A stretch of 64,000 bases of DNA from Dichotomocladium elegans (lineage: Eukaryota; Mucoromycota; Mucoromycetes; Mucorales; Lichtheimiaceae). Both the position numbers and the translations under genes were made by a program. Shown here one piece after another: positions 1-64,000 of this stretch (positions are counted from its first letter, which is position 1; every line of letters starts with the position of its first letter). The DNA lies in NCBI GenBank assembly GCA_025716815.1, contig JAIXMN010000003.1, positions 1,364,001 through 1,428,000 on the forward strand. Direction: 5' to 3'. The notes beneath the pieces were generated by a model. That model was given only the letters and a program-made list of their open reading frames with translations, did no database searches and was not told where the DNA came from.

Positions 1-903
1 TGGAGAAGAGATTCCGCAAGCGTTGCGCCACCGCGGCGTCTCTTGGTGGTAATGGCAGGTCTACTGGGATCAATGCTGCTACTGGTGCGACGAGGGATCG
101 CCATTGCCGGGACAGAAATCGGTGCAGGGATTGCGTTACCGACATTGTTGCTGCTATCCCTTTCGTCTTCAGAGAATTCCATATCACTGTGGGTACTTGC
201 TGTAGCAGCTGCAGCACGACCAGGAGTTACTATCCCCTCGTTTATCGTTGCATCTTGATCTGCTAAAATCTCGTCAGCCTCATCGGACGCTCCGAGTGAT
301 AAAGTGGTTTCTCCATCTGTACTCGGCAAAAGGAGCATCTCCGCTTCAGTTGCAACGCTTTCACGGGCAGAATCTGCACGGTACGGGGGACAAGCTCTAG
401 CTCTATCGCGGGCAAACTCGTCGATCTCGAAATAAAACGTACAATGTTCAATGACCTTATCTATAATTCATCATTAGACTATGCGTTAAAGTGACATTTT
501 AAATTGCCATATTCAAACCTTTGATATGCCGAATCTTAAGCTTTTCATCGTCATCATTGATTCCTTCACCTGTAGATGATAAAAAGTCGCGCGCCTTGAT
601 ATATGACGCCTCGAGCTTTTTAATCTTGGTGTGTACAGGCCCATCGTCAACTCTGATTCCCCTTTTGCGCAGCTCATCTGCACAATTGCTTGCGACTTCC
701 TTCTTCTTCTTGCCGCTACCATCGCTACCACGATACTGTCTGTAGCGCATACCACCATTTTCGCCAAGGATTGATATTAATGCAAGCGTGCGTTCTTGGT
801 CCCATACATAGTAGCCACGAGTTGTTGCGTCGCTGGATTTGGTTGGGTGGGTATTGGAAGAGGACATAATACAGTGGATAATTAATTGGCGAAAAGCTGT
901 CAA
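1..903 (-). CDS. Myb/SANT-like DNA-binding protein, transposon-type, 3' end beyond window
   Basis: Two exons are visible: 903 (or 867) to 519, then 460 down past base 1. The intron 461-518 is GT-AG with a TCTAATG-like branch point. The joined frame reads WDQERTLALISIL, then a lysine run, then Y-x-K-A-x-D-F-L-x-x-T-G, and crosses the splice into KDKVIEHCTFYFEIDEF. This is the layout of Myb/SANT-like DNA-binding domains found in fungal transposon-associated proteins, with tryptophan near the start and a Cys-x-x-(Y/F) motif at the end. After it come about 130 low-complexity Ser/Ala/Thr-rich residues and a basic RRR stretch at the window edge. Met at 867 (MSSSNTH) looks the likelier start. A TATA-like ATATAAAAGG lies just upstream. 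The gene sits inside the putative element that truncates white collar 1. Function beyond DNA binding is unknown. Confidence 0.6.
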
Positions 904-1143
904 GTTGAGGTGCCTTTTATATTTATTACTTGCTATCCATTTGACATAGCATTCTTCTAGAAGTATTCAGCTACTTTATTAGGAAAAAGAGTTCTGCGGA
1001 TTTTAGAGAAATCCGTCGAAAAAGAAGGTCTGGGAAAATCTGCAAAGATTTTTGCCCTAGCCAATTAGAAGCATCGGTGACGGATTTTCAAAAATCTGCG
1101 ATTTCTAAAATCCACCAAAATCTGCTTATTTGAGACCCCCTAG
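904..1143 (-). mobile_element. Terminal region of a DNA transposon abutting the wc-1 fragment
   Basis: Read on the minus strand, the block begins at about 1143 with CTAGGGGGTCTCAAATAAGC and continues with repeated GGATTTT/AAAATCC units that can fold (around 997-1015 and 1081-1125), down to the promoter of the SANT gene. Nearly the same end sequence, CTAGGGGTCTCAGATATGC, bounds the Tc1-like relic at 13.69 kb. The block begins exactly where white-collar homology stops. I infer a terminal inverted repeat plus 5' leader of an inserted element. The partner end is not in the window. Confidence 0.55.
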
Positions 1144-1935
1144 TGTGAAATTCAAAGAGTACAGGAAGTCCATTCTCCAAATTCCATACCTGTCCGCCCT
1201 TCTTGTAATTGATGATACTGGCCTGGTGCTCCTTTGATTGCAACAGGTAAGATTTAAGATGGTAAACAGCCAAATTGTCGGTGTGTTGGCGTCTGGAACC
1301 CTCAGTAACCTGGCCATCAGGGGCCTGTAGAAAGCGGCAATTACGTCCGAGAATCTCTTCACTTTTGTAACCAGTCAACGTCTCGAAATTGGGTGAGCAA
1401 TAGACAATCGGGCAATCGAGCTGACGTGCGTCGGTCACCAGAAATGAACAGGACATGTCAATGGGGCCCAGATTAATGAGAGGATTGGGTCTGTGATCAA
1501 AGTCCAGGTCAGCAAGATATCTTGGAGAGCAAAATTCGAACTAGGCAACCTGTTGATCACGCGGGAAAGAATACCGATCATGTCAAACCCTGAACTGGAA
1601 TATACACCTGTTAAGGGAGCGCAGGATATGTTCATAGGCTCGATCGGTTCGGGTTGGCTGATAATCATCCTCTGTCCCTCAACCAACCCGTCAGGTGAGT
1701 CGAGCGAGTCAAAGCCTTTAAATAGCATGGCTGGGTTGGCCGGCTCGTCCTCTACCAACGTGTCGAGTCCACTCGGAGCAGTAATAATAGTTGACAAGTC
1801 CAAATCTTGATAATCAAGGAATGTCTGTTCGTGATGCTGATCTTGTTCCTGTGACATGACGGTGCGCGAAAGAGAAAGCTGTAAGAAATTTAGGAGTCCC
1901 ACCGGCTGCTGAACCTGTGGCTGTGGGTGAAACAT
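1144..1935 (-). pseudogene. wc-1: White collar 1-like photoreceptor, truncated within the LOV domain
   Basis: Exon 1 runs from Met 1935 (or 1857) to 1550, intron 1549-1491 is GT-AG, and exon 2 runs 1490-1190. Spliced, the protein reads TGVYSSSGFDMIGIL...VINRPNPLINLGPIDMSCSFLV, then the LOV core GRNCRFLQAPDG with the flavin-adduct cysteine, then NYKKGGQ. This is the N-terminal and LOV part of the fungal blue-light receptor and transcription factor White Collar 1. A donor (GTATGG at 1189) starts the next intron, but the sequence changes to transposon-like DNA at about 1143. The rest of the LOV domain, the later PAS domains and any zinc finger are absent from the window. It is called a pseudogene because only about 225 residues remain. 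A short LOV-only product cannot be excluded. Confidence 0.8.
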
Positions 1936-4144
1936 CCTTCACACACTCTCACTCTCTCACTCTCTTCTTCTCTTTCTCTCTTTTTCTCTTTCAGCAATAG
2001 AAAATGTTGGCCGATGACAGTGTCTGTTTACAGCCGAAGACCATTTTTCAAAATTGCATCCGGAAGTCTAGAGATGCATTGATCCACCAAGTTCGTTTGT
2101 AGTTACCGAGCGTTATTTCTACGTTAATTGTTGCCGTCTCCGCTCCAATTGTCGATGTGGCGATTTTCGCTTCTCTGCTACGCTTTACCCCCAGTTTATA
2201 ACTAGAAAATGATGCAAATGTTTCATTCAGATACAATCGACGCCATCATATTTGTGTTGCGGACATGTCCGAATTTGGAGACGTTAATAGCTTTGCGAAC
2301 CTCGTCAAAATGCTACCATAAAGAGGCAAGTATTTCGCATTCTTCATAACCCCGGGGATGCTGTCCGATATGCTACTCAGTGTAATGGAAGACGTCCTTT
2401 TGTTGGATGATCTTTAAAACATTTGAACTACAGTTCAGTCTCATGTGCTGTCTCTTTCTTCTTCTTCCTAAATAGAAGCACCTTTGTAGCCTTATTTGTG
2501 GCGACTGGTTAATCGGAATTGTCAGCATGATTCCTTTTTAATGAAAGTGGTCGAAACTTGTCGCGGAAAAAGAGGACATGGTTGCTTGTTTCGTGGATGA
2601 CCCATCATGTTGCTAAGATGTGCTGAGCAAATTACCGGTATCAGAACAACGTCACAAGATACCGTTGAAAACACCGTGTCTGTCGTGTATTCATGTAATC
2701 CATTTGGTTCTATCGCAATTTTGCCAAGAAACAAGAACTTCAGCTCAATGAAGCTGTTACAAACCGAACAACTGCGTGCTAACTCTGTATGATGAATCAT
2801 CTTTGGCATACGATTATCTTTATACGCCATTTTTAGAAATCCCAGTGCTTAAAAATCGACGGCTTCGTCTTAGTTTTTAATTGATGAGATATTAATTGCT
2901 GATATGTTCTAATATCGATTTGTTAGGACATTGGTTGTCATCTTCTTTCCCATGTTTATCCGTATATATATTACTAATCAATTGTTGGCTGCTTTGCTAT
3001 TAAGTTGTCGCCCTTTAATTTAGCCACTTACATTAACCTCGCTAACAAAAAAAATCACGAGTTCTACCCTTTCGAGGCATTAAATGATTACCAACACAAG
3101 AATTGATTTGTTCGTACACATCTCGATGTCTAAAGGTGTACGTTACAGTAATGGGCATGGTGGAGGATATTTTTGCTGATATATACATATCTTTAACCTT
3201 TTATGCGGCAGGTAATAGCGCACATCCAGATGAAAACGATAATACTGACATATATTGACTTTTTTACTTACGCTGCTGACAATATCAAATTCAAAAGAAA
3301 TCCAACGCACAGATGAAAAGAGAACGAGTACCTACCGAGTCCATCCACATCAAAATACTGGTGATTTTATCTTACATACAGCAATGTCACTATGCTCTTC
3401 TGTAAAATGCTCGTTTCAAACTGCTATGATTATTATATCTTTCAAAGAAAGCTGCAAATATCCCGGATTCGTACCACTTTCTCTGCGGATAGAATCTCCA
3501 GCAGTTACTTAAAAAGGACAGCAGTGGCAGAATTATCGTTTCACCTGGATGTGCACCATCACAACCCCCTTGGAACCGTAATCTGGTGACATTCAGCATT
3601 TTTAGTACTTTTTAGGTTGATCAATTTACCGGCATCAATGAGTGCTAATAAGCGCTCTTGTTTCCGCCCATTCTTCTTCGTATTCCGCCTTGTTCTCCCC
3701 TTCTATTATGCCCCCCTACAGTGTGGGTAAAAGATGTGTCGCTGTAAAAGGCATGTAGCTCGATCAGAATATGTGAAAGTATTCGGTTATCTCTTGATCC
3801 CATGAGTTTTGAATAGCGCTTTAAGACGCAACACGACCGGAAATGTGCATGGAGATAAAGTACTGGTACCTGATCTATTCCCATTAGCTTACACTCTTCA
3901 ACACATGCTGGACCTTCTGGTGTGTTGAGTGCAGTTAGAAAAAGGTTGGGCCAACCGTCTTAGCAGCCCCAAATTTTGACTCTCACATTGCCTATTTAAA
4001 TCGGCGGCTGGCATATCAATTTGAGGCACCTTAATACAGAGATACACAGAGGAAAGAACGCAAGCCAGCAAAACGCCCTCCCTTTCCTTCTGACCTCTGC
4101 ATCCTTTCCATCTCTTTCCGTACTTCTTTTTCACTTGTTGAATC
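1936..4144. other. Gene-poor AT-rich interval
   Basis: A CT-rich leader (1936-1990) belongs to the white-collar fragment. Beyond it only short open frames without family resemblance or splice support are seen (for example minus 2522-2830). The last 150 bases are pyrimidine-rich and form the leader of the MAP kinase gene. I recognise no gene or RNA. Confidence 0.5.
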
Positions 4145-5757
<1,613 letters not shown>

Positions 5758-6011
5758 ATCAATGTAGACAAGCGCGCTAACCGTCTATATAAACTTCTCA
5801 AAGCACATATACCATTAATTTTCAGTTTGAAGTGGTCTTCGGAGCGGGTTTGCTCCGAGCAAGGACGCTTTATTTTCACAATTAAAACTAGATTGACGTT
5901 GTATTTGATGATCAAAATAGATAAAGAGGAAGTCATGAATGGTGACAGATGTAGGAGGAGAAGAGAGTATTGATGCGGGGGGATGGTGATGTATTACAGA
6001 TGTGGGATTGT

Positions 6012-7467
6012 CTACTTTGGACGAGGAGAGGCGTCCTTCTTCCGCTTTTGCTTCTTTTGGGCGTGGGATGAGGGTCCTAACTTCCTCGCAGTGGTTGATG
6101 GTTGCCGACTATTAAGCTCGGCTCGACAATGGTCGCAATACCAGGCGCCCTTTGGTGGCGCGTCCAATCCAACACATTCCATGTGGAACCATTCGTACGG
6201 ACAATGCTAACCCCTTGCGTTTAGAATATCATGGATGGTGTTCTCGGTCCATTCCTTTGCTTTTTACCTCGCCATCACAGCCCACCATTTCGCCAAACGA
6301 CACTTGCCGGCAATAGCAGTACAACGGTTCATTCTCACCGTTCATACTTCCATTCTCGTCCCTACTGACACGTTCTTTTCGTTTGCGGTGTGTTGTGGAA
6401 GATGGTGATGGCTGCTTTATCGTTTCGTAGTAATCCTTCTCGTCCTCTTCTTCCTCATCTTCCTCCTCCTCAATCGTCAAGTCTTTGTCTGTAGCGAAGC
6501 CGGCGTTAGACCTTTTCGTCATTCTCATACCAGCATCTCTTCTTTACTTGCTTAAATAGCGCGCAAGCCGATGAGCATTTGGACCCGAGGTAGGCAAGTC
6601 CAGCCCCACTGAGGTCAAACTACAGCTTGGTTGAGAAGATGGTTGTCGATCAACTTGGTCGAGATCATGGTCCAGCCGATGCAAATGTCGATCGACCTAA
6701 TGTGCTGTTGAGCTCAGGATGCCAGGAGCATTTTCAATGAAGCCGTTTCCATCGCATTATCCAACACGGTTGAAAACATCACTTGCCAACTGAAGCGCGC
6801 CTTCTACCAGCTCAATACGTTCTGATGCCAAATCTTGTAATTTATCATAATCTCTCTGTATCCGCCGGATGAGTATCGGCTCATGGCGAAGGATCTTTTC
6901 TCGCTTGTCTGCCTCGGGTTGAAACCATTGCTTGTGCAATTTGGCCAAGTCATGCTCGTTATTGTGGACTCGACGCTCAAGACCTTAACGAAAGAAGTAT
7001 TTCTTAATGAGCACATGAAAATAATATCCTTGATGCTCACATGGCTGCATAGCACTTCATAATCGTAAAAACATGAGCACCATTGCTTTCTCCCTCCCGC
7101 CCTCTCTCTCTCTCTCTCTCTCTATAAAATGCTCCGTTTTATTAACAAAACCAAAAGGGAAATAAACACTTGCTTTTTGCCTGCTCGTTCCGGCTTTGGA
7201 CTTCGGCCCAGTGATATTTTATCTCACTTGGCAAGTTCTCAAGGCCTAGAAGAAATCTTGGTGAGTGCTCGTCTTCTTTCTCCCAAAAGTCACGGATATA
7301 ACACACACACACACACAGAGTACACACTTGCGCGCGCTGTTCAACTATTTTCCACAACACGCGCATATGCACCCACCGTCCAAACTTCTATAAACCCGGT
7401 TTCTCTTACTCTGGACGTATTCTTGCAGATATCTACCGCTGTCTTGCTGTATATCGGCGTTATCCAT
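6012..7467 (-). CDS. ING-family PHD-finger chromatin protein (Yng2/Pho23-like)
   Basis: Start ATG at 7467 ([11 protein letters not shown]) is followed by exons 7467-7410, 7245-7174 and 6983 onward. The ING N-terminal helix bundle reads [16 protein letters not shown], then [18 protein letters not shown], then [15 protein letters not shown]. The C-terminal PHD finger is split by an intron (6268-6208 region): [15 protein letters not shown], then [13 protein letters not shown] and WYCDHCR, a complete Cys4-His-Cys3 set. ING proteins bind trimethylated H3K4 and tether NuA4 or Rpd3-type complexes. A basic tail ends at TAG 6012-6014. Intron 7173-6984 uses a GC donor (AAA|GCAAGT). Two central junctions are unresolved: one near 6757-6700, and an in-frame TAA near 6546 that must be spliced out. 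Confidence 0.85.
7101..7123. repeat. (CT)n microsatellite inside the GC-AG intron of the ING gene
   Basis: About 11 CT units at 7101-7123, followed by TATAAAA. On the coding (minus) strand this is a GA tract within intron 2 of the ING gene. Confidence 0.85.
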
Positions 7468-7540
7468 TTATCGGAGTGGGAGAGAGAGGGAGAGAGGGAG
7501 AGAAAATTAAAATTCCCCAATTGCCGTTTCAAGTCGACGA
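7468..7540. promoter_or_regulatory. Very short head-to-head intergenic region
   Basis: Only about 73 bases separate the ING start codon (minus) from the start of the plus-strand open frame at 7541. The region contains a GA-rich run (7480-7502) on the plus strand. If both genes are real, they share this promoter. Confidence 0.35.
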
Positions 7541-8130
7541 ATGGGATTACCCAGAACACGTGATGATGGTTCATTTGAATTGCAACTGATCCCCTTTGCT
7601 CAGCTACCAAAGCGTATAATCTTTACAGGACATATTTTCACAATTGTGAAAGACTCTCCTATCTTTGGTTCTGAACGCATAGAATTGAGCCTATCTTTTC
7701 CAGAATCTCCCGTACCGATTACGTATAAGATTGTGCTGCGGGCGATTAGCGATTTTTTAATAATAATGGGCGCGATCCGAAAGCCTACCGAATACGTCAT
7801 GACGAAGATTTGCATTTTCTTCAAAAGTTTTCTGCCACCAATAATTACTAGCATGAGCCTTCTCCTGGACATCTGTAATTTGCTATACATAGTGTTGAAA
7901 AATGATTCGACTTATGGCAATTCTACAGAGACCATCGTCGTATGTATATGGACATGTAAAAACAACAAACGGCTGAATATGAGAATATGTCGGATCCAGA
8001 TTGCGGAAGAATTGTTGAAATATGAGAAGATTATGTCTATAGGATTATCTGGCGTTAGTTTGGATTTTGGATACTGTTCATATAAAACAGCTCATCAGTG
8101 AAACCGATGATAAGGGCTTTGTCATTCAGA
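7541..8130 (+). CDS. Hypothetical protein, divergent from the ING gene
   Basis: An open frame from ATG 7541 (MGLPRTRDDGSFELQLIPF) runs 186 codons. Likely splicing removes a GTATGT intron at about 7939-7999 (acceptor CCAG), giving IAEELLKYEKIMSIGLSG, and perhaps a further short intron before LISETDDKGFVIQR, which ends at a GTATGT donor at about 8131. The first 90 residues look like a compact beta-rich segment with many hydrophobic pairs. I do not recognise a family. The 3' end is not found with confidence, so the gene may be longer or decayed. Confidence 0.35.
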
Positions 8131-8239
8131 GGTATGTACGTTCATTAGCTTGTAATTGATAGTTCATGTATAATTACATGCATGCTCGAGTTCCTTCTTG
8201 TTTCTTCGTGACATTGTCAACAGCAAAGGAAGTCGTGTT

Positions 8240-10305
8240 TTATTCAATAATTCGCACTCTTCTATTCTTAGCATGTCGAGGTGCACATGCTGTATTTTCT
8301 TCAACATCGTCGGCATCATTACCGTTACCTTCATCCCGGCGTCTCTTGCCAATTATCAAACGCGTCGACAATCGTAGCAAACGCTCTGGTTGGGTGTATG
8401 GTTCAGGCGAAGCTCGACATTCCCTAAATTCCACTACCTGTTTCTCAATCCAAGATAATTTCGCAGCGACAGCTTCTTGTCTCGCATTTTCGGCTTCTTG
8501 TTGGATGTTTTTAATGTGCCCTTCAGGCTCTTCGATTCGTTTGGCCAATGGATACTAGGGATCAGTATCATATGATCCAATCCTCGCTTTCTCAATTTGG
8601 GACATGAACTATTACATACAAACGAGATTAAACGGCGGTTTGGGTCCCACTTTGTGCCATGTCCATGCTGCTTACTTTCAACTGGTGGTCCAACAGGTCG
8701 CGATCGAGCTGAAACATTCTTTTGTCCTGCACAAGAGTCTCATATTTAATTTCTGGGGAATGCTTTGCTTCCAACAACGCGGCTGTTTCGTTTCTGAGAT
8801 CATCAATCTGAATAACATGATGAATGCATAGACAATCGTAAAATTAAACACTATTTAAGAGATATGTACCATCCTCACTAGATTGCGTTCGCTTGCTTCC
8901 TTCATCTCGATTTCGGCTGCAAGCTCGTTGACCCGCTGTTTAGCTGCATGCCTGGCTTCACGTCCCCGCGAGAATCTATATATGATTTGGCTGGGGTTGT
9001 AGGGCCCCTCTATGTTCTCTGACTGGACACAGAGTTTCCTAGAAGAATAGTGTAAGCAAATGGACAACTCTTATAAAGAAAATCATATATGATACCAATA
9101 GAATGCGTCGTCTCTCAATAGCTGATTTTCTTCCTTGAGTTGATCATTGTCGTTGCGTATTTGCTTCACTTTCCGGAATGCACGATCAATTTGGCGCGTT
9201 TCGTAGCCCAGCGACTCGGAAGTAGGGTATTTTCGTTGATATTCAAGCAAAGCTGACTTGAGCTCATGTTTCTCCTTTACAAGCTGTTGTATAATCTCGG
9301 CTTGCTCTATGACATAACCAAAAAAACGTCAGGTAATTGTGTCAGGATTTTTTCCTATGGTATACGCATGCTGACGCTGCGCATCTAAATCCATGACAAA
9401 GTCTTGGCCAAACTCTGTCTCGGTGGCCATGACGTTCTCCTCTTCCACTTCTAGTCGTTCTTCTCCTTGCGCTTCCTCGATCAAGAAACGTTCTTCGACC
9501 CTTGTGCTCTTCATATATATATATATATATATGAGCGTTATGTCATAATTGAAGGCATACGTGGATCTTACCAATTGTTGCCCATAGTCAAGTTCACTTT
9601 CGGACCCTTGTTGTCTCGGTGATGTTGACGTTTGGCAACAGAAATTTCATCTTCCAATTCGCGCGACCTGCGCTTGGCTTCGTATAATTCGGCGAACAGT
9701 TCAAGCTGTTTCTGGCTCAATCGCTGCATGGTATTTTGAAGTCGACTCTGCAGTGCAACAAAGAAATGGTTGCCATTAGTACGCAAATAGTGCGATCTTG
9801 TTTCTCTCCTCACTGTGACGGTATCGTGCTGTGCTTTAATCCTCCTGATTGCATTGTGAGTATTCAAGGATTTTTCCTGGTGGCGCATCACGCGATACCG
9901 AAACTCCTGATTATATGTTAGGGATATTGTCCAGCCATCGTTATGTTTTCTAAGTGATCTAGCTTATGTCTGACCTACTCTTTTCTCGCGGATCAAGGCC
10001 TGAATCTAAATGTTGGATTCTTCCTTCTGGATTTCGATTTTTTTGAAAGTCGTCGCGTCTCTACAGCAGCAGCTTTGAGTTCCTTGTGAAGCGACTCAAG
10101 AATCTTGGTTGGTGCCTTTCTTATTGCTATTGTAATATAGGGACAGTAGTTAGAAAGTGAAAATGCAACAGAAGGGACTGTGCACGTTTGACATCTTACT
10201 AGTTGCTATTTCTCCATAAGCGGAAGTATCAATCTGGTTCAAAGGGCTGCACCATGAGACAAGCCTTTGGGCAATGCGTCGGCCAAAGTTCTGAATGTTT
10301 TCCAT
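8240..10305 (-). CDS. Large coiled-coil protein with interrupted reading frame, possibly decaying
   Basis: Minus-strand exons can be followed from MENIQNFGRRIAQRL (10305) through long charged helices: LESLHKELKAAA, RYRVMRHQEKSLN, QLELFAELYEAKRR, IIQQLVKEKHELK, EARHAAKQRVNELAAE, and a C-terminal EPEGHIKNIQQEAENARQ with a basic KRRR patch, ending at 8240. Several junctions are clean (for example 9585, acceptor at about 9511 after an (AT)n tract; 9089/9018 region, giving FYW-KLCVQ). Between 10005 and 10060 the frame breaks: a run of seven A's and an in-frame TAG prevent joining exons 2 and 3. Another junction at about 9366-9310 does not keep phase. It is either a pseudogene, a mis-sequenced gene, or has exons I missed. 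The family is not recognised; heptad-like spacing suggests a structural or tethering protein. Confidence 0.4.
9513..9532. repeat. (AT)n microsatellite in an intron of the coiled-coil gene
   Basis: Ten AT units immediately upstream (minus strand) of the acceptor used for the CTRVEERFLIEE exon. Confidence 0.85.
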
Positions 10306-10542
10306 TGTTTCGCATATAAAAAGTGTGGAGGAGAGAGAAACGGGAAGAAAAGCAAACCCAGTTTCGCGCGGGTCCATGCTTTTTGGTTTCCAGGCGCATT
10401 TGCACCTCTAGCATAAAATAAGCTTTTATGAATCTTTGCTTTACACTCCCGTTCCGTCCAACGCACGTGGTTGACACTTGCACGACGATGGTGACAATCC
10501 TTCCAATGTCATTAGTCGTGCCCATGAAACAACTTTGAGTGC

Positions 10543-10959
10543 ATGATTTGCTTACAAGAAACAGAGTCATGTAAAGAAAACAGCAGTGGAGGCGTCGTGA
10601 GCGTGGGCATGGAGGTACCACCGGTCACGTTTATATTGCTTCATCCAGGCAAGTCGAAAAGTATCCTCCTTCCCAAGTTGCTATACGGCGTTTCTGGGAC
10701 AACTAACTTTGAGGACCTGTGCACTGTACGTGGTGAGTCTTTTTTATCTTCATTCCAAGTAGCTTTAAGAAGCCGTGAACACTTAACCTGCCCTACAGGA
10801 ATGGAGCAAGTTGCCTTGAGCAAGCCCCTATGTAGCCGCTTCCCAGCGCACTTCCGCTTATTGTTCGCCATGGTTTTGGCATTTTCTGTCAATCACAGTA
10901 CTCAGGTGACCTTTGGCTTTGCATTCCGAAAGAATAGACCAGATCGTCCTATCATTGCA
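10543..10959 (+). CDS. Hypothetical protein, two exons visible
   Basis: Exon 1 (ATG 10543, or 10609 for MEVPPVTFILLHPGK) ends at 10732 with a GTGAGT donor. Exon 2 is 10799-10959, entered through CCCTACAG and leaving at GTACGT. It reads GMEQVALSKPLCSRF, then HFRLLFAMVLAFSVNHSTQV. The phases match and both introns look good, so this was probably a gene, but no continuation is found before the Helitron relic at 11.1 kb. It may be a 5' remnant cut by that insertion. No family is recognised. Confidence 0.3.
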
Positions 10960-11122
10960 GTACGTATGGTAACCATATCTTTGAAAAGGGTTTTACTCGC
11001 CATCGAAATTTGATGGTTTCCTCCCTTCCCGAAGAACCCGAACTCCAGTCCCGCAGATCCTTCTGAGCCGTACATAAGTCTCGGACGGCGCGTATAGTCA
11101 TCCATATTCCAGTCTCAACCAG

Positions 11123-11630
11123 TGCGTGAATTCATATTTTACAGTAATCAGCAAGTAATCTTTGACTTCATTTGCCTTTTCCTTGGAGAAACCAGCAAAT
11201 TCTACGAAGCTGCATTTTCCATCGATGGTGCAGGTGGCACAGACAAAACATATCTATTTAACGCACTACTTGAGCGTGTGCGTCATCGTTGTGGCATTGT
11301 TCTTGCTGTTGCGACAAGTGGAACGGCAACTCTCCTTGGCGGTGGACGTGTATGCAGTGTACAGCATTCAATATTCCGGATCCACTCAATGCTTACAGTA
11401 ATACTTCTTGCGCCTTTGTTCCCCGTTCACACACACTGTATCACTCCTGAAATTGGCCTCCCTCATCATAGGGGATGAGGGCATCAGCGACAAACCGTGA
11501 TGTGATGGACTGCGTGAGTCGCAGTGTGCAAGGTCGGATGAAATTCACAGACCCTTCTCTTGAGCATATCCCTTTCGATAGTAAATTGATAGTTCTTTAT
11601 GGCGATTGTCCGCAGGTCTGATTGTTATTA
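11123..11630 (+). pseudogene. Helitron PIF1-like helicase relic
   Basis: The frame reads FYEAAFSIDGAGGTDKTYLFNALLERV, then IVLAVATSGTATLLGGGR, matching the Walker A block of Helitron/PIF1 helicases (normally IDGPGGTGKTFLYNALL and LAVASSGIAALLL). The Walker A glycine before KT is Asp here. After a stop at about 11478, a shifted frame continues with FDSKLIVLYGDCPQ, the counterpart of the family's FGG-K-V-V-x-G-G-D-F-R-Q motif. Stops and shifts make this inactive. No Rep nuclease domain or Helitron ends (TC...CTRR) are recognised nearby. Confidence 0.75.
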
Positions 11631-12297
11631 CCGACATGGTTTATCTTCTGACTTGACTATTTCCATGATTTTAGTGTTTTATAGATACTACCAGTTATTC
11701 CAGATCCATCCTGATCACAAATTATTGTGCTGAGCCTCCAGAGATCCTCAAATGTCTGACCGCATATGGAAGTCCATCGTTTGCTCACAAGTATGCGAGC
11801 CAGACACAATGGGTTGTGTAAGGTGTGAGAGATGTGCAATACGCGTGTGTTTGTAACAGGTTTAGAATACGCAAGTAGTAAAGAAAACGGGTTGGTCGAA
11901 TCTCATTATTTTATAGTAAATCAAGGTCACTGCATCAAAGTTGTTCGTTATATCCGGCGTATGCAATGTCGTTAGCACTGCGCCAGGATAAGAAAAAAAT
12001 CTATTGCTCTCCATGCAATCGATTATGTATCATAATAACGGAATGGATGCTTTTGAAGATGGGCAGTACCCGAGCCATACATTCATATACTGACGAAAGC
12101 AGAATGAATGGGAGAAACAAAAACGAATGTGATTTTGTATTTTTATTTTTGCTCGAATGGTTTGCATGCAATGCCGTAAAAATATTGTAGATCGTGGATA
12201 TCTTGCTACATGTTTATTAATAGTAATATTCTACGACAGAGTATTATGAGATTGCCGATGAAATTCCGTGGACAGAGTACAGATCCCTGGCTATTGG
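11631..12297. other. No gene recognised between Helitron and Fanzor relics
   Basis: AT-rich sequence with short open frames only (for example plus 11966-12190, minus 11657-11839). It may hold the eroded N-terminal region of the Fanzor gene or more Helitron sequence, but nothing can be aligned by eye. Confidence 0.4.
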
Positions 12298-13310
12298 GAA
12301 GAAATGTCCAATGTGGATGCCAAAGCCCTCAAGAATCAAGTAGGGTGGGGTAAGTCCGCTTCTGTGGCACTATCGCGACCGATGGTGTAGGCGTCACAAC
12401 CTTCAAGAGATGGAGGTCTGGTAGAATTCCGGCTACAATGGAAATAAGCCTATCATGGACCTCTACCTCGCTGGTCATCACGGGAGAGAAGGTCAATGTG
12501 TAGTATCGACCCAGGCAGGAGAGACATGCTCTATTGTATTAAAGAAGGTTCAATACAATTCCGATATACGAAACAGCAACGGGATAGAGCCTGGAAGACG
12601 AAAAAGTATCGCCTTTTGTTGCAGCATTCCAAAAGACAGGTACCACTTGCCGGGCTGGCCGAATTGCACTTTGGGGATAGACCTGGTAATACATTGGATC
12701 AAAGGCAGTATTATGTATATCTACACCGACTAGTTTTGGTGTCCGGCACACTCAGGGATTTCTATGAGCTCACCATGACAGCTCATGATCCCGGTCGCTT
12801 TCTGTTCCGATCGCTGCGCCTTTCCACCTTCATAAATAGACAACGTACAAACAGGAAGCTTATCAGCATATTGGATGTGAGGTTTGGCCAGAATAGCGTC
12901 TATATCATTGGAAACTTGTCCGCACTGCATACCTGGTACCATGAGCCCATTCGTGGGAAGGGTTTTCGAAGCTTCCTCAGGGCGCACGAGTTTAAGACCA
13001 GTAGCTCTTGGCCAGCTCGGCGAGGATTTGAAAGAAGACATGAAGTTATTTGTCATGGGCTCCTGAGGTACGTATTCCATTTATAGTGTATACCTTTTTC
13101 CTAAAGGTCTCTATTATTCTATATATTATCAATAGATGCACCAATCAGAGTTCTGTAGTATACAATGTTAGAAACGAATCTCAACTCGTTTATGGAACCG
13201 AGACGTGGCAGCGTGCCTCAATCTGCAGCTTATCATCCGCGGCTTTCGTACTCAGGACTTGATTTTTCAGCGATTTCGCCGAGAAGGCATAGCAGACACC
13301 ATGTTGCGAG
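12298..13310 (+). pseudogene. Fanzor (eukaryotic TnpB-like RNA-guided nuclease) relic
   Basis: From 12496 the frame reads CSIDPGRRDMLYCI, a RuvC-I block with its Asp at about 12508. Next come RYTKQQRDRAWKTKKYRLLL, then LRLSTFINRQRTNRKLI, RFGQNSVYIIGNLSA and YHEPIRGKGFRSFL, which match the central RuvC of Fanzor proteins common in Mucoromycota. After a GTACGT...ATAG intron (about 13069-13135), a shifted frame gives WNRDVAACLNL at about 13193, the RuvC-III NRD motif. The first zinc-ribbon cysteines are lost (KTSSSWPAR where KTSxxCPxC is usual), and frameshifts separate RuvC-I and RuvC-III. It is therefore inactive. No guide RNA was identified. Confidence 0.7.
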
Positions 13311-13684
13311 AACCGGGTCGTGGCTGTAGAAATGTACGCGGCAGAAAACCAAGGCGATAACAATGTATTGAAAATGATTTGTCCGGTGATTTCTATGGAC
13401 ACGAGAAAGAGTTTACAGACTGACTTTTGTGCTCAATAGCCACCAAACCTCCGCTTTAAATTCGCCGCGTTTCCAGACTAGTACATCAATGTTTGCTCAA
13501 TAGTCACCTCTCCTCACATACTTCCTACATAGGCACCAGACTATGATCAGCTTCATTATAGAGCCTCTTTCAATTATAGCTCGCTTTGTCTCATTTCCCC
13601 AGTTTCATCACCCTTTTTTTTTACATATACCTTACCTCCACAACATTTTAGAAACGCTATATATCATACAGCAAAAAAATGCAT
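13311..13684. other. Flank between Fanzor and Tc1 relics
   Basis: No gene is recognised. A poly-T tract at about 13613-13621 and AT-rich DNA lead up to the Tc1 terminal motif at 13686. Confidence 0.4.
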
Positions 13685-14812
13685 ATCTGAGACCCCTAGT
13701 ACGTATTTAATTTAGTGGACCATGATGACCACTGTAGAATGATCACAAGTTGGATCGCAGTTGTTCTCCGTTACGACAGTTAACTAGACATCTGCAAGAA
13801 TGAGATATAAATCCTTCGAAATCGCTCAACTTTAAGCTATTTGATGCTTCACTGATCCGGGTCACCAGAGTCTCGCTTTCCAAGAACCTACTATGTTTTA
13901 CTTTGTTCTTCACGACCTACCAATACTGTTCAATAAGAATGAGTTCAGACAAATAGGATGGAAGATAGGCGCATCGATATCCTCGAAACTCGATGTATTT
14001 GGGATTTACTCAGCCTTATGAATGGGTGCATTATCCATTACCAAAGAATGGTTCTTCATATGTGCATACTTATCCATCTCATCCATGATAGCCTTAAAAA
14101 CGCTAAGATAATGCCCTGTTTGAGTTCCTCTGCTCGTGATTTCAGATTGATGCTGAGATTGCTCCCAAGCTTGTGGTTGTCTTTGCTCTTGTCTTTTGTA
14201 GTGCGGCCACTGCAAGAGTCCCTTTCTTAGACCATGCCATACTGCGTTTTATATTGTTATGGAATCCAGACTCATCAAGAATTTTTTTTCTAAAGTTGAC
14301 GTCGGTCCTGTCACCATCTGTGCGCCCTATTCAAGGCGCTCGGGGGTATTCGCGGCACTATTCCTGTCTACAGGCTAAAACCGAGCCATTTTCAATGACA
14401 AGTGGCAGTCGTTTTTCATAAATTGATGAAGCATCGTTCTAGAGTCTTTAAGGCTCTCAAATCTTTGGAGCGGTTGCTCCATCTGCTGCTATGGGACAAT
14501 GGATGGATCCGCATCAAGGCAACCCAAAGTAACGCTCTTATGCCTCTTTATTGAGAATACGCAAACGACCTCTGCTTTAGGTTTCTCAAAAATGCTGTCA
14601 GGGTCCTTTTTCGTACTGCAATGCCCATTGCTGGGCTGAACGAACCCGGCTTTCTTTCGTCCGATTGCCTGCATCCTTTCGCTGGGAGAATGTGCGTAGC
14701 AACAGGCTCAGAGTTATCTATAGAAGATATGCTATGCAGATATTCAGCGTGATAGCAAACGGATTGCAGAGAGTACAATTCCTCATCAACTACATTGTCC
14801 AGAAATCTTTAC
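13685..14812 (-). mobile_element. Dead Tc1/mariner-like element, copy 1
   Basis: The minus strand carries a degenerate DDE transposase running from about 14812 (VDEELYSLQSVCYHAEYL) to about 13765. Its C-terminal end, FLESETLVTRISEASNSLKLSDFEGF, is almost identical to the 51.8 kb copy. The catalytic block (VMDNAPIHKAE, at about 14006-14040) keeps the second Asp. The Glu block is damaged (SELILIEQYW followed by a stop). Frameshifts occur throughout. The right end carries TACTAGGGGTCTCAGATATG at 13684-13703, consistent with a TA target site plus terminal inverted repeat. The 5' end is replaced by an inverted fragment (see 14813). Confidence 0.75.
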
Positions 14813-15060
14813 GACAAATCGAATGTTCGCATGCATACACGGAAAGATGTCGCACAAAAAGAGCTTGGCAAATCCATCTCGTCCTTTTGACTCTTTCTCC
14901 TTTATACTCTTTTACATTCTTAAATGAGCAATCTATTTTTTTTTTTACGATGGTCAAGGCCATCTCGTTGATGCGCGTGGGCCGCCCTGATCCTATGGGC
15001 GACCCTGCGACTTCAGAACTGGTAGGGCGCGACTTCTGATTTTGGAAATTATTGCATGTG
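14813..15060 (+). mobile_element. 5'-end fragment of the same Tc1 family, in opposite orientation
   Basis: Plus-strand sequence 14815-14970 (AAATCGAATGT, TACACGGAAAGATGTCGCAC, TTTTACATTCTTAAATGAGC, then ATGGTCAAGGCCATCTCGTTGATG) matches the leader of the 50.6 kb copy in the plus direction. The adjoining transposase body at 13.7-14.8 kb is on the minus strand. The copies therefore meet head to head at about 14812, the result of an internal inversion or two nested insertions. Confidence 0.65.
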
Positions 15061-15581
15061 GCAGTATGCATGATACCAAAAATACTGTACGTAGCCCCAT
15101 CAATCATAAACAGAGCTGCATCAAAGCTTGCAGCTGGGGCAGAAACAATTCTCTTGTGGTCTTTAGTAGGAGCATGTACACCTGGACTACTTTCTTTTTA
15201 ATAACCCTCAAGTACACGGTTTGGGGATTCCATGTTATAAGCCATAGTCTCTCGTTTGAATATATATGAGCTCGCGCCTGCTTCAAGTTTCAGATGGAAT
15301 AACCTGGTAGTATCCCGGAAGTTCTAGCAACCATCGATTTTGCAATTGCTTAAGGGTATCCTCTTTTATTTATTCGACTATCTATCCGATGGGGGCTCAG
15401 GCCCATTATTCTGCTCCATGGCCCATCTTATAATGTATTCATGTTAAACAGCAACGATGGGAAATGCATGCGATCTATGTTTTCGAGTGGCAAGAAAGCG
15501 AATAACGAAACGAACGACAGGTCGGGTCTCAAGCACAATATACGCGGTTTATTTTTTTCGGGATGAAATATAGCTTGTCGG

Positions 15582-17654
15582 TTATAAATCACATGTCGGG
15601 CCAGCATCCATTTTTCCGAGAACAACTTTCTGCAGGGAAAAGAAGGTGCTCACGACCATGATGACGAGGCCGAAGCATAACAGAGCCCAGTACGGCAATT
15701 TGTTGAGCTGCCATAACGAGTCTTTGGCTAGCTTGAGATAGCACAAAGGCGGCAGGATATAGGCCAGCATGGTCGCTGAAAATCCGCCTGTCAATTCGAG
15801 GACAATGCCGAGGTTGCATGTCAGTAGCGAGATGATCAGCGCCACCAGCACTAGTGCTGTCGTCATGATAGCATGTCGCCGGAGATTGTAGGGCGCATTA
15901 TTCCAGAAGGCTACTTCCAGCACCTATGAAAAGACAAACGGATCAGCGACCGTTCCTCTGCATCAGCTAGATCTTTGGTTCGCGTCACTTGCCTCACGAC
16001 ACACGAACGCCTCCAGAGGAAGGGTAGTAAACATATTCATACCAAACGCCAAGCGCGCCACATTGATCAAGGTCACATCTGCCGGGAAGTTGTTGAGAAT
16101 GTTCCCCGCGGTCTTATCGGTAAAGACCACGTAGCCTGACACGGCAAGCACTGTGCAGGTGACAAACGACAGTGCCATGCTATAATGTGTCACCTTGGCA
16201 AACCGATTCATGCTCGGCTGGCGCAAGGAGCCAAAGATCATGAAACTGTTGTGATGACACACAAAAGCTACGAAATCATGAGGACCAAAATCACCGCGCC
16301 ATTCTTTCTTTCTTCGTTTGCATACCAAAACTGATCACAGCAATTGCTTGAATCATTTCGCTATTGATAAAGGTGAACTGCAAGGATGGATCGCCGCGGA
16401 TTTCGGGTGGCATCCTTGGCCCCTCAATAGCCACACTAACGATAATAACGATAATTGTGATCAGCGCGAGACCACTTGTCTTTGCGAGCTTTGACATATC
16501 CCGATAGAGCGACAACGGATAGGATACGAGCACAGTAAAGAAGGTGATGCATAGCCGGCGGTTTGCAAAGATCCACACCACAGGAAGCGTGTCAATCGTG
16601 GGAATAAGCGACCGGAACACGTGTGGAATGGTATCGCCTAAAAGAGAAGGACAGTCAATCTAGCTTTCTATCAAGTAGCACCACCGCACATCCTAAGCGT
16701 GCACGCTCTCCTACCAATAATCACGCAGTAAGCGCACATGGCTAAATAGGACAACGACATCTTGGTGAGCTCTCTGTTAAGATACGAATCCATCCAATGA
16801 AAGAAGTCTGTTGGACATTACTTGCCACCAAAAGCAAATACAAATTGAGCGATCGAGATCGCAAGCAGCCCTGGCCGACCAAAAGCATGTTCCAGTAGAT
16901 CTTGGTAATTATTTCTTCCTGATAGCTTGCCATTGTAGATCAGCAGGCGTACGGTCCAATCTATCCATTCCCTCTGTCAGTCCTTGAGCGGAAACAAACT
17001 CCAATCTCTCTCCTTTTCAATACTTTACCCACAAGAATCGTCAGGATCACCAACAAAATCAGACCAGCGCCAAACCCCTAGTAACATCATCGTAACCCTT
17101 AGCCATGGGATCTGCGCCATCTGAAAGGCGGCCACCTGACCATCGAGCCATAGCACTTACCGCTTCCCTGAATGAGAATGGAAGACCAATGATGCCTGCA
17201 CCAATGATACTATTGGACATGTTGAGCTACTAACAGAGGGGGATTGTCAATCGGATATGGTTCTATGGTCGGAGGGTGGTGGTGGGGGGGGGAAACGCGC
17301 TCTCATGTTTTTGCTTACTGTCTTTACACTTACAAAGCTTGCAAATACCGATCCACCTTCGTTCGGCAGCCGATATTCCGTTTCTCGATCGTCGTCAATG
17401 TCGACGTCGCCATCATGTTGGAGCCTGTTGCTCTGGCCCAACAGCGCCTCAGAGTCGTCAATATCAAACGCGGCATAATACTCTGTCGTGGCAGTTGTGA
17501 AGGTCTCTGAGGTAGCCGCGGCAGTCCTCAGGGGCGGCGAACGCTCTTCGTCGTAGCTGTCATCGCTGTCATCGTGTAGGGTATCGAGGAGAGCTTTTTT
17601 TGCTTCGTCGGTATCGTCTGCTCTGGAAGATTGTTCTGGCTTGATGATTGACAT
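15582..17654 (-). CDS. Amino acid/auxin permease (AAAP) family, vacuolar AVT-type transporter
   Basis: Eight exons (about 17654-17334, 17226-17161, 17077-17029, 16960-16827, 16741-16715, 16637-16326, 16267-15993, 15923-15582) join to about 508 residues. After an acidic Ser/Asp-rich cytosolic N-terminus comes the family hallmark LNMSNSIIGAGIIGLPFSFR, then about ten further membrane segments including LILLVILTILVDWTVRLLIY, VTHYSMALSFVTCTVLAVSGY and the last helix YWALLCFGLVIMVVSTFF. It resembles yeast Avt proteins and SLC38 carriers, which move neutral amino acids across vacuolar or lysosomal membranes. Two introns begin with GC (GGTG|GCAAGT and GAG|GCAAGT) in otherwise perfect donor context. 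A divergent neighbour starts 331 bases upstream. The substrate is not predictable. Confidence 0.9.
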
Positions 17655-17985
17655 TGCAAGGAAAGGGTAGGGGGTTTGCTTGTGGAAGAGAAGAACGGTG
17701 GTCGGTTACACGAATATGGAGCTACCTTTTTTCTATGAAACAGCAAATTGCACCTAGTTTTCTGCACTAACCAAAAGGCCCGATTCCCGCTCTTGGCTCT
17801 CAGTCACTCAGTGTGCTTGCGTCTGATAGAGAGAGAAAGAGAGAGAGAGTGTGTGTGTGTGCAGTGAAAGACGGTCCAATGGCCGTAGCTGTGACCCCTG
17901 GATTTTTTTACTCCCTATTCGTCTCCCTCCCTGCCCCCTTCTCTCTCTCTTTCTCGTCCTCTCTCTATTATTTTCTGCATTCCTC
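17655..17985. promoter_or_regulatory. Divergent promoter with GA/GT microsatellite
   Basis: This 331-base gap separates the start codons of the transporter (minus) and the zinc-ribbon protein (plus). It contains (GA)n then (GT)n at about 17829-17861, and a long CT-rich tract (17920-17970) serving as leader for the plus gene. Confidence 0.4.
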
Positions 17986-18704
17986 ATGTCACTGCAGTAC
18001 AACAACGCCCTCGTGCTTCGGGCCGATGTTCGCAACATGCTTTTTCGGAAATGCGGCAAATGCAAGAGTAAGCTCATTGGGGTCACACAGGGCTTGCCAT
18101 CGACAATGTTATTCTATTGCACAAAATGTCGGGAACATGTACAGGAGTTCAGTGCATCGTATAATCTCGCGTTGCTTGTGCAAATCGATTGGACGTTGCA
18201 ATATTTTCACGCCCATGAGTTGGCTCTTGTGCCGTTACTCGGGTGTGAGCCGAAGCAATTCTGCGAGGTAAATCCGCCCTTTATTAATATTACAATTATT
18301 GTTTTTTGGGGGGAATGGGGGGGGGAGAAAGAGACGCGCGCGGATGCCACGATTGAGAAGGGGGAGTAAGAGAACAAACATTCATTTTTTTTGTTTTTAG
18401 TTAGTGCAAAACAACCCCCATATTCTGGACGTTGTACGTGAACGCTTTGAAGGATTTCCTTGTCATTTGATCCTGCGACAACCCAAAGGGGACAAAGGAT
18501 CGTCCTCATCCATGAAGAAACCAAAAAAGTCCCAAAAGAAGGTACATGGGTGGGGCGGCGAGGGAGAAAGAAACAGAAGGTGTTCTAAGTGGGATTGTGC
18601 AGTCATCCGAAAACCAGGTCCTGGAGGCCATTATACCTGCCGACCCACTACATATGCAACCCTTTCTCCATCGCTATCTCGTCGATGATCCAACACGGGA
18701 ATAG
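17986..18704 (+). CDS. Small zinc-ribbon protein, RPA1 C-terminal/OB-fold-like
   Basis: Three exons (17986-18267, 18401-18541, 18603-18704) give 174 residues. A zinc ribbon is formed by CGKCKSKLI and FYCTKCREH, 26 residues apart, followed by EFSASYNLALLVQIDWTLQ, a run of beta strands. This order, Cys pairs inserted in an OB-like barrel, is that of the C-terminal domain of replication protein A large subunit and relatives (MEIOB, shieldin-type proteins), which bind single-stranded DNA. Only this domain is present; full-length RPA1 is about 600 residues. A lysine-rich patch (KKPKKSQKK) ends exon 2. Homology is inferred from the zinc ribbon alone and is uncertain. Start chosen as the first Met after the CT-rich leader. 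Confidence 0.6.
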
Positions 18705-18888
18705 GAAGAGGTGATCGACGGCTGCTTAGCTTTTTTTTTTTTTTACATGCTGCTGGAAAGCTGGTTTTTTTTTTTGGGCTGAATAGAAAAAAAAAATTGT
18801 GACGTTGATTTTCCGCCACTCGTCAAAAAATTTTATCTTGTTCTTTTTGGTCAAGAGCTTGAAACCCCCTCTCTTTCTTTGCATCGCC

Positions 18889-19578
18889 ATGGCTGGTATC
18901 ACTGTCAAGGACGTCAACGCCCACGGTACGAACACCTTCTTATTTATATAGACGGAAGAAATGAAAAAATACGACACCAGACAAACGCCATTTCGCGCGG
19001 TTATTTGCACCGAGAATTACATAAACACTGACACCATTGCTCCTACAGCTTTCATCAAGGCCTACGCTGCCTACCTCAAGCGCACCGGCAAGCTTGAGAT
19101 TCCCAAGTGGGTTGACATTGTCAAGACCGGCACCCACAAGGAATTGGCTCCCTATGATCCCGATTGGTTCTTCATCCGTGCGGGTATGTCTTGATGGTGG
19201 ACCGTAATAATGGTGATAGTAACCTGACCAAACCTGGGGGTTGATTTTTACTTAGCCTCGATTGCCCGCCACATCTACATCCGCAAGAACGTCGGTGTCG
19301 GTGCCTTGAAGAAGGTCCATGGTGGTCGCGTTAACCGCGGCTCCCGCCCCTCCCACCACGTCGATGGCTCCGGCTCCGTCAACCGCAAGGCCCTTCAGGC
19401 TCTTGAGAAGATCGGTGTCTTGGCCCAGGGCAAGAGGTAAATACATATATGCGATCTCTGTAGGGAGAGAAAAAGATTGACCCTATTAACATTTCTTTCC
19501 AGTGGCCGTCATATCACTCAGGATGGTCAGCGTGATTTGGATCGTATCGCCATGACCCTTGTTGATGATGAGGAGTAA
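18889..19578 (+). CDS. RPS19: 40S ribosomal protein eS19
   Basis: Four exons (18889-18925, 19049-19183, 19256-19436, 19503-19578) give 142 residues, the usual length. The protein reads [20 protein letters not shown], then [46 protein letters not shown] and [13 protein letters not shown], unmistakably eS19 of the small-subunit head, needed for 18S rRNA maturation. Codon use is strongly biased (CTC, AAG, CGC), as in highly expressed fungal genes, unlike its neighbours. The first exon is only 12 codons, a common ribosomal-protein layout. An (TA)n tract follows the stop. Confidence 0.97.
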
Positions 19579-19608
19579 AAAAAAAAATAAACTATCATGC
19601 GAGTTGGG

Positions 19609-19631
19609 TATATATATATATATATATATAT
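19609..19631. repeat. (TA)n microsatellite
   Basis: About 11 uninterrupted TA units, 31 bases past the RPS19 stop codon, probably within or just after its 3' untranslated region. Confidence 0.9.
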
Positions 19632-19966
19632 GTAATTTCTTTTGGCTTGTGCCTGAGTACATGAACACTCGACAGAATAAAAAAAAAGACCATAGTAGTT
19701 TCTCCATCAAAGTGCGATTGTAGATCATTACCTTTTTGATGTGTGTTTTCGGTGTGGCTCAGGTTGTTGTGTAGCTCGGTGCGGGCTGTGTATGACATAT
19801 TGTGTGCTTGTATTGGAAGCGAAAAGAAAAGAAATATTATTATGTACAAAAATGAGGGAGGGAGGAGGATAAGAAGGAAGAGAGAGAGATAGAGAGATCG
19901 AAAAAAATGATTAAACTTTTTAGATTGAGTTGATGCTGGTGTGTGTTCGTGTGTTTGTGTATGTGT

Positions 19967-21818
19967 TCAAGGTGGATTAGGGAAAACTTGTTGAACAAGC
20001 GCCGCAAGTTCAGGCTGCTTAGCACAGAAAAGCTGACCTTCTTGAACAAGCTGGTCAATGCGCTACAAAGAGGCAAGCAAAAGTGAGCTGGCTTGCCTAA
20101 CCTGGTAATTACCCATTCCAACTTACAGTGCGCACTTCGGTAGCGCCCGGTCGGGTTGCGCCGTCCGGATTGAGCATCCAGCGGACCAAGCCGTGGACGG
20201 AGGGCGAGGGCTTTGAGAAGGTGAACGATGGTGGTTTGCCATAGAGGATTTGGTAAAAGATTTGTCGGGTATCATCCACATCGTATAAAGGAGGCACGCG
20301 GTCCATCATTTCAATCATTGTGATGGCTAAGGACCAGATGTCCACGTTTTCCTTGTATGGCTCGACCGCAATCACCTCGGGCGCCATCCACTTGGCCGTC
20401 CCCAGACGTTCGGAATTGGTCTTGTTGAGTGGAGTAGCTAATCCAAAATCGGCTAAATGAAAAAAGCAGGTGAGCTTTTTTCTTCGCTATCAGTCGAATG
20501 TACCTACCGAGCTTGACCTGGCCGTTTCGGCCGAGGAGAATGTTTTCGCATTTGACGTCACGATGCATGTAGTTCTTTGAATGCAAATAAATCAGACCCT
20601 CAAGAACTTGACTTGCAATGAAAATAGCGTATGGCTCGGATAGGCCTTTTATAGTGTTATATAAGAGATTGAATACAGAACATTGCATGAGCTCCATGGC
20701 CATCCACAAGTCGTCCTTCCACATGCCCGCCTCGAGCAGCTGGATAAGGTTCGGATGGCTCAGACAGCCCATGATGCGGATCTCTCGGAGGACGTAAGCG
20801 TGGTGATTGGTGTCATGGTCCTCAATCAAGCACCGCTTGATGGCCACCTGGGGCCCCTGTTTCTTTGTGGCGCGCACGACTGCCCCATTTGCTCTGTTAT
20901 TTCCAGCGCGACGGAACGGGCCGTGGGGGAACAATCATTAAGTATAATTGCTTTTTTTCTCTAGCCTTCTCCTTTCACAGGACGTACCCGCTACCAATTT
21001 TAGCTGTGTCGCCAAATAATTTGTATGGATTGCCTCCCATGGCTTTTGACCGAGGCAGGATTTTTTTCAGCTTGCTTTCAAATTCGGGATGAAGTCCTAC
21101 TTCCTTGGGCTTCAAGGAAATGACGGGTGGCGGGATTGGCCAGATGTCCGGCACACGGCCGACAGGTATCCAGGGGCGCTAAAACCGGTCCATTCATATC
21201 ATTGCAATTTCTCTCAGCTTAAAATAAAAACGCGTACCTCGTGGAGCTGTCGGTATTGTTTCTCTTGTTCCTTCTTTTTCTGCTCGTCGTCCTGTTGTTT
21301 TTTCAGTTTCCGTTGGTGTTCCTGTTGCTGTAGTTCCTGCTGCCGCCGTTTCCAGGCCTCTTCAATGACGTCTGGTATCTGCCATTTGCCAGGATTTCGC
21401 CAAGGAACAAGTATCTATAAAAGGGGAGAAAGAGATAGGAGCAGATAGCAGGCAGCAGCATCAAAAAGAAAAAAAGACAAGAACATCATTATCAAAGGGA
21501 AGGAAAAGGGAAGAGACAACAGCAGGTGAGAATCGTATTTTTATTTCCATTGTTACAATAACAACACACCTTTTTTGTTGATGCTGGCGGAAGGGAAGGC
21601 TTGGCGTTTGCTGCTGCTGCTGCTGCAACGGTTGCAAAAGTAGATGGTAAGCTCACCCGCTTCAGCGACTTGGGCGAAGGCACCGAGTCTGTCGTCGCAG
21701 AAGAGCGCGCGCGTGAACCGATGCTTGTGGGCGAAGTTGACAGTGGCGGCGTCCGTTGCTGATGATGTTGCTGGCTCGGCATGCCCATGATGATGGAGAT
21801 GGGGGTTAAGGTATTCAA
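19967..21818 (-). CDS. STE20/PAK-type serine/threonine kinase without visible CRIB domain
   Basis: Six exons (21818-21570, 21414-21238, 21178-20988, 20893-20508, 20452-20127, 20062-19967) join to about 474 residues. An Ala/Ser-rich N-terminus is followed by a Gln/Lys/Glu-rich helix (KRRQQELQQQEHQRKLKK), a proline-rich linker and the kinase domain: KIGSGANGAVVRATKK, VAIKR, HRDVKCENILL, ADFGLATPL, then GTAKWMAPEVI and VDIWSLAI. The C-terminal lobe ends IDQLVQEGQLFCAKQPELA. GTxxWMAPEV marks the STE20 group. A PAK-type CRIB (ISxPxxxxHxxH) is not seen, so Cdc42/Rac control is not predicted; I cannot assign a subfamily. The helical linker may mediate self-association. Confidence 0.85.
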
Positions 21819-22652
21819 AGACCGATCAAGAGCGTGGTGACGAGAAGCAGTAAAAAAGGGAAGAGAAACGAAGAAAAGCTTTTATGCGGCAAGGAAAAGA
21901 AGAAGCAGAAGAAAAAAAAAAAGGAGAAAAAAAGCAAGTGTCTTCTTTTTTTTTTATGTACAACTGGAGCTACCCGGCTATCAGCGTTTTTAAAAGGTAA
22001 AGAAGAAGAAAAAATTATTGAAGAGTGGCAAAAAAAAGGCCGCCATTTGCAATTTGAACAAGGCACGAGTTATGTCCATCATGGAATACACGCGCAAACC
22101 CTCTCTTCTTCCTTTTCCTCCTTCCCCTCCCCCAACCCACCCCCTCCCCTTCCCCTCGCTCTCTCCCTTCTCTTTCTTCTTTTACATCCATCAACAACGA
22201 AAAGCACCGAAGCACTTGGTATCTGATACGCTGATCTCTCTACACCAGTCCATGTGCATCCCACCCTCGTCCTCGATGTTACCCCGCTGTGGATCGTCGA
22301 CACTTAGAACGAATAAAAATGCCCTTCGTGCATAATCCCACATATTCCTGGCTGGCAACGGTAGGACAAGCGTTCCACCTTGACTGTATTACTTATTTCA
22401 TGGACCGCAGTGCCAAAAGGAGGCGTGGGGCCGTGGGACACGATTTAGACACACAAGTGTTGCACGCGCTCTCGCCTATTTTGAAACCCAAAGATCATCT
22501 GAAAAGGACCCCCGCCGTCATTTACCCTCCTCTTGTCCACCAAAAATTTCAAAATAAAAAGGGCTTGGACAGTAGACGCAATTAGAAACAAGCAAAGCAT
22601 ATACATACAAAGCATGCGCTCTTTGTTGCCCTTCTTCCGTGCAGCACTTATA
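21819..22652. other. Intergenic region between STE20 kinase promoter and next gene
   Basis: Purine-rich tracts (21850-21935) and a C-rich tract (22100-22175) dominate. An open frame at 22289-22585 (plus) has no recognised features and no splice support. The left part is the kinase promoter and leader. Confidence 0.4.
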
Positions 22653-24838
22653 TTATAGGATAGATGGTCGGCGTGCACCCGAAGTCGTAGCAGGAACCGA
22701 AAAGGGCGGTGGAGGAGGTGGAGGAAGGGGGCATCGCTCTGTAGTGCCGGCGCCAGAGCTCGAGATGTCAGGAGGGGCTCCGCCTCCATCACGAAGAAAC
22801 GCTGTCAGTGGCATACTCATCATGATCGTATTACTGCCTGCGGATGGGGATGGCGGTCCTTGTTGTTTCTGGGAGGTTATCGAAGACCCAGTTGCGGTGG
22901 TCGCCAACGACGGGGATGCCGACGAGGGTGGGAGTCGGTGGTATGACGACGATGAGGGGATAAGCGTTGAATTCGCGTTGTACCAAGACGACTTTGGTAT
23001 CGGCGGGGCTGCTCCTCCTCCTCCGCCGCCGCCGCCTCCGGTGATCAACCCGTCAATTCCGTGCGCACTGCCTCGTCGAAATTCATTGGACCCATACTCC
23101 ATCCTGCTGTTGCTATTGCCGATATTGTGATTGAATTCACCATTAACTGCATGTCGTGGATACCCTTTAAGGTAGCCATCGTTCTCATTGCTGTGATGTG
23201 TAGCACCTATCCTTCCGTTGGTATCACTCTCGCCCACAACTTTGGACTTGTGCATTTTCTGGCTGCTATAGTCATCGTTGATTATCGCTCCCCGTCCATC
23301 AGGTTTATTCGTACCGGACGTTCGCTATATGCACATAGTCATCCTTAGCTTCCTTCCCCCCTCCATCTTCCCACTACCTCGACCACTCCTATCCACCTCG
23401 GCTTCTCTTTCTTACCCCTCGCTCTTGCCGGGTCATGTCTGCATATATCATATAGGTAATATAGGCATGCATTGCATTGCGCTTAATCCTCGGATTCTGC
23501 GTCTGAAACGAAAAATTTCATTGGTTTGGAGGCGGGATTGTGAGTCCCCAGGTGTCAAACCCAATTTGGTTACACCCACACATACCATCGTCATATACTG
23601 GTATGAAAAGATGTTTGTTGACGTTCCTTGCTGTTGCTGATGATATCGTTGCTGATAGAATATAATATATGAATTAAATTCTTACGCAAGTCTATATCGT
23701 GGGTCACCAGCTCCTGCTTATTCCTAATAATATGTGTGTGCGATTTATGACCACCTACTTCTGCGGTTGCCGAAGTGAGTGCTTCGCTGTTTCGGTGCCT
23801 ATTATAGTAGTAGGGCCCGCTGTCTCTCGAACTCTGTACTCGTTGCTGCTGCTGCTGAGGCCCGTTTGCTAGTATTTTTGATTTTGGGTACGGTGTCGAT
23901 GTTGTCGACGGTGTTGTTGAAGTGTAGTACTGCGAATAAAAGCCTTTACGGACCAATTCATAGCATCTGTTAGTACGAACGGGACTGAAAATTGTGTGTC
24001 TCCTACCTCTTTTTTCCGTTGCTGCCAGTGTTGACGATGTTGGTCGTGGCTCGCTTGCTGCTGCAGGAAATGGCGCACTGCGCCCGTCAATGGCAGCTGC
24101 GGCAGCTGCAAGCAGCATGATGGGGTCTGATGTGTCCGTTGACAAGGATCGTGCTATTACGAGGCGCATAATGACATATTTTTAGCTGACATTCACCCCC
24201 GTTCGTAATGATTGCATTCTACCTGTTTCCTCATCATAAGCCTGATGCTGCGGATGCTGGGAATAATGGTCCTATTATATTAAGATTGAGCAAAAGAGAA
24301 AGAACATGTGCCAAGCTATGGGCTCGGCGTCAAACGTTACCGTCGTTAATCTGGAAGAGCCTACACATTGTCCTTTTAGCGATGCTGGCAAGCCAACTTT
24401 ACCGAGCTGCCCCACTCTCTTCTTACCTAATAAACTATTGATAGACATGGACGTGTGTGTAGTCATTATGTCATCATCCTCGCCACCCTAACGCAAAAAA
24501 AAGAATGAGCTTCCATCCATCCTTCTTGCTGTGGCCTTCAAGGGCCTGTTCGCGCTCTCCCGCTCTCCTTTTATCAATTCCTTCTGTGTCCAACTAAGAG
24601 GATATCCATGTGTGGTGAGAAGGCGTACCTTTTCTGAGGTGGGTGGAGCCTTGTTCTCAGTATTTTTGGGTGAACATCGTTCCTGAGTTGCAAGTGAAAT
24701 GAGGATGGAGCCCGCTTCAGCATCCACCTTGTCAAGAGCTGAGTAATCTCCCAGCTGGCGAAGTTCTCGATGGCCGTCTTCCCGTGTTGCTGATGACTGA
24801 GGTTGGACTTGAGTAGGAGGATATTCTTGTTTTAACAT
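22653..24838 (-). CDS. Low-complexity protein, possible transcriptional regulator, multi-exon
   Basis: The gene starts at about 24838 (MLKQEYPPTQVQPQ) and ends at 22653. Exons carry DKVDAEAGSILISLATQ; GGEDDDIMTTHTSMSINSLLG; DHYSQHPQHQAYDEETG; an Ala-run exon (MLLAAAAAAIDG); a CYELVRKGFYSQYY exon with five Gln; and a last exon from about 23323 with a nine-Gly run, APPIPKSSW, and an eight-Pro run before the stop. Donors GTAAGA and GTAGAA and acceptors TTAG/ATAG fit. Short hydrophobic motifs in disordered Ser/Gln/Pro sequence are typical of fungal transcription factors, but no DNA-binding domain is visible. Function unknown. Exon joins are partly uncertain. Confidence 0.5.
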
Positions 24839-25108
24839 TGAGACGAGAATTGCGCAATGAAGGAGGAAGAAAAAATAGCCGTCGACTTTTTTGGGGGTGG
24901 GGGTGGGGGAAGAAGGAGGAGAGGTAAAGAAAGTGAATATGTGAATAAGAGTGTGTGTACGTGTGAAGCAGAGAAAGGAAGGAGCCCTTTTTTCAGGCCA
25001 GTGTCCCTTTGCTGTCAGAAAATGAGCCAAAAATCCAAGGCTATGTGACCAGTGAACAGCAAATACAAGAGGATTGTCGATGTTGTATGGCTTTAATACC
25101 TTCTCGGT

Positions 25109-25562
25109 TTAGGATCCTGTGATTTGTGCGACTGTGCCACTTCCTCTCCCCCTTTGAATATTATTGTTGTTGGACAACAGCAATGCCGTCAGCCAATCGA
25201 GGCTGATTAGAAGCCAATCTTCGTATCCTGCAAGTGCGGATAGCAAAGCAATCCCGAACCTGGCATCTTGACGGGACACGTCAGCATCTTCTGGCCATCT
25301 CGTGGCACTCCAAGGCTGGCAGTGACGAGTAAGACAGTAAACCACCCCTTTCTTTGACCTGTCTCATGTCAACACTCCAATAGAAAGATTGCGACAAGTC
25401 AATCCAACGGCACCTTTGACACTGGTAATTTCGCATTACATCACCTGGATGCTTCCTGGGGAGGCGGAAAGAAAAATCCACAGCAGTGCGGAGGATCTCG
25501 TGAAAAGCAGCAGAAACATTGAGTCCTTTTCGTACATCACATATCTCGAATGAATCCATCAA
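25109..25562 (-). CDS. Hypothetical protein or gene fragment
   Basis: An open frame from 25562 (MDSFEICDVRKGLNVSAAF) reads YQCQRCRWIDLSQSF, then overlaps a second frame that continues with LLSALAGYEDWLLISLDWL to a stop at 25109. The two could be one protein joined by a short intron or frameshift near 25320. A Cys-x-x-Cys pair is present but no family is recognised. Low confidence. Confidence 0.25.
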
Positions 25563-25776
25563 ATTGGTGCCGAGTAGAGAGAGGCTTTTATGCTCCTGTT
25601 CCGTGGAGAGCTTCAGGATCCATTGAGGAAGAGGGGTTGTCTCTTGTTCGAGTCAAAAGCAGCTGTTTCGGAGACCAGTCACAATCCGGAAATACGGTGA
25701 CATGCAGCTGTGCTTTTTTTGGCCCGGGGCAACATATTCCCATATTTTTACTCTCTCCCTGATAAAAATACACACC

Positions 25777-26286
25777 ATGGCAGAAACCTGGGAATACCCT
25801 CAACATCAGCAATTCGAGCGGTAATGGACCGTAGCAATACGTATACATGCATAGCCTCATTATCTCTTTCCAATCTTCATTAATGCCATTATTCCTTTTT
25901 GTGTTCCCAGTGTTCCCTCCCTTAACGAGGTGGATCCCAACGATCGCAAAGGTAAAGGGAGAGCTTTCAGGCCATGATTGCATCGGAAAGCGACTCACTC
26001 GGCGACCACCGAAATATAGCTGTATATGCTGCACGTGCGCAGAAAATTCGGGACGACTGGGTGAAGGCCATGGAAGCTCGTCTTATTAAGGAAAAGTTGG
26101 ACGAATGCTACAAAACTGAGGGCGTCAATCATTGTACGTTTCTGGGTTCTCTTCTGTGTCTCGGCGGCTTGAAGCATTTACTTTTCTTAAATAGACCAGA
26201 AATGCCGTGATTTGGCCGATTTGTACCTAAAGGCTGTCAAAGAAAATAAGGTCGAAGGTTTCCGCAAGAAGCCCTCAAGTGCATAG
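25777..26286 (+). CDS. NADH:ubiquinone oxidoreductase subunit NDUFB10/PDSW-like
   Basis: Exons 25777-25820, 25911-25950, 25971-26133 and 26195-26286 give 112 residues: MAETWEYPQHQQFERVPSL, NEVDPNDRK, AMIASESDSLGDHRNIAVYA, then MEARLIKEKLDECYKTEGVN and HYQKCRDLADLYLKAV. The pattern EARL-x-K-E-x(2)-ECY-x-x-EGVNH-x(3)-C is that of the PDSW (NDUFB10) accessory subunit of mitochondrial complex I, with the paired cysteines used for oxidative folding in the intermembrane space. Between AAA (25950) and GCC (25971) lie 20 bases, GGTAAAGGG...TTTCAG, that are not a multiple of three and break the frame. They begin and end like a miniature intron. Family identity is firm; the exact junction is not. Confidence 0.8.
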
Positions 26287-26877
26287 ATTGTTGTATAGCG
26301 TAAGTTTGCATTTATCTCGGGAACTGGAGGAAAAATTAAGCTTTTCCAGTGTAGATTTACGCCCCCTCCTCCTCCCGCACTCAGTAATAAAAAAACATGC
26401 GCTTTTCCCTTTGTGTTCACCACGACCATGACTTTCACCACGTCATTGATGAAACGATGACGAAATTTGCCATCAGAAGGACATGGGCCATAAGGACACG
26501 CTTCCAACTGTGCCATGATAGGGGTGGCCGCCGCATTGTGGTCCGGGCTTCGGCCGAAAGTGACAGAAGAGAGCTATCGCCATTTTTTTTTTCTGAGGAG
26601 GTGGCGTGTTTGTATGTGGAAGGTTCTATTTTGTTTTGTGCAGGATGAAACGAATAACGTACGGGCAGTGCTCTATAAACAAGCTTCTCACATGGGGCAA
26701 ACCTTCATGTAATATGTAATCGATTGTGTTTTATACAAAGGCTATCTTTCCTGTTTACGCTAAATCCCGTATGTGCGCAAACAAATACTGGATTGGAACA
26801 AAAGTATAAAAAGCAAGCTTCTCTTTTTCCCGTTCTTCTACTGCGCTTCTTCTTTTTATCTCCAATACTGCATCAGA
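26287..26877. other. Intergenic, promoter of the M28 peptidase gene
   Basis: No gene recognised. Short open frames lack support. A TATAAA-like site (AGTATAAAAAGC) at about 26804 lies about 70 bases upstream of the next start codon and could be its TATA box. Confidence 0.4.
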
Positions 26878-29539
26878 ATGCGCGGAGGGTATTCATCCAT
26901 ACCTTCCCAAGACCATGACTTGAATGCCCAGTTCTCCGAATCTCGTACAGAACGCTTGAAGCATTGGTGTTCCTGTATGATGTCCTTCTGTCAAATCAGA
27001 AAGGCAGAGGCCACAAGCTTCTCATCATCTGACGAGAAACATCACCCGCCCTCGCTTTATTACCACACGCATCCGTTGCACCGCCGCTCACCGCTTGTGG
27101 GACGATCGCAATGTTGGATGGGTCTGATCAAGGTGGTCGCGACCTTGATATTCGTCGTCTCTGTTTTCATGTTCATTGGCAGGTTTATGGCCACGTTCAA
27201 TTTGATTTCCCAGAGTATGTCCTTTGGAAACGCGCACCCCATGTCACACCGTCTAAAATTCGTGTTTAGCTATGCCAATGAATGATGCCACGTTTCTAAT
27301 CAAGGCTTTGCCTTCAAGCGAGCACATCCGGTCGTTTTTCCACACCTATGCATCCGTAACCCATCTTGCAGGCACAGCCAACGACAAGGCACAGGCTGAA
27401 TGGACACGAGACAAGATGATTGAGTTTGGCATCCACGATACTGTAATTGAGACTTACTATCCTCTCATCAACTATCCAATCGAGCGCCGCCTCGCCATCG
27501 TCGAAGGACCCTCTGACCTCCTCTACGAGGCGAAACTCGAAGAAACACCCATCAAGGAAACCCCACTGCCCTACGACGAAGGCAATAACGAGAATCAGCC
27601 AGCATTGCCAACCTTCCACGGTAAAAAAACATGAATATATAACATGTGAATCGTCTATGATAAATATACTTAAATCTCTTGCTAGCATATTCTTCGAACG
27701 GTAATGTCACCGGCCCTGTCGTCTACGTGAGCTATGGTCGATATGCCGATTTCCAGTCCTTGCAGGCGCAAGGTCTTAATTTTACTGGCACCATCGCGCT
27801 GATGCGCAACGGACACGGCTCCCTCGGCCTCAAGATCAAGGCTGCCGAGATCCACGGTTGCATCGGTGCTCTTCTTTACTCGGATCCGCAAGATGATGGC
27901 CCTGTTAACAAAGAAACTGACGCGGGCGAGCCAGCTGAAGCCTACCCAAACGGGCCATGGTATGTACGCTTTAATTTTCTCCTTCTCTGATATCGCTCAC
28001 ATGCTGTAACATAACGGTAGGCGCCCCGCTACCTCTGTCGAGCGTGGGACAGTGCATTTGATGAACACGCTCGCTGGCGATCCTTTGACGCCTGGCTATG
28101 CAGCCACCGTGAACGCCACCCGGATCCCAATGAACGAATCTGAGGCACTTCCCCAGATACCATCGCTGCCCATCTCTTGGTCCGATGCTGCACCGCTGCT
28201 CAAGGCTACCGAGAACCACGGGATCCCCACCGACGAGTCCGGCGTGACCTATTACTCGGGCCCCAGCAAGGCGCTTGTCAATCTGGTCAACATCAACGAG
28301 TACACAGTCACCCCCATATGGAATGTCATTGGGCGAATTCCTGGTGCAGAAGAACCTGAGCGCGTTGTCTTGATAGGTAACCATCGCGATGCATGGGGCT
28401 ATGGTGCTTCAGATCCCTCGTCAGGTTCAGCTGTCATGGTAAAAGAATAGCTTTCTACAGTATTTGGCATGCGGATCCTCACCATCATCCTTTAGCTTGA
28501 ACTGACCCGCGTACTCGGTGTGATGCTCGAGCAGGGATGGCGCCCACGTCGAACAATCCTAATTGCATCTTGGGACGCCAATGAGTACGGCAACATTGGC
28601 TCGACGGAATGGGTTGAAGACAACCGCGAGTGGCTTGCTGACGTTGCGGTGGCGTACATCAACGTAGACAGCGCGGTGAGCGGACCGCACTTCCGCGCCA
28701 AGGGTTCGCCATTACTGCACGAGTTGATGATGGATGTCGCTGATAGCGTGATTGACCCAAGCACCAGCCAATCTGTCTTGCAGGCCTGGGAGCAGCACAC
28801 GGCTGACGAGGATCTCATTGGCCTTGTCGACACCGCATCGGATTATGTGGCCTTCCAACACTTTGTAGGCATCCCCTCGCTCTCGCTCAACTTCTACGGC
28901 GACGCGTACGGTGTGCACCACAGCCATTACGATACGATCCATTGGATGGAGCATTTCGGCGATCCGACGTACGAATATCACCGCACGATGGTTAAGATGT
29001 GGGGTCTTGTGACCTTGCGCCTTTCATCCGAATGGCTCCTTCCCATGCGCCCCTTGCGCTATGCCAACGAACTCGTCAGACATGCTACACACCTTGCCGA
29101 CATCCAGGGATGTCTGGCATTGCCCGACCTCTCCGCAGCCGTCTCTGCGTTGCAAGACAAGGCCGTCCGTTTCGAACAGAAACTCAAAAAATACCAGCAT
29201 AAAATTGACACGAAGAAGCGCTATTCCAACAAACTCAAGCGCCATGTTCTCGAGTCCAATGAGCGCCTTGCCCAGTTTGAGCGCGCCTTCATCGACCCAG
29301 AAGGCCTCCCTGGTCGTACGTGGTATAAGCACGTCGTCTTTGCGCCAGGTTTGTGGGATAGCCAACATGTCCAAGTATTCCCGGCCGTCTTCGAGGCTCT
29401 CCAGGGAAATAGTCCTGCCTACACTCGCGCTACTGAGGAACGTGTTGCGACTTTTGTCCATAGCGCCCTCAGCGTCTTGCGCGGTCAGTACGACGATTTT
29501 TTGGACGATGACGAGGATAGCCAAGAACGCTCGTTTTAG
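26878..29539 (+). CDS. M28 metallopeptidase, glutamate carboxypeptidase II/Vps70/transferrin-receptor type
   Basis: Five exons (26878-27214, 27270-27620, 27686-27959, 28021-28438, 28496-29539) give 807 residues. A cytosolic tail and one membrane span (LIKVVATLIFVVSVFMFIG, about residue 85) make it a type II membrane protein. A PA domain (GTIALMRNGHGSLGLKIKAA) precedes the peptidase core. Zinc ligands are visible: GNHRDAW, GASDPSSG, NEYG, YINVDSAVSG and HSHYDT. The general-base position just before the zinc-ligand Glu is Asn (SWDANEYGNIGSTEW), where glutamate carboxypeptidase II has Glu-Glu. A C-terminal helical dimerisation domain follows. It probably sits in the vacuole, endosome or plasma membrane. 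Activity is doubtful because of the Asn. Confidence 0.92.
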
Positions 29540-29695
29540 CTAGCCTCTACGTCTGTTGTATAGACTCAGACGCAGTATTATTATGTATTGATATCTTTGA
29601 TGTTGTCACACGACTCCCATGAATTCGATTTTTCTATGGATGTTCATATCATGTGCCTACTTCTTCTTGCCAGTTACTAAACAAAAAAATGCAGA

Positions 29696-31681
29696 TCAGT
29701 TTCGCTTCTTTCCGATTAAGGTAACCGATTTCTCACCATTGAACTAGCGAGATGACGACGAAACAGATGGGGGGGATGAGTAATGTAATGTTTTAGTCTT
29801 TGGATGCAACGATACACACGATAGATTTTTTTTTACCTTGTAGTACATTACATCACCATCTTCCACGGTATAGTCCTTGCCCTTTGCCAAGTACTTCCCT
29901 GCAGCACGCACCTGGGCTTCATTGCCCAGTTCCTGAAGATCAGCATATTTCATCACTTCCGCGGCGATAAATCCGCGCTCAAAATCAGTGCTATATCTGC
30001 TGTCAGTGTGTAAAATTCAAAAAGTGGGTGTTATGTTTCTGGAATTCTCACTGGATCACGCCGGCTGCTTGCGGTGCCTTCGTCCCTTCCTAGCGTTGTG
30101 AAGCTGCTAGTTACTTTTTCCATCCTCTCGGATCTCCACATCCCCTCCTCTCAGTCTTTTAATATTTACCCTTAGAGTCCATGCCCGCACCTCTTCCGGT
30201 CCAGCCGTAAAGTAGTGGATCAACCGCAATGCTTTGTAACCAGCAAGTATTACATTCGGTAGTTGAGAGGAGATGCCCAGTTCGGTAAAGTCAGCAACTT
30301 CTTCAGGCGACATATCATTCAACAGCTGTATAGAAAGAAAAAACTTAAAGGCCTTTCCCTCTCCTCCTCTTTCATCCCCTGTAGTTCAACCAGCGTACCT
30401 TAGTCTCGAATGCAACAGAAAGTGGTATCACAAGGTCACTCGGGTTATTGTTCTTTACCCACGCTTGTATTTCAGGTATCCTGCAGCGTCTTTCTTTAAC
30501 GGAATGGAACTCTGGCCCTCTTCTCATGCCTTTCGTTTACCATCTGTTCGTGTTACCATCGAGATAATCGTCCTCGCCAATGTTGCACAGGTAGACCATG
30601 GGCTTGGCTGTCAAGAGATGCAGTGTGTTGATGACATTGGCTTCTGGTACTGTCCACTCGCCTTTTCGAACGTCATTTCCTTGTGCCATAAAATTTGCAA
30701 CCTTTTCAACTACTTGCTATACCGGGATGCCATGCATGAACGTTAGAAGAGTGACTCCTTGTGTGTGTGTGTGTCTCTCTCGCACGTTTCCGGTCCCCTC
30801 TTTCTCTTACTAGACGTTCTTTTGCCGTCTTGGCACGATCCGCGAACTTGGTTTGACGTGCCAGTTCGGCTACCTGGCGTTCTAGCATCTCCTCGTCTTT
30901 GAGTCTCAGTTCCTCGGCAATAATTTCCAGGTCACGAATTGGGTCGACCGTGTCCTCAACGTGGGTCACGTCGTCGTTCTCGAAGCCGCGGACCAGATGG
31001 TAAATTGCATCCACCGAAGCTACATTGGAAAGGAAGGCGTTGCCCAAACCTGCTCCTTGGGCTGCACCGCGAACAAGGCCAGCAATATCCACGACAGTCA
31101 ACTTGGCCATGCAAGAAAAAGAAAGAAGAGATTTTTATGGCTCTGCTGTCCTTCAACGACGTGTATCACTTACGTGAGCAGGTGTTTGCTTCTTAGGCTG
31201 ATATGTCTTGCATAGCCAATCAAACCTTGCGTCTGGTACGGCAACACGGGCTTCAGAAGGGTCTTTTTATTTCGAGAGAAAGAGAAGATCACGATTAGGT
31301 GCAATTGTAAATGAATACTACACCCTCCCTGTTACAAAAAACGCTACCAATGGTACAAAACGGATAGTTTTCAGCTGGGACACTACTGCTCGTGAGGGTA
31401 TTAAAGAGTGACGATTTGCTATCGATGCATTCATTGGTATAATTTCACAGCGCGAGCAAGTACAGTCAATATTGGAAGCTCATGTACCCGATGTTGGGCA
31501 TTCCGACAATGCCGACTTTAAGGTTATTGGATGGTCTGCCGAGAATGCCTTTTTCCGTTGCTGATACAGCCGCATCGGCCCGGCCACTTCGCCTTGTTGC
31601 TTTAGCAAGGGCAGCGGTAGAAGTCGAAAAGAATCGAACCGCATGATGCGAACATAGCGAACCTTTAGGGATGCCGATCAT
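29696..31681 (-). CDS. OLA1: Obg-like ATPase OLA1/YchF with organelle-type presequence
   Basis: About ten exons, starting 31681-31488, 31418-31348, 31262-31174 and 31101-30811, end at TGA 29696-29698. The fold is complete: P-loop [57 protein letters not shown], the ATP-selecting NIGE motif (NxxE) in YLCNIGEDD, and the C-terminal TGS domain [19 protein letters not shown] with VMKYADL. YchF proteins hydrolyse ATP rather than GTP and act at ribosomes and in stress responses. The first 45 residues ([20 protein letters not shown]) are rich in Arg, Ser and Thr and lack acids, like a mitochondrial presequence, which cytosolic OLA1 does not have. The ATG at 31681 is the only Met before the P-loop exon junction that keeps frame. 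Confidence 0.93.
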
Positions 31682-32248
31682 GATTTAGCAGAATCTGCTT
31701 TGACAGGCTGTGTTCAGGATAGGGAAATCTGTTTTCTTTGTTCCCTGATCGTCTGAGCTACAAACAACCCGGGCCCGGTAAAAATGTCGCCATTGGCGGA
31801 CCAAAAAATATTGCTTGCAACGGTCATGGGGTCATGAATTGAGTCAGAATAATAGGGAGAACGCGTATATTCAAACAACAGTATTAGAAGAATAACACTT
31901 ACAGATAACAGGCCATTCATCTTGATTACGACTGTCATTGTGGCGCTGGTCCTCTTTAGCATTGTTTTCGTATCAAGTAACTATTTTATTGGTGGATCAA
32001 GTACCTTAGCTGCTCATGAATACCTTAGAGCGAGAAAAACACGAAGAGGAACTAGCCAACGTTCAGTGTTATGGTAACCGTAATGAATTTGCTCGATAGA
32101 AAGTACGTGATTTTGAGTTTGATTTTACATGATCAGAACGTTAATTTCGCCTTTATATAGGTTCTCAAGATGTATCGATAGTTTCTGGTCTTGCTAAAAC
32201 AGAATATATTCATTTATTACTTAAGAATTAAAGAAAAAAAGATATGGC
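31682..32248. other. Intergenic, OLA1 promoter and protease 3' flank
   Basis: AT-rich, no gene recognised. A minus-strand open frame at 31714-31962 has a hydrophobic stretch (LLSVSVILLILLFEYT) but no support. Confidence 0.4.
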
Positions 32249-33725
32249 TTAAAAAATCGTAGCGAGCGCCAACATCGACATGGTCACTATGGCAACTGCG
32301 CTTATCGCAGGTTTGATGGAGTCTGCGGCAGACTCTTTTGAGGGTGTTGCGGAAGGCATCGCTGACGATTTTGGTATGCCAGACGTCGCGATAGGAGACC
32401 CAGTAGAGACTTTTGCTGCAGCAAAACCGATGCGGTTCTGACCCATATCGTATACGGTATAGAAGGAACGGAGGAAAGTATCGCCAACAATGAACGTATC
32501 GCTGGAGACGCCAACATCACCAGGCATAGGGGCGATACCAAATACGCAACCGGCGCTATCCTTGACGCTATTACTGCCCAAGGGAATCACAAGCTCGTTC
32601 ATGCCAACTGTGAGTTCAACAGGCGGACTATTAGCGTCATTAAGAGAAGAAGCAACAAGAAGGGTGATGGTGGCAGTGGAAGAAGCGAGGCTGCAGGGTA
32701 CATCGTAGAAACCGTAAGTAGTGTTGAGGGTGACAGCGGACCCTACAACAGAGTTGACCAGGTCTTGAGACAAGGCGGCGGGCATATACGTGAAGGTAGT
32801 GCCTGTGTCCATGACAAAGCCTACTGCACTGGTGAAGGAGGCGGCGTAACCGTTGGAGGTCTTTGCGCCTAATCCGCCAGCAGCCCAGAAAATGTACATC
32901 GAGACATCGGAATTTCCCCTCCTGAAGGGTACCACAGGTACGTAGGTCAAGCTACCAGTGTACTTGGATGTATCAATACCGCCGAAGGTAATCTCACCAG
33001 AGTAACCGAGTCGATATTGACTATCGAGGAAGATGGAGAAGATGGGTTCCGAAATGATACTGCGGTTCGCGAGATTAAACGCAAAATTTATATCAAGCGG
33101 ACCATCGACCTGGGTATACATTGGATAGCCAAGACCCATAATACCAATCATTACTGAAGCTGTACCGTTCTGGATAACAATCGTACTCTTGGTCGAATTG
33201 ACAAGACCAAAGATCTGATCAGTTACAGTCAGACCGGCTATTGAGACCGTGTCCGTGCCATATGTGCCATTCGCAGATCCTATCGCATACTCGATTCCAA
33301 ACGGGATATTGAGCGATTTAAACGACGATGAACTGGCGGGATTGAATTGGCCACCAGGGCATCCTGTCGTACATGGGATATCGGGAAGCCAAAAAGAAGG
33401 GCTGTTGATTTAAACAAAGCGCGGTGAATTTATGTACCTCTCTTCTTTTGGGTGGGTTATACATATACCTTCCTGTATCCAACTGCACATGGAAGGTTTG
33501 AGCGGGTGTTCCTACTTGTACTTCAATCATGTAGAATGCCTGGTCGACGTTATAGAGCCTCTCTGATGCCGCCGAAGTCTGGCGCTTGCCAAGCAGGGCC
33601 CTTCGAGGAATAGACACAGACTCGGGATCGTAATAGCGCTTCAATGGGGCGGTAAACGTCTGGGCAGTACTGAGTGCAGCAAATCCTGCCCACAGGGTAG
33701 CAGCGACAATTCCCTTCATAATCAT
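32249..33725 (-). CDS. Secreted GPI-anchored aspartyl protease (pepsin family, yapsin-like)
   Basis: Two exons (33725-33469 and 33401-32249) give 469 residues. A signal peptide (ATLWAGFAALSTAQ) and a propeptide ending GKRQTSA precede the catalytic body. The first active site is VQLDTGSPSFWLPD, restored exactly by splicing AG|C. The second is GFVMDTGTTFTYMP. Both Asp residues of the A1 family are present, together with FLRSFYTVYDMGQNRIGFA near the end. The Ser/Pro-rich tail and final hydrophobic helix (ISAVAIVTMSMLALATIF) predict a GPI anchor, placing the enzyme at the cell surface as in yapsins. The start could also be Met 33719 (MKGIVAA). Confidence 0.93.
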
Positions 33726-34873
33726 GCGTCAGGAAAGGATGTAAAGAAAAGAGGAGGGAAGAAAGCCGATCGCGGTCTACATTTCTTAGCAACTGCGATA
33801 CGAAAGAAAAAAAAAAGATTTCCAAGTAGCACAACAATATCTTCACTTGTGGAAAACCCACCCCTCCTCCCAACCTATGCTCCAAATCGATGTCTCGATT
33901 GATAATAAAAGAAGAGCCACTATAAGAAGGACTAATGGTCTCCTTCATCTTCTTTAGCAGTCAGCTGCTTTGTTTTGGTATATCGATCTCCGGTTTGAAA
34001 GGCAAAGGTTTTCCTGGTTCTCTGCTATAACAAACGAATTCCAAGAGAGCGAGGAGTTACGTGACACAGAGGATCAGGGCGGCGATTAATCAAGTGATAC
34101 GGATTCTCTCTATTCTTTCCAGTCCATAGGCACAGTACGAAAGCGCAGCAATGCGCTTCATCATCGTGACACATGATTGCACGCATACAAACTTTTCATA
34201 TGCAATGCTTCAGAAAAGTCCAAACGAAGCATCTCATTTTAGAGTTCCCGCACTTTTTCACTCTTTCTGTTAGACAGCACAGCCACATTTGATTGCTGTC
34301 CTGCAGGGTATTTTTGTCTTCATCCTGTATTGCCCGTACGATACAAAAATAGCAGAGTAAAGTCTTTCTCAGATGTGATCTACAAAGGCAACATACGTTT
34401 TGCTTATCCAATCTGTTTTCTTAAGGAATCTAGACGCAGAGATTCCGAGATCTGCTCCATCAAACTTTGCGGGAGTTGGAATAGGGCAACTTGATGTAAA
34501 GTTGAACCAGTCCAGTGCGGATGAATAAATATATACCAATGCATTCCTCATCCGTTCCATCTGATTCATGTCGACGTTTTGCATATTAAATTTATAGACT
34601 CTAATTAGCCATAAAGTAGTTTTGTTAACTTGAAAGAATCGCGGCCGAAATAACTGTCCCTGCTGTCCAATGTCATGAGAAAGATTGACAATGAAGATTT
34701 CTGTGAGCTATCACAGCCAATAAAAGATGAGCGGCTTTAAAATTATAAGCGAAGAGGCTCAATTCGCTTCGCTGCCGGCCCACTGCTTTTTCGATCAGCG
34801 AAGCGAGTGACCGACCAGAGGACGGCATACTACACACGCGCACCTTCTGTCCTTCCAAGAACGCACACGCGCC
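33726..34873. other. Divergent intergenic region between protease and DDB1
   Basis: About 1.15 kb without a recognised gene. The left part is the protease promoter; a TATAAATA-like site lies next to the DDB1 start. Open frames such as minus 34673-35014 overlap DDB1 exon 1 and are shadows. Confidence 0.4.
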
Positions 34874-37800
34874 ATGACCTGCTATAAATATGTTGTAACG
34901 GCCCAGAAATCTACTGCTACACACTTTGCTGTGAAGGGCCCGTTTACAGCAAGCGCAGACGTCAATCTGATCTTGGGGTAAAGCAAAAAGAACAAGAGGA
35001 AAACGACGGCCCAACTCATCCCAACGATCTATTTTTTTTTTTCATTCGCGAAATCCCCAGAAAAGGAACCCGTATTGAGATTTACACCATTACTCCAGAT
35101 GGACTTAAGCCAACCCTCGAATTCACTCTGTACGGAACGATCAAGGCCCTCGATCTTTATCAACCTGCGGTAATATAAACGCTCCAGCGCTTTTCGATAC
35201 TATCTATTCAACATACCTACGTACATTTGCTCTCTGTACCTTATTAGGGACGCGACAAGGCATCCCTCTTCGTTCTCACGAGCCGATATTTATATTGCGT
35301 CCTCTCGTATTGTGAAAAAACGCAGCAGATCGTAACTGACGTTAACGGCGAAATTGGACCCACCGGGCAGCCGTATATCTTTTCCTATGATATCTTTGGC
35401 CGCATGGACCCGACGTGCCAGTACTTTGCCACGGGCTTGAACGAACACCTGATAACAGTGTTTACCCCTGGAGCGTTCTGTGAACGCGGCGTTGATGATT
35501 TACAAAGCGGAATGGGCTCCTTAGTATCGTCTACATCGTTGCCTTACAGTGGTCATCACAGGCTATTCAAAGTACGCAGGACACGGGGTAAAAGTTACAC
35601 CCAGCAATCGGCATATACAATCACAGAGGCACTACATCAGATCAATTTAAGGTAAAACTCCAAGTGACCTGACAAGAGAAAAGAACATTACCAACCGGGA
35701 TATGCGTGCAACCAGGTTAAATGGACATTCGCTGGTTGATATGGTGTTTTTATACGACGTACCGCGACCTACTCTGGCGGTCTTGTACGATGATCCATAC
35801 GACGAACGGCTGCTACAGACTTTCCACCTTGATCTACACGCACGTGAATTCGTATCCTCCGAAATATGGATCGAGAATCTCCGTGCTGAGGACGATGACC
35901 GTCTATTGATCCCCGTACCGTCTCCAATAGGTGGTGTGCTCCTCGTTGGCAAAACAAATATCCGATACCTCAAGCAAGGTCATGAAACCATAAGCATAGC
36001 TATCCGTGACCCAGCCATACATTGGTTTGTATTATCCAGAATCACTTATCATGCATAAGGAAGGAAGATCATTCATCCATTTTGACACGGATATCTCTTT
36101 TATAGTTATACGAGGGTCAACGGACAAAACACAAAGTTTCTGCTTGGTGACCGAGCGTCTGGTGCCCTTCAGCTGCTCAATCTAAGACTATACGAAGACG
36201 GAAAGACTGTTCGGAGTATCGAACTCAGTCGACTCGGATGGGTGAGTGAAGGGAAATAAGAGTGTGCGGGCTAATATAAACGGTGTTTTATTGCGTTCCA
36301 TAGACTTCTGCACCATTCTGTCTAGCGTACCTTGATAACGACGTTGTATTTGTCGGATCCAAGTGCGGGGAATCACAGTTGGTATACATGAACAACACAC
36401 GAAAAATGCCAGACGAAAATATTCTAGAAGTGATTGAGGAATTCCCCAACATTGGACCTATACTCGATTTTTGCATTGTGGATCTCGATAAACAGGTACG
36501 TCCATCGGACCAGCTGATGAATTCCGCGTATAATAGTAACGATGTCTTCGCTGTCACCGTTTAGGGACAAGGGCAACTGGTTACTTGCTCAGGAGCGGGG
36601 GAGGATAGCACGTTGCGCATCATTCGAAACGGTGTAGACCTAAATGAGCTTGCTGCCATTGATATTAGTGGCGTCAAGGGCATATGGGCACTTCGCCCAT
36701 CCTTTAATGCGAGGTAGATATAAACGTTGTCCATTGTGCTCTCGTTGCTTACGCGTTTGATAGCCATGACAATATGCTTGTCGTCTCATTCATTACGCAG
36801 ACGCGCCTTCTACAGCTGTGTGATGATGAAATGAGTCAACTGGTTGACTATTCCAGCTTCGCAACAGAGCGTCGTACATTGTCGGCAGCAAATGTAGCAG
36901 GGAATTTGATCGTGCAAGTCACTGATCGCAGCGTCAGGTTGATGGAAGCTCACATCAATGGCGAGCTGCTGGATGAATGGATACCTGAGAATAATGACCC
37001 TATCATTGTGGCCAGCACCAATCCGACTCAATGCGTAGTATCCACTGGTCATGGGCGATTGTTTGCGCTCGATATTCAGGATACACATCTCATCCAGATA
37101 GGGTAAATATAGAAGTGAGATCATACCAGGGTGACATGGAAAGGATGCTGATATCAAAATACGTATGATAGAAAAACACGACTTGCCAACGAGATCTCAT
37201 GCATCGACATTACACCCGTAGATTCTGATGGCTCTAATGAAACATCGGTGGTTGCTGTGGGTGTATGGCAGCAGGTAGGCGTGCAGCTTTTGTCACTACC
37301 AAGGCTCGAGGTTGTGGCAGAGGAAATGCTGGCTGGCACAGCAGTACCTCGCTCCATTAAAATGGCCAAATTTGAGAAGATCAGCTACCTTCTGGTTGCT
37401 CTTGGTAAGGAAAAATAAGGCAGAAAGCCTGGAGGTTTGCATTGCTCACTGCTACGGATAGGTGACGGACAGTTCTATAACTTCAAGCTTGACTCAAAGC
37501 AAGGTCGTCTGTGGGATAAAAAGCGAACGTTTTTGGGGAAAATGCCGATTGCGCTAGGCACATTTTCCTCAAATGATACCACTCACGTGTTTGCTGCGTC
37601 TGATAAGCCCAGCGTTATTCACAGCCGCAATCAAAAGCTTATTTACTCTAATGTCAATCTGAAGGTAAGGCAAAAATGCAAAATACTTGTAATGTCGGCA
37701 GCTGCTCACGGCACGAAAAGGACGTGCAATGTGTCACCTCATTCAACAGCCTATCTTTTCCTGACGCTGTCGCCCTGACCACCAAGGATGGATTAATTAT

Positions 37801-39260
37801 CGGACAAATGGAAGAAATCCAAAAATTACACATCACCAAAATTGACGTCAAAGATACCCAGCGCCGGATCGTATATCAGGAATCAACCCGCACCTTTGGC
37901 GTTATTACGTCAAGGATGATACCGCGCAAATTTCAAAATCACAAGACGGTGACGAGCGCATTTGAAGTTCGGGATGACCAGACATTTGAGAGTAAGGATA
38001 TCATAAACAATGAAGGAAATCAGAGTGAATGAATTGATGCATGTCTGATATAGAGGTTGCCCGAGTGTATATACAAAACCATGAACAAATCATGTCTGTT
38101 GCTACGATTGTGTTTGAAAATGATGGCATAGAATACTATGTGCTTGGCACAGGCGTAGTCAAGGACGTTTATGGGCGCAACGATGTTGGGCAGTTGCTCG
38201 TATATCGCTTGACGCCAGAACGGAAGTTAGATCTCGTGAGCCGGATCTCCACGGCGGGCATTGCAGATAATGTCCAGGCATTTCAGGGCAAGCTACTAGC
38301 GAGTGTTTCCAATTCGGTAATCGACAGCTGAATCGGCGTTTTCCTCCATTGCTCATAGCGGAACTTTTATGATCATTGATAGATTCAATTGTTTCGGTGG
38401 GAGCTCGGAGTGGGCGGCCGTGGAAATCTCGTACAAGTTTGCAGCTGTCCAATCCCATCTTTTTGCGAGTCGTTAACGACGTGGAACGACATGATTGCCA
38501 TTGGCGATATGGTGCGGTCCGTAGGGTTATATCGATATTACCCCCAACAGGAAGAAATCCGCGTCGTTGCACGCGACACGGAGTCTAAAGACATCATTGC
38601 GATTCTTGCACTGGGCGACAATTTTTATCTTGCCGGTGATGAGAGCGGCCATTTGTTTGTATACCACCATACGATTGAAGAGACTGAAGAAGGCGTAGAT
38701 GAGAAGCTACACATGGTGGGCAAGTGGCATTTTGGCGAGCAGATTTTCCGGTTCCGATTTGGTAAGTCGATAGAAAAAGGGAAAAGAGCTGACCATTCCC
38801 CTAATGGGTAGAGGGTTATCGTAGGGTCTCTGGGCACTAATCCGCCAGACTCGGAGAATCGACCTGTGGCGCCCTCCGTGATATTTTGCTCGGCGAGTGG
38901 ATCCGTGGGCGTGATTGCGGATTTATCAGAGGATCAATTTAGACTGCTGTGGCAAATGCAGAATAACCTCGTCAAGGTCCTTCCAAGCATAGGCCACTTT
39001 AGCCACACAGAGTGAGTACGCATGATCAAGGGAGAAAGATCCAATACTAAACGTTCTACAGGTGGCGCGATGTCTTACTGGATGGTGCACCGGACAAGAG
39101 CGTCCATTTTATCGATGGGGATTTGATTGAGAGTTTCCTCGATCTAACGCCACAGGAAATGCAGCATGTAGTCGATGGTAACAATGGCGGACGACGGCTT
39201 GAGTCGTCTGTGGAGGACCTATGTAAAGTAGTGGAGTCAATGATGAACATGCATTCATAA
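34874..39260 (+). CDS. DDB1: UV-damaged DNA-binding protein 1, CUL4 adaptor
   Basis: The gene starts at ATG 34874 ([20 protein letters not shown]). Visible exons include 34874-34977, 35061-35169, 35248-35651, 35716-36022, 36105-36241, 36304-36495, 36565-36713 and 36764-37102, with further exons to TAA 39258-39260. The three-propeller DDB1 plan is clear: [85 protein letters not shown] and the C-terminal [22 protein letters not shown]1 links CUL4-RING ubiquitin ligase to substrate receptors in nucleotide-excision repair and replication control. The [12 protein letters not shown] motif and repeats match DDB1 rather than the paralogues Rse1 or Cft1. A poorly conserved insert ([12 protein letters not shown] to [10 protein letters not shown]) sits in the first propeller. 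No disruption seen. Confidence 0.93.
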
Positions 39261-39424
39261 GTCGGAGGATGGTGTTTCTTTGTAAATAGTACTGTTGAAG
39301 AAGTAGGGATTAATGATACAAGCTTCAATACGGGGAAACATGGGCAATTGTTTATTACAAAAGTAAACAGTAGTGGCATTGAAGAAACTTAAGCGAGAGA
39401 GCACAAAGCCAAAGGAAAAATTGA

Positions 39425-40816
39425 TTAGAACGTCAAGGCGCCGAGAAGGCCGATGGCCAAGGCCGCAATTGATGCACGTGTGGTTGTAGCAGCCGAAGCG
39501 GACTGGTCAGCAGCTGTATTGCCCGACTTTGCAGCGTTCTTGTCTCCCAGTTGCTGCTTATTGTTGGGCGGGAGCGAGGAGGAGGAGCCACTGCCACCGG
39601 TGCTCAGGCCACCGCTGGATGAGGAACCGTCCGTTTGGCCGATAGTTGGGTCCATGGCGCTTGTGTCCATGTTGGACTTGCAGCCCCAGATGCTGCCCTT
39701 GACGACGCTTGTGTCCTTGAACTTCTTCTCGACCTCCATGCATGGGAATTGGCCGGAGGATGTTTGGATGCGCATGCCGCCTCGAACGTCCTGGAGGCTC
39801 GGAAGATCGTATCTGCTGAAGGAACCTGCAAGGTCGACGGTGCCATGGACGGAGCTGAGGGCGGGGAAGCCGTCGATGACCTGGATCTGCGAGTTGTTTC
39901 CGATCGACAACGCGCCGGTGATCAAGGAAAGCTTCTTGAAGGAGACGTCGACGAGTTTGTCGTTGTTGGCGACGGACAGGGTGCCGCCAATGTCCTGAAC
40001 GCTGTCGAGGTGAAGGCTGGTAAAGTAGTTCTCGTGGAGCGAGACATCGGAGTTGATGCGCTGGAGTGCGTCGAGATTAAGGCTCTGGAGGTTTCTGAAC
40101 TCAGCCGATTGGACAGCGAGCAGGTTGGGTGCCGAGAACGACATGTCGTGGTTGTTGCCAAGGACGGCAAGCTTCCCGGATATGTCCTTCACCTGAAGCT
40201 CAAAGGATTTGATGAGCGTGTTCTCGAGGAGCGTGAACGAGTGGAGGGTTTCCATCTTGAGACCGTCAATCTGAGCAGGGCGTACGTCCTGGATGGTCAG
40301 GTCCTGCACATTGCTCAGGCCTGCGACAAAATCGATTTTTTCCAGATTGGGGAGGACGGCGAGCGTGAGCGATTTGGCATCCGTCAAGGACGGCAGTTCG
40401 AGACGCTCCAAATGGGTGTTTTGGCCGATGACAAGCTCGCCCTCTACGACCTTGAGCTGTGGAGCGCGGATGGAAGTGAGTGTCTCGCTGCCGCGGATGA
40501 TCAAGTTGCCCTTGATGGTTTCCACACCCTCGAGGACCAATTGGTCCATGGTTGGTTTTTCGAGCGTGATCGAGCCGGTGTACACCTTGCAGCTCTTGAT
40601 GGCGTCAAAGTCGCCTTGGCCGCCTGCCATGATATCCTTTGCGCAAACATCGTTCGCCTTTCCTTGAGAAGGGGCTTGTTCCTGCTTCTGGGCTAGGAGA
40701 ATCAACGCATTCGTCGTGAGCTCATGAAAGTCAAAGTACCCAAAAGGGTCTTTTTTTTTACCTTGGGCCATCAAGGCCATCGACACGAGGAAAACGATGC
40801 CCGAAGTAAGCTTCAT
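39425..40816 (-). CDS. Ecm33/Sps2-like GPI-anchored cell wall protein
   Basis: Exons 40816-40762 and 40692-39425 give 440 residues. The signal peptide is MKLTSGIVFLVSMALMAQA. The body consists of receptor-L-domain/leucine-rich units such as IKGNLIIRGSETLTSIRAP, VVEGELVIGQNTHLERLELP and HGTVDLAGSFSRYDLPSLQD, then CMEVEKKFKD, a Ser/Gly-rich stalk and the GPI signal ASIAALAIGLLGALTF. Ecm33-family proteins support wall integrity and morphogenesis. The 69-base intron 40693-40761 (GTAAAA...CTCCTAG) contains no stop and is a multiple of three. Unspliced RNA would therefore still be translated, with 23 extra residues that spoil the signal-peptide cleavage region. Base use is strongly codon-biased, suggesting high expression. 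Confidence 0.92.
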   Translation of the reverse strand: MKLTSGIVFLVSMALMAQGKKKDPFGYFDFHELTTNALILLAQKQEQAPSQGKANDVCAKDIMAGGQGDFDAIKSCKVYTGSITLEKPTMDQLVLEGVETIKGNLIIRGSETLTSIRAPQLKVVEGELVIGQNTHLERLELPSLTDAKSLTLAVLPNLEKIDFVAGLSNVQDLTIQDVRPAQIDGLKMETLHSFTLLENTLIKSFELQVKDISGKLAVLGNNHDMSFSAPNLLAVQSAEFRNLQSLNLDALQRINSDVSLHENYFTSLHLDSVQDIGGTLSVANNDKLVDVSFKKLSLITGALSIGNNSQIQVIDGFPALSSVHGTVDLAGSFSRYDLPSLQDVRGGMRIQTSSGQFPCMEVEKKFKDTSVVKGSIWGCKSNMDTSAMDPTIGQTDGSSSSGGLSTGGSGSSSSLPPNNKQQLGDKNAAKSGNTAADQSASAATTTRASIAALAIGLLGALTF

Positions 40817-41918
40817 AATAGAGTTTGTGGGAAAGTGTATTTCAGTCGATTTGTACCAGACAGAAGGACGTGAGATAGGCGGGAGATATCAACTCCCATT
40901 GTTCATTTATAATATCGTTATCGCATGTTTGTTTGCTTTCCTCTCCACATTCGAAAAACGGCTGGACATAGAAAACAGATCAAAGTCGTCTTGATTTGAA
41001 CCGACGGTGGCGGCGGGAAAATCAAGCTTTCCTTTGTTTGCTGTCGAGAAGGCACCCCTCTCTTTGGTGCATCTCTACCGCGGGGAACATCGCCCTGTTT
41101 GTTTGCAATCCCGACGGACCAGTCTAGCTAAGCTATGTATGCCCTGATTTGGCCGCCACACTGTACCCCGCAACGCCTCGTCCGTCTTTGTATGGACGTT
41201 GCGTTGGCGCCGCTCAATGATGCTGGACATGGTGAAGCATCCTACCAATAAGCAGCCCATGTCGCCTGGACATTCCGAAGCAATATACAGAGTGGGAACT
41301 TCATGCCCGCCCTATCTGCAGGATAGTGGGCGATTAGCAATTGTTTGCACCTGTCAACACATTTATTATGCCGCCCAATGCCCGCGGACGGGGGAGGGGG
41401 TTGTCTCCGAGAAATCGGAATACTTCTCAATTGGTTACTACCAGATATATGTAGACAAACAAGACGGACCGATCGAACCCAACCTCCAGAGCCTTGGTGA
41501 CGGGGGAGCTTGGGAGGAACATTGAAGATGTGATTTTTTTTAGCGAGCACGCAATCGATATGTGTCCTTTTACCACTGTACCAATTATGGAATAACCACG
41601 CAAATCTCATAGGACGATGGCAGTGTGTCTATCCAGACTCACCTATTTGAACCATATTTTAAGCTTTTTTTTTCTCCCCGTACTTGATGGCTGGGTACGT
41701 ATTATTTTATTGGGAGGCGAGCAATAAGTAAAGAAAAGGGGGTGGGGGAAGAAAATACACATCCAAAATGACGCCATTCTTGCATGGCATGCTGGATACC
41801 ACCGGCTCATTGTATACATCGATTGCGCAATGTCCGGGTTGTAGTACAGAAAATTGCCCAACGCTACTATTTAAACTTACGCAAATCCACTATACAAGTA
41901 TTTTGCATTGGAGTTACC
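40817..41918. other. Divergent intergenic region, wall protein and dioxygenase promoters
   Basis: About 1.1 kb with no recognised gene. Open frames here (for example plus 41199-41525) have no family resemblance. Confidence 0.4.
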
Positions 41919-43124
41919 ATGTCTGCCGCCACCGTCACAACTAACACGAGTGCTTCCTGGAGGGGTTTCTCTACTACGGAGGTGAATGTGATCGAAGCCG
42001 ACTATCCTGACAGAATCGTAGGCCCTTCTGCGTGGGATGGCCGCGAGCTCGAACAGCAGCCGGATAAGTGGCTATATCATGTCACATCTCAGGATATCGC
42101 TGATATCGACAATGCCCTGAAGCACTTTAACTCGACAGGCCAACCTCTGGTATGTTACTCGAAGAGTTGTATTTTTTCGTACACAGCCCAACTTATAGCA
42201 TCATCACTTCCATCACCCTCCCCTCCCCCCCCAAAAAAAAAGATCGAGATTACGACCGAAAATTTTCCCTTAACCACGTTCAAGGAGGTAATTCGGAAAC
42301 AACGCCATCTGCTCTTCGACACCCTTGGGTTCAGCTTGATCCGTGGATTCCCTATCGCAAGGTACACTCGGCGTGATCAGGCCATTATCTTTATGGGCAT
42401 TGGATCGTATCTTGGAACCCGCAAGCCTCAAAACGCCAAAGGCCATGTCCTGGGCCATGTGAAGGACCTAACCATGGGGTCAACCACCAAGAGCGTGTAT
42501 GATGCCGACTCGCCCACCACCCGTATCTATGCAACCCGAAAGGCGCAGCCGTTCCATGTGGATGGTACTGACGTTGTTGGACTTCTCTGCTTGAGTGAGG
42601 GGTACGAGGGAGGCGAGAGTTCTGTGATTTCCTCACACACTGTCTATAACCGTCTTCGTGAGCTCCGGCCGGACATTGTCGAGTTGCTCAAGAAGCCCTG
42701 GCTGTGGGATCGCAAGGGTGAACATGCGCCAGGCGAAGCTCCCTATCTTGCTGCGTCTCCAATCACCTATTACAAGGACCGGCTCTTCACGTTCTGGGGC
42801 CCTCACTTCTTTGAGACTATGACCCGTTTTCCTGGGGTCACGGTCGAGGAGGAAAAGTTCGAAGCCATGCGCTACATACAGAACCTCTGCGAGGAGGAAT
42901 CGCTGAAGATGACACTTCAGGTCGGCGACATGCAATTCGTCCAGAATTATCAGATCCTCCACGCCCGAAGCGCCTACACCGACAAGCCTGGCGCAACACG
43001 CCACCTTTTGCGACTTTGGCTTCTGGTAAAGCCATCAGAGATCGGTTGGGAAATTCCCTTCAAGAAGGGTGACTACGACTATAGCTTTGTAGGCAACCAA
43101 ACAGTCCCTCTGGAGGCCGAGTAG
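41919..43124 (+). CDS. TauD/TfdA-like Fe(II)/2-oxoglutarate-dependent dioxygenase
   Basis: Exons 41919-42149 and 42243-43124 give 370 residues. The iron site H-x-D is in KAQPFHVDGTDVVGLLCL. The distal His and the 2-oxoglutarate Arg lie in QNYQILHARSAY and TRHLLRLWL. RHLLFDTLGFSLIRGFPI and GHVKD fit the clavaminate-synthase/TauD fold seen in many fungal proteins annotated as taurine-dioxygenase-like. The true substrate is unknown. Intron 42150-42242 is 93 bases, a multiple of three without a stop, so retention would add 31 residues. MSAATVTTN at 41919 is chosen as the start because upstream in-frame Mets (41784) lie in leader-like sequence. Confidence 0.88.
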   Translation: MSAATVTTNTSASWRGFSTTEVNVIEADYPDRIVGPSAWDGRELEQQPDKWLYHVTSQDIADIDNALKHFNSTGQPLVCYSKSCIFSYTAQLIASSLPSPSPPPPKKKIEITTENFPLTTFKEVIRKQRHLLFDTLGFSLIRGFPIARYTRRDQAIIFMGIGSYLGTRKPQNAKGHVLGHVKDLTMGSTTKSVYDADSPTTRIYATRKAQPFHVDGTDVVGLLCLSEGYEGGESSVISSHTVYNRLRELRPDIVELLKKPWLWDRKGEHAPGEAPYLAASPITYYKDRLFTFWGPHFFETMTRFPGVTVEEEKFEAMRYIQNLCEEESLKMTLQVGDMQFVQNYQILHARSAYTDKPGATRHLLRLWLLVKPSEIGWEIPFKKGDYDYSFVGNQTVPLEAE

Positions 43125-43401
43125 TTTTCCTACCCAACCACAGCCACCCCTCGTTGTCAACAACATACACACACGCACACGCACACATCACTGATGCTGT
43201 CCACCTGATCACCCATTGCTATTTCGTATTCCATATCCATTGAACGTTTTTCTTGCTTTTTTTTTCACACAACATAAACCATGATACCATGTTTACTCCT
43301 GCTGTTGGCGCATAGGACAGACTGTGAAGGAAGTGGGATACGCCATCATGCGTTTTATTATTATTTATCATTCTATTGAATGGAAGGAGGGCAGGAGGTT
43401 C

Positions 43402-43718
43402 TCAAAGTTCGGTATTAATCTTGCCACCGGTTTTGATGGGATGCAGATTGTGATCGCACTGATAAACGTAAAGGATGGGTGAGTAGTCAGGCATGTTTCC
43501 AAAGACAATTGCGCCGGGATAAAGGTTCTTGCAAGCAGTGGCAGGAGGTGTGTCTATGGTAAACCCGTTAGTACATACGATTCGAGGGAGACATTGCTAT
43601 GAACATTGCATCTAAGAGGTTTGTCTCCCTTACGAGAATCAATAAAGGCGGATGATTGACCCGTCAGGCTGATAATAGCGAAAAGAAGGGTAGCGACAAA
43701 GAAGAAGGCTTTGGCCAT
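43402..43718 (-). CDS. Small secreted cysteine-containing protein
   Basis: Two short exons (43718-43634 and 43553-43402) join to 78 residues. The signal peptide is MAKAFFFVATLLFAIISLTG; the mature part reads DSHTPPATACKNLYPGAIVF, then MPDYSPILYVYQCDHNLH, with two cysteines, and ends INTEL. The GTAAGG donor and CCATAG acceptor are good, the phase is correct, and a TATATAAAA-like box lies about 55 bases upstream of the start. No family is recognised. Size, secretion signal and isolation resemble small secreted fungal proteins. Confidence 0.65.
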
Positions 43719-45097
43719 GGCGTATAGATCCTATGGTGTATGAATAAATCTGTCCTTACCCTCGGGGCTTGTCTTTTTATATGAACAGCTTACACGCCAA
43801 ATGCATGTACGCCACTCTCTTCAAATGTCAGGTATGAGACGGGGGTAGAGAGCTGCGACAGGCTGCTTTATTTCGTAGCCCCTGCAGTCTTCGACCGTAA
43901 GTCTTTTAAAAATAATAAAATCGTGCCATTAGAGAGAATATCCCCGAAGTAACTCGTGTCCGTGCGTTGTCTCAACCATTGTGCCAATCAAATCCATATG
44001 CTCTTGCTGGCTTGAAGATGTTGGCAAGGGCGGCTACTTTAGTTATGCAATAGCATCCTGTTTAGGATACGAATGAGTAGCATGCAGCACCGGTAATAGC
44101 ATATGAAGTAGGGGGTGAGTGATGGTAGGAAAAGAAAATGACTCGATCAATTTCCGTCGTGACAAAGGAGACAGCATAACCTTTTCATTATATGCGGCAT
44201 ATAAAGCCAGCCAGAAAGGATGGAGTGAACCCATTTATATCCATGATTACTTCACAATATCCGGTAAAACACTCGACGATATGTGGGCATGACCTTCATC
44301 GATTGTCACTCTCTCTGCAGTGTCCGGCCAAGATGAAGGGATAAGAATGAAATGGCTTCCGATAGTACTATCCCATAAACATGAAGGAAAGACACACGAA
44401 ATACAGCATAATGCAAAAGTCAATACACGTCTGGACACAGCACATGGTAAAATCATATCCGCACAGCAGCCCCAAAACAGCTTGTCTTTCCCGTAGAGGT
44501 CTGACAACGCATCAAGAAATGTTGGAGCTTCTCTAGGCAAGAAAAAGTGGCGAGCTCAACAGAGTTTCAGTATAAGTGTATAATGTAGCATGGGCTAGAC
44601 CTCAGCACTATGAGGTGGGAAATGCACACATTCCCACCCGTGGGCTACACCGTATTAGATGCAGCATCTATTATTATGAAATGAGATGCGATAAATGCTA
44701 TTTTTACCAAGCCAATGCCGCTGTGACGTAGGTAGGTAGTAACCAGTAGTCAAGAGGATTACGTAGGGTGTGTAAAAATCCAACGTATCCGATCCCTTTG
44801 CCACAATGTTGCTGCTGTTACTATCTGCAGTAGAAGGGATATCAACTAAATGGCCGATAAAACAATTTCATAAACCGAAGGGTTCATACAAAGGATGAGA
44901 GCCCACTTTTCCCCCACAAGGTTTGTGATGATAACGGTGATATATGTCCTAAAGGGAAATGCTTAACCGGATATAGACTGTGTAATGTAATCTTTAGGGC
45001 GGAGTATTGGCTTCTTTCTTTCCCCACTCCCCGCGGATATAAGGTCGCGATTTTGAGTTCTAGGATATTGCTGCCACCTTTTTTCTTTTTGTATACG
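43719..45097. other. Gene-poor interval
   Basis: No gene or RNA recognised in about 1.4 kb. Random-looking open frames occur at 44043-44234 and 44247-44540 (minus). Confidence 0.4.
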
Positions 45098-45313
45098 ATG
45101 AGCGAAAACATCCGTACTGCGACTACAGGAAACGACGCAGACAGCAGCACTCCTACCGCAACCCTGATGGATAATGAGCAACGCCTCCGCGAAGAGATAG
45201 ACAGACTGCGGCGTGAAGAACAGGCGCTGCGCGAAAAGGACGAGCTTATCAAGCAGAACATCAATGTCGTCAGAGAAAAACGCCTCCACTCAGCCGAAGA
45301 TGCAGAAGCATAA
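45098..45313 (+). CDS. Small charged coiled-coil protein
   Basis: A single exon of 71 codons: MSENIRTATTGND, then DNEQRLREEIDRLRREEQAL and REKDELIKQNINVV. The second half is one continuous amphipathic helix with heptad leucines or isoleucines (L, I, L, L), so it should form a coiled coil. Start and stop are well defined, and the gene is convergent with the C1-kinase gene, the stops lying 55 bases apart. It resembles the size and charge of small regulatory helices, but no family is recognised. Confidence 0.5.
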   Translation: MSENIRTATTGNDADSSTPTATLMDNEQRLREEIDRLRREEQALREKDELIKQNINVVREKRLHSAEDAEA

Positions 45314-45367
45314 CCGATTCCATTGTGTCTTCTTCTCTATATGAAATTGTCCCTTGCCTGTTTCATT

Positions 45368-47279
45368 TCATGGAAATAATCGATTTGGTTTATTGCTGCT
45401 ATTATTAAAACATGCCGTGGTGATGTGTTTTTGGCAAGCGAGGTGACAGATAGATTGGCATCCTAGAATCATTTCCATGATCTGGCAATCAATGTCTTTT
45501 GTCTCTATTCCTGGTTGCTATGTCCGTTTTCTATTACCTTCGCAGACAGATGCGCGCGCTCCCCAGAACTTGTCTTTGCAGAATGCACATTTTGCTCCTG
45601 TCGTTGGGGCTTTCTGCTCTCTAAATACATGGCCGCCATGCTAAAACAGGAAAGGTCTGGAAATATCAGATTCTGCGAGTGAGAAAAAAGCCCAAATATT
45701 TGCGCTTCACCTTCTTCTCCTCTTGCAGTTTCTGTGCCCGAATCCGCTGTATCCGACTCGTCATGGCGTCCATTGCGCGTGTGAGTTCAATGGATGCAGA
45801 TTTCTGGCCTTGGGATTCCTTATTCTTCCTTGTCTATGAGCAACGTTGTCTTTTTTGCCCATTGTCCGTCAAACTTCCCCCCTCCCTGCCCGCATGATAA
45901 ACCGCATACCTGATAAGAAAAGCCTATGAACGGCAGATGTTTCGGTTGATCTTTGTATGGAAGCGGCAGAGGGGCCAGAGGGTCGTGTGAGTTGCCACTC
46001 TCTTCTTCCGGGTCTGGCAGAACGAAATTGGACGTGTCATCGGGCGACGTCAAGACAGGTTGAAAGGGCGGCCGGGTAGAACGCAAAATGGTCCAATCAA
46101 TTCCTTGGAAGAACGGGTGGGCCTTGATATCGTCTATCGTCGGTCGCTGTTGAGGTTCCTTGGCCAAAAGACGCAAGATTAGGTCGCGGCAGGCGGACGA
46201 GAGCGTGGTGTTTGCAAAGTCGACTGTGGTATGAAACATGATGTTGAAGTACGTCTCCTTCGCGGTCTGACCATAGAACGGCGGGTAGCCCTCGAGCAAC
46301 TCGTACAACACTACACCCACAGACCACCAATCCACCTCGGTCCCATAAGGCTCATGGTTCAGCACCTCAGGTGACACGTAGTCACATGTCCCAACTGGAA
46401 GAGTGGAAGCTCTCGAACAGTTGCCCTGGATCTCTATACATGAACCAAAGTCAGCGAGTTTGACGTGGCCGCCGGCATCAATGAGGATATTATGTGGCTT
46501 GATATCCCGATGAATGTATCCTAGCTCATGCAATCGATCGACGGCTAATATGGTTTCTGCAATGTAAAACCGAGCAGTATCCTCATCGAGGAACCCATCT
46601 TGCTGCTGGGCAAGCAGGCTGTACAGGTCACCGCCCCCCGCAAATTCCATAACAAGATATAAGTAATCATCATCTTGGAATGCGGTATAGAGCCGTGGGA
46701 ACCATGGATTATCGCCGTTGCTGGCTAGGACAGCACGCTCTTCCATGCATGAAGTTCGCTCGCGTTGGGATAGGATGTAGTTTTTTTGAAGCGTTTTCAT
46801 CGCGTAAATTTGCTGGTCGAAATTACTGCGAACAATGGTCACCTATGGGTGGTTATATCATAATGGAAGGTAATCAGGCGGCAGAACGAAAAAAGAAGGT
46901 GCATAATTTATGCTTGTACTTGAGCAAATTGACCCTTGGCTAGGGGCCGGATCAACTCAAAATCATCCTTGCTAGCTCTCAGCCGAGCAATGTCCTTGTA
47001 GATGGGTTCGACTGTATTTCATACATGAGAAAAACATGCTGATGGTAAACGACTGCAAAGGCTAATTATGCAGAGTATAGCTGTGTATTTTCACCGCTTA
47101 CATTGTTTTAGAAAGGGCGGTATTTCGGGCAGAGTATGAGCATCTTTGTAAATAGCGACGATACAGTCTAGGAGCGCATCTGAGTGGGTGTGGACGAACT
47201 GTTCGACGGTCGAGGTGCTAGTGGTAGTAGAGGTGGTCAAGAAAACATTTATAGCGGTGGTGGTCTTAGCGTTCGTCAT
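45368..47279 (-). CDS. DMPK/MRCK/ROCK-type AGC kinase with C-terminal C1 domain
   Basis: The start at 47279 (MTNAKTTTAINVFLTTST) is followed by LLDCIVAIYKDAHTLPEIPP, then DDFELIRPLAKGQFAQVTIV with the glycine loop, YAMKTLQKNYIL, HRDIKPHNILI, ADFGSCIEI, GTCDYVSPEVL and VDWWSVGVVLYELL. DFGSC and the N-terminal brace are typical of DMPK-family kinases acting downstream of Rho/Cdc42. After the kinase tail a single helix (IQRIRAQKLQEEKK) leads into a C1 zinc finger: HGGHVFREQKAP, CAFCKDKFWGARASVC, EGCQSICHLACQKHITTAC. Stop TGA is at 45368-45370. The long coiled coil, PH and CNH domains of animal MRCK/ROCK are missing, so this is a compact form (about 500 residues). Confidence 0.88.
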
Positions 47280-49391
47280 CGTGGAGAAGAAAGAAAGAGG
47301 GGGTTGCCTATAACAAAAAGCGCTCGGTAGGACGGGCTATTATTTTGGGTGAAAACATTCTCCTCCTTTGGATGTGCTGAAATGTTCCGATGTACACAAT
47401 TTCCCAAAATCTAGAGATCCCATGCCCCCCTTCCCCACCCAATTCAGAACTTGCAGGAGAAACAAAAATAGGTCGTCGCATGATGTCACATAAAGCGCTT
47501 TGCCGCGTCCAGCCTGTACATACAGTATAAAAATCCGCTAGCTCGCTTGGCCCTGTCGATCCCTCTTCCCCTTTTGTAGACATTCTCCCATTCGGAGAAA
47601 GAGTCATTGGCTTCGTTAGGACCATGCTGTCGATGTTGAGAGAGGCAGTCTTGAGCCTATAGACTATGTCGGCGAGGGAAAAAATGCTTTTTTTCAATAT
47701 CTTGTTCTCACAGAAAATACATGCATCGTACATGTTGCAAGGGTAACGCTGGGCTTGTTGCTACGCGAAAGGAATGCAGATACCAAGATGAAGAGGAGCA
47801 GGACGCAGGCGTAGCTCTACCATGTGCTTTGATCAATGCAAGTTCAGTTTTATTCAAACAGACACTTGAGAAGTTTTCAATTGTAGCAACCTCATCAGAC
47901 GTGCTGGTAAAGAAATCCTCGCTTTGCTCGGCATAACCGGATGAGAAGTACGCTGACAGTATTTTAAGAAACAAAGAATCCCGGATTCGCTAGTGTATTC
48001 AGAGCGAAATCCGTCAGAGTGTTATATTCGAATCTATTGAAGAAAATCCATTCATTGTCCTAGATCTAACGTACGGAACACCTGGTTCAGTGGTTTTGTG
48101 GGTCTAAGAAGGATGCCTATCGTTAAAAAATTCTTGTCAAATTATGCGGCAGTGATCTATCAGTGAACCCCGGATTATTCGTACTATTCGCTGGCATGAG
48201 TATCGTGGATGGAGTTGGGGCTGACCACAGCTGAAAAACAAAAATACGGAGTTTTGTCCTCCCCATATCATCAAGCCTGTAATATTCCGGCAGGGCTCGG
48301 TATGAAGACATATCTGCTTTTTATTTGTATGATATCAGTATTGCTAGCTATGACTGGAATGGCAGTAATGATGATTACTATGCGTTGTAATCATAAGGAC
48401 TATTTTATGAGGATCCAGATGGATCGCGGGCATGAATGTTCCGCGGACACTCCACCCCTGCGCCTGTCATCAAGATAGCAAGAAGTCGGGGGCGGAAGGC
48501 AACTACCCCGCAGGGGAAACTGCCGAAGAAAACGGAGCCCACCGCTTTCGCGCGCATAGGGTCCGACGTCTGATAGACCTCCTCTCCTTGATAACTCTAT
48601 AGTAGTAAAATTGCGCGTTTTGGGCATGCTTTTGAGCAAGATTCTAAATTACAATGCTGCAACTTTTCTTCAATTCTATGCACATCATCCACCGATTGCC
48701 TATCACATGATCCGATACCAGAAAGGGTATTTGGATGGAAGTTATCATCCACAGGAGGGGTCTTCAGCTTGGCGGCTACGAAGTCACCATTCTTCTTTTC
48801 TCTAAAAATAGCAAAGCTATGCATACACCGACTTGGACAAGCCTTTGAGTTTCAATAGCGCCGGATGCATGGAAACGACATTTTTCTAGTTCCTTTTAGT
48901 CGACTTGTTGATTAATGTTATTTAATATTTGTTCTTGCAACAATATCAGACCTGCCCAGGCGATTTTGCTCAGATGGGTAGTGAGGGAAGAGAAAGTTGA
49001 TATGCTATGTTGTTGTCAGGCGACGCGTTTCTCCATAATCGGAGCGAAATAGCCATGACCATTTCGCGTAACACAAGCAGCTCCGCTGGCAACCCCTCAT
49101 CGTCCTTCTTAATCCTCTATCTCTCTCCCCCAAAAAAAGTCAAGATCCTCTGCCACAGCTGCCCTGTCCTTGATCACTTGGAAGATAAACTGGATTCCTG
49201 CTATGAGGGGACATTCTTTCAAGGTATAATGCTAAAAAGATGAGAGCCATTGTGTCTGAAAGAGAAAAAGGGCAGGAATTAAGTTGAGACACGCTCCCCT
49301 TCTTTCACTCAGTGCATTTCTGAGAACCAGAGAATATCTTTGAATTTTTATCCTCTTTTCTCTTTCTTACTTCCCTACTCCTCTTCTTCTA
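47280..49391. other. Gene-poor interval
   Basis: The right 100 bases are a CT-rich leader for the CDK gene. Minus frames 47308-47733 (141 codons) and 47708-47974 and plus 48209-48478 have no family resemblance or clear splice signals. One could be a real orphan but I cannot support it. Confidence 0.4.
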
Positions 49392-50369
49392 ATGTCCATG
49401 ACAGGCAACGCCACCCCCGATCAGCGATACACACGCCTTGAGAAACTTGGTGAGGGCACATATGCCACCGTCTACAAGGGGAAGAGCCGACTGAGCGGCG
49501 AGTTGGTTGCTCTCAAAGAGATTCACCTGGATCCCGAAGAGGGCGCGCCATCAACGGCCATTCGCGAGATATCGCTCATGAAAGAACTCAGGCATCCCAA
49601 CATTGTGCGGTTACTAGATGTGATTCACACCGAAAGCAAGTTGATTCTTGTCTTTGAATTTATGGACCAAGATTTAAAAAAGTTCATGGATACTGCGCCG
49701 CGGTCGGCGCCGCCATCAAACACTGGGCATCATACATCTGCGCTTGATCTGCCGACTATCAAGTCGTTCATGTACCAGCTGCTGAAAGGCATCGCGTATT
49801 GTCATGAGAATAGAGTGCTCCATCGTGATCTCAAACCGCAGAATCTGCTAATTTCCAAGCGACACGAACTCAAGCTCGGCGACTTTGGTCTGGCGCGTGC
49901 ATTTGGTATTCCGGTAAACACGTTTTCCAATGAGGTGGTGACGCTTTGGTACAGAGCACCCGACGTCCTCCTGGGGTCGCGCATGTATTCGACATCTATC
50001 GATATCTGGTCGGCAGGATGCATCATGGCCGAGATGTACACAGGTCGCCCCCTTTTCCCAGGCACAACGAATGAGGACCAGCTTCAGAAGATTTTCCGCA
50101 TGATGGGCACACCCTCCGAACAGACTTGGCCGGGCGTCTCGCAGTTGCCAGAATATAAGCCCACTCAGGCGATTTATCCGCCGCAGCGACTCAATACCAT
50201 TTTGCCGAATGTGGATGCCTGTGGTCTCGACCTTTTGTCCCGCATGCTGCAATACCAGCCCCATCTCAGGATATCGGCTAAGGATGCCCTCAATCATCCG
50301 TATTTCAATGAGGTCAGATACTTGCAGCAGCAGCAGCAACAACAACAGCAACAATCGTTTGAGCAATAG
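49392..50369 (+). CDS. PHO85: Pho85/CDK5-type cyclin-dependent kinase
   Basis: A single uninterrupted exon of 325 codons. Motifs: [29 protein letters not shown], the cyclin-binding helix [14 protein letters not shown] (as in Pho85 and CDK5; Cdk1 has PSTAIRE within [16 protein letters not shown]), [23 protein letters not shown], and [15 protein letters not shown]. Pho85 kinases couple phosphate and nutrient status to transcription and morphogenesis. The C-terminus ends in YLQQQ followed by a CAG/CAA-coded glutamine run (about ten residues) and SFEQ. Unlike almost every neighbour it has no introns. Fungal Pho85 usually has an unextended C-terminus. Confidence 0.93.
50318..50356 (+). repeat. CAG/CAA repeat coding polyglutamine at the CDK C-terminus
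   Basis: About ten consecutive Gln codons (CAGCAGCAGCAGCAACAACAA...), mixed CAG and CAA, just before the stop of the Pho85-like gene. Confidence 0.9.
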
Positions 50370-50549
50370 AAGACCCATACCCACCTTTCTTGGACTACGT
50401 CGTTATTTTCTTTCCAACAATAACAACGTTGTACGGCACCACTCACACTGCTCTGATACACTTTTTGTCCTTTTGTTATACACTCTTTTTCAAAATCGAA
50501 GTCGCACTCTGCCAGTTCTGAAGTCGCAGGATTGTAAAAATACAAATCG

Positions 50550-51880
50550 CATTTTGCCCAAATCGAATGTCACACACATACACGGAAGATGTCGCACAAA
50601 AAAAGAAGCTTTCTCTTTTATACACTTTAACATTCTGAAGTGGGCAACCTAATTTTCTACCAAGATGGCCAAGGTCATGTCGTTGATGAGCGTGGCTGTC
50701 TTGAACCTACGGACTATGCCATTGATGAGGAAATGTACTCACTTCAATCCGTTTGTTCTCACACTGAATATCTGCGTAGCATATTGTGCAAAGATAACCC
50801 TGAGCTTACTCCCACACCCATTCCCCAGCGAAAGGATACAGACATTCGGACGAAAGAAGCTGGGATCAAGCGCAGTTACACAGCATGAACTGACCAAGAC
50901 AAGGTCAGATTTTTCAAAGGGATGTTTGAGATGATCTTGAGTGCGTCAGCTGCTAGGTCTCTATATTCGTTCAGCCCAGCGATGGGCATTGCAGTACAAG
51001 AAGGGCCCTAACAGCATCTTTAAAAAACCTAACACGGGGGAACTGTTCGCGTATTCTCAATGAAGGGCATAAGCGCATTCTTTTAGAATGCGTTGATGAA
51101 GACCCATCCATTGTTCTAGAGTAGCTGCTCCAACGATTTGAGGGTATCAAAGCATCTAAAACGACGCTCCATCGATTTATGAAAACGTATGCAACTAGTC
51201 ATTAAAAATGGTTCGGTTTCAGCCTATAGACAGGAATAATGCTGCGAAGATCCAAGAGCGCCTTGACTGAGTATGCAGATGGGATAGGAGCGACATCGAC
51301 TTCAAAAGCTGCGCTTTTTCTTTGATGAATCTGGATTCCATATTAACATGAAATGCAGCATGATGTGGTCCAAGAAAGGGACCCCTGCAGTGGTTACAGT
51401 ACCGAAGACAGCCACAATCGTGGGAGCAATCTCAGCATCAGGCATCATTCAATGTAGCTTGAGGCTCCCGCAGCCACCAATCAAGAAAAGAAGAGGGCAG
51501 GTCAATCTGAAGTTGCGAGCAGAGGAACTGCAACTGAACATCATCTCAGTTTCCTTAAGGCAACAATGGACGAGATGGATAAGTATGAACATATGAAGGG
51601 CCATTAGTTGGTAATGGATAGTGCACCTATCCATACGACTCAGGATATTTCTGAATACATCGAGTCTCGGGGATATCGATATGCTTATCTTCCACCATAT
51701 TCGCCTGAACTCAATTCTATTGAGCAGTTTTGGTCAGTGGTCAAGGGCAAAGTTAAATGCAATAGGTTCTTGGAAAGCGAGACGTTGATAACACAGATCA
51801 GCGAGGCATCCAACAGCTTAAAGCTGAGCGATTTCGAAGGTTTCGTTTCTCATTCTCGCATGTGCTTAGTTAACTGGCGC
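50550..51880 (+). mobile_element. Dead Tc1/mariner-like element, copy 2
   Basis: A plus-strand transposase relic whose 5' leader matches the fragment at 14.81-14.97 kb. N-terminal block EMYSLQSVCSHTEYLRSIL; the middle is riddled with stops and frameshifts; the C-terminal DDE part is intact in one frame: VMDSAPIHTTQDISEYIESR, YAYLPPYSPELNSIEQFWS, FLESETLITQISEASNSLKL. The second Asp and final Glu of the catalytic triad are present. Similarity to copy 1 ends abruptly at LVNW (about 51873), and no terminal repeat is found at that side, so the right end is deleted. The element lies about 180 bases downstream of the Pho85-like gene. Confidence 0.78.
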
Positions 51881-52002
51881 TGTGTCTACTGCAGCATCGT
51901 TTATCACAAAGAAATTTCTTCTGCTCCTCCTTGATTTCCTATAAATAATGGACAACTGAGAAATCTCCTTTCTCCATCGACTTCATCCCTACCCTCTCTT
52001 CC

Positions 52003-52278
52003 ATGGTCTTATCCGGTATGATCGCTATAATACCAAACTATTTTATTGCAACTAACATCCACTGTCCTTTATATATTAACAAATCGTACCCGTGCTTGAT
52101 GAGCCATGAAAAAGAGGAGTTCCTGAACACCCTTCCGCTCTTTTTCGCTGCCACCGCAGGCCCCATTCCGCTCCTTCCCTCGTTTGGCGCCCTGGCAGCA
52201 GCCGCCTGTCTCTTCTGGTGTGCTGGCTCCCTCCTCCTGTCTCTCCGTCCCGGTTATCGCCGGGACTACCCAGGATAA
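52003..52278 (+). CDS. Possible small membrane protein
   Basis: A CT-rich leader ends in ATG 52003 (MVLS), followed by a GTATGA donor. An acceptor at about 52113 (GAAAAAG) would join to EEFLNTLPLFFAATAGPIPL, then ALAAAACLFWCAGSLLLSL and a stop at 52276-52278, giving a protein of about 60 residues with two hydrophobic segments. The unspliced frame is also open. No family recognised. Confidence 0.3.
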   Translation: MVLSGMIAIIPNYFIATNIHCPLYINKSYPCLMSHEKEEFLNTLPLFFAATAGPIPLLPSFGALAAAACLFWCAGSLLLSLRPGYRRDYPG

Positions 52279-52667
52279 CTCCTGGGTCCTTCGGGGCCCT
52301 TGAGTGTAAGTTAAAGCGTATGGAGGAGTAGTGTTTTTCTGTTGACTAACAGGTTTTAATCCATGGATGCGAAATCTTTTTGCCTATTGATACCACAAAT
52401 TTATATAATTCAATGCGACATTTTTTTTGTATTTTGCACGACATTATTTTATCTTGTTTACGACATTTATTTTGAAAATAAAGTAATTCCTCATTCCTTT
52501 CCCGGAAAAACAGACCAGCTACATGAACAAACACGAGAAAGCCGCTTTATTAATAAGAATATGCAATATAGAGAATAAGAAACGAAGGGGAAATGCACAA
52601 ACAGGATGAGACAAACTGAAAAATGATGAGGGCACATGTGGGGAAGGACAAGGGAAAAGTAATTTCA

Positions 52668-53395
52668 TTACTGGGGTTGAAGACCTTCCCAGTCGACAAA
52701 AAGGTCGTCCAACGTATCGCCTACTGGACTAGCCCCACTATCATCATCTGATGAGAGCAAAGGCGAAGGTAAAAATGGCCTCTCGGGCAAGACAACCTCC
52801 ACTGCTGGGAAAAAGGAAATATCTTGACGGAACAACACGCCAGAAAAAGGAAGCCTCTCATCCGTCCTCTTCTCTGTATTTCTTTCTCTATATTCTCTCT
52901 CTCTCTCCACTGGGTATGGACGATGGTGACGATGACGGTTACGCAGTAGACAAGATCGGTGGGTTTGAATCGACAATACTTCGGTTTTCTCCGTTTCTTC
53001 TTTTTTTAAGGCAGTGCTGTGATCAAAATGCTCCTCCTTGCGACCCGTGCTGAATCGCAAAGGCTGTCAAGTCCCAAGTAAGGCAATTTCGCCAACGCCA
53101 TAAGCTGTGCATTCATCATTTGGACTTGTGCCTCGAGGTACTGGTTGCGCTGGGACAAATGCTCGTTTTCTTCCTTCAAGCGTTTGTTACTTGCTTCGAG
53201 GTCAGCAACATATCTGCGCTTGCGGTCTCTGGATTCTTGAGCGGCTGCTCGGTTTCGAAGAATCCGCTCCTTAGTCTTTTGGTCCTTATCGTCCAAGGTG
53301 AGCTTCATCTTCTTTCGACTGTTGTTGTTGTCACTGTTATCGCTGGTCATCAAATGCTTCGTAGAGGTAGACATATTTGTAGAATCACCGCCCAA
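52668..53395 (-). CDS. hacA-like: HAC1/XBP1-like bZIP factor of the unfolded protein response, with frame-switched C-terminus
   Basis: The first frame (53395-53006) starts MGGDSTNMSTSTKH and carries a bZIP: KERILRNRAAAQESRDRKRR (basic region), then LEASNKRLKEENEHL and QRNQYLEAQVQMMNA with zipper leucines. The basic region resembles HAC1/HacA/XBP1. This frame stops after LDSLCDSARVARRSILI. An overlapping frame without its own ATG (53060-52668) continues for about 130 codons and ends in an acidic, hydrophobic tail: FFPAVEVVLPERPFL, SDDDSGASPVGDTLDDLFVD. Linking the two requires loss of 3n+2 bases, the arithmetic of Ire1-mediated cytosolic splicing. No normal GT-AG intron does this. GA-rich codons at 52880-52915 may be low complexity or another intron. 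Confidence 0.75.
53038..53060 (-). promoter_or_regulatory. Candidate Ire1 recognition hairpin
   Basis: On the minus strand, TTGCGATT pairs with GGTCGCAA (six Watson-Crick pairs plus two U-G pairs) around a seven-base loop CAGCACG. Known Ire1 sites are seven-base loops cut after the third base (C-N-G|C). Loop positions 1, 3 and 4 fit; position 6 is C where G is usual. The hairpin lies exactly in the overlap of the two HAC1 frames. Confidence 0.45.
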
Positions 53396-53853
53396 TGGAG
53401 AGAGAGAGAGAGAGAAAGCAGTATAGAGTTATAGTATGAGAGGGAGAGAAAAACGGTAGAGTCGAATAAAGAAAAAAAAAGAAGCAGAAAGCTCATGCAG
53501 TGTAGAATGGACTTTATGGTTTTACATTAACCAATCAGCATGCACCACGATCTCGACCATTCTTGACTCAAACCCCCACTTTCAACCTTCTATTTTAGGA
53601 TCCCGCGGAAACAGACCGGATTCTCCACCCCCAACTTCTTTTGCCGCCCCCCCCCAAGCACCGACTCCGTGGGATGAGGTGTGTGCACATGAAAGCGACT
53701 GGGCACTTCCGGGATTGCCCGTCGCGGTGAGAAGGAGCAGCCTGCGCTTCCGTCGACATATAAAAAGGGCTGCTTGAAAATGGGACCCCACATATTCACA
53801 TCTTTAAATCTCAACACCATTCCAAAAACCCCTCTCTTCTATTATATGGCATC
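53396..53853. promoter_or_regulatory. Divergent promoter between bZIP gene and acidic orphan
   Basis: The 458-base gap contains a (GA)n run at about 53399-53416, and a nine-base C run near 53647. A TATAAAAAG site lies at about 53759 in front of the plus-strand gene. Confidence 0.4.
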
Positions 53854-54438
53854 ATGTGGAAACGCTCTGCTCCTACCTTCTCTCGTCAATTATCACCTCG
53901 CCAGATAGCCTCCAAAGCCCAATCACTCGCTTCCAAAAAGTTGGATCGAGACGAAAAGCGCCGTCGCCCCCAATACCACATGCGGGAACGGGTTCTTCTC
54001 TGTAACACCATGACTGAGGCCGATGCATTCTTGAACAAGCGCACCTGCCGAACCAACAGACGGGTCCTTGCAAGTGAGGAAGACGATGTTGTCGGTTTTG
54101 ACAAGCCCACCTATCACCACAACAACCAGCATCACCCTTGCATCCATCATTCGCCCTTGTGCGACAATGCTCTTTTGGATCAAGACATTGACAACAGCGA
54201 CGATGATTACCACAGTAGCGATGACGACGATGCTACCGTTGTTGCCGAAGAAATTCATCAGCCAAGAAAGATCGACGACGACAGTATTCCCACCGTTGCG
54301 CAGGCGCAATACAACAATATACCCGCAGCCTTTGGCATTACTACCACTCCCTTTCCGTTGGACTGTCGGCTAACAGAAGACCATCTCTTGAGTGCGTATC
54401 ATACCCGCCTTACGTGCCCTGCTCCTGTCCTCATTTAA
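53854..54438 (+). CDS. Hypothetical acidic, probably disordered protein
   Basis: Open frame of 194 codons with a good leader and TATA box: MWKRSAPTFSRQLSPRQIAS, KLDRDEKRRRPQYHM, then a His-rich stretch, an acidic core DNSDDDYHSSDDDDATVVAE, and a C-terminal YNNIPAAFGITTTPFPLDCR. The basic N-terminus followed by an acidic middle suggests a nuclear or regulatory protein, but no domain is visible. A GTGCGT at about 54391 might be a splice donor, so the C-terminus is uncertain. Family not recognised. Confidence 0.5.
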   Translation: MWKRSAPTFSRQLSPRQIASKAQSLASKKLDRDEKRRRPQYHMRERVLLCNTMTEADAFLNKRTCRTNRRVLASEEDDVVGFDKPTYHHNNQHHPCIHHSPLCDNALLDQDIDNSDDDYHSSDDDDATVVAEEIHQPRKIDDDSIPTVAQAQYNNIPAAFGITTTPFPLDCRLTEDHLLSAYHTRLTCPAPVLI

Positions 54439-57400
54439 CTCCAATGCGCACGCACACTATTCCCCCCCCCATCTCTCCTCTTTTACCTATTTAGCATATA
54501 TTCTCTCTATCTCTCTATCTCTTATTTTTGGCTTTGATTGTATGAAAAATCGTAGCAACAGAGAGAAACCTTTTAATCTTGCATTGTAATAAATTAGCAT
54601 CCCTCAATTCCCAGCTGTAAAAAGAAGAAAAAAGAGTTTGGCCGGATTCTCCCGATTCTCCCGTTTAATTATGCATTTGAGTATACATTGAGATTGTCAA
54701 GGACGAAAGAAAGAAAAAATGCCTCCTATGAGGGCGAAATCAGCTCAAGCATTCTCTTACGAAAAGCCTTTGATCAGCATTACAACAATTGAAAATTGGC
54801 GCCCCCTATCTATCCTGCTAGGTCTTTTTTTTTTTGCTGTTTTTCTCGTGTATTGAGTTATTAATATGACCGGTCTTCGTAAAAAGGCTGCTGCTGGATA
54901 TCCTCAAATAGCCAGCCACCCGTGGTCTTATCGATGAAATGCCTCTCACATCCATACAAGTTTCCGACTTGCATTGTTCCTGCATGCCCCATATTGAAAA
55001 AGCCATAACCCATTCTGAAGGAAACGATATCATCTCGTCATGGTTCGACGTCATCTGTTCATTCAACAACCCATTTAGTCCCAAACGAATCTTCAAACGC
55101 AGCCAATCCGGGTCCCCCCTTTATTTGATCCACACACCTGTTTAATGAGCTCCGATCTACCCAGAAGCCTTTCTTTTTTTTTTGCTTCTCAAAAGCCCTT
55201 GTTCATGCTTTCAAGCGTCTAGCGGGGACATCTTAGGTCATTAGGTCGTGTAACAGCCCATGCATCGTAAACTTACGGATTCGAGCGCATTAAGATCATG
55301 GGTTATTCCGCTTTCAGATTACTTTTTCCCTCGCTCTCAGCCAATGAAAAATAAAGAGGCCCGGTGTGACCCTGGTTCGCATTATAGAGTGGTGCTGCGA
55401 AGAGTCCGATGTATGTATAGTATCTCGCTGCTGGATGCTGCAGCTGTCTATACCAGTTATGATATGCGGGAAGATAGCCCATCATGCTCTGAGACTCTTA
55501 AGGAGACCTTTCAGCAAGTAGCAAAATGTACTGCGCACATATTTTCTCCTTGTTGGATTCACTATGCCGTTTTTGGCAAAAGAAGCTTTTATTTTTACTT
55601 TGCTCTAAGCGATTTGTTGTCAAACAAATGTGGAATATATACGCTTCTGGGCCATTGACAAAATCGCTATTTTCCCTCTCCCTGCTTAAGGCCAAATCAC
55701 TTTATCAACAGATCTTATGCGTACCGATGGCCGGAAAGGGAGGGATGGAGGAGAAGGGGAAGATGAAAAACGATGTAAAAAAAGGCGCGCCTGCACACAT
55801 GACCATCTTGAGTGAAAAGGGAGTCGGGTCTTTTTTCCACGCACTGGCCCTCACCTTTGAGATGTTTATATGAGGCGCTTCTTCCGCGGAATTAACCCCA
55901 TCGTACATTCCAACCCAAGGTTTTCTGTTGTTCCGAGGAATAACCCGCCCGCGCTCTCTTCCCCATGGAATGACGACGACCGGGAAATTCTCTTCTTGCT
56001 GAGAGACAAAAATAGCGCCCAGACCAACCGTCCGCCTGTCGGAACAATCAAAGCCACTTTGTTTTGCGGCGATCACATGAAAACCACGAGCCTCTCTCGC
56101 CGGTGAACGGTTGTGCGGGGGAACCGCATCTTCCCACTAACAACTGAATGGCGAGCGGATTCAATCCACAGCCTAATGCGGCCTCCCCAGCAGCCGTCTC
56201 GAAACCCAGGCCATTCTTCTCCCTCACCCCCTTCGCAATATTGCCTAACTTTATCGCTAGTCCGCACTGGTCACCCTTTGCCGCATTCAGCCCCACTTGA
56301 CAAAGCGAGAGGGGGGACATTCTGCAACAGAAGTCATCGTGCATCTGTCCGTCATATGATGTCATTTCACGACTCTCCTAAGCTTTTGAACTTTATATGC
56401 TCACGTTGATCGATCTGTCGTCTTTTTTTTTTTTGTTGGAGCCTGGTACAGCGAACAATGCATTATATGGAATTGCAGTTATGTCTACTCTTGTCCTCGA
56501 CGTTATACATAACCGCCGCGGAAATCCCTTTTTGGAATACGCGCCTTGGTACACTTTGCATTGCTAACAAATCGAGGCTCGTCAAGGAAATCACTTTTTC
56601 CCCGCTAAGATATTGTAGCGTATAAAACAATGCGGGGATCCAAGATTGCCTTGGCTGGGCTTCATTCTAGGCAATAAATGGATATTTGATCAAAATAAAT
56701 TCCCCCTTGATTTCATCGCTTAGAACCGTTGTTAGGGTTCTTTTTGCACTGAATTCGTCCATCACTGTACAGAGCAGACTGGCATTCAAAACTGCCTTGC
56801 TGTGGGACTTTCAATACCTTCTTAAACTTCAAGCTTGAGAATCTGAGCATAACTCCGTATGTTGCGCAGATGCTTCTTATTTTTCTTGCGGGATATGTGT
56901 GGAAAAAAGATCAGAGTATCATGGCAAGAGAAACTATGTAGTTCGCTCAAGTTTTGAGGAAGAGGTAATTCATAATACTGACGAATTGAAAAAACTTGTC
57001 AATCTCATCCTTCATAAACTGCGGCATTGGTTTCCCACCTCAAATATACAGCTTTTTGGTGTATGCCAATCATACTCTGCTTCAGGTCTATTTCGCCTTT
57101 ATTCTTTTCCCTGCATAACAATGCACATAGGCATAGGATGGCTGCTGACCACCATCGCCATTATCAGAATACTTGAACTGCTTCTCTTCTCTCAGGGAAG
57201 AATGTTAGCGTAGTAGTAAATGCAGTGATGGGATATCCCTAACTGGCAATCGATATTCCTCAAGGTTAACGATCACCATCAATACTGTATTTTACCGACT
57301 ACATTGTGAACTGCATTCATTTTCCTGTACGACGATCTGTGTTATCTACCCTCAGTTGTCACCATCTTACTGCGATTGTATAAGCAACAATGCACTGGGA

Positions 57401-58942
57401 CATCGTCATTATATTATTATAGTCATCATTCGTCTCGTCCCTTATGTACCTTCTCGAGCTTTGTATATCACTCATTCTTCGTAAGGACTCGCAGAACCAC
57501 CTACGGTACTGTCACATATAGTATACACTGACATAAAAGACACTTTAAATCGATTGATTACTACCAGCTCCTTCACGGGTCCTTCACCATGTATGTACAA
57601 CCAGAATCGATGGGCAGCAGCTGCGGATTCGGCGTCTCAGGCCTCCACGATAGTTCCCTTGTTGGTTCCATGTTGATGAAAACCGATAAGACAAGGTAAA
57701 CTACCATCCCTGTGCGTTCTATAAAGCAGTACAATCATCCTTTAAATGGGACGGTACAAGAGGGCACCATGGTCAAAATAAAGCCAGATGTATATACGCA
57801 GAATTGCATATACCCATCGCCTGCAGGTTACTGCATGATTGCCCACTAATGCCAATTGCATTGGCAAGGGTGCTTTATAGACTAACAATAGAACATGTGC
57901 CTTGACCAGGTAACTTTTCGCAGAATGAGGGCGATGTCATCACCTTTTCGCTGCTTGGATGATCTATTTCCTCGGGTGTAGAACTATCGTATCCTCGGGT
58001 TTCGGTAGTTCTCTTGCGAGCTGTTATAAGCGTGGAAGTAGTTTAACGGTATATGTTGCTATTTGTCTGCTCTACACCTTGCCTTTCAATCTTACTAGCT
58101 TATCTCTTGGACAGAGTCACCATATTCAGCATGTTACCTTCAAGGACACAGTTATTTTGTGCCTTCCATCCGTTTCCATGTGCTTTTGCAACGAGTTACC
58201 TAATCAAAGAGTAAGGTATATGTTCTTCACCTGGTGATCCTGCTGCACCAAGGCTGAGGACCATTCTATTCTCAATCTTAACCACCGGCTTGCGAGACTG
58301 CTTGGGAGATGTATGAAAAGCAGAAAATGACGATAGCGGCACGTATCACTGTTTATCTGCTGTTCACTTTGAATTTGTCATTACCAATCGATAGACATGC
58401 GAAAGCCAGAGGCATACCCTAGGGACGCATCCCGCTTACGGTCGTCAATTGGTTTTCCTTGCCGCACTGAAGGTGTATCATTTCTATGAGTATAGGTATT
58501 ATTACCCTCACCAGAACCTAATGAGGGACGTGTATAGACCACACAGTTTGCTCGAAAATGCTGTGGTTTTTGAACGCATTCACAGCCCTTGAGAAACGGC
58601 ATGCAACATGGCGAAGGAGTAATGATCAATAGAGGTATGTGATATTACTTCTCACAGGTGGCGCTAAAAGCGTAGTTTGCACTGCGGTCTGTGCATCAAC
58701 GAGAAGGGTATCCAGGCGCCGAAGACCGTACTTACGTACGCAGATACAGACTTAATATTTAGGACATCCGCCCTTACCAACTGCACGTGCATATTGAACA
58801 CTATAAAGGAGTCGATTCATTTCAGGATATTGAAATGGATAGAGGAAAGGACAATTTTTGGCAAAGCGTTGTGGTTACACATGCTTAGGCGCAGCAATGG
58901 AAAAAGTCGAAGAACCTGTCAGCACGCTACCATCTCATCTTC
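54439..58942. other. Long gene-poor interval
   Basis: About 4.5 kb in which I recognise no gene or RNA. Short open frames (for example plus 55260-55658, minus 55705-56076, plus 57959-58237) have no family resemblance. Sequence is AT-rich with scattered homopolymers. It probably contains eroded mobile-element DNA, but no transposase, reverse transcriptase or terminal repeat could be seen. Confidence 0.45.
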
Positions 58943-60612
58943 ATGGAGTCCTTGCCCCTGGAAATTATAGCCGCAATCCTTCGACTTTTGAGACCTTTAG
59001 ATCGAATTCACTGCGCGTATGCATGTGCGTCATGGCGCAAAATCATCCCATTGGCTGCAGGAGAATTCTGGCATCATCTTCACATGAACGAATCGCGGCG
59101 GCTTTATGATACGCATTTATTTCCGTCTGTGATATCCTTTACTCTATCGTCGAATCGTCAGCTACGGAAGCTTAGTCCTGGAAAAGCGAAAAAACTTGGT
59201 AATCATGCGAAACGAGGGAGAGAGAGAGAGGGTCAATACTGAAAGAGATAGTAGAGTTTATTGTGACCTCTACGATGCGTAAAACAGTGAGCCTTCTGCA
59301 GCCTCACGCAATATTTCTCACCCACCTTCAGATAAATGACTTTTACGAGAAATCCTTGTTCTATTTCCCGCCCATCATCGCTCAATGCCGAAATCTTCTT
59401 AGCTTCCGTTACTTTTCCTGTGGAAGCCCCTTTTCCTATGTTGACGCTGTCAAGCTCGGCGACTACACAGAAGGCAATATGCGCCTCACGTTCCTTGAAC
59501 TGGCTTATAGTACCGAAGATAGTTTTGGGGCCGAATACGGTCTGCTCAAGTTCCTCTCCTTCTGTCCAGATCTGGAGGTATTGAAGGTCTGGATTAACGG
59601 ACTGTCACATCGCCCAAAACTCATGCAGTGCATTCAAGAACGATGTTCCAGGCTGACATGTTTTGGTTACGGTCGCCCGCCCGTCATCAAAGATGTTGAA
59701 AACGGATCAGCAGACATTTACCGTGCAGCAGGGTACTATTCTCCCGCTCTCCATATGGCATTTGACTGGAAGCCAGGCCACGTTAGACCAAAGAACGAGA
59801 CCAGCGGGATTCGGTGGTTCTACAGCTCGAGCAATATGCTTTCTCCGCCCGACCTAAGCATTGTCGAAGTATTCCATTTGCCAACGACAGCGCAGGTTGA
59901 TTTCCCTCCCCGCGCATCGAACAGCCAACTCAAGGTCTTTTCCTGTCGCAGCATCAGCAGCACAGACAAGCTTGTGGAACTCTTTCAATGCAATCCACTT
60001 CTCGAAGAATTGATCATGCAGTCGATACCTGATGAAGTGAACTTGCTGGACCGGCGAATTCTCGACTTTTGCAGTCGACCATCTACACTTCCCTCGTTGA
60101 GGTTGCTCCACATTGAGGACCTTGAGGAAGATCACTTTGCTAAAGTAGTGGATTTTGCAAAACTGTTTAAATCAACACTCGTTGATTTTGAGATTCCTTT
60201 ACTCAACATCTTGCCAGCAGTAAGCACGCTGGATTTTCTCGGGCAGTTTAAATCGCTGGAGACTCTCAAGCTTCTTGACTATGATGTTGAGATGTCCTTG
60301 GCAATTCTCAAGCAGTTACCTGCACTGAAGCACATCACTCTTTCTTGTGTTAATGCTGGATTTTCTGAAGAGACGCTTGGTGTGCTTCGAAACATGGAAT
60401 CATTAATATTTCATCATTGTCAGACAAAGCTTCCGCAGCTAGTCACTCTGACAACCTCTCCAACCCGTCTCAAGAAACTCGTGGTCATCGATCGATACCG
60501 ACAGGTCCCGTGTCCACCACGTATCGCAGACCTTTGTGAACGAAATAGTATTATACTGGAGGTAATTAGTGAAAAGGGACCCAAACCCCGGCGACAGCTG
60601 TATGGCAACTGA
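58943..60612 (+). CDS. F-box protein with leucine-rich repeats
   Basis: Exons 58943-59198 and 59255-60612 give 537 residues. The F-box is at the very N-terminus: MESLPLEIIAAILRLLRPLD, then RIHCAYACASWRKI. The rest is irregular leucine-rich repeats (for example LLSFRYFSCGSPF, LEVLKVWINGL, LKVFSCRSISS, LLEELIMQS, LETLKLLDYDVEMSLAI, MESLIFHHCQ). F-box/LRR proteins recruit substrates to SCF ubiquitin ligases through Skp1. Large families of such proteins are typical of Mucoromycota. The substrate is not predictable. The intron is 56 bases and contains a GA repeat. Confidence 0.9.
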
Positions 60613-62005
60613 AACCCTTGCTGTCCCTTTTCAACCTTTACGTTGTATATATGTATTCTTCGCATGATTATTAAAATTAGTTGCAAGTATGCCTTCGAAT
60701 AATGCTCGATAACCCGCTCTTCCGTATTGGAAATTATGGCATATATCTCGGTAGGAGATCACGCGGATAAGTAGGTGCAGTGCTAACAGACACGGCATCT
60801 AAAGTTGTTGTAATGATGAGAAGAAAATGGGGATGTTGCGATGCTCTCATCTTCTCCCGCGATCCTTAGGACTACACACCGGGAAAAAAATAACATTAAA
60901 GCATAAGGATTTATTCGTGATGATTCCTGTTTCCAAAGAAAGCTACAGCATAGGTCCGTTTATTTATGCTGCCTATTCGCTACTATTTAGATAACAGCAG
61001 CATGAAGAGCGCAAACATGCTGGTCTTCGCAGCGGATTAATGCAACTTCTTTCTTTCCTGGTAGCTTCCATGTTGAAATCATGCATCAGTTCGCACGTCG
61101 GTTATTGATTACGAGATTACAAGCGTTTTGTGGTATCCTTTTCTTTGTAACGATTTACCACAGATAGCCTATTTTTGTATCCAAATCGATTCAGCGATAA
61201 GCAGTTCAGCAAACCTTAATACTACTGCAATGTGGCTGCTGAAAGTCCGGTGGATATTATGGAACTAATCAGCCCCGCCCTGTTAAATCAACCTAGCCAC
61301 TTTATAGTATTATCTCGGTACATGCAAAGATCCGTACTCATTTTAAAATGCTGGAAGATAACGTTTTTACATGCAGGCATGCTGTGTGTGCAATGTAAAT
61401 GATAATAATAAACACTTTTTTTCAAAATAAGACGTGTGTTGACATGCACAATTTCTCCAAAAAGTTAAAAAAGATCTTCAAAACATTGCAAAAGATGGTC
61501 CAACTAAACTTGCGATCTTGTTTACGATGTACAGATTTTCCAGATTTTATAATACTTTTCTCGTACAGTAAATAAACAAGAATCCACCCATCTAATAAAG
61601 ATGCCACATTGTCTTCGTACAATTGCTTGCAGCCTATTGAATTTTTACATAACGCGAGTACCACATTCCTGGATAATAGAGTACCGCCTCCTTTTACTGT
61701 CCAAATATGTTTGATGGATTAGTTTCATGTCTTCGGGTCATTGCACATTTATCGTAAAGTGAGCAACTTGAGTGAAGTTACATCTCCTGTATATGAATGT
61801 TAAAAGTCCGCAAGATGCGCCACTTCGGCATCCCCGTGACGTGAAGCCGGCCTTATAAATTATCCGAAGCCCAATTTGTAAGATCTCACTAAGCTGTTAG
61901 TCACACAGACTTCGAACTTGTCGGAGCTCAGAGACTATATAAAGAGCGGAAGGCGCGTCTGATCACTACCCTTCAACACCTCATATTCATATATTCAAGC
62001 TCACC
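60613..62005. other. Gene-poor interval upstream of the quinone reductase
   Basis: No gene recognised in about 1.4 kb. The last 100 bases hold a TATATAAAG box (about 61935) and a CT/CA-rich leader for the next gene. Confidence 0.45.
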
Positions 62006-62832
62006 ATGGCCCCCAAAGTTTTCATCATCATCCATACCATTTACCACCACATCTACAAACTCTCTCTCGAGATTAAGAAGGGTCTCGAGGCATCCGGTGT
62101 CGAGGTTGAGCTTTATCAAGGTATAAAGAAATCAACGCAAGCCACGCTCGCGTTATCCACCAGCGACCGTAACATGATCCTCATTCATATTCTTAGTTCC
62201 CGAGACCTTGTCTGATGAGATCCTCACCAAGATGCACGCCCTCCCTAAGCCCGATATCCCAGTCATTACTGTTGACAAGCTTCCTCTTGCTGATGGCTTT
62301 GTGTTTGGCTTTGGCACCCGCTTCGGCACCATGCCTGCCCAGGTGAAGGCATTCCTCGATGCCACTGGCCAGCTCTGGGCCAAGGGTGCGCTTGCTGGCA
62401 AGTTTGCCACCACCTTCTTCTCCACAGCTTCCCAGCACGGCGGCCAGGAGTCCACTGCCTTGACGACTGTTACTTACTTTGCTCATCATGGCATTATCTA
62501 TGTGCCTTTCGGTTTTGCCCATCCCGTAAGTTCTAGAAAAAAATGACTTTAAGAGGTAGAAACAGCGATTTTAACTCCTGCGTTAGCATCTCTTTGACAA
62601 CTCAGAAGTCGTGGGTGGCTCTCCCTATGGTGCAGGAACTGTTACGTAAGTTGGATGGATAGGAAAGGGGAAGGGTAGATCCAAGGTATAGCGCATGCCA
62701 GTGCTAACACCAATATCTAGCAACGGCGATGGTTCTCGCCAGCCCTCGGAAAAGGAATTAGAAGTGGCCAAGACTCAGGGTGAGAACTTCGGCAAGGTTG
62801 TCGCCACCTACGCTAAGGGCAAGTCCCTCTAA
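62006..62832 (+). CDS. WrbA/Pst2-type NAD(P)H:quinone oxidoreductase (flavodoxin-like)
   Basis: Exons 62006-62120, 62197-62525, 62587-62645 and 62721-62832 give 204 residues. The flavodoxin-fold start is MAPKVFIIIHTIYHHIYKLS, where the usual phosphate loop has Ser/Thr (YSxYGH). Next are LPLADGFVFGFGTRFGTMPA, LAGKFATTFFSTASQHGGQE, YFAHHGIIYVPFGF and VVGGSPYGAGTVTNGDGSRQ, all hallmarks of WrbA/YCP4/Pst2 enzymes that reduce quinones by two electrons with FMN and protect against oxidative stress. A TATATAAAG box lies about 70 bases upstream and codon bias is strong, so expression is probably high. The family commonly has YSTYGH at the N-terminus; HTIYHH is a moderate variation. Confidence 0.93.
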
Positions 62833-64000
62833 AAGTTTAATGCAATTCCCCACCTTCATCTCCCACGCAATAAATATTCCTATTATCAATAGCTAAACAT
62901 GAATTGTTCGCATGAACGTTGCTTTTTATGGAATATACCTAACAAGGCCATGGCTCGCTGTTCTAATACGACAAAAGGGGTGGAGGGAAAGGGATTCATC
63001 GGAGAGAAAGCAATCAATGTACGCTCAATGATAATTGCGCCGACTAATTGTTTCATTCACATTTACTCTCCTCCTCCGTTTTCATCGGAGAAGAAATTAC
63101 CACATCATCTCATGGCTGAGCTTAGCTACTTTCTTGTCTTCGAAACTCTACTATGAGCACGAGTTATTTGCTACCCCTTCGAAAGTCTAAGAACAACAGT
63201 AATCGTTTTTGGTCTCACTGACAGTGCTGATAGTAACTCTTAGGCGATTCCACAGCACTCGTGCTTATAAAACAGTGTAATCCTGACATATCCCCGCAGT
63301 TTGACATCAATACATTTCCCTGTCCGCTTGTGTAACAGAACATTAGCATCTCTACAAAATCCCAAGGACGCCGCATGGATATATGGTATTCTGCAAGATC
63401 ATTCTTCAGTAGAAAACGCCAGATCGTGTACATACTGGACATAGCAGATGTTGTAGACAGAAGGGTGAATTTTCATCAGATATTATATACAGAATATGGA
63501 ATGTCATTTATTAGAAGTTGGTTTTCCAGGTGGACCAAAACCTCCTGTATTGTCCGTAATATCGTTTTTTCCAGCGTTCCAGTCCAGCTAGTCTCTTGTG
63601 CCTGCCCACTGTCCTTTTTCACACATTCTCTGAAAAGCATTTTGCCCTGTAACGATTTTTTCATACATTTTATTCACCAAGATGACCTTCCACATCCTTT
63701 GCTTGATAAGCGCGGGAGATACCCCTGCTCAGGATCCCTTGATTCCGCTTCTCAGTGCTATGCTCTTTTTGATTTCACATGACACGTCCTCGCGCTCTGG
63801 ATGGCTTTAATGATTGTTGGCTTGGTTTTTCCCCTTAGGCTATATGGATAAAAGCCGATGTGAATGCTGCCCATCTGGACCGGTCCCTCTTTCGGGTTTT
63901 GCGTGGCTATGAATAGAGCGAAGGATCACCCCAGATACCACTTTTGTGCTGCCCGCTAGATGGCTGTCCGACTGCGCGTTGTTCATCATCAGCGCCGGTG
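62833..64000. other. Right flank without recognised gene
   Basis: Apart from the quinone reductase 3' flank nothing is recognised. A plus frame at 63375-63782 and minus frame at 63476-63664 have no support. A gene may begin beyond the right edge. Confidence 0.4.

What the first reader, a model, noticed from the sequence alone, without database searches (positions are those of the whole stretch)
52668..53395. HAC1/XBP1-like gene with two overlapping frames and a candidate Ire1 hairpin
The bZIP frame ends in a short tail, while a long acidic frame overlaps it in the register reached by removing 3n+2 bases (as for the 26-base XBP1 and 20-base hacA introns). No GT-AG intron gives this shift. A hairpin with a seven-base loop CAGCACG lies in the overlap (53038-53060). 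Cutting at CAG|C (53050/53049) and CTG|C (53012/53011) removes 38 bases and restores frame as DSALKKEETEK. A 14-base alternative (CAG|CC to CAG|CA) also fits. Neither length matches a described intron, so this could be a new Ire1 intron type in an early-diverging fungus. Weak points: loop position 6 is C, and no good second hairpin is seen.
Basis: partly seen in the sequence, partly recalled or inferred. Interest (0 to 1): 0.9.

Follow-up and report, generated by a model that had tools for sequence, protein, structure and literature searches.

The report
Stress-switch gene with a 245-base intron
This mould gene appears to be the master switch of the protein-folding stress response, kept off by a 245-base insert that the stress enzyme Ire1 would cut out and that may also lock the messenger's start by pairing with it, a trick described so far in budding yeasts.

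Summary
The core observation holds: a HAC1-like bZIP frame (53374-53006, minus strand), an overlapping acidic frame, and a hairpin around CAGCACG (53060-53038). The proposed 38- and 14-base introns are probably wrong. Tails from relatives put the 3' exon boundary at CAG|CAGU (52805/52804), giving a 245-nt intron (53049-52805) and a 153-aa product with an acidic tail conserved in Mucorales. The 3' site is the only CNG[C/A]NGN seven-base-loop hairpin (three or more pairs) in 53374-52668. The 5' hairpin is encoded by a motif kept in 51 of 54 homologues. Its loop lacks the consensus G at position 6, and its first and last bases are predicted to pair.

Ire1 is present (S. pombe-like interface), as is an RNA ligase domain of the Trl1 kind; RtcB was not found.

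Unexpectedly, the 5'UTR is complementary to the middle of the intron (21 contiguous pairs, -73 kcal/mol, reached by 0 of 200 shuffles in each of three controls). The intron side, CCCARUGGA, fits 7 of 23 relatives' intron frames in full, in three reading frames, and 9 more in part. This resembles the translation lock of S. cerevisiae and K. lactis HAC1; CT/GA repeats and unseen codon third positions limit it. No RNA data were available. A new variant of the HAC1/XBP1 switch.

The parts
53378..53444 (-). 5'UTR stretch complementary to the intron; core of 21 contiguous pairs at 53411-53391 (UCUCUCUCUCUCUCCAUUGGG), which is -37 to -17 from the ATG
   Evidence: RNAduplex -73.1 kcal/mol with the intron, 0 of 200 shuffles as good in each of three controls; core run listed; helix present in the MFE of the mRNA for three assumed 5' ends. 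The transcript start is not known.
53050..53374 (-). 5' exon: start codon, basic region and leucine zipper, ending after the first base of an Ala codon
   Evidence: Pfam bZIP_1 1.4e-9; 54 homologues; ORF
53038..53060 (-). 5' Ire1 hairpin, loop CAG|CACG (seven bases, or five if its C and G pair), proposed cut 53050/53049
   Evidence: six stem pairs P 0.98-0.99; C53052-G53046 P 0.98; encoded by the [CR][DGN]SAR[IV][AV] motif found in 51 of 54 homologues; one exact copy of the core in the genome
53006..53049 (-). intron-encoded C-terminus of the unspliced protein (up to the stop at 53006)
   Evidence: ORF; the equivalent tails in relatives vary widely in length and sequence
52805..53049 (-). proposed Ire1-type intron, 245 nt (2 mod 3)
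   Evidence: 3' boundary placed by homologous acidic frames
52894..52914 (-). intron side of the proposed translation lock, CCCAGUGGAGAGAGAGAGAGA
   Evidence: CCCARUGGA compatible in full with 7 of 23 relatives' intron frames, in three reading frames
52796..52812 (-). 3' Ire1 hairpin UUUCC[CAG|CAGU]GGAGG (five pairs, two of them G-U), proposed cut 52805/52804
   Evidence: only CNG[CA]NGN seven-base-loop hairpin with 3 or more pairs in 53374-52668; 0.032 of 5 or more pairs on average per shuffled sequence, 500 shuffles. In the whole-mRNA fold this register has probability 0.01 or less; a larger loop holding the same site is preferred
52668..52804 (-). 3' exon: acidic, probably activating tail ...VEVVLPERPFLPSPLLSSDDDSGASPVGDTLDDLFVDWEGLQPQ*
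   Evidence: homologous to tails of P0022, P0032 and ORFs P0055-P0078; joined reading frame

Best explanation
The gene is the Mucorales orthologue of HAC1/XBP1. Its mRNA carries a 245-nt intron flanked by two hairpins. Under endoplasmic reticulum stress Ire1 would cut both loops after G (CAG|CACG at 53050/53049 and CAG|CAGU at 52805/52804), and a Trl1-type ligase would join the exons. The bZIP would then continue in the +2 frame into an acidic activation tail (153 aa in all). Without stress, the middle of the intron would pair with the 5'UTR just ahead of the start codon and hold translation down, as in S. cerevisiae HAC1; splicing would release this lock. Shown by sequence: the two frames, both candidate sites, the conserved tail and junction, the complementarity, and domains of Ire1 and the ligase. 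Inferred: cutting, ligation, stress dependence, the lock, and activation by the tail. My odds: 0.82 for the intron (lowered from 0.85), about 0.6 for the lock.
For: Homologues: 51 of 54 bZIP relatives hold the motif that encodes the 5' hairpin, and sequence and length diverge at once after it. The acidic frame is found as gene-model tails in Helicostylum pulchrum and Rhizopus arrhizus (P0022, P0032) and as 24 further ORFs. In the Rhizopus-type ORFs the sequence upstream of FPA|AEV varies in frame while that downstream is nearly constant. 3' site: the only consensus seven-base-loop hairpin in 53374-52668. Both cuts fall after the first base of a codon, so the join is in frame. None of the GT or GC donors that reach the conserved exon and spare the zipper resembles a consensus donor. 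The last 70 nt of the intron hold no CTNAY branch-like motif, whereas the Ire1 gene's own intron has one. Machinery: one Ire1 RNase domain in two exons, one RNA ligase domain PF09511 (that this is the ligase domain of Trl1 is recalled), no RtcB match (whose control finds it in 9 of 14 genomes). Lock.
Against: No RNA evidence. The local region is no more stable than shuffles. The 5' loop breaks the consensus at position 6, and its first C and last G are predicted to pair (P 0.98), leaving five bases. The D/K interface of Ire1 does not settle this: in PMC8104961 the relaxed yeast mutant still wanted G at position 6 on HAC1-derived loops (CNG|NNGN), and only on BIP1-derived loops was G|C enough. 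The seven-base 3' loop is the minor form in the whole-mRNA fold (P at most 0.01). Relatives' DNA could not be fetched, so their third codon positions, hairpin pairing and 5'UTRs are mostly unseen. The 3' end of the intron looks like an ordinary pyrimidine-CAG acceptor. For the lock: much of the helix is a CT/GA repeat; one of 259 other tiles pairs over 24 nt with the same UTR; the longest run outside the repeat (9 nt) has permutation p 0.13 when sought anywhere; 7 of 23 intron frames show no box; two of four N-terminal extensions lack the UTR element; the transcript start is unknown.
Confidence: 0.82

Rival explanations
1. An Ire1-type intron is present but without a translation lock; the UTR-intron complementarity is an accident of a CT-rich leader and a GA-rich intron, and the intron and leader boxes are CCAAT-type DNA elements or chance.
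For: CT-rich leaders are common in fungi (recalled); one of 259 other tiles also pairs over 24 nt; p 0.13 for the run outside the repeat; ATTGG in the leader is an inverted CCAAT box.
Against: The pairing continues out of the repeat in register; dinucleotide shuffles never reach it (0 of 200 in each of three controls); CCCARUGGA fits 7 of 23 relatives' intron frames in full, in three reading frames, against at most 4 for 400 permuted patterns, and 9 more begin with RUGGAR; the window's intron has CCAGT, which breaks a CCAAT box but keeps a G-U pair.
Confidence: 0.3
2. A conventional spliceosomal intron, retained or removed, joins the two frames.
For: Polypyrimidine-CAG at the 3' end; gene models of H. 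pulchrum and R. arrhizus bridge the frames here (P0022, P0032); the genome's Ire1 gene has an apparent GC-AG intron.
Against: The two gene models leave the bZIP frame at different places. In the window one GT donor (53190, GTAACA) reaches the conserved exon in frame and would remove most of the zipper; of seven GC donors none is GCAAGT, the nearest (53223, GCAAGC) would remove the zipper, and the three that spare it (53064, 53058, 53031) do not resemble it. No branch-like motif in the last 70 nt. It does not explain why the hairpin-coding motif is so conserved.
Confidence: 0.09
3. The first reader's 38-nt (or 14-nt) Ire1 intron.
For: It keeps the frame open, and the 38-nt version has the same 5' cut.
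Against: The 3' cut CTG|CCUU is not in a CNG[CA]NGN hairpin, and the peptide it would add (KKEETEKTEV...QDISFFP) has no counterpart in the seven aligned tails, where conservation starts at FPA|(A/V)E.
Confidence: 0.03
4. No regulated splicing: an assembly frameshift or a decaying gene.
For: Two frames without a conventional intron.
Against: Separate bZIP and tail frames also occur in Halteromyces radiatus (P0034, P0078) and in six unnamed contig pairs, and the tail is conserved in Rhizopus and Helicostylum.
Confidence: 0.01

Closest known systems
Saccharomyces cerevisiae HAC1 (252-nt intron, 5'UTR-intron translation lock)
   Same: Long Ire1-type intron of nearly the same length; bZIP exon then a tail in another frame; 5'UTR pairing just upstream of the start (yeast -38 to -20 per PMC8881652; here core -37 to -17); a Trl1-type ligase domain in the genome.
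   Different: 5' loop CAGCACG lacks the consensus G at position 6; Ire1 interface is D/K, not the yeast K/Y; the pairing here is longer and repeat-rich; a distant fungal lineage.
Kluyveromyces lactis HAC1
   Same: Predicted intron-5'UTR attenuation structure with a long intron (PMC6116095, passages read).
   Different: As for S. cerevisiae, but its loops and Ire1 residues were not compared here.
XBP1 / hacA / Candida albicans HAC1 short introns
   Same: Frame-shifting Ire1 intron with hairpins at both cuts.
   Different: Those introns are about 19-26 nt (PMC8881652, PMC6222058; hacA recalled) and too short for a UTR lock; this one is 245 nt.
Cryptococcus neoformans HXL1 (56-nt intron)
   Same: Fungal Ire1-type intron of a bZIP gene.
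   Different: Short, and reported to lack 5'UTR complementarity (PMC6116095).

Membership tests
HAC1/XBP1 mRNA-splicing switch | bZIP transcription factor encoded by the 5' exon | tested here: met
   Pfam bZIP_1 E 1.4e-9. Orthology to Dikarya HAC1 was not tested with a tree.
HAC1/XBP1 mRNA-splicing switch | excision shifts the frame into a conserved activation-type tail | tested here: met
   245 nt = 2 mod 3; joined frame open, 153 aa; tail conserved. Activation itself not testable.
HAC1/XBP1 mRNA-splicing switch | 3' site hairpin with seven-base loop CNG|CNGN | tested here: inconclusive
   Sequence and a five-pair stem fit: UUUCC[CAGCAGU]GGAGG; but the whole-mRNA fold prefers a larger loop with the same site
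HAC1/XBP1 mRNA-splicing switch | 5' site hairpin with seven-base loop CNG|CNGN | tested here: not met
   Strong stem, but position 6 is C, and the loop's C and G pair with P 0.98, leaving five bases. In the 51 relatives with the motif the Arg codon makes position 6 C or A, never G (inferred).
HAC1/XBP1 mRNA-splicing switch | Ire1 kinase-RNase encoded in the genome | tested here: met
HAC1/XBP1 mRNA-splicing switch | tRNA ligase able to join the exons | tested here: inconclusive
   PF09511 domain in one gene; no RtcB match. The other Trl1 domains were not looked for.
HAC1/XBP1 mRNA-splicing switch | stress-dependent, Ire1-dependent removal of the intron | not testable with these tools
   needs RNA from stressed cells
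S. cerevisiae-type HAC1 translation lock | at least 11 pairs between 5'UTR and intron (PMC8881652) | tested here: met
   21 contiguous pairs; helix in the MFE of the mRNA for three assumed 5' ends. Transcript start unknown.
S. cerevisiae-type HAC1 translation lock | pairing conserved in relatives | tested here: inconclusive
   Intron box fits 7 of 23 frames in full and 9 more begin with RUGGAR; UTR box fits P0002 (CCATTGGG) and P0042 (TTGGGYGG only), not P0040 or P0015; no relative was readable on both sides.
S. cerevisiae-type HAC1 translation lock | repression of the unspliced mRNA | not testable with these tools
   needs a reporter

The most novel reading that the evidence does not exclude
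Mucorales run a two-layer HAC1 switch: an Ire1 intron of roughly 130-250 nt whose conserved 5' loop breaks the textbook consensus, plus a 5'UTR-intron translation lock like that of budding yeast. The lock would then be either ancestral to most fungi and lost in many lineages, or invented twice.
Probability: 0.5. Interest if true: 0.85.

Novelty: new variant of a known kind. Interest (0 to 1): 0.75.

Why it matters
It places a HAC1-type stress switch in Mucorales, where my ten library searches listed no paper on HAC1 splicing. It suggests that the translation lock, which PMC8881652 describes as unique to the Saccharomyces clade and PMC6116095 extends by prediction to K. lactis, may be older or recurrent. 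It offers a natural case of a candidate Ire1 site without G at position 6, kept across a whole fungal group. It may also explain why some public gene models here end early or bridge the frames with different introns. All of this can be tested with one RT-PCR and one reporter.

Tried and rejected
Rejected: the 38-nt and 14-nt introns (no conserved peptide, no consensus 3' hairpin); spliceosomal joins; ribosomal frameshifting (not tested; disfavoured because conservation starts sharply at the 3' junction); a paralogue that could have been compared (next best match in the genome 34 bits, ordinary bZIP level). Led nowhere: Rfam (five matches, all below their gathering scores); scans for relatives' DNA in viral contigs and genome contigs (nothing); overlapping-frame reconstruction of intron lengths (lower bounds of 134 to 236 nt for seven pairs assumed to share a contig because their contig lengths are equal; tentative 157-175 nt for four R. 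arrhizus-type pairs taken across records, where other offsets also fit). PDB search of the bZIP gave bZIP factors and a few unrelated chains at weak scores.

Against my reading, also recorded: fold z-scores near zero; the predicted five-base 5' loop; the run outside the repeat has p 0.13; one other tile of 259 pairs over 24 nt; permuted UTR boxes match at least one of the two extensions in 40 of 1000 (CCATTGGG) and both in 19 of 1000 (TTGGGYGG). Of the 7 full intron-box matches, 4 come from the closely related R. arrhizus-type group, so they are not independent; the 9 partial matches at ORF starts had no shuffle control; 7 of 23 ORFs show no box. The search scored only the 8000 candidates that shared most words. 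The MFE pairing depends on an assumed transcript start.

Papers: passages found by terms in PMC8881652, PMC6116095, PMC6222058, PMC8104961, PMC5114014, PMC10512342, PMC7341893 and PMC7711463; outline, abstract and the start of the introduction of PMC4891664. Search listings only for the rest. Hooks and Griffiths-Jones 2011 (PMC3225973) is not held; it surveyed many fungi (as cited in PMC6222058) and may already list Mucorales introns, so no claim of priority is made. The statement that no Mucorales HAC1 splicing paper was listed rests. Of these, some listed every match (4 of 4 each); the others showed only the best 15 to 25 rows. PMC7711463 mentions Ire1 and Hac1 once, citing yeast work.

Full report
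Observation. On the minus strand a bZIP ORF starts at ATG 53374 and ends at 53006. An acidic ORF in the +2 frame is open from 53066 to 52668. Pfam finds bZIP_1 (E 1.4e-9) in the first and nothing in the second. The hairpin around CAGCACG is at 53060-53038. Its 21-base core has one exact copy in the 39.4 Mb genome, and six stem pairs have probability 0.98-0.99 in the folded mRNA. The loop's own C and G (53052, 53046) pair with probability 0.98, so the fold shows five unpaired bases, AG|CAC, rather than seven. Local stability is not unusual (z 0.70 and 0.20).

Relatives, 5' side. A protein search gave 54 homologues among 67 candidates; the named ones are Mucorales, Umbelopsis and Basidiobolus. 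The motif (C/R)(D/G/N)SAR(I/V)(A/V) is in 51 of 54. The three without it are P0032, whose gene model splices through it, P0041, which diverges before reaching it, and P0054, a partial protein. These codons are the hairpin. Straight after it the proteins differ in length (6 to 40 residues, or 59 in the joined model P0022) and sequence. Where the motif varies, the second-position changes still allow pairing: D to G makes A-U into G-U, and A to V makes G-C into G-U (read). C to R and D to N change first positions, and their pairing depends on third positions that are unseen. Because the sixth loop base is the first base of the Arg codon, it can be C or A but not G in these 51. The described consensus is CNG|CNGN (PMC8881652), or CNG|(C/A)NGN for the yeast enzyme (PMC8104961).

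Relatives, 3' side. Gene models P0022 (Helicostylum pulchrum) and P0032 (Rhizopus arrhizus) carry tails like the window's acidic frame. Two profile searches returned 8 and 25 proteins, giving 24 further ORFs, P0055-P0078 (one search was capped at 8000 scored candidates). The 23 that reach the boundary read P-A-A-E-(V/A) there; P0075 starts just after it. In the Rhizopus-type ORFs the residues upstream differ by frame and indels while those downstream are nearly constant. In the window this boundary is FPA|VEV, DNA TTTTTCCCAG|CAGTGGAGG, cut 52805/52804.

The intron. From 53049 to 52805 is 245 nt, 2 mod 3, and the joined frame gives ...CDSAVEVVLPERPFLPSPLLSSDDD...WEGLQPQ, 153 aa. The 3' site UUUCC[CAGCAGU]GGAGG is the only CNG(C/A)NGN seven-base-loop hairpin with three or more closing pairs in 53374-52668; 500 shuffled sequences hold 0.032 such hairpins of five or more pairs on average. 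In the whole-mRNA fold the site lies instead in a larger loop on a longer stem, and the seven-base register has probability 0.01 or less. Of 94 GT-AG and 291 GC-AG combinations that keep the frame, 2 and 14 end at 52805 or 52802. The single GT donor (53190) would remove most of the zipper, and none of the three GC donors that spare the zipper (53064, 53058, 53031) resembles GCAAGT. Seven bZIP and tail ORF pairs with equal contig lengths imply introns of at least 134 to 236 nt in relatives (that they share a contig is assumed).

Machinery. The genome has one Ire1 RNase domain in two exons, with a kinase domain closest to yeast and human IRE1 structures. Aligned to yeast Ire1 it has G at E988, D at K992, Y at 1043, D at H1044, R-N-K at 1056-1058 and, across an apparent 70-nt GC-AG intron, K at Y1059. 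PMC8104961 defines D/E at 992 with K/R at 1059 as the S. pombe-like pattern, predicted to be relaxed, and says the vast majority of species, both human enzymes included, have it. So it is not unusual, and it does not by itself explain C at loop position 6: the relaxed yeast mutant recognised CNG|NNGN on HAC1-derived loops, though G|C alone sufficed on BIP1-derived ones. An RNA ligase domain PF09511 is present (its identity with Trl1's ligase domain is recalled). RtcB was not found.

The lock. The 5'UTR (53444-53378) pairs with the intron (52943-52853) at -73.1 kcal/mol. Against it, 200 shuffles of the intron gave a mean of -39.3 (minimum -51.3), of the UTR -46.8 (minimum -60.4) and of both -40.4 (minimum -59.9); none reached it. 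The same UTR against exon 1, exon 2 and the 3'UTR gave -32.2, -35.4 and -11.1. The core is 21 contiguous pairs, 53411-53391 with 52914-52894, running from the CT/GA repeat into CCAUUGGG/CCCAGUGG. The MFE of the mRNA holds 20, 20 and 39 UTR-intron pairs for three assumed 5' ends. In relatives, the part of the intron readable as protein is compatible with CCCARUGGA in full in 7 of 23 ORFs, in three reading frames, against a mean of 0.175 and a maximum of 4 for 400 permuted patterns. A further 9 ORFs begin with RUGGAR (no shuffle control was run for these), and 7 show no box. On the UTR side, P0002 is compatible with CCAUUGGG and AUUGGGYGG in one register, starting 16 nt before its start codon, and P0042 with UUGGGYGG; P0040 and P0015 are not. 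Controls that weaken it: one of 259 other tiles pairs over 24 nt, through a long GA repeat, and the longest run outside the repeat has p 0.13. In yeast 11 pairs suffice for repression and the pairing spans -38 to -20 (PMC8881652). PMC6116095 predicts the same for K. lactis and says the mechanism is suggested only for such long introns.

Judgement. Ire1-type intron of 245 nt: about 0.82, lowered from 0.85 after the five-base loop prediction. Lock: about 0.6. The gene works like HAC1/XBP1 but fails the strict 5' loop consensus, so I file it as a new variant. Whether the lock is shared by descent or arose twice is open.

Noticed in passing
L023:3475-4670 (Ire1 gene of the same genome, C2): Ire1 carries D at yeast K992 and K at Y1059, the S. 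pombe-like interface linked to relaxed RNase specificity, so it may also do regulated mRNA decay; the exons appear joined by a 70-nt GC-AG intron.
   Followed up: partly
unspliced tails of homologues P0001-P0054: 18 of 51 tails after the motif have a cysteine within the last three residues (such as -CV, -CI, -VC); possibly a degradation signal like the intron-encoded one of yeast Hac1u.
   Followed up: no
window 53350-53496, minus strand: A 48-codon upstream ORF would overlap the HAC1 start codon if transcription begins above 53496.
   Followed up: no
window 51608-51934, plus strand: An ORF matching the C-terminal part of the DDE_3 transposase domain lies downstream of the gene (Pfam E 4.6e-16).
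   Followed up: partly
window 53854-54438, plus strand: Divergent 194-aa ORF without a Pfam match shares the upstream region.
   Followed up: no
P0022 and P0032 (public gene models): Annotated models of H. pulchrum and R. arrhizus bridge the two frames from different points of the bZIP frame, probably forced by the annotation pipeline.
   Followed up: partly
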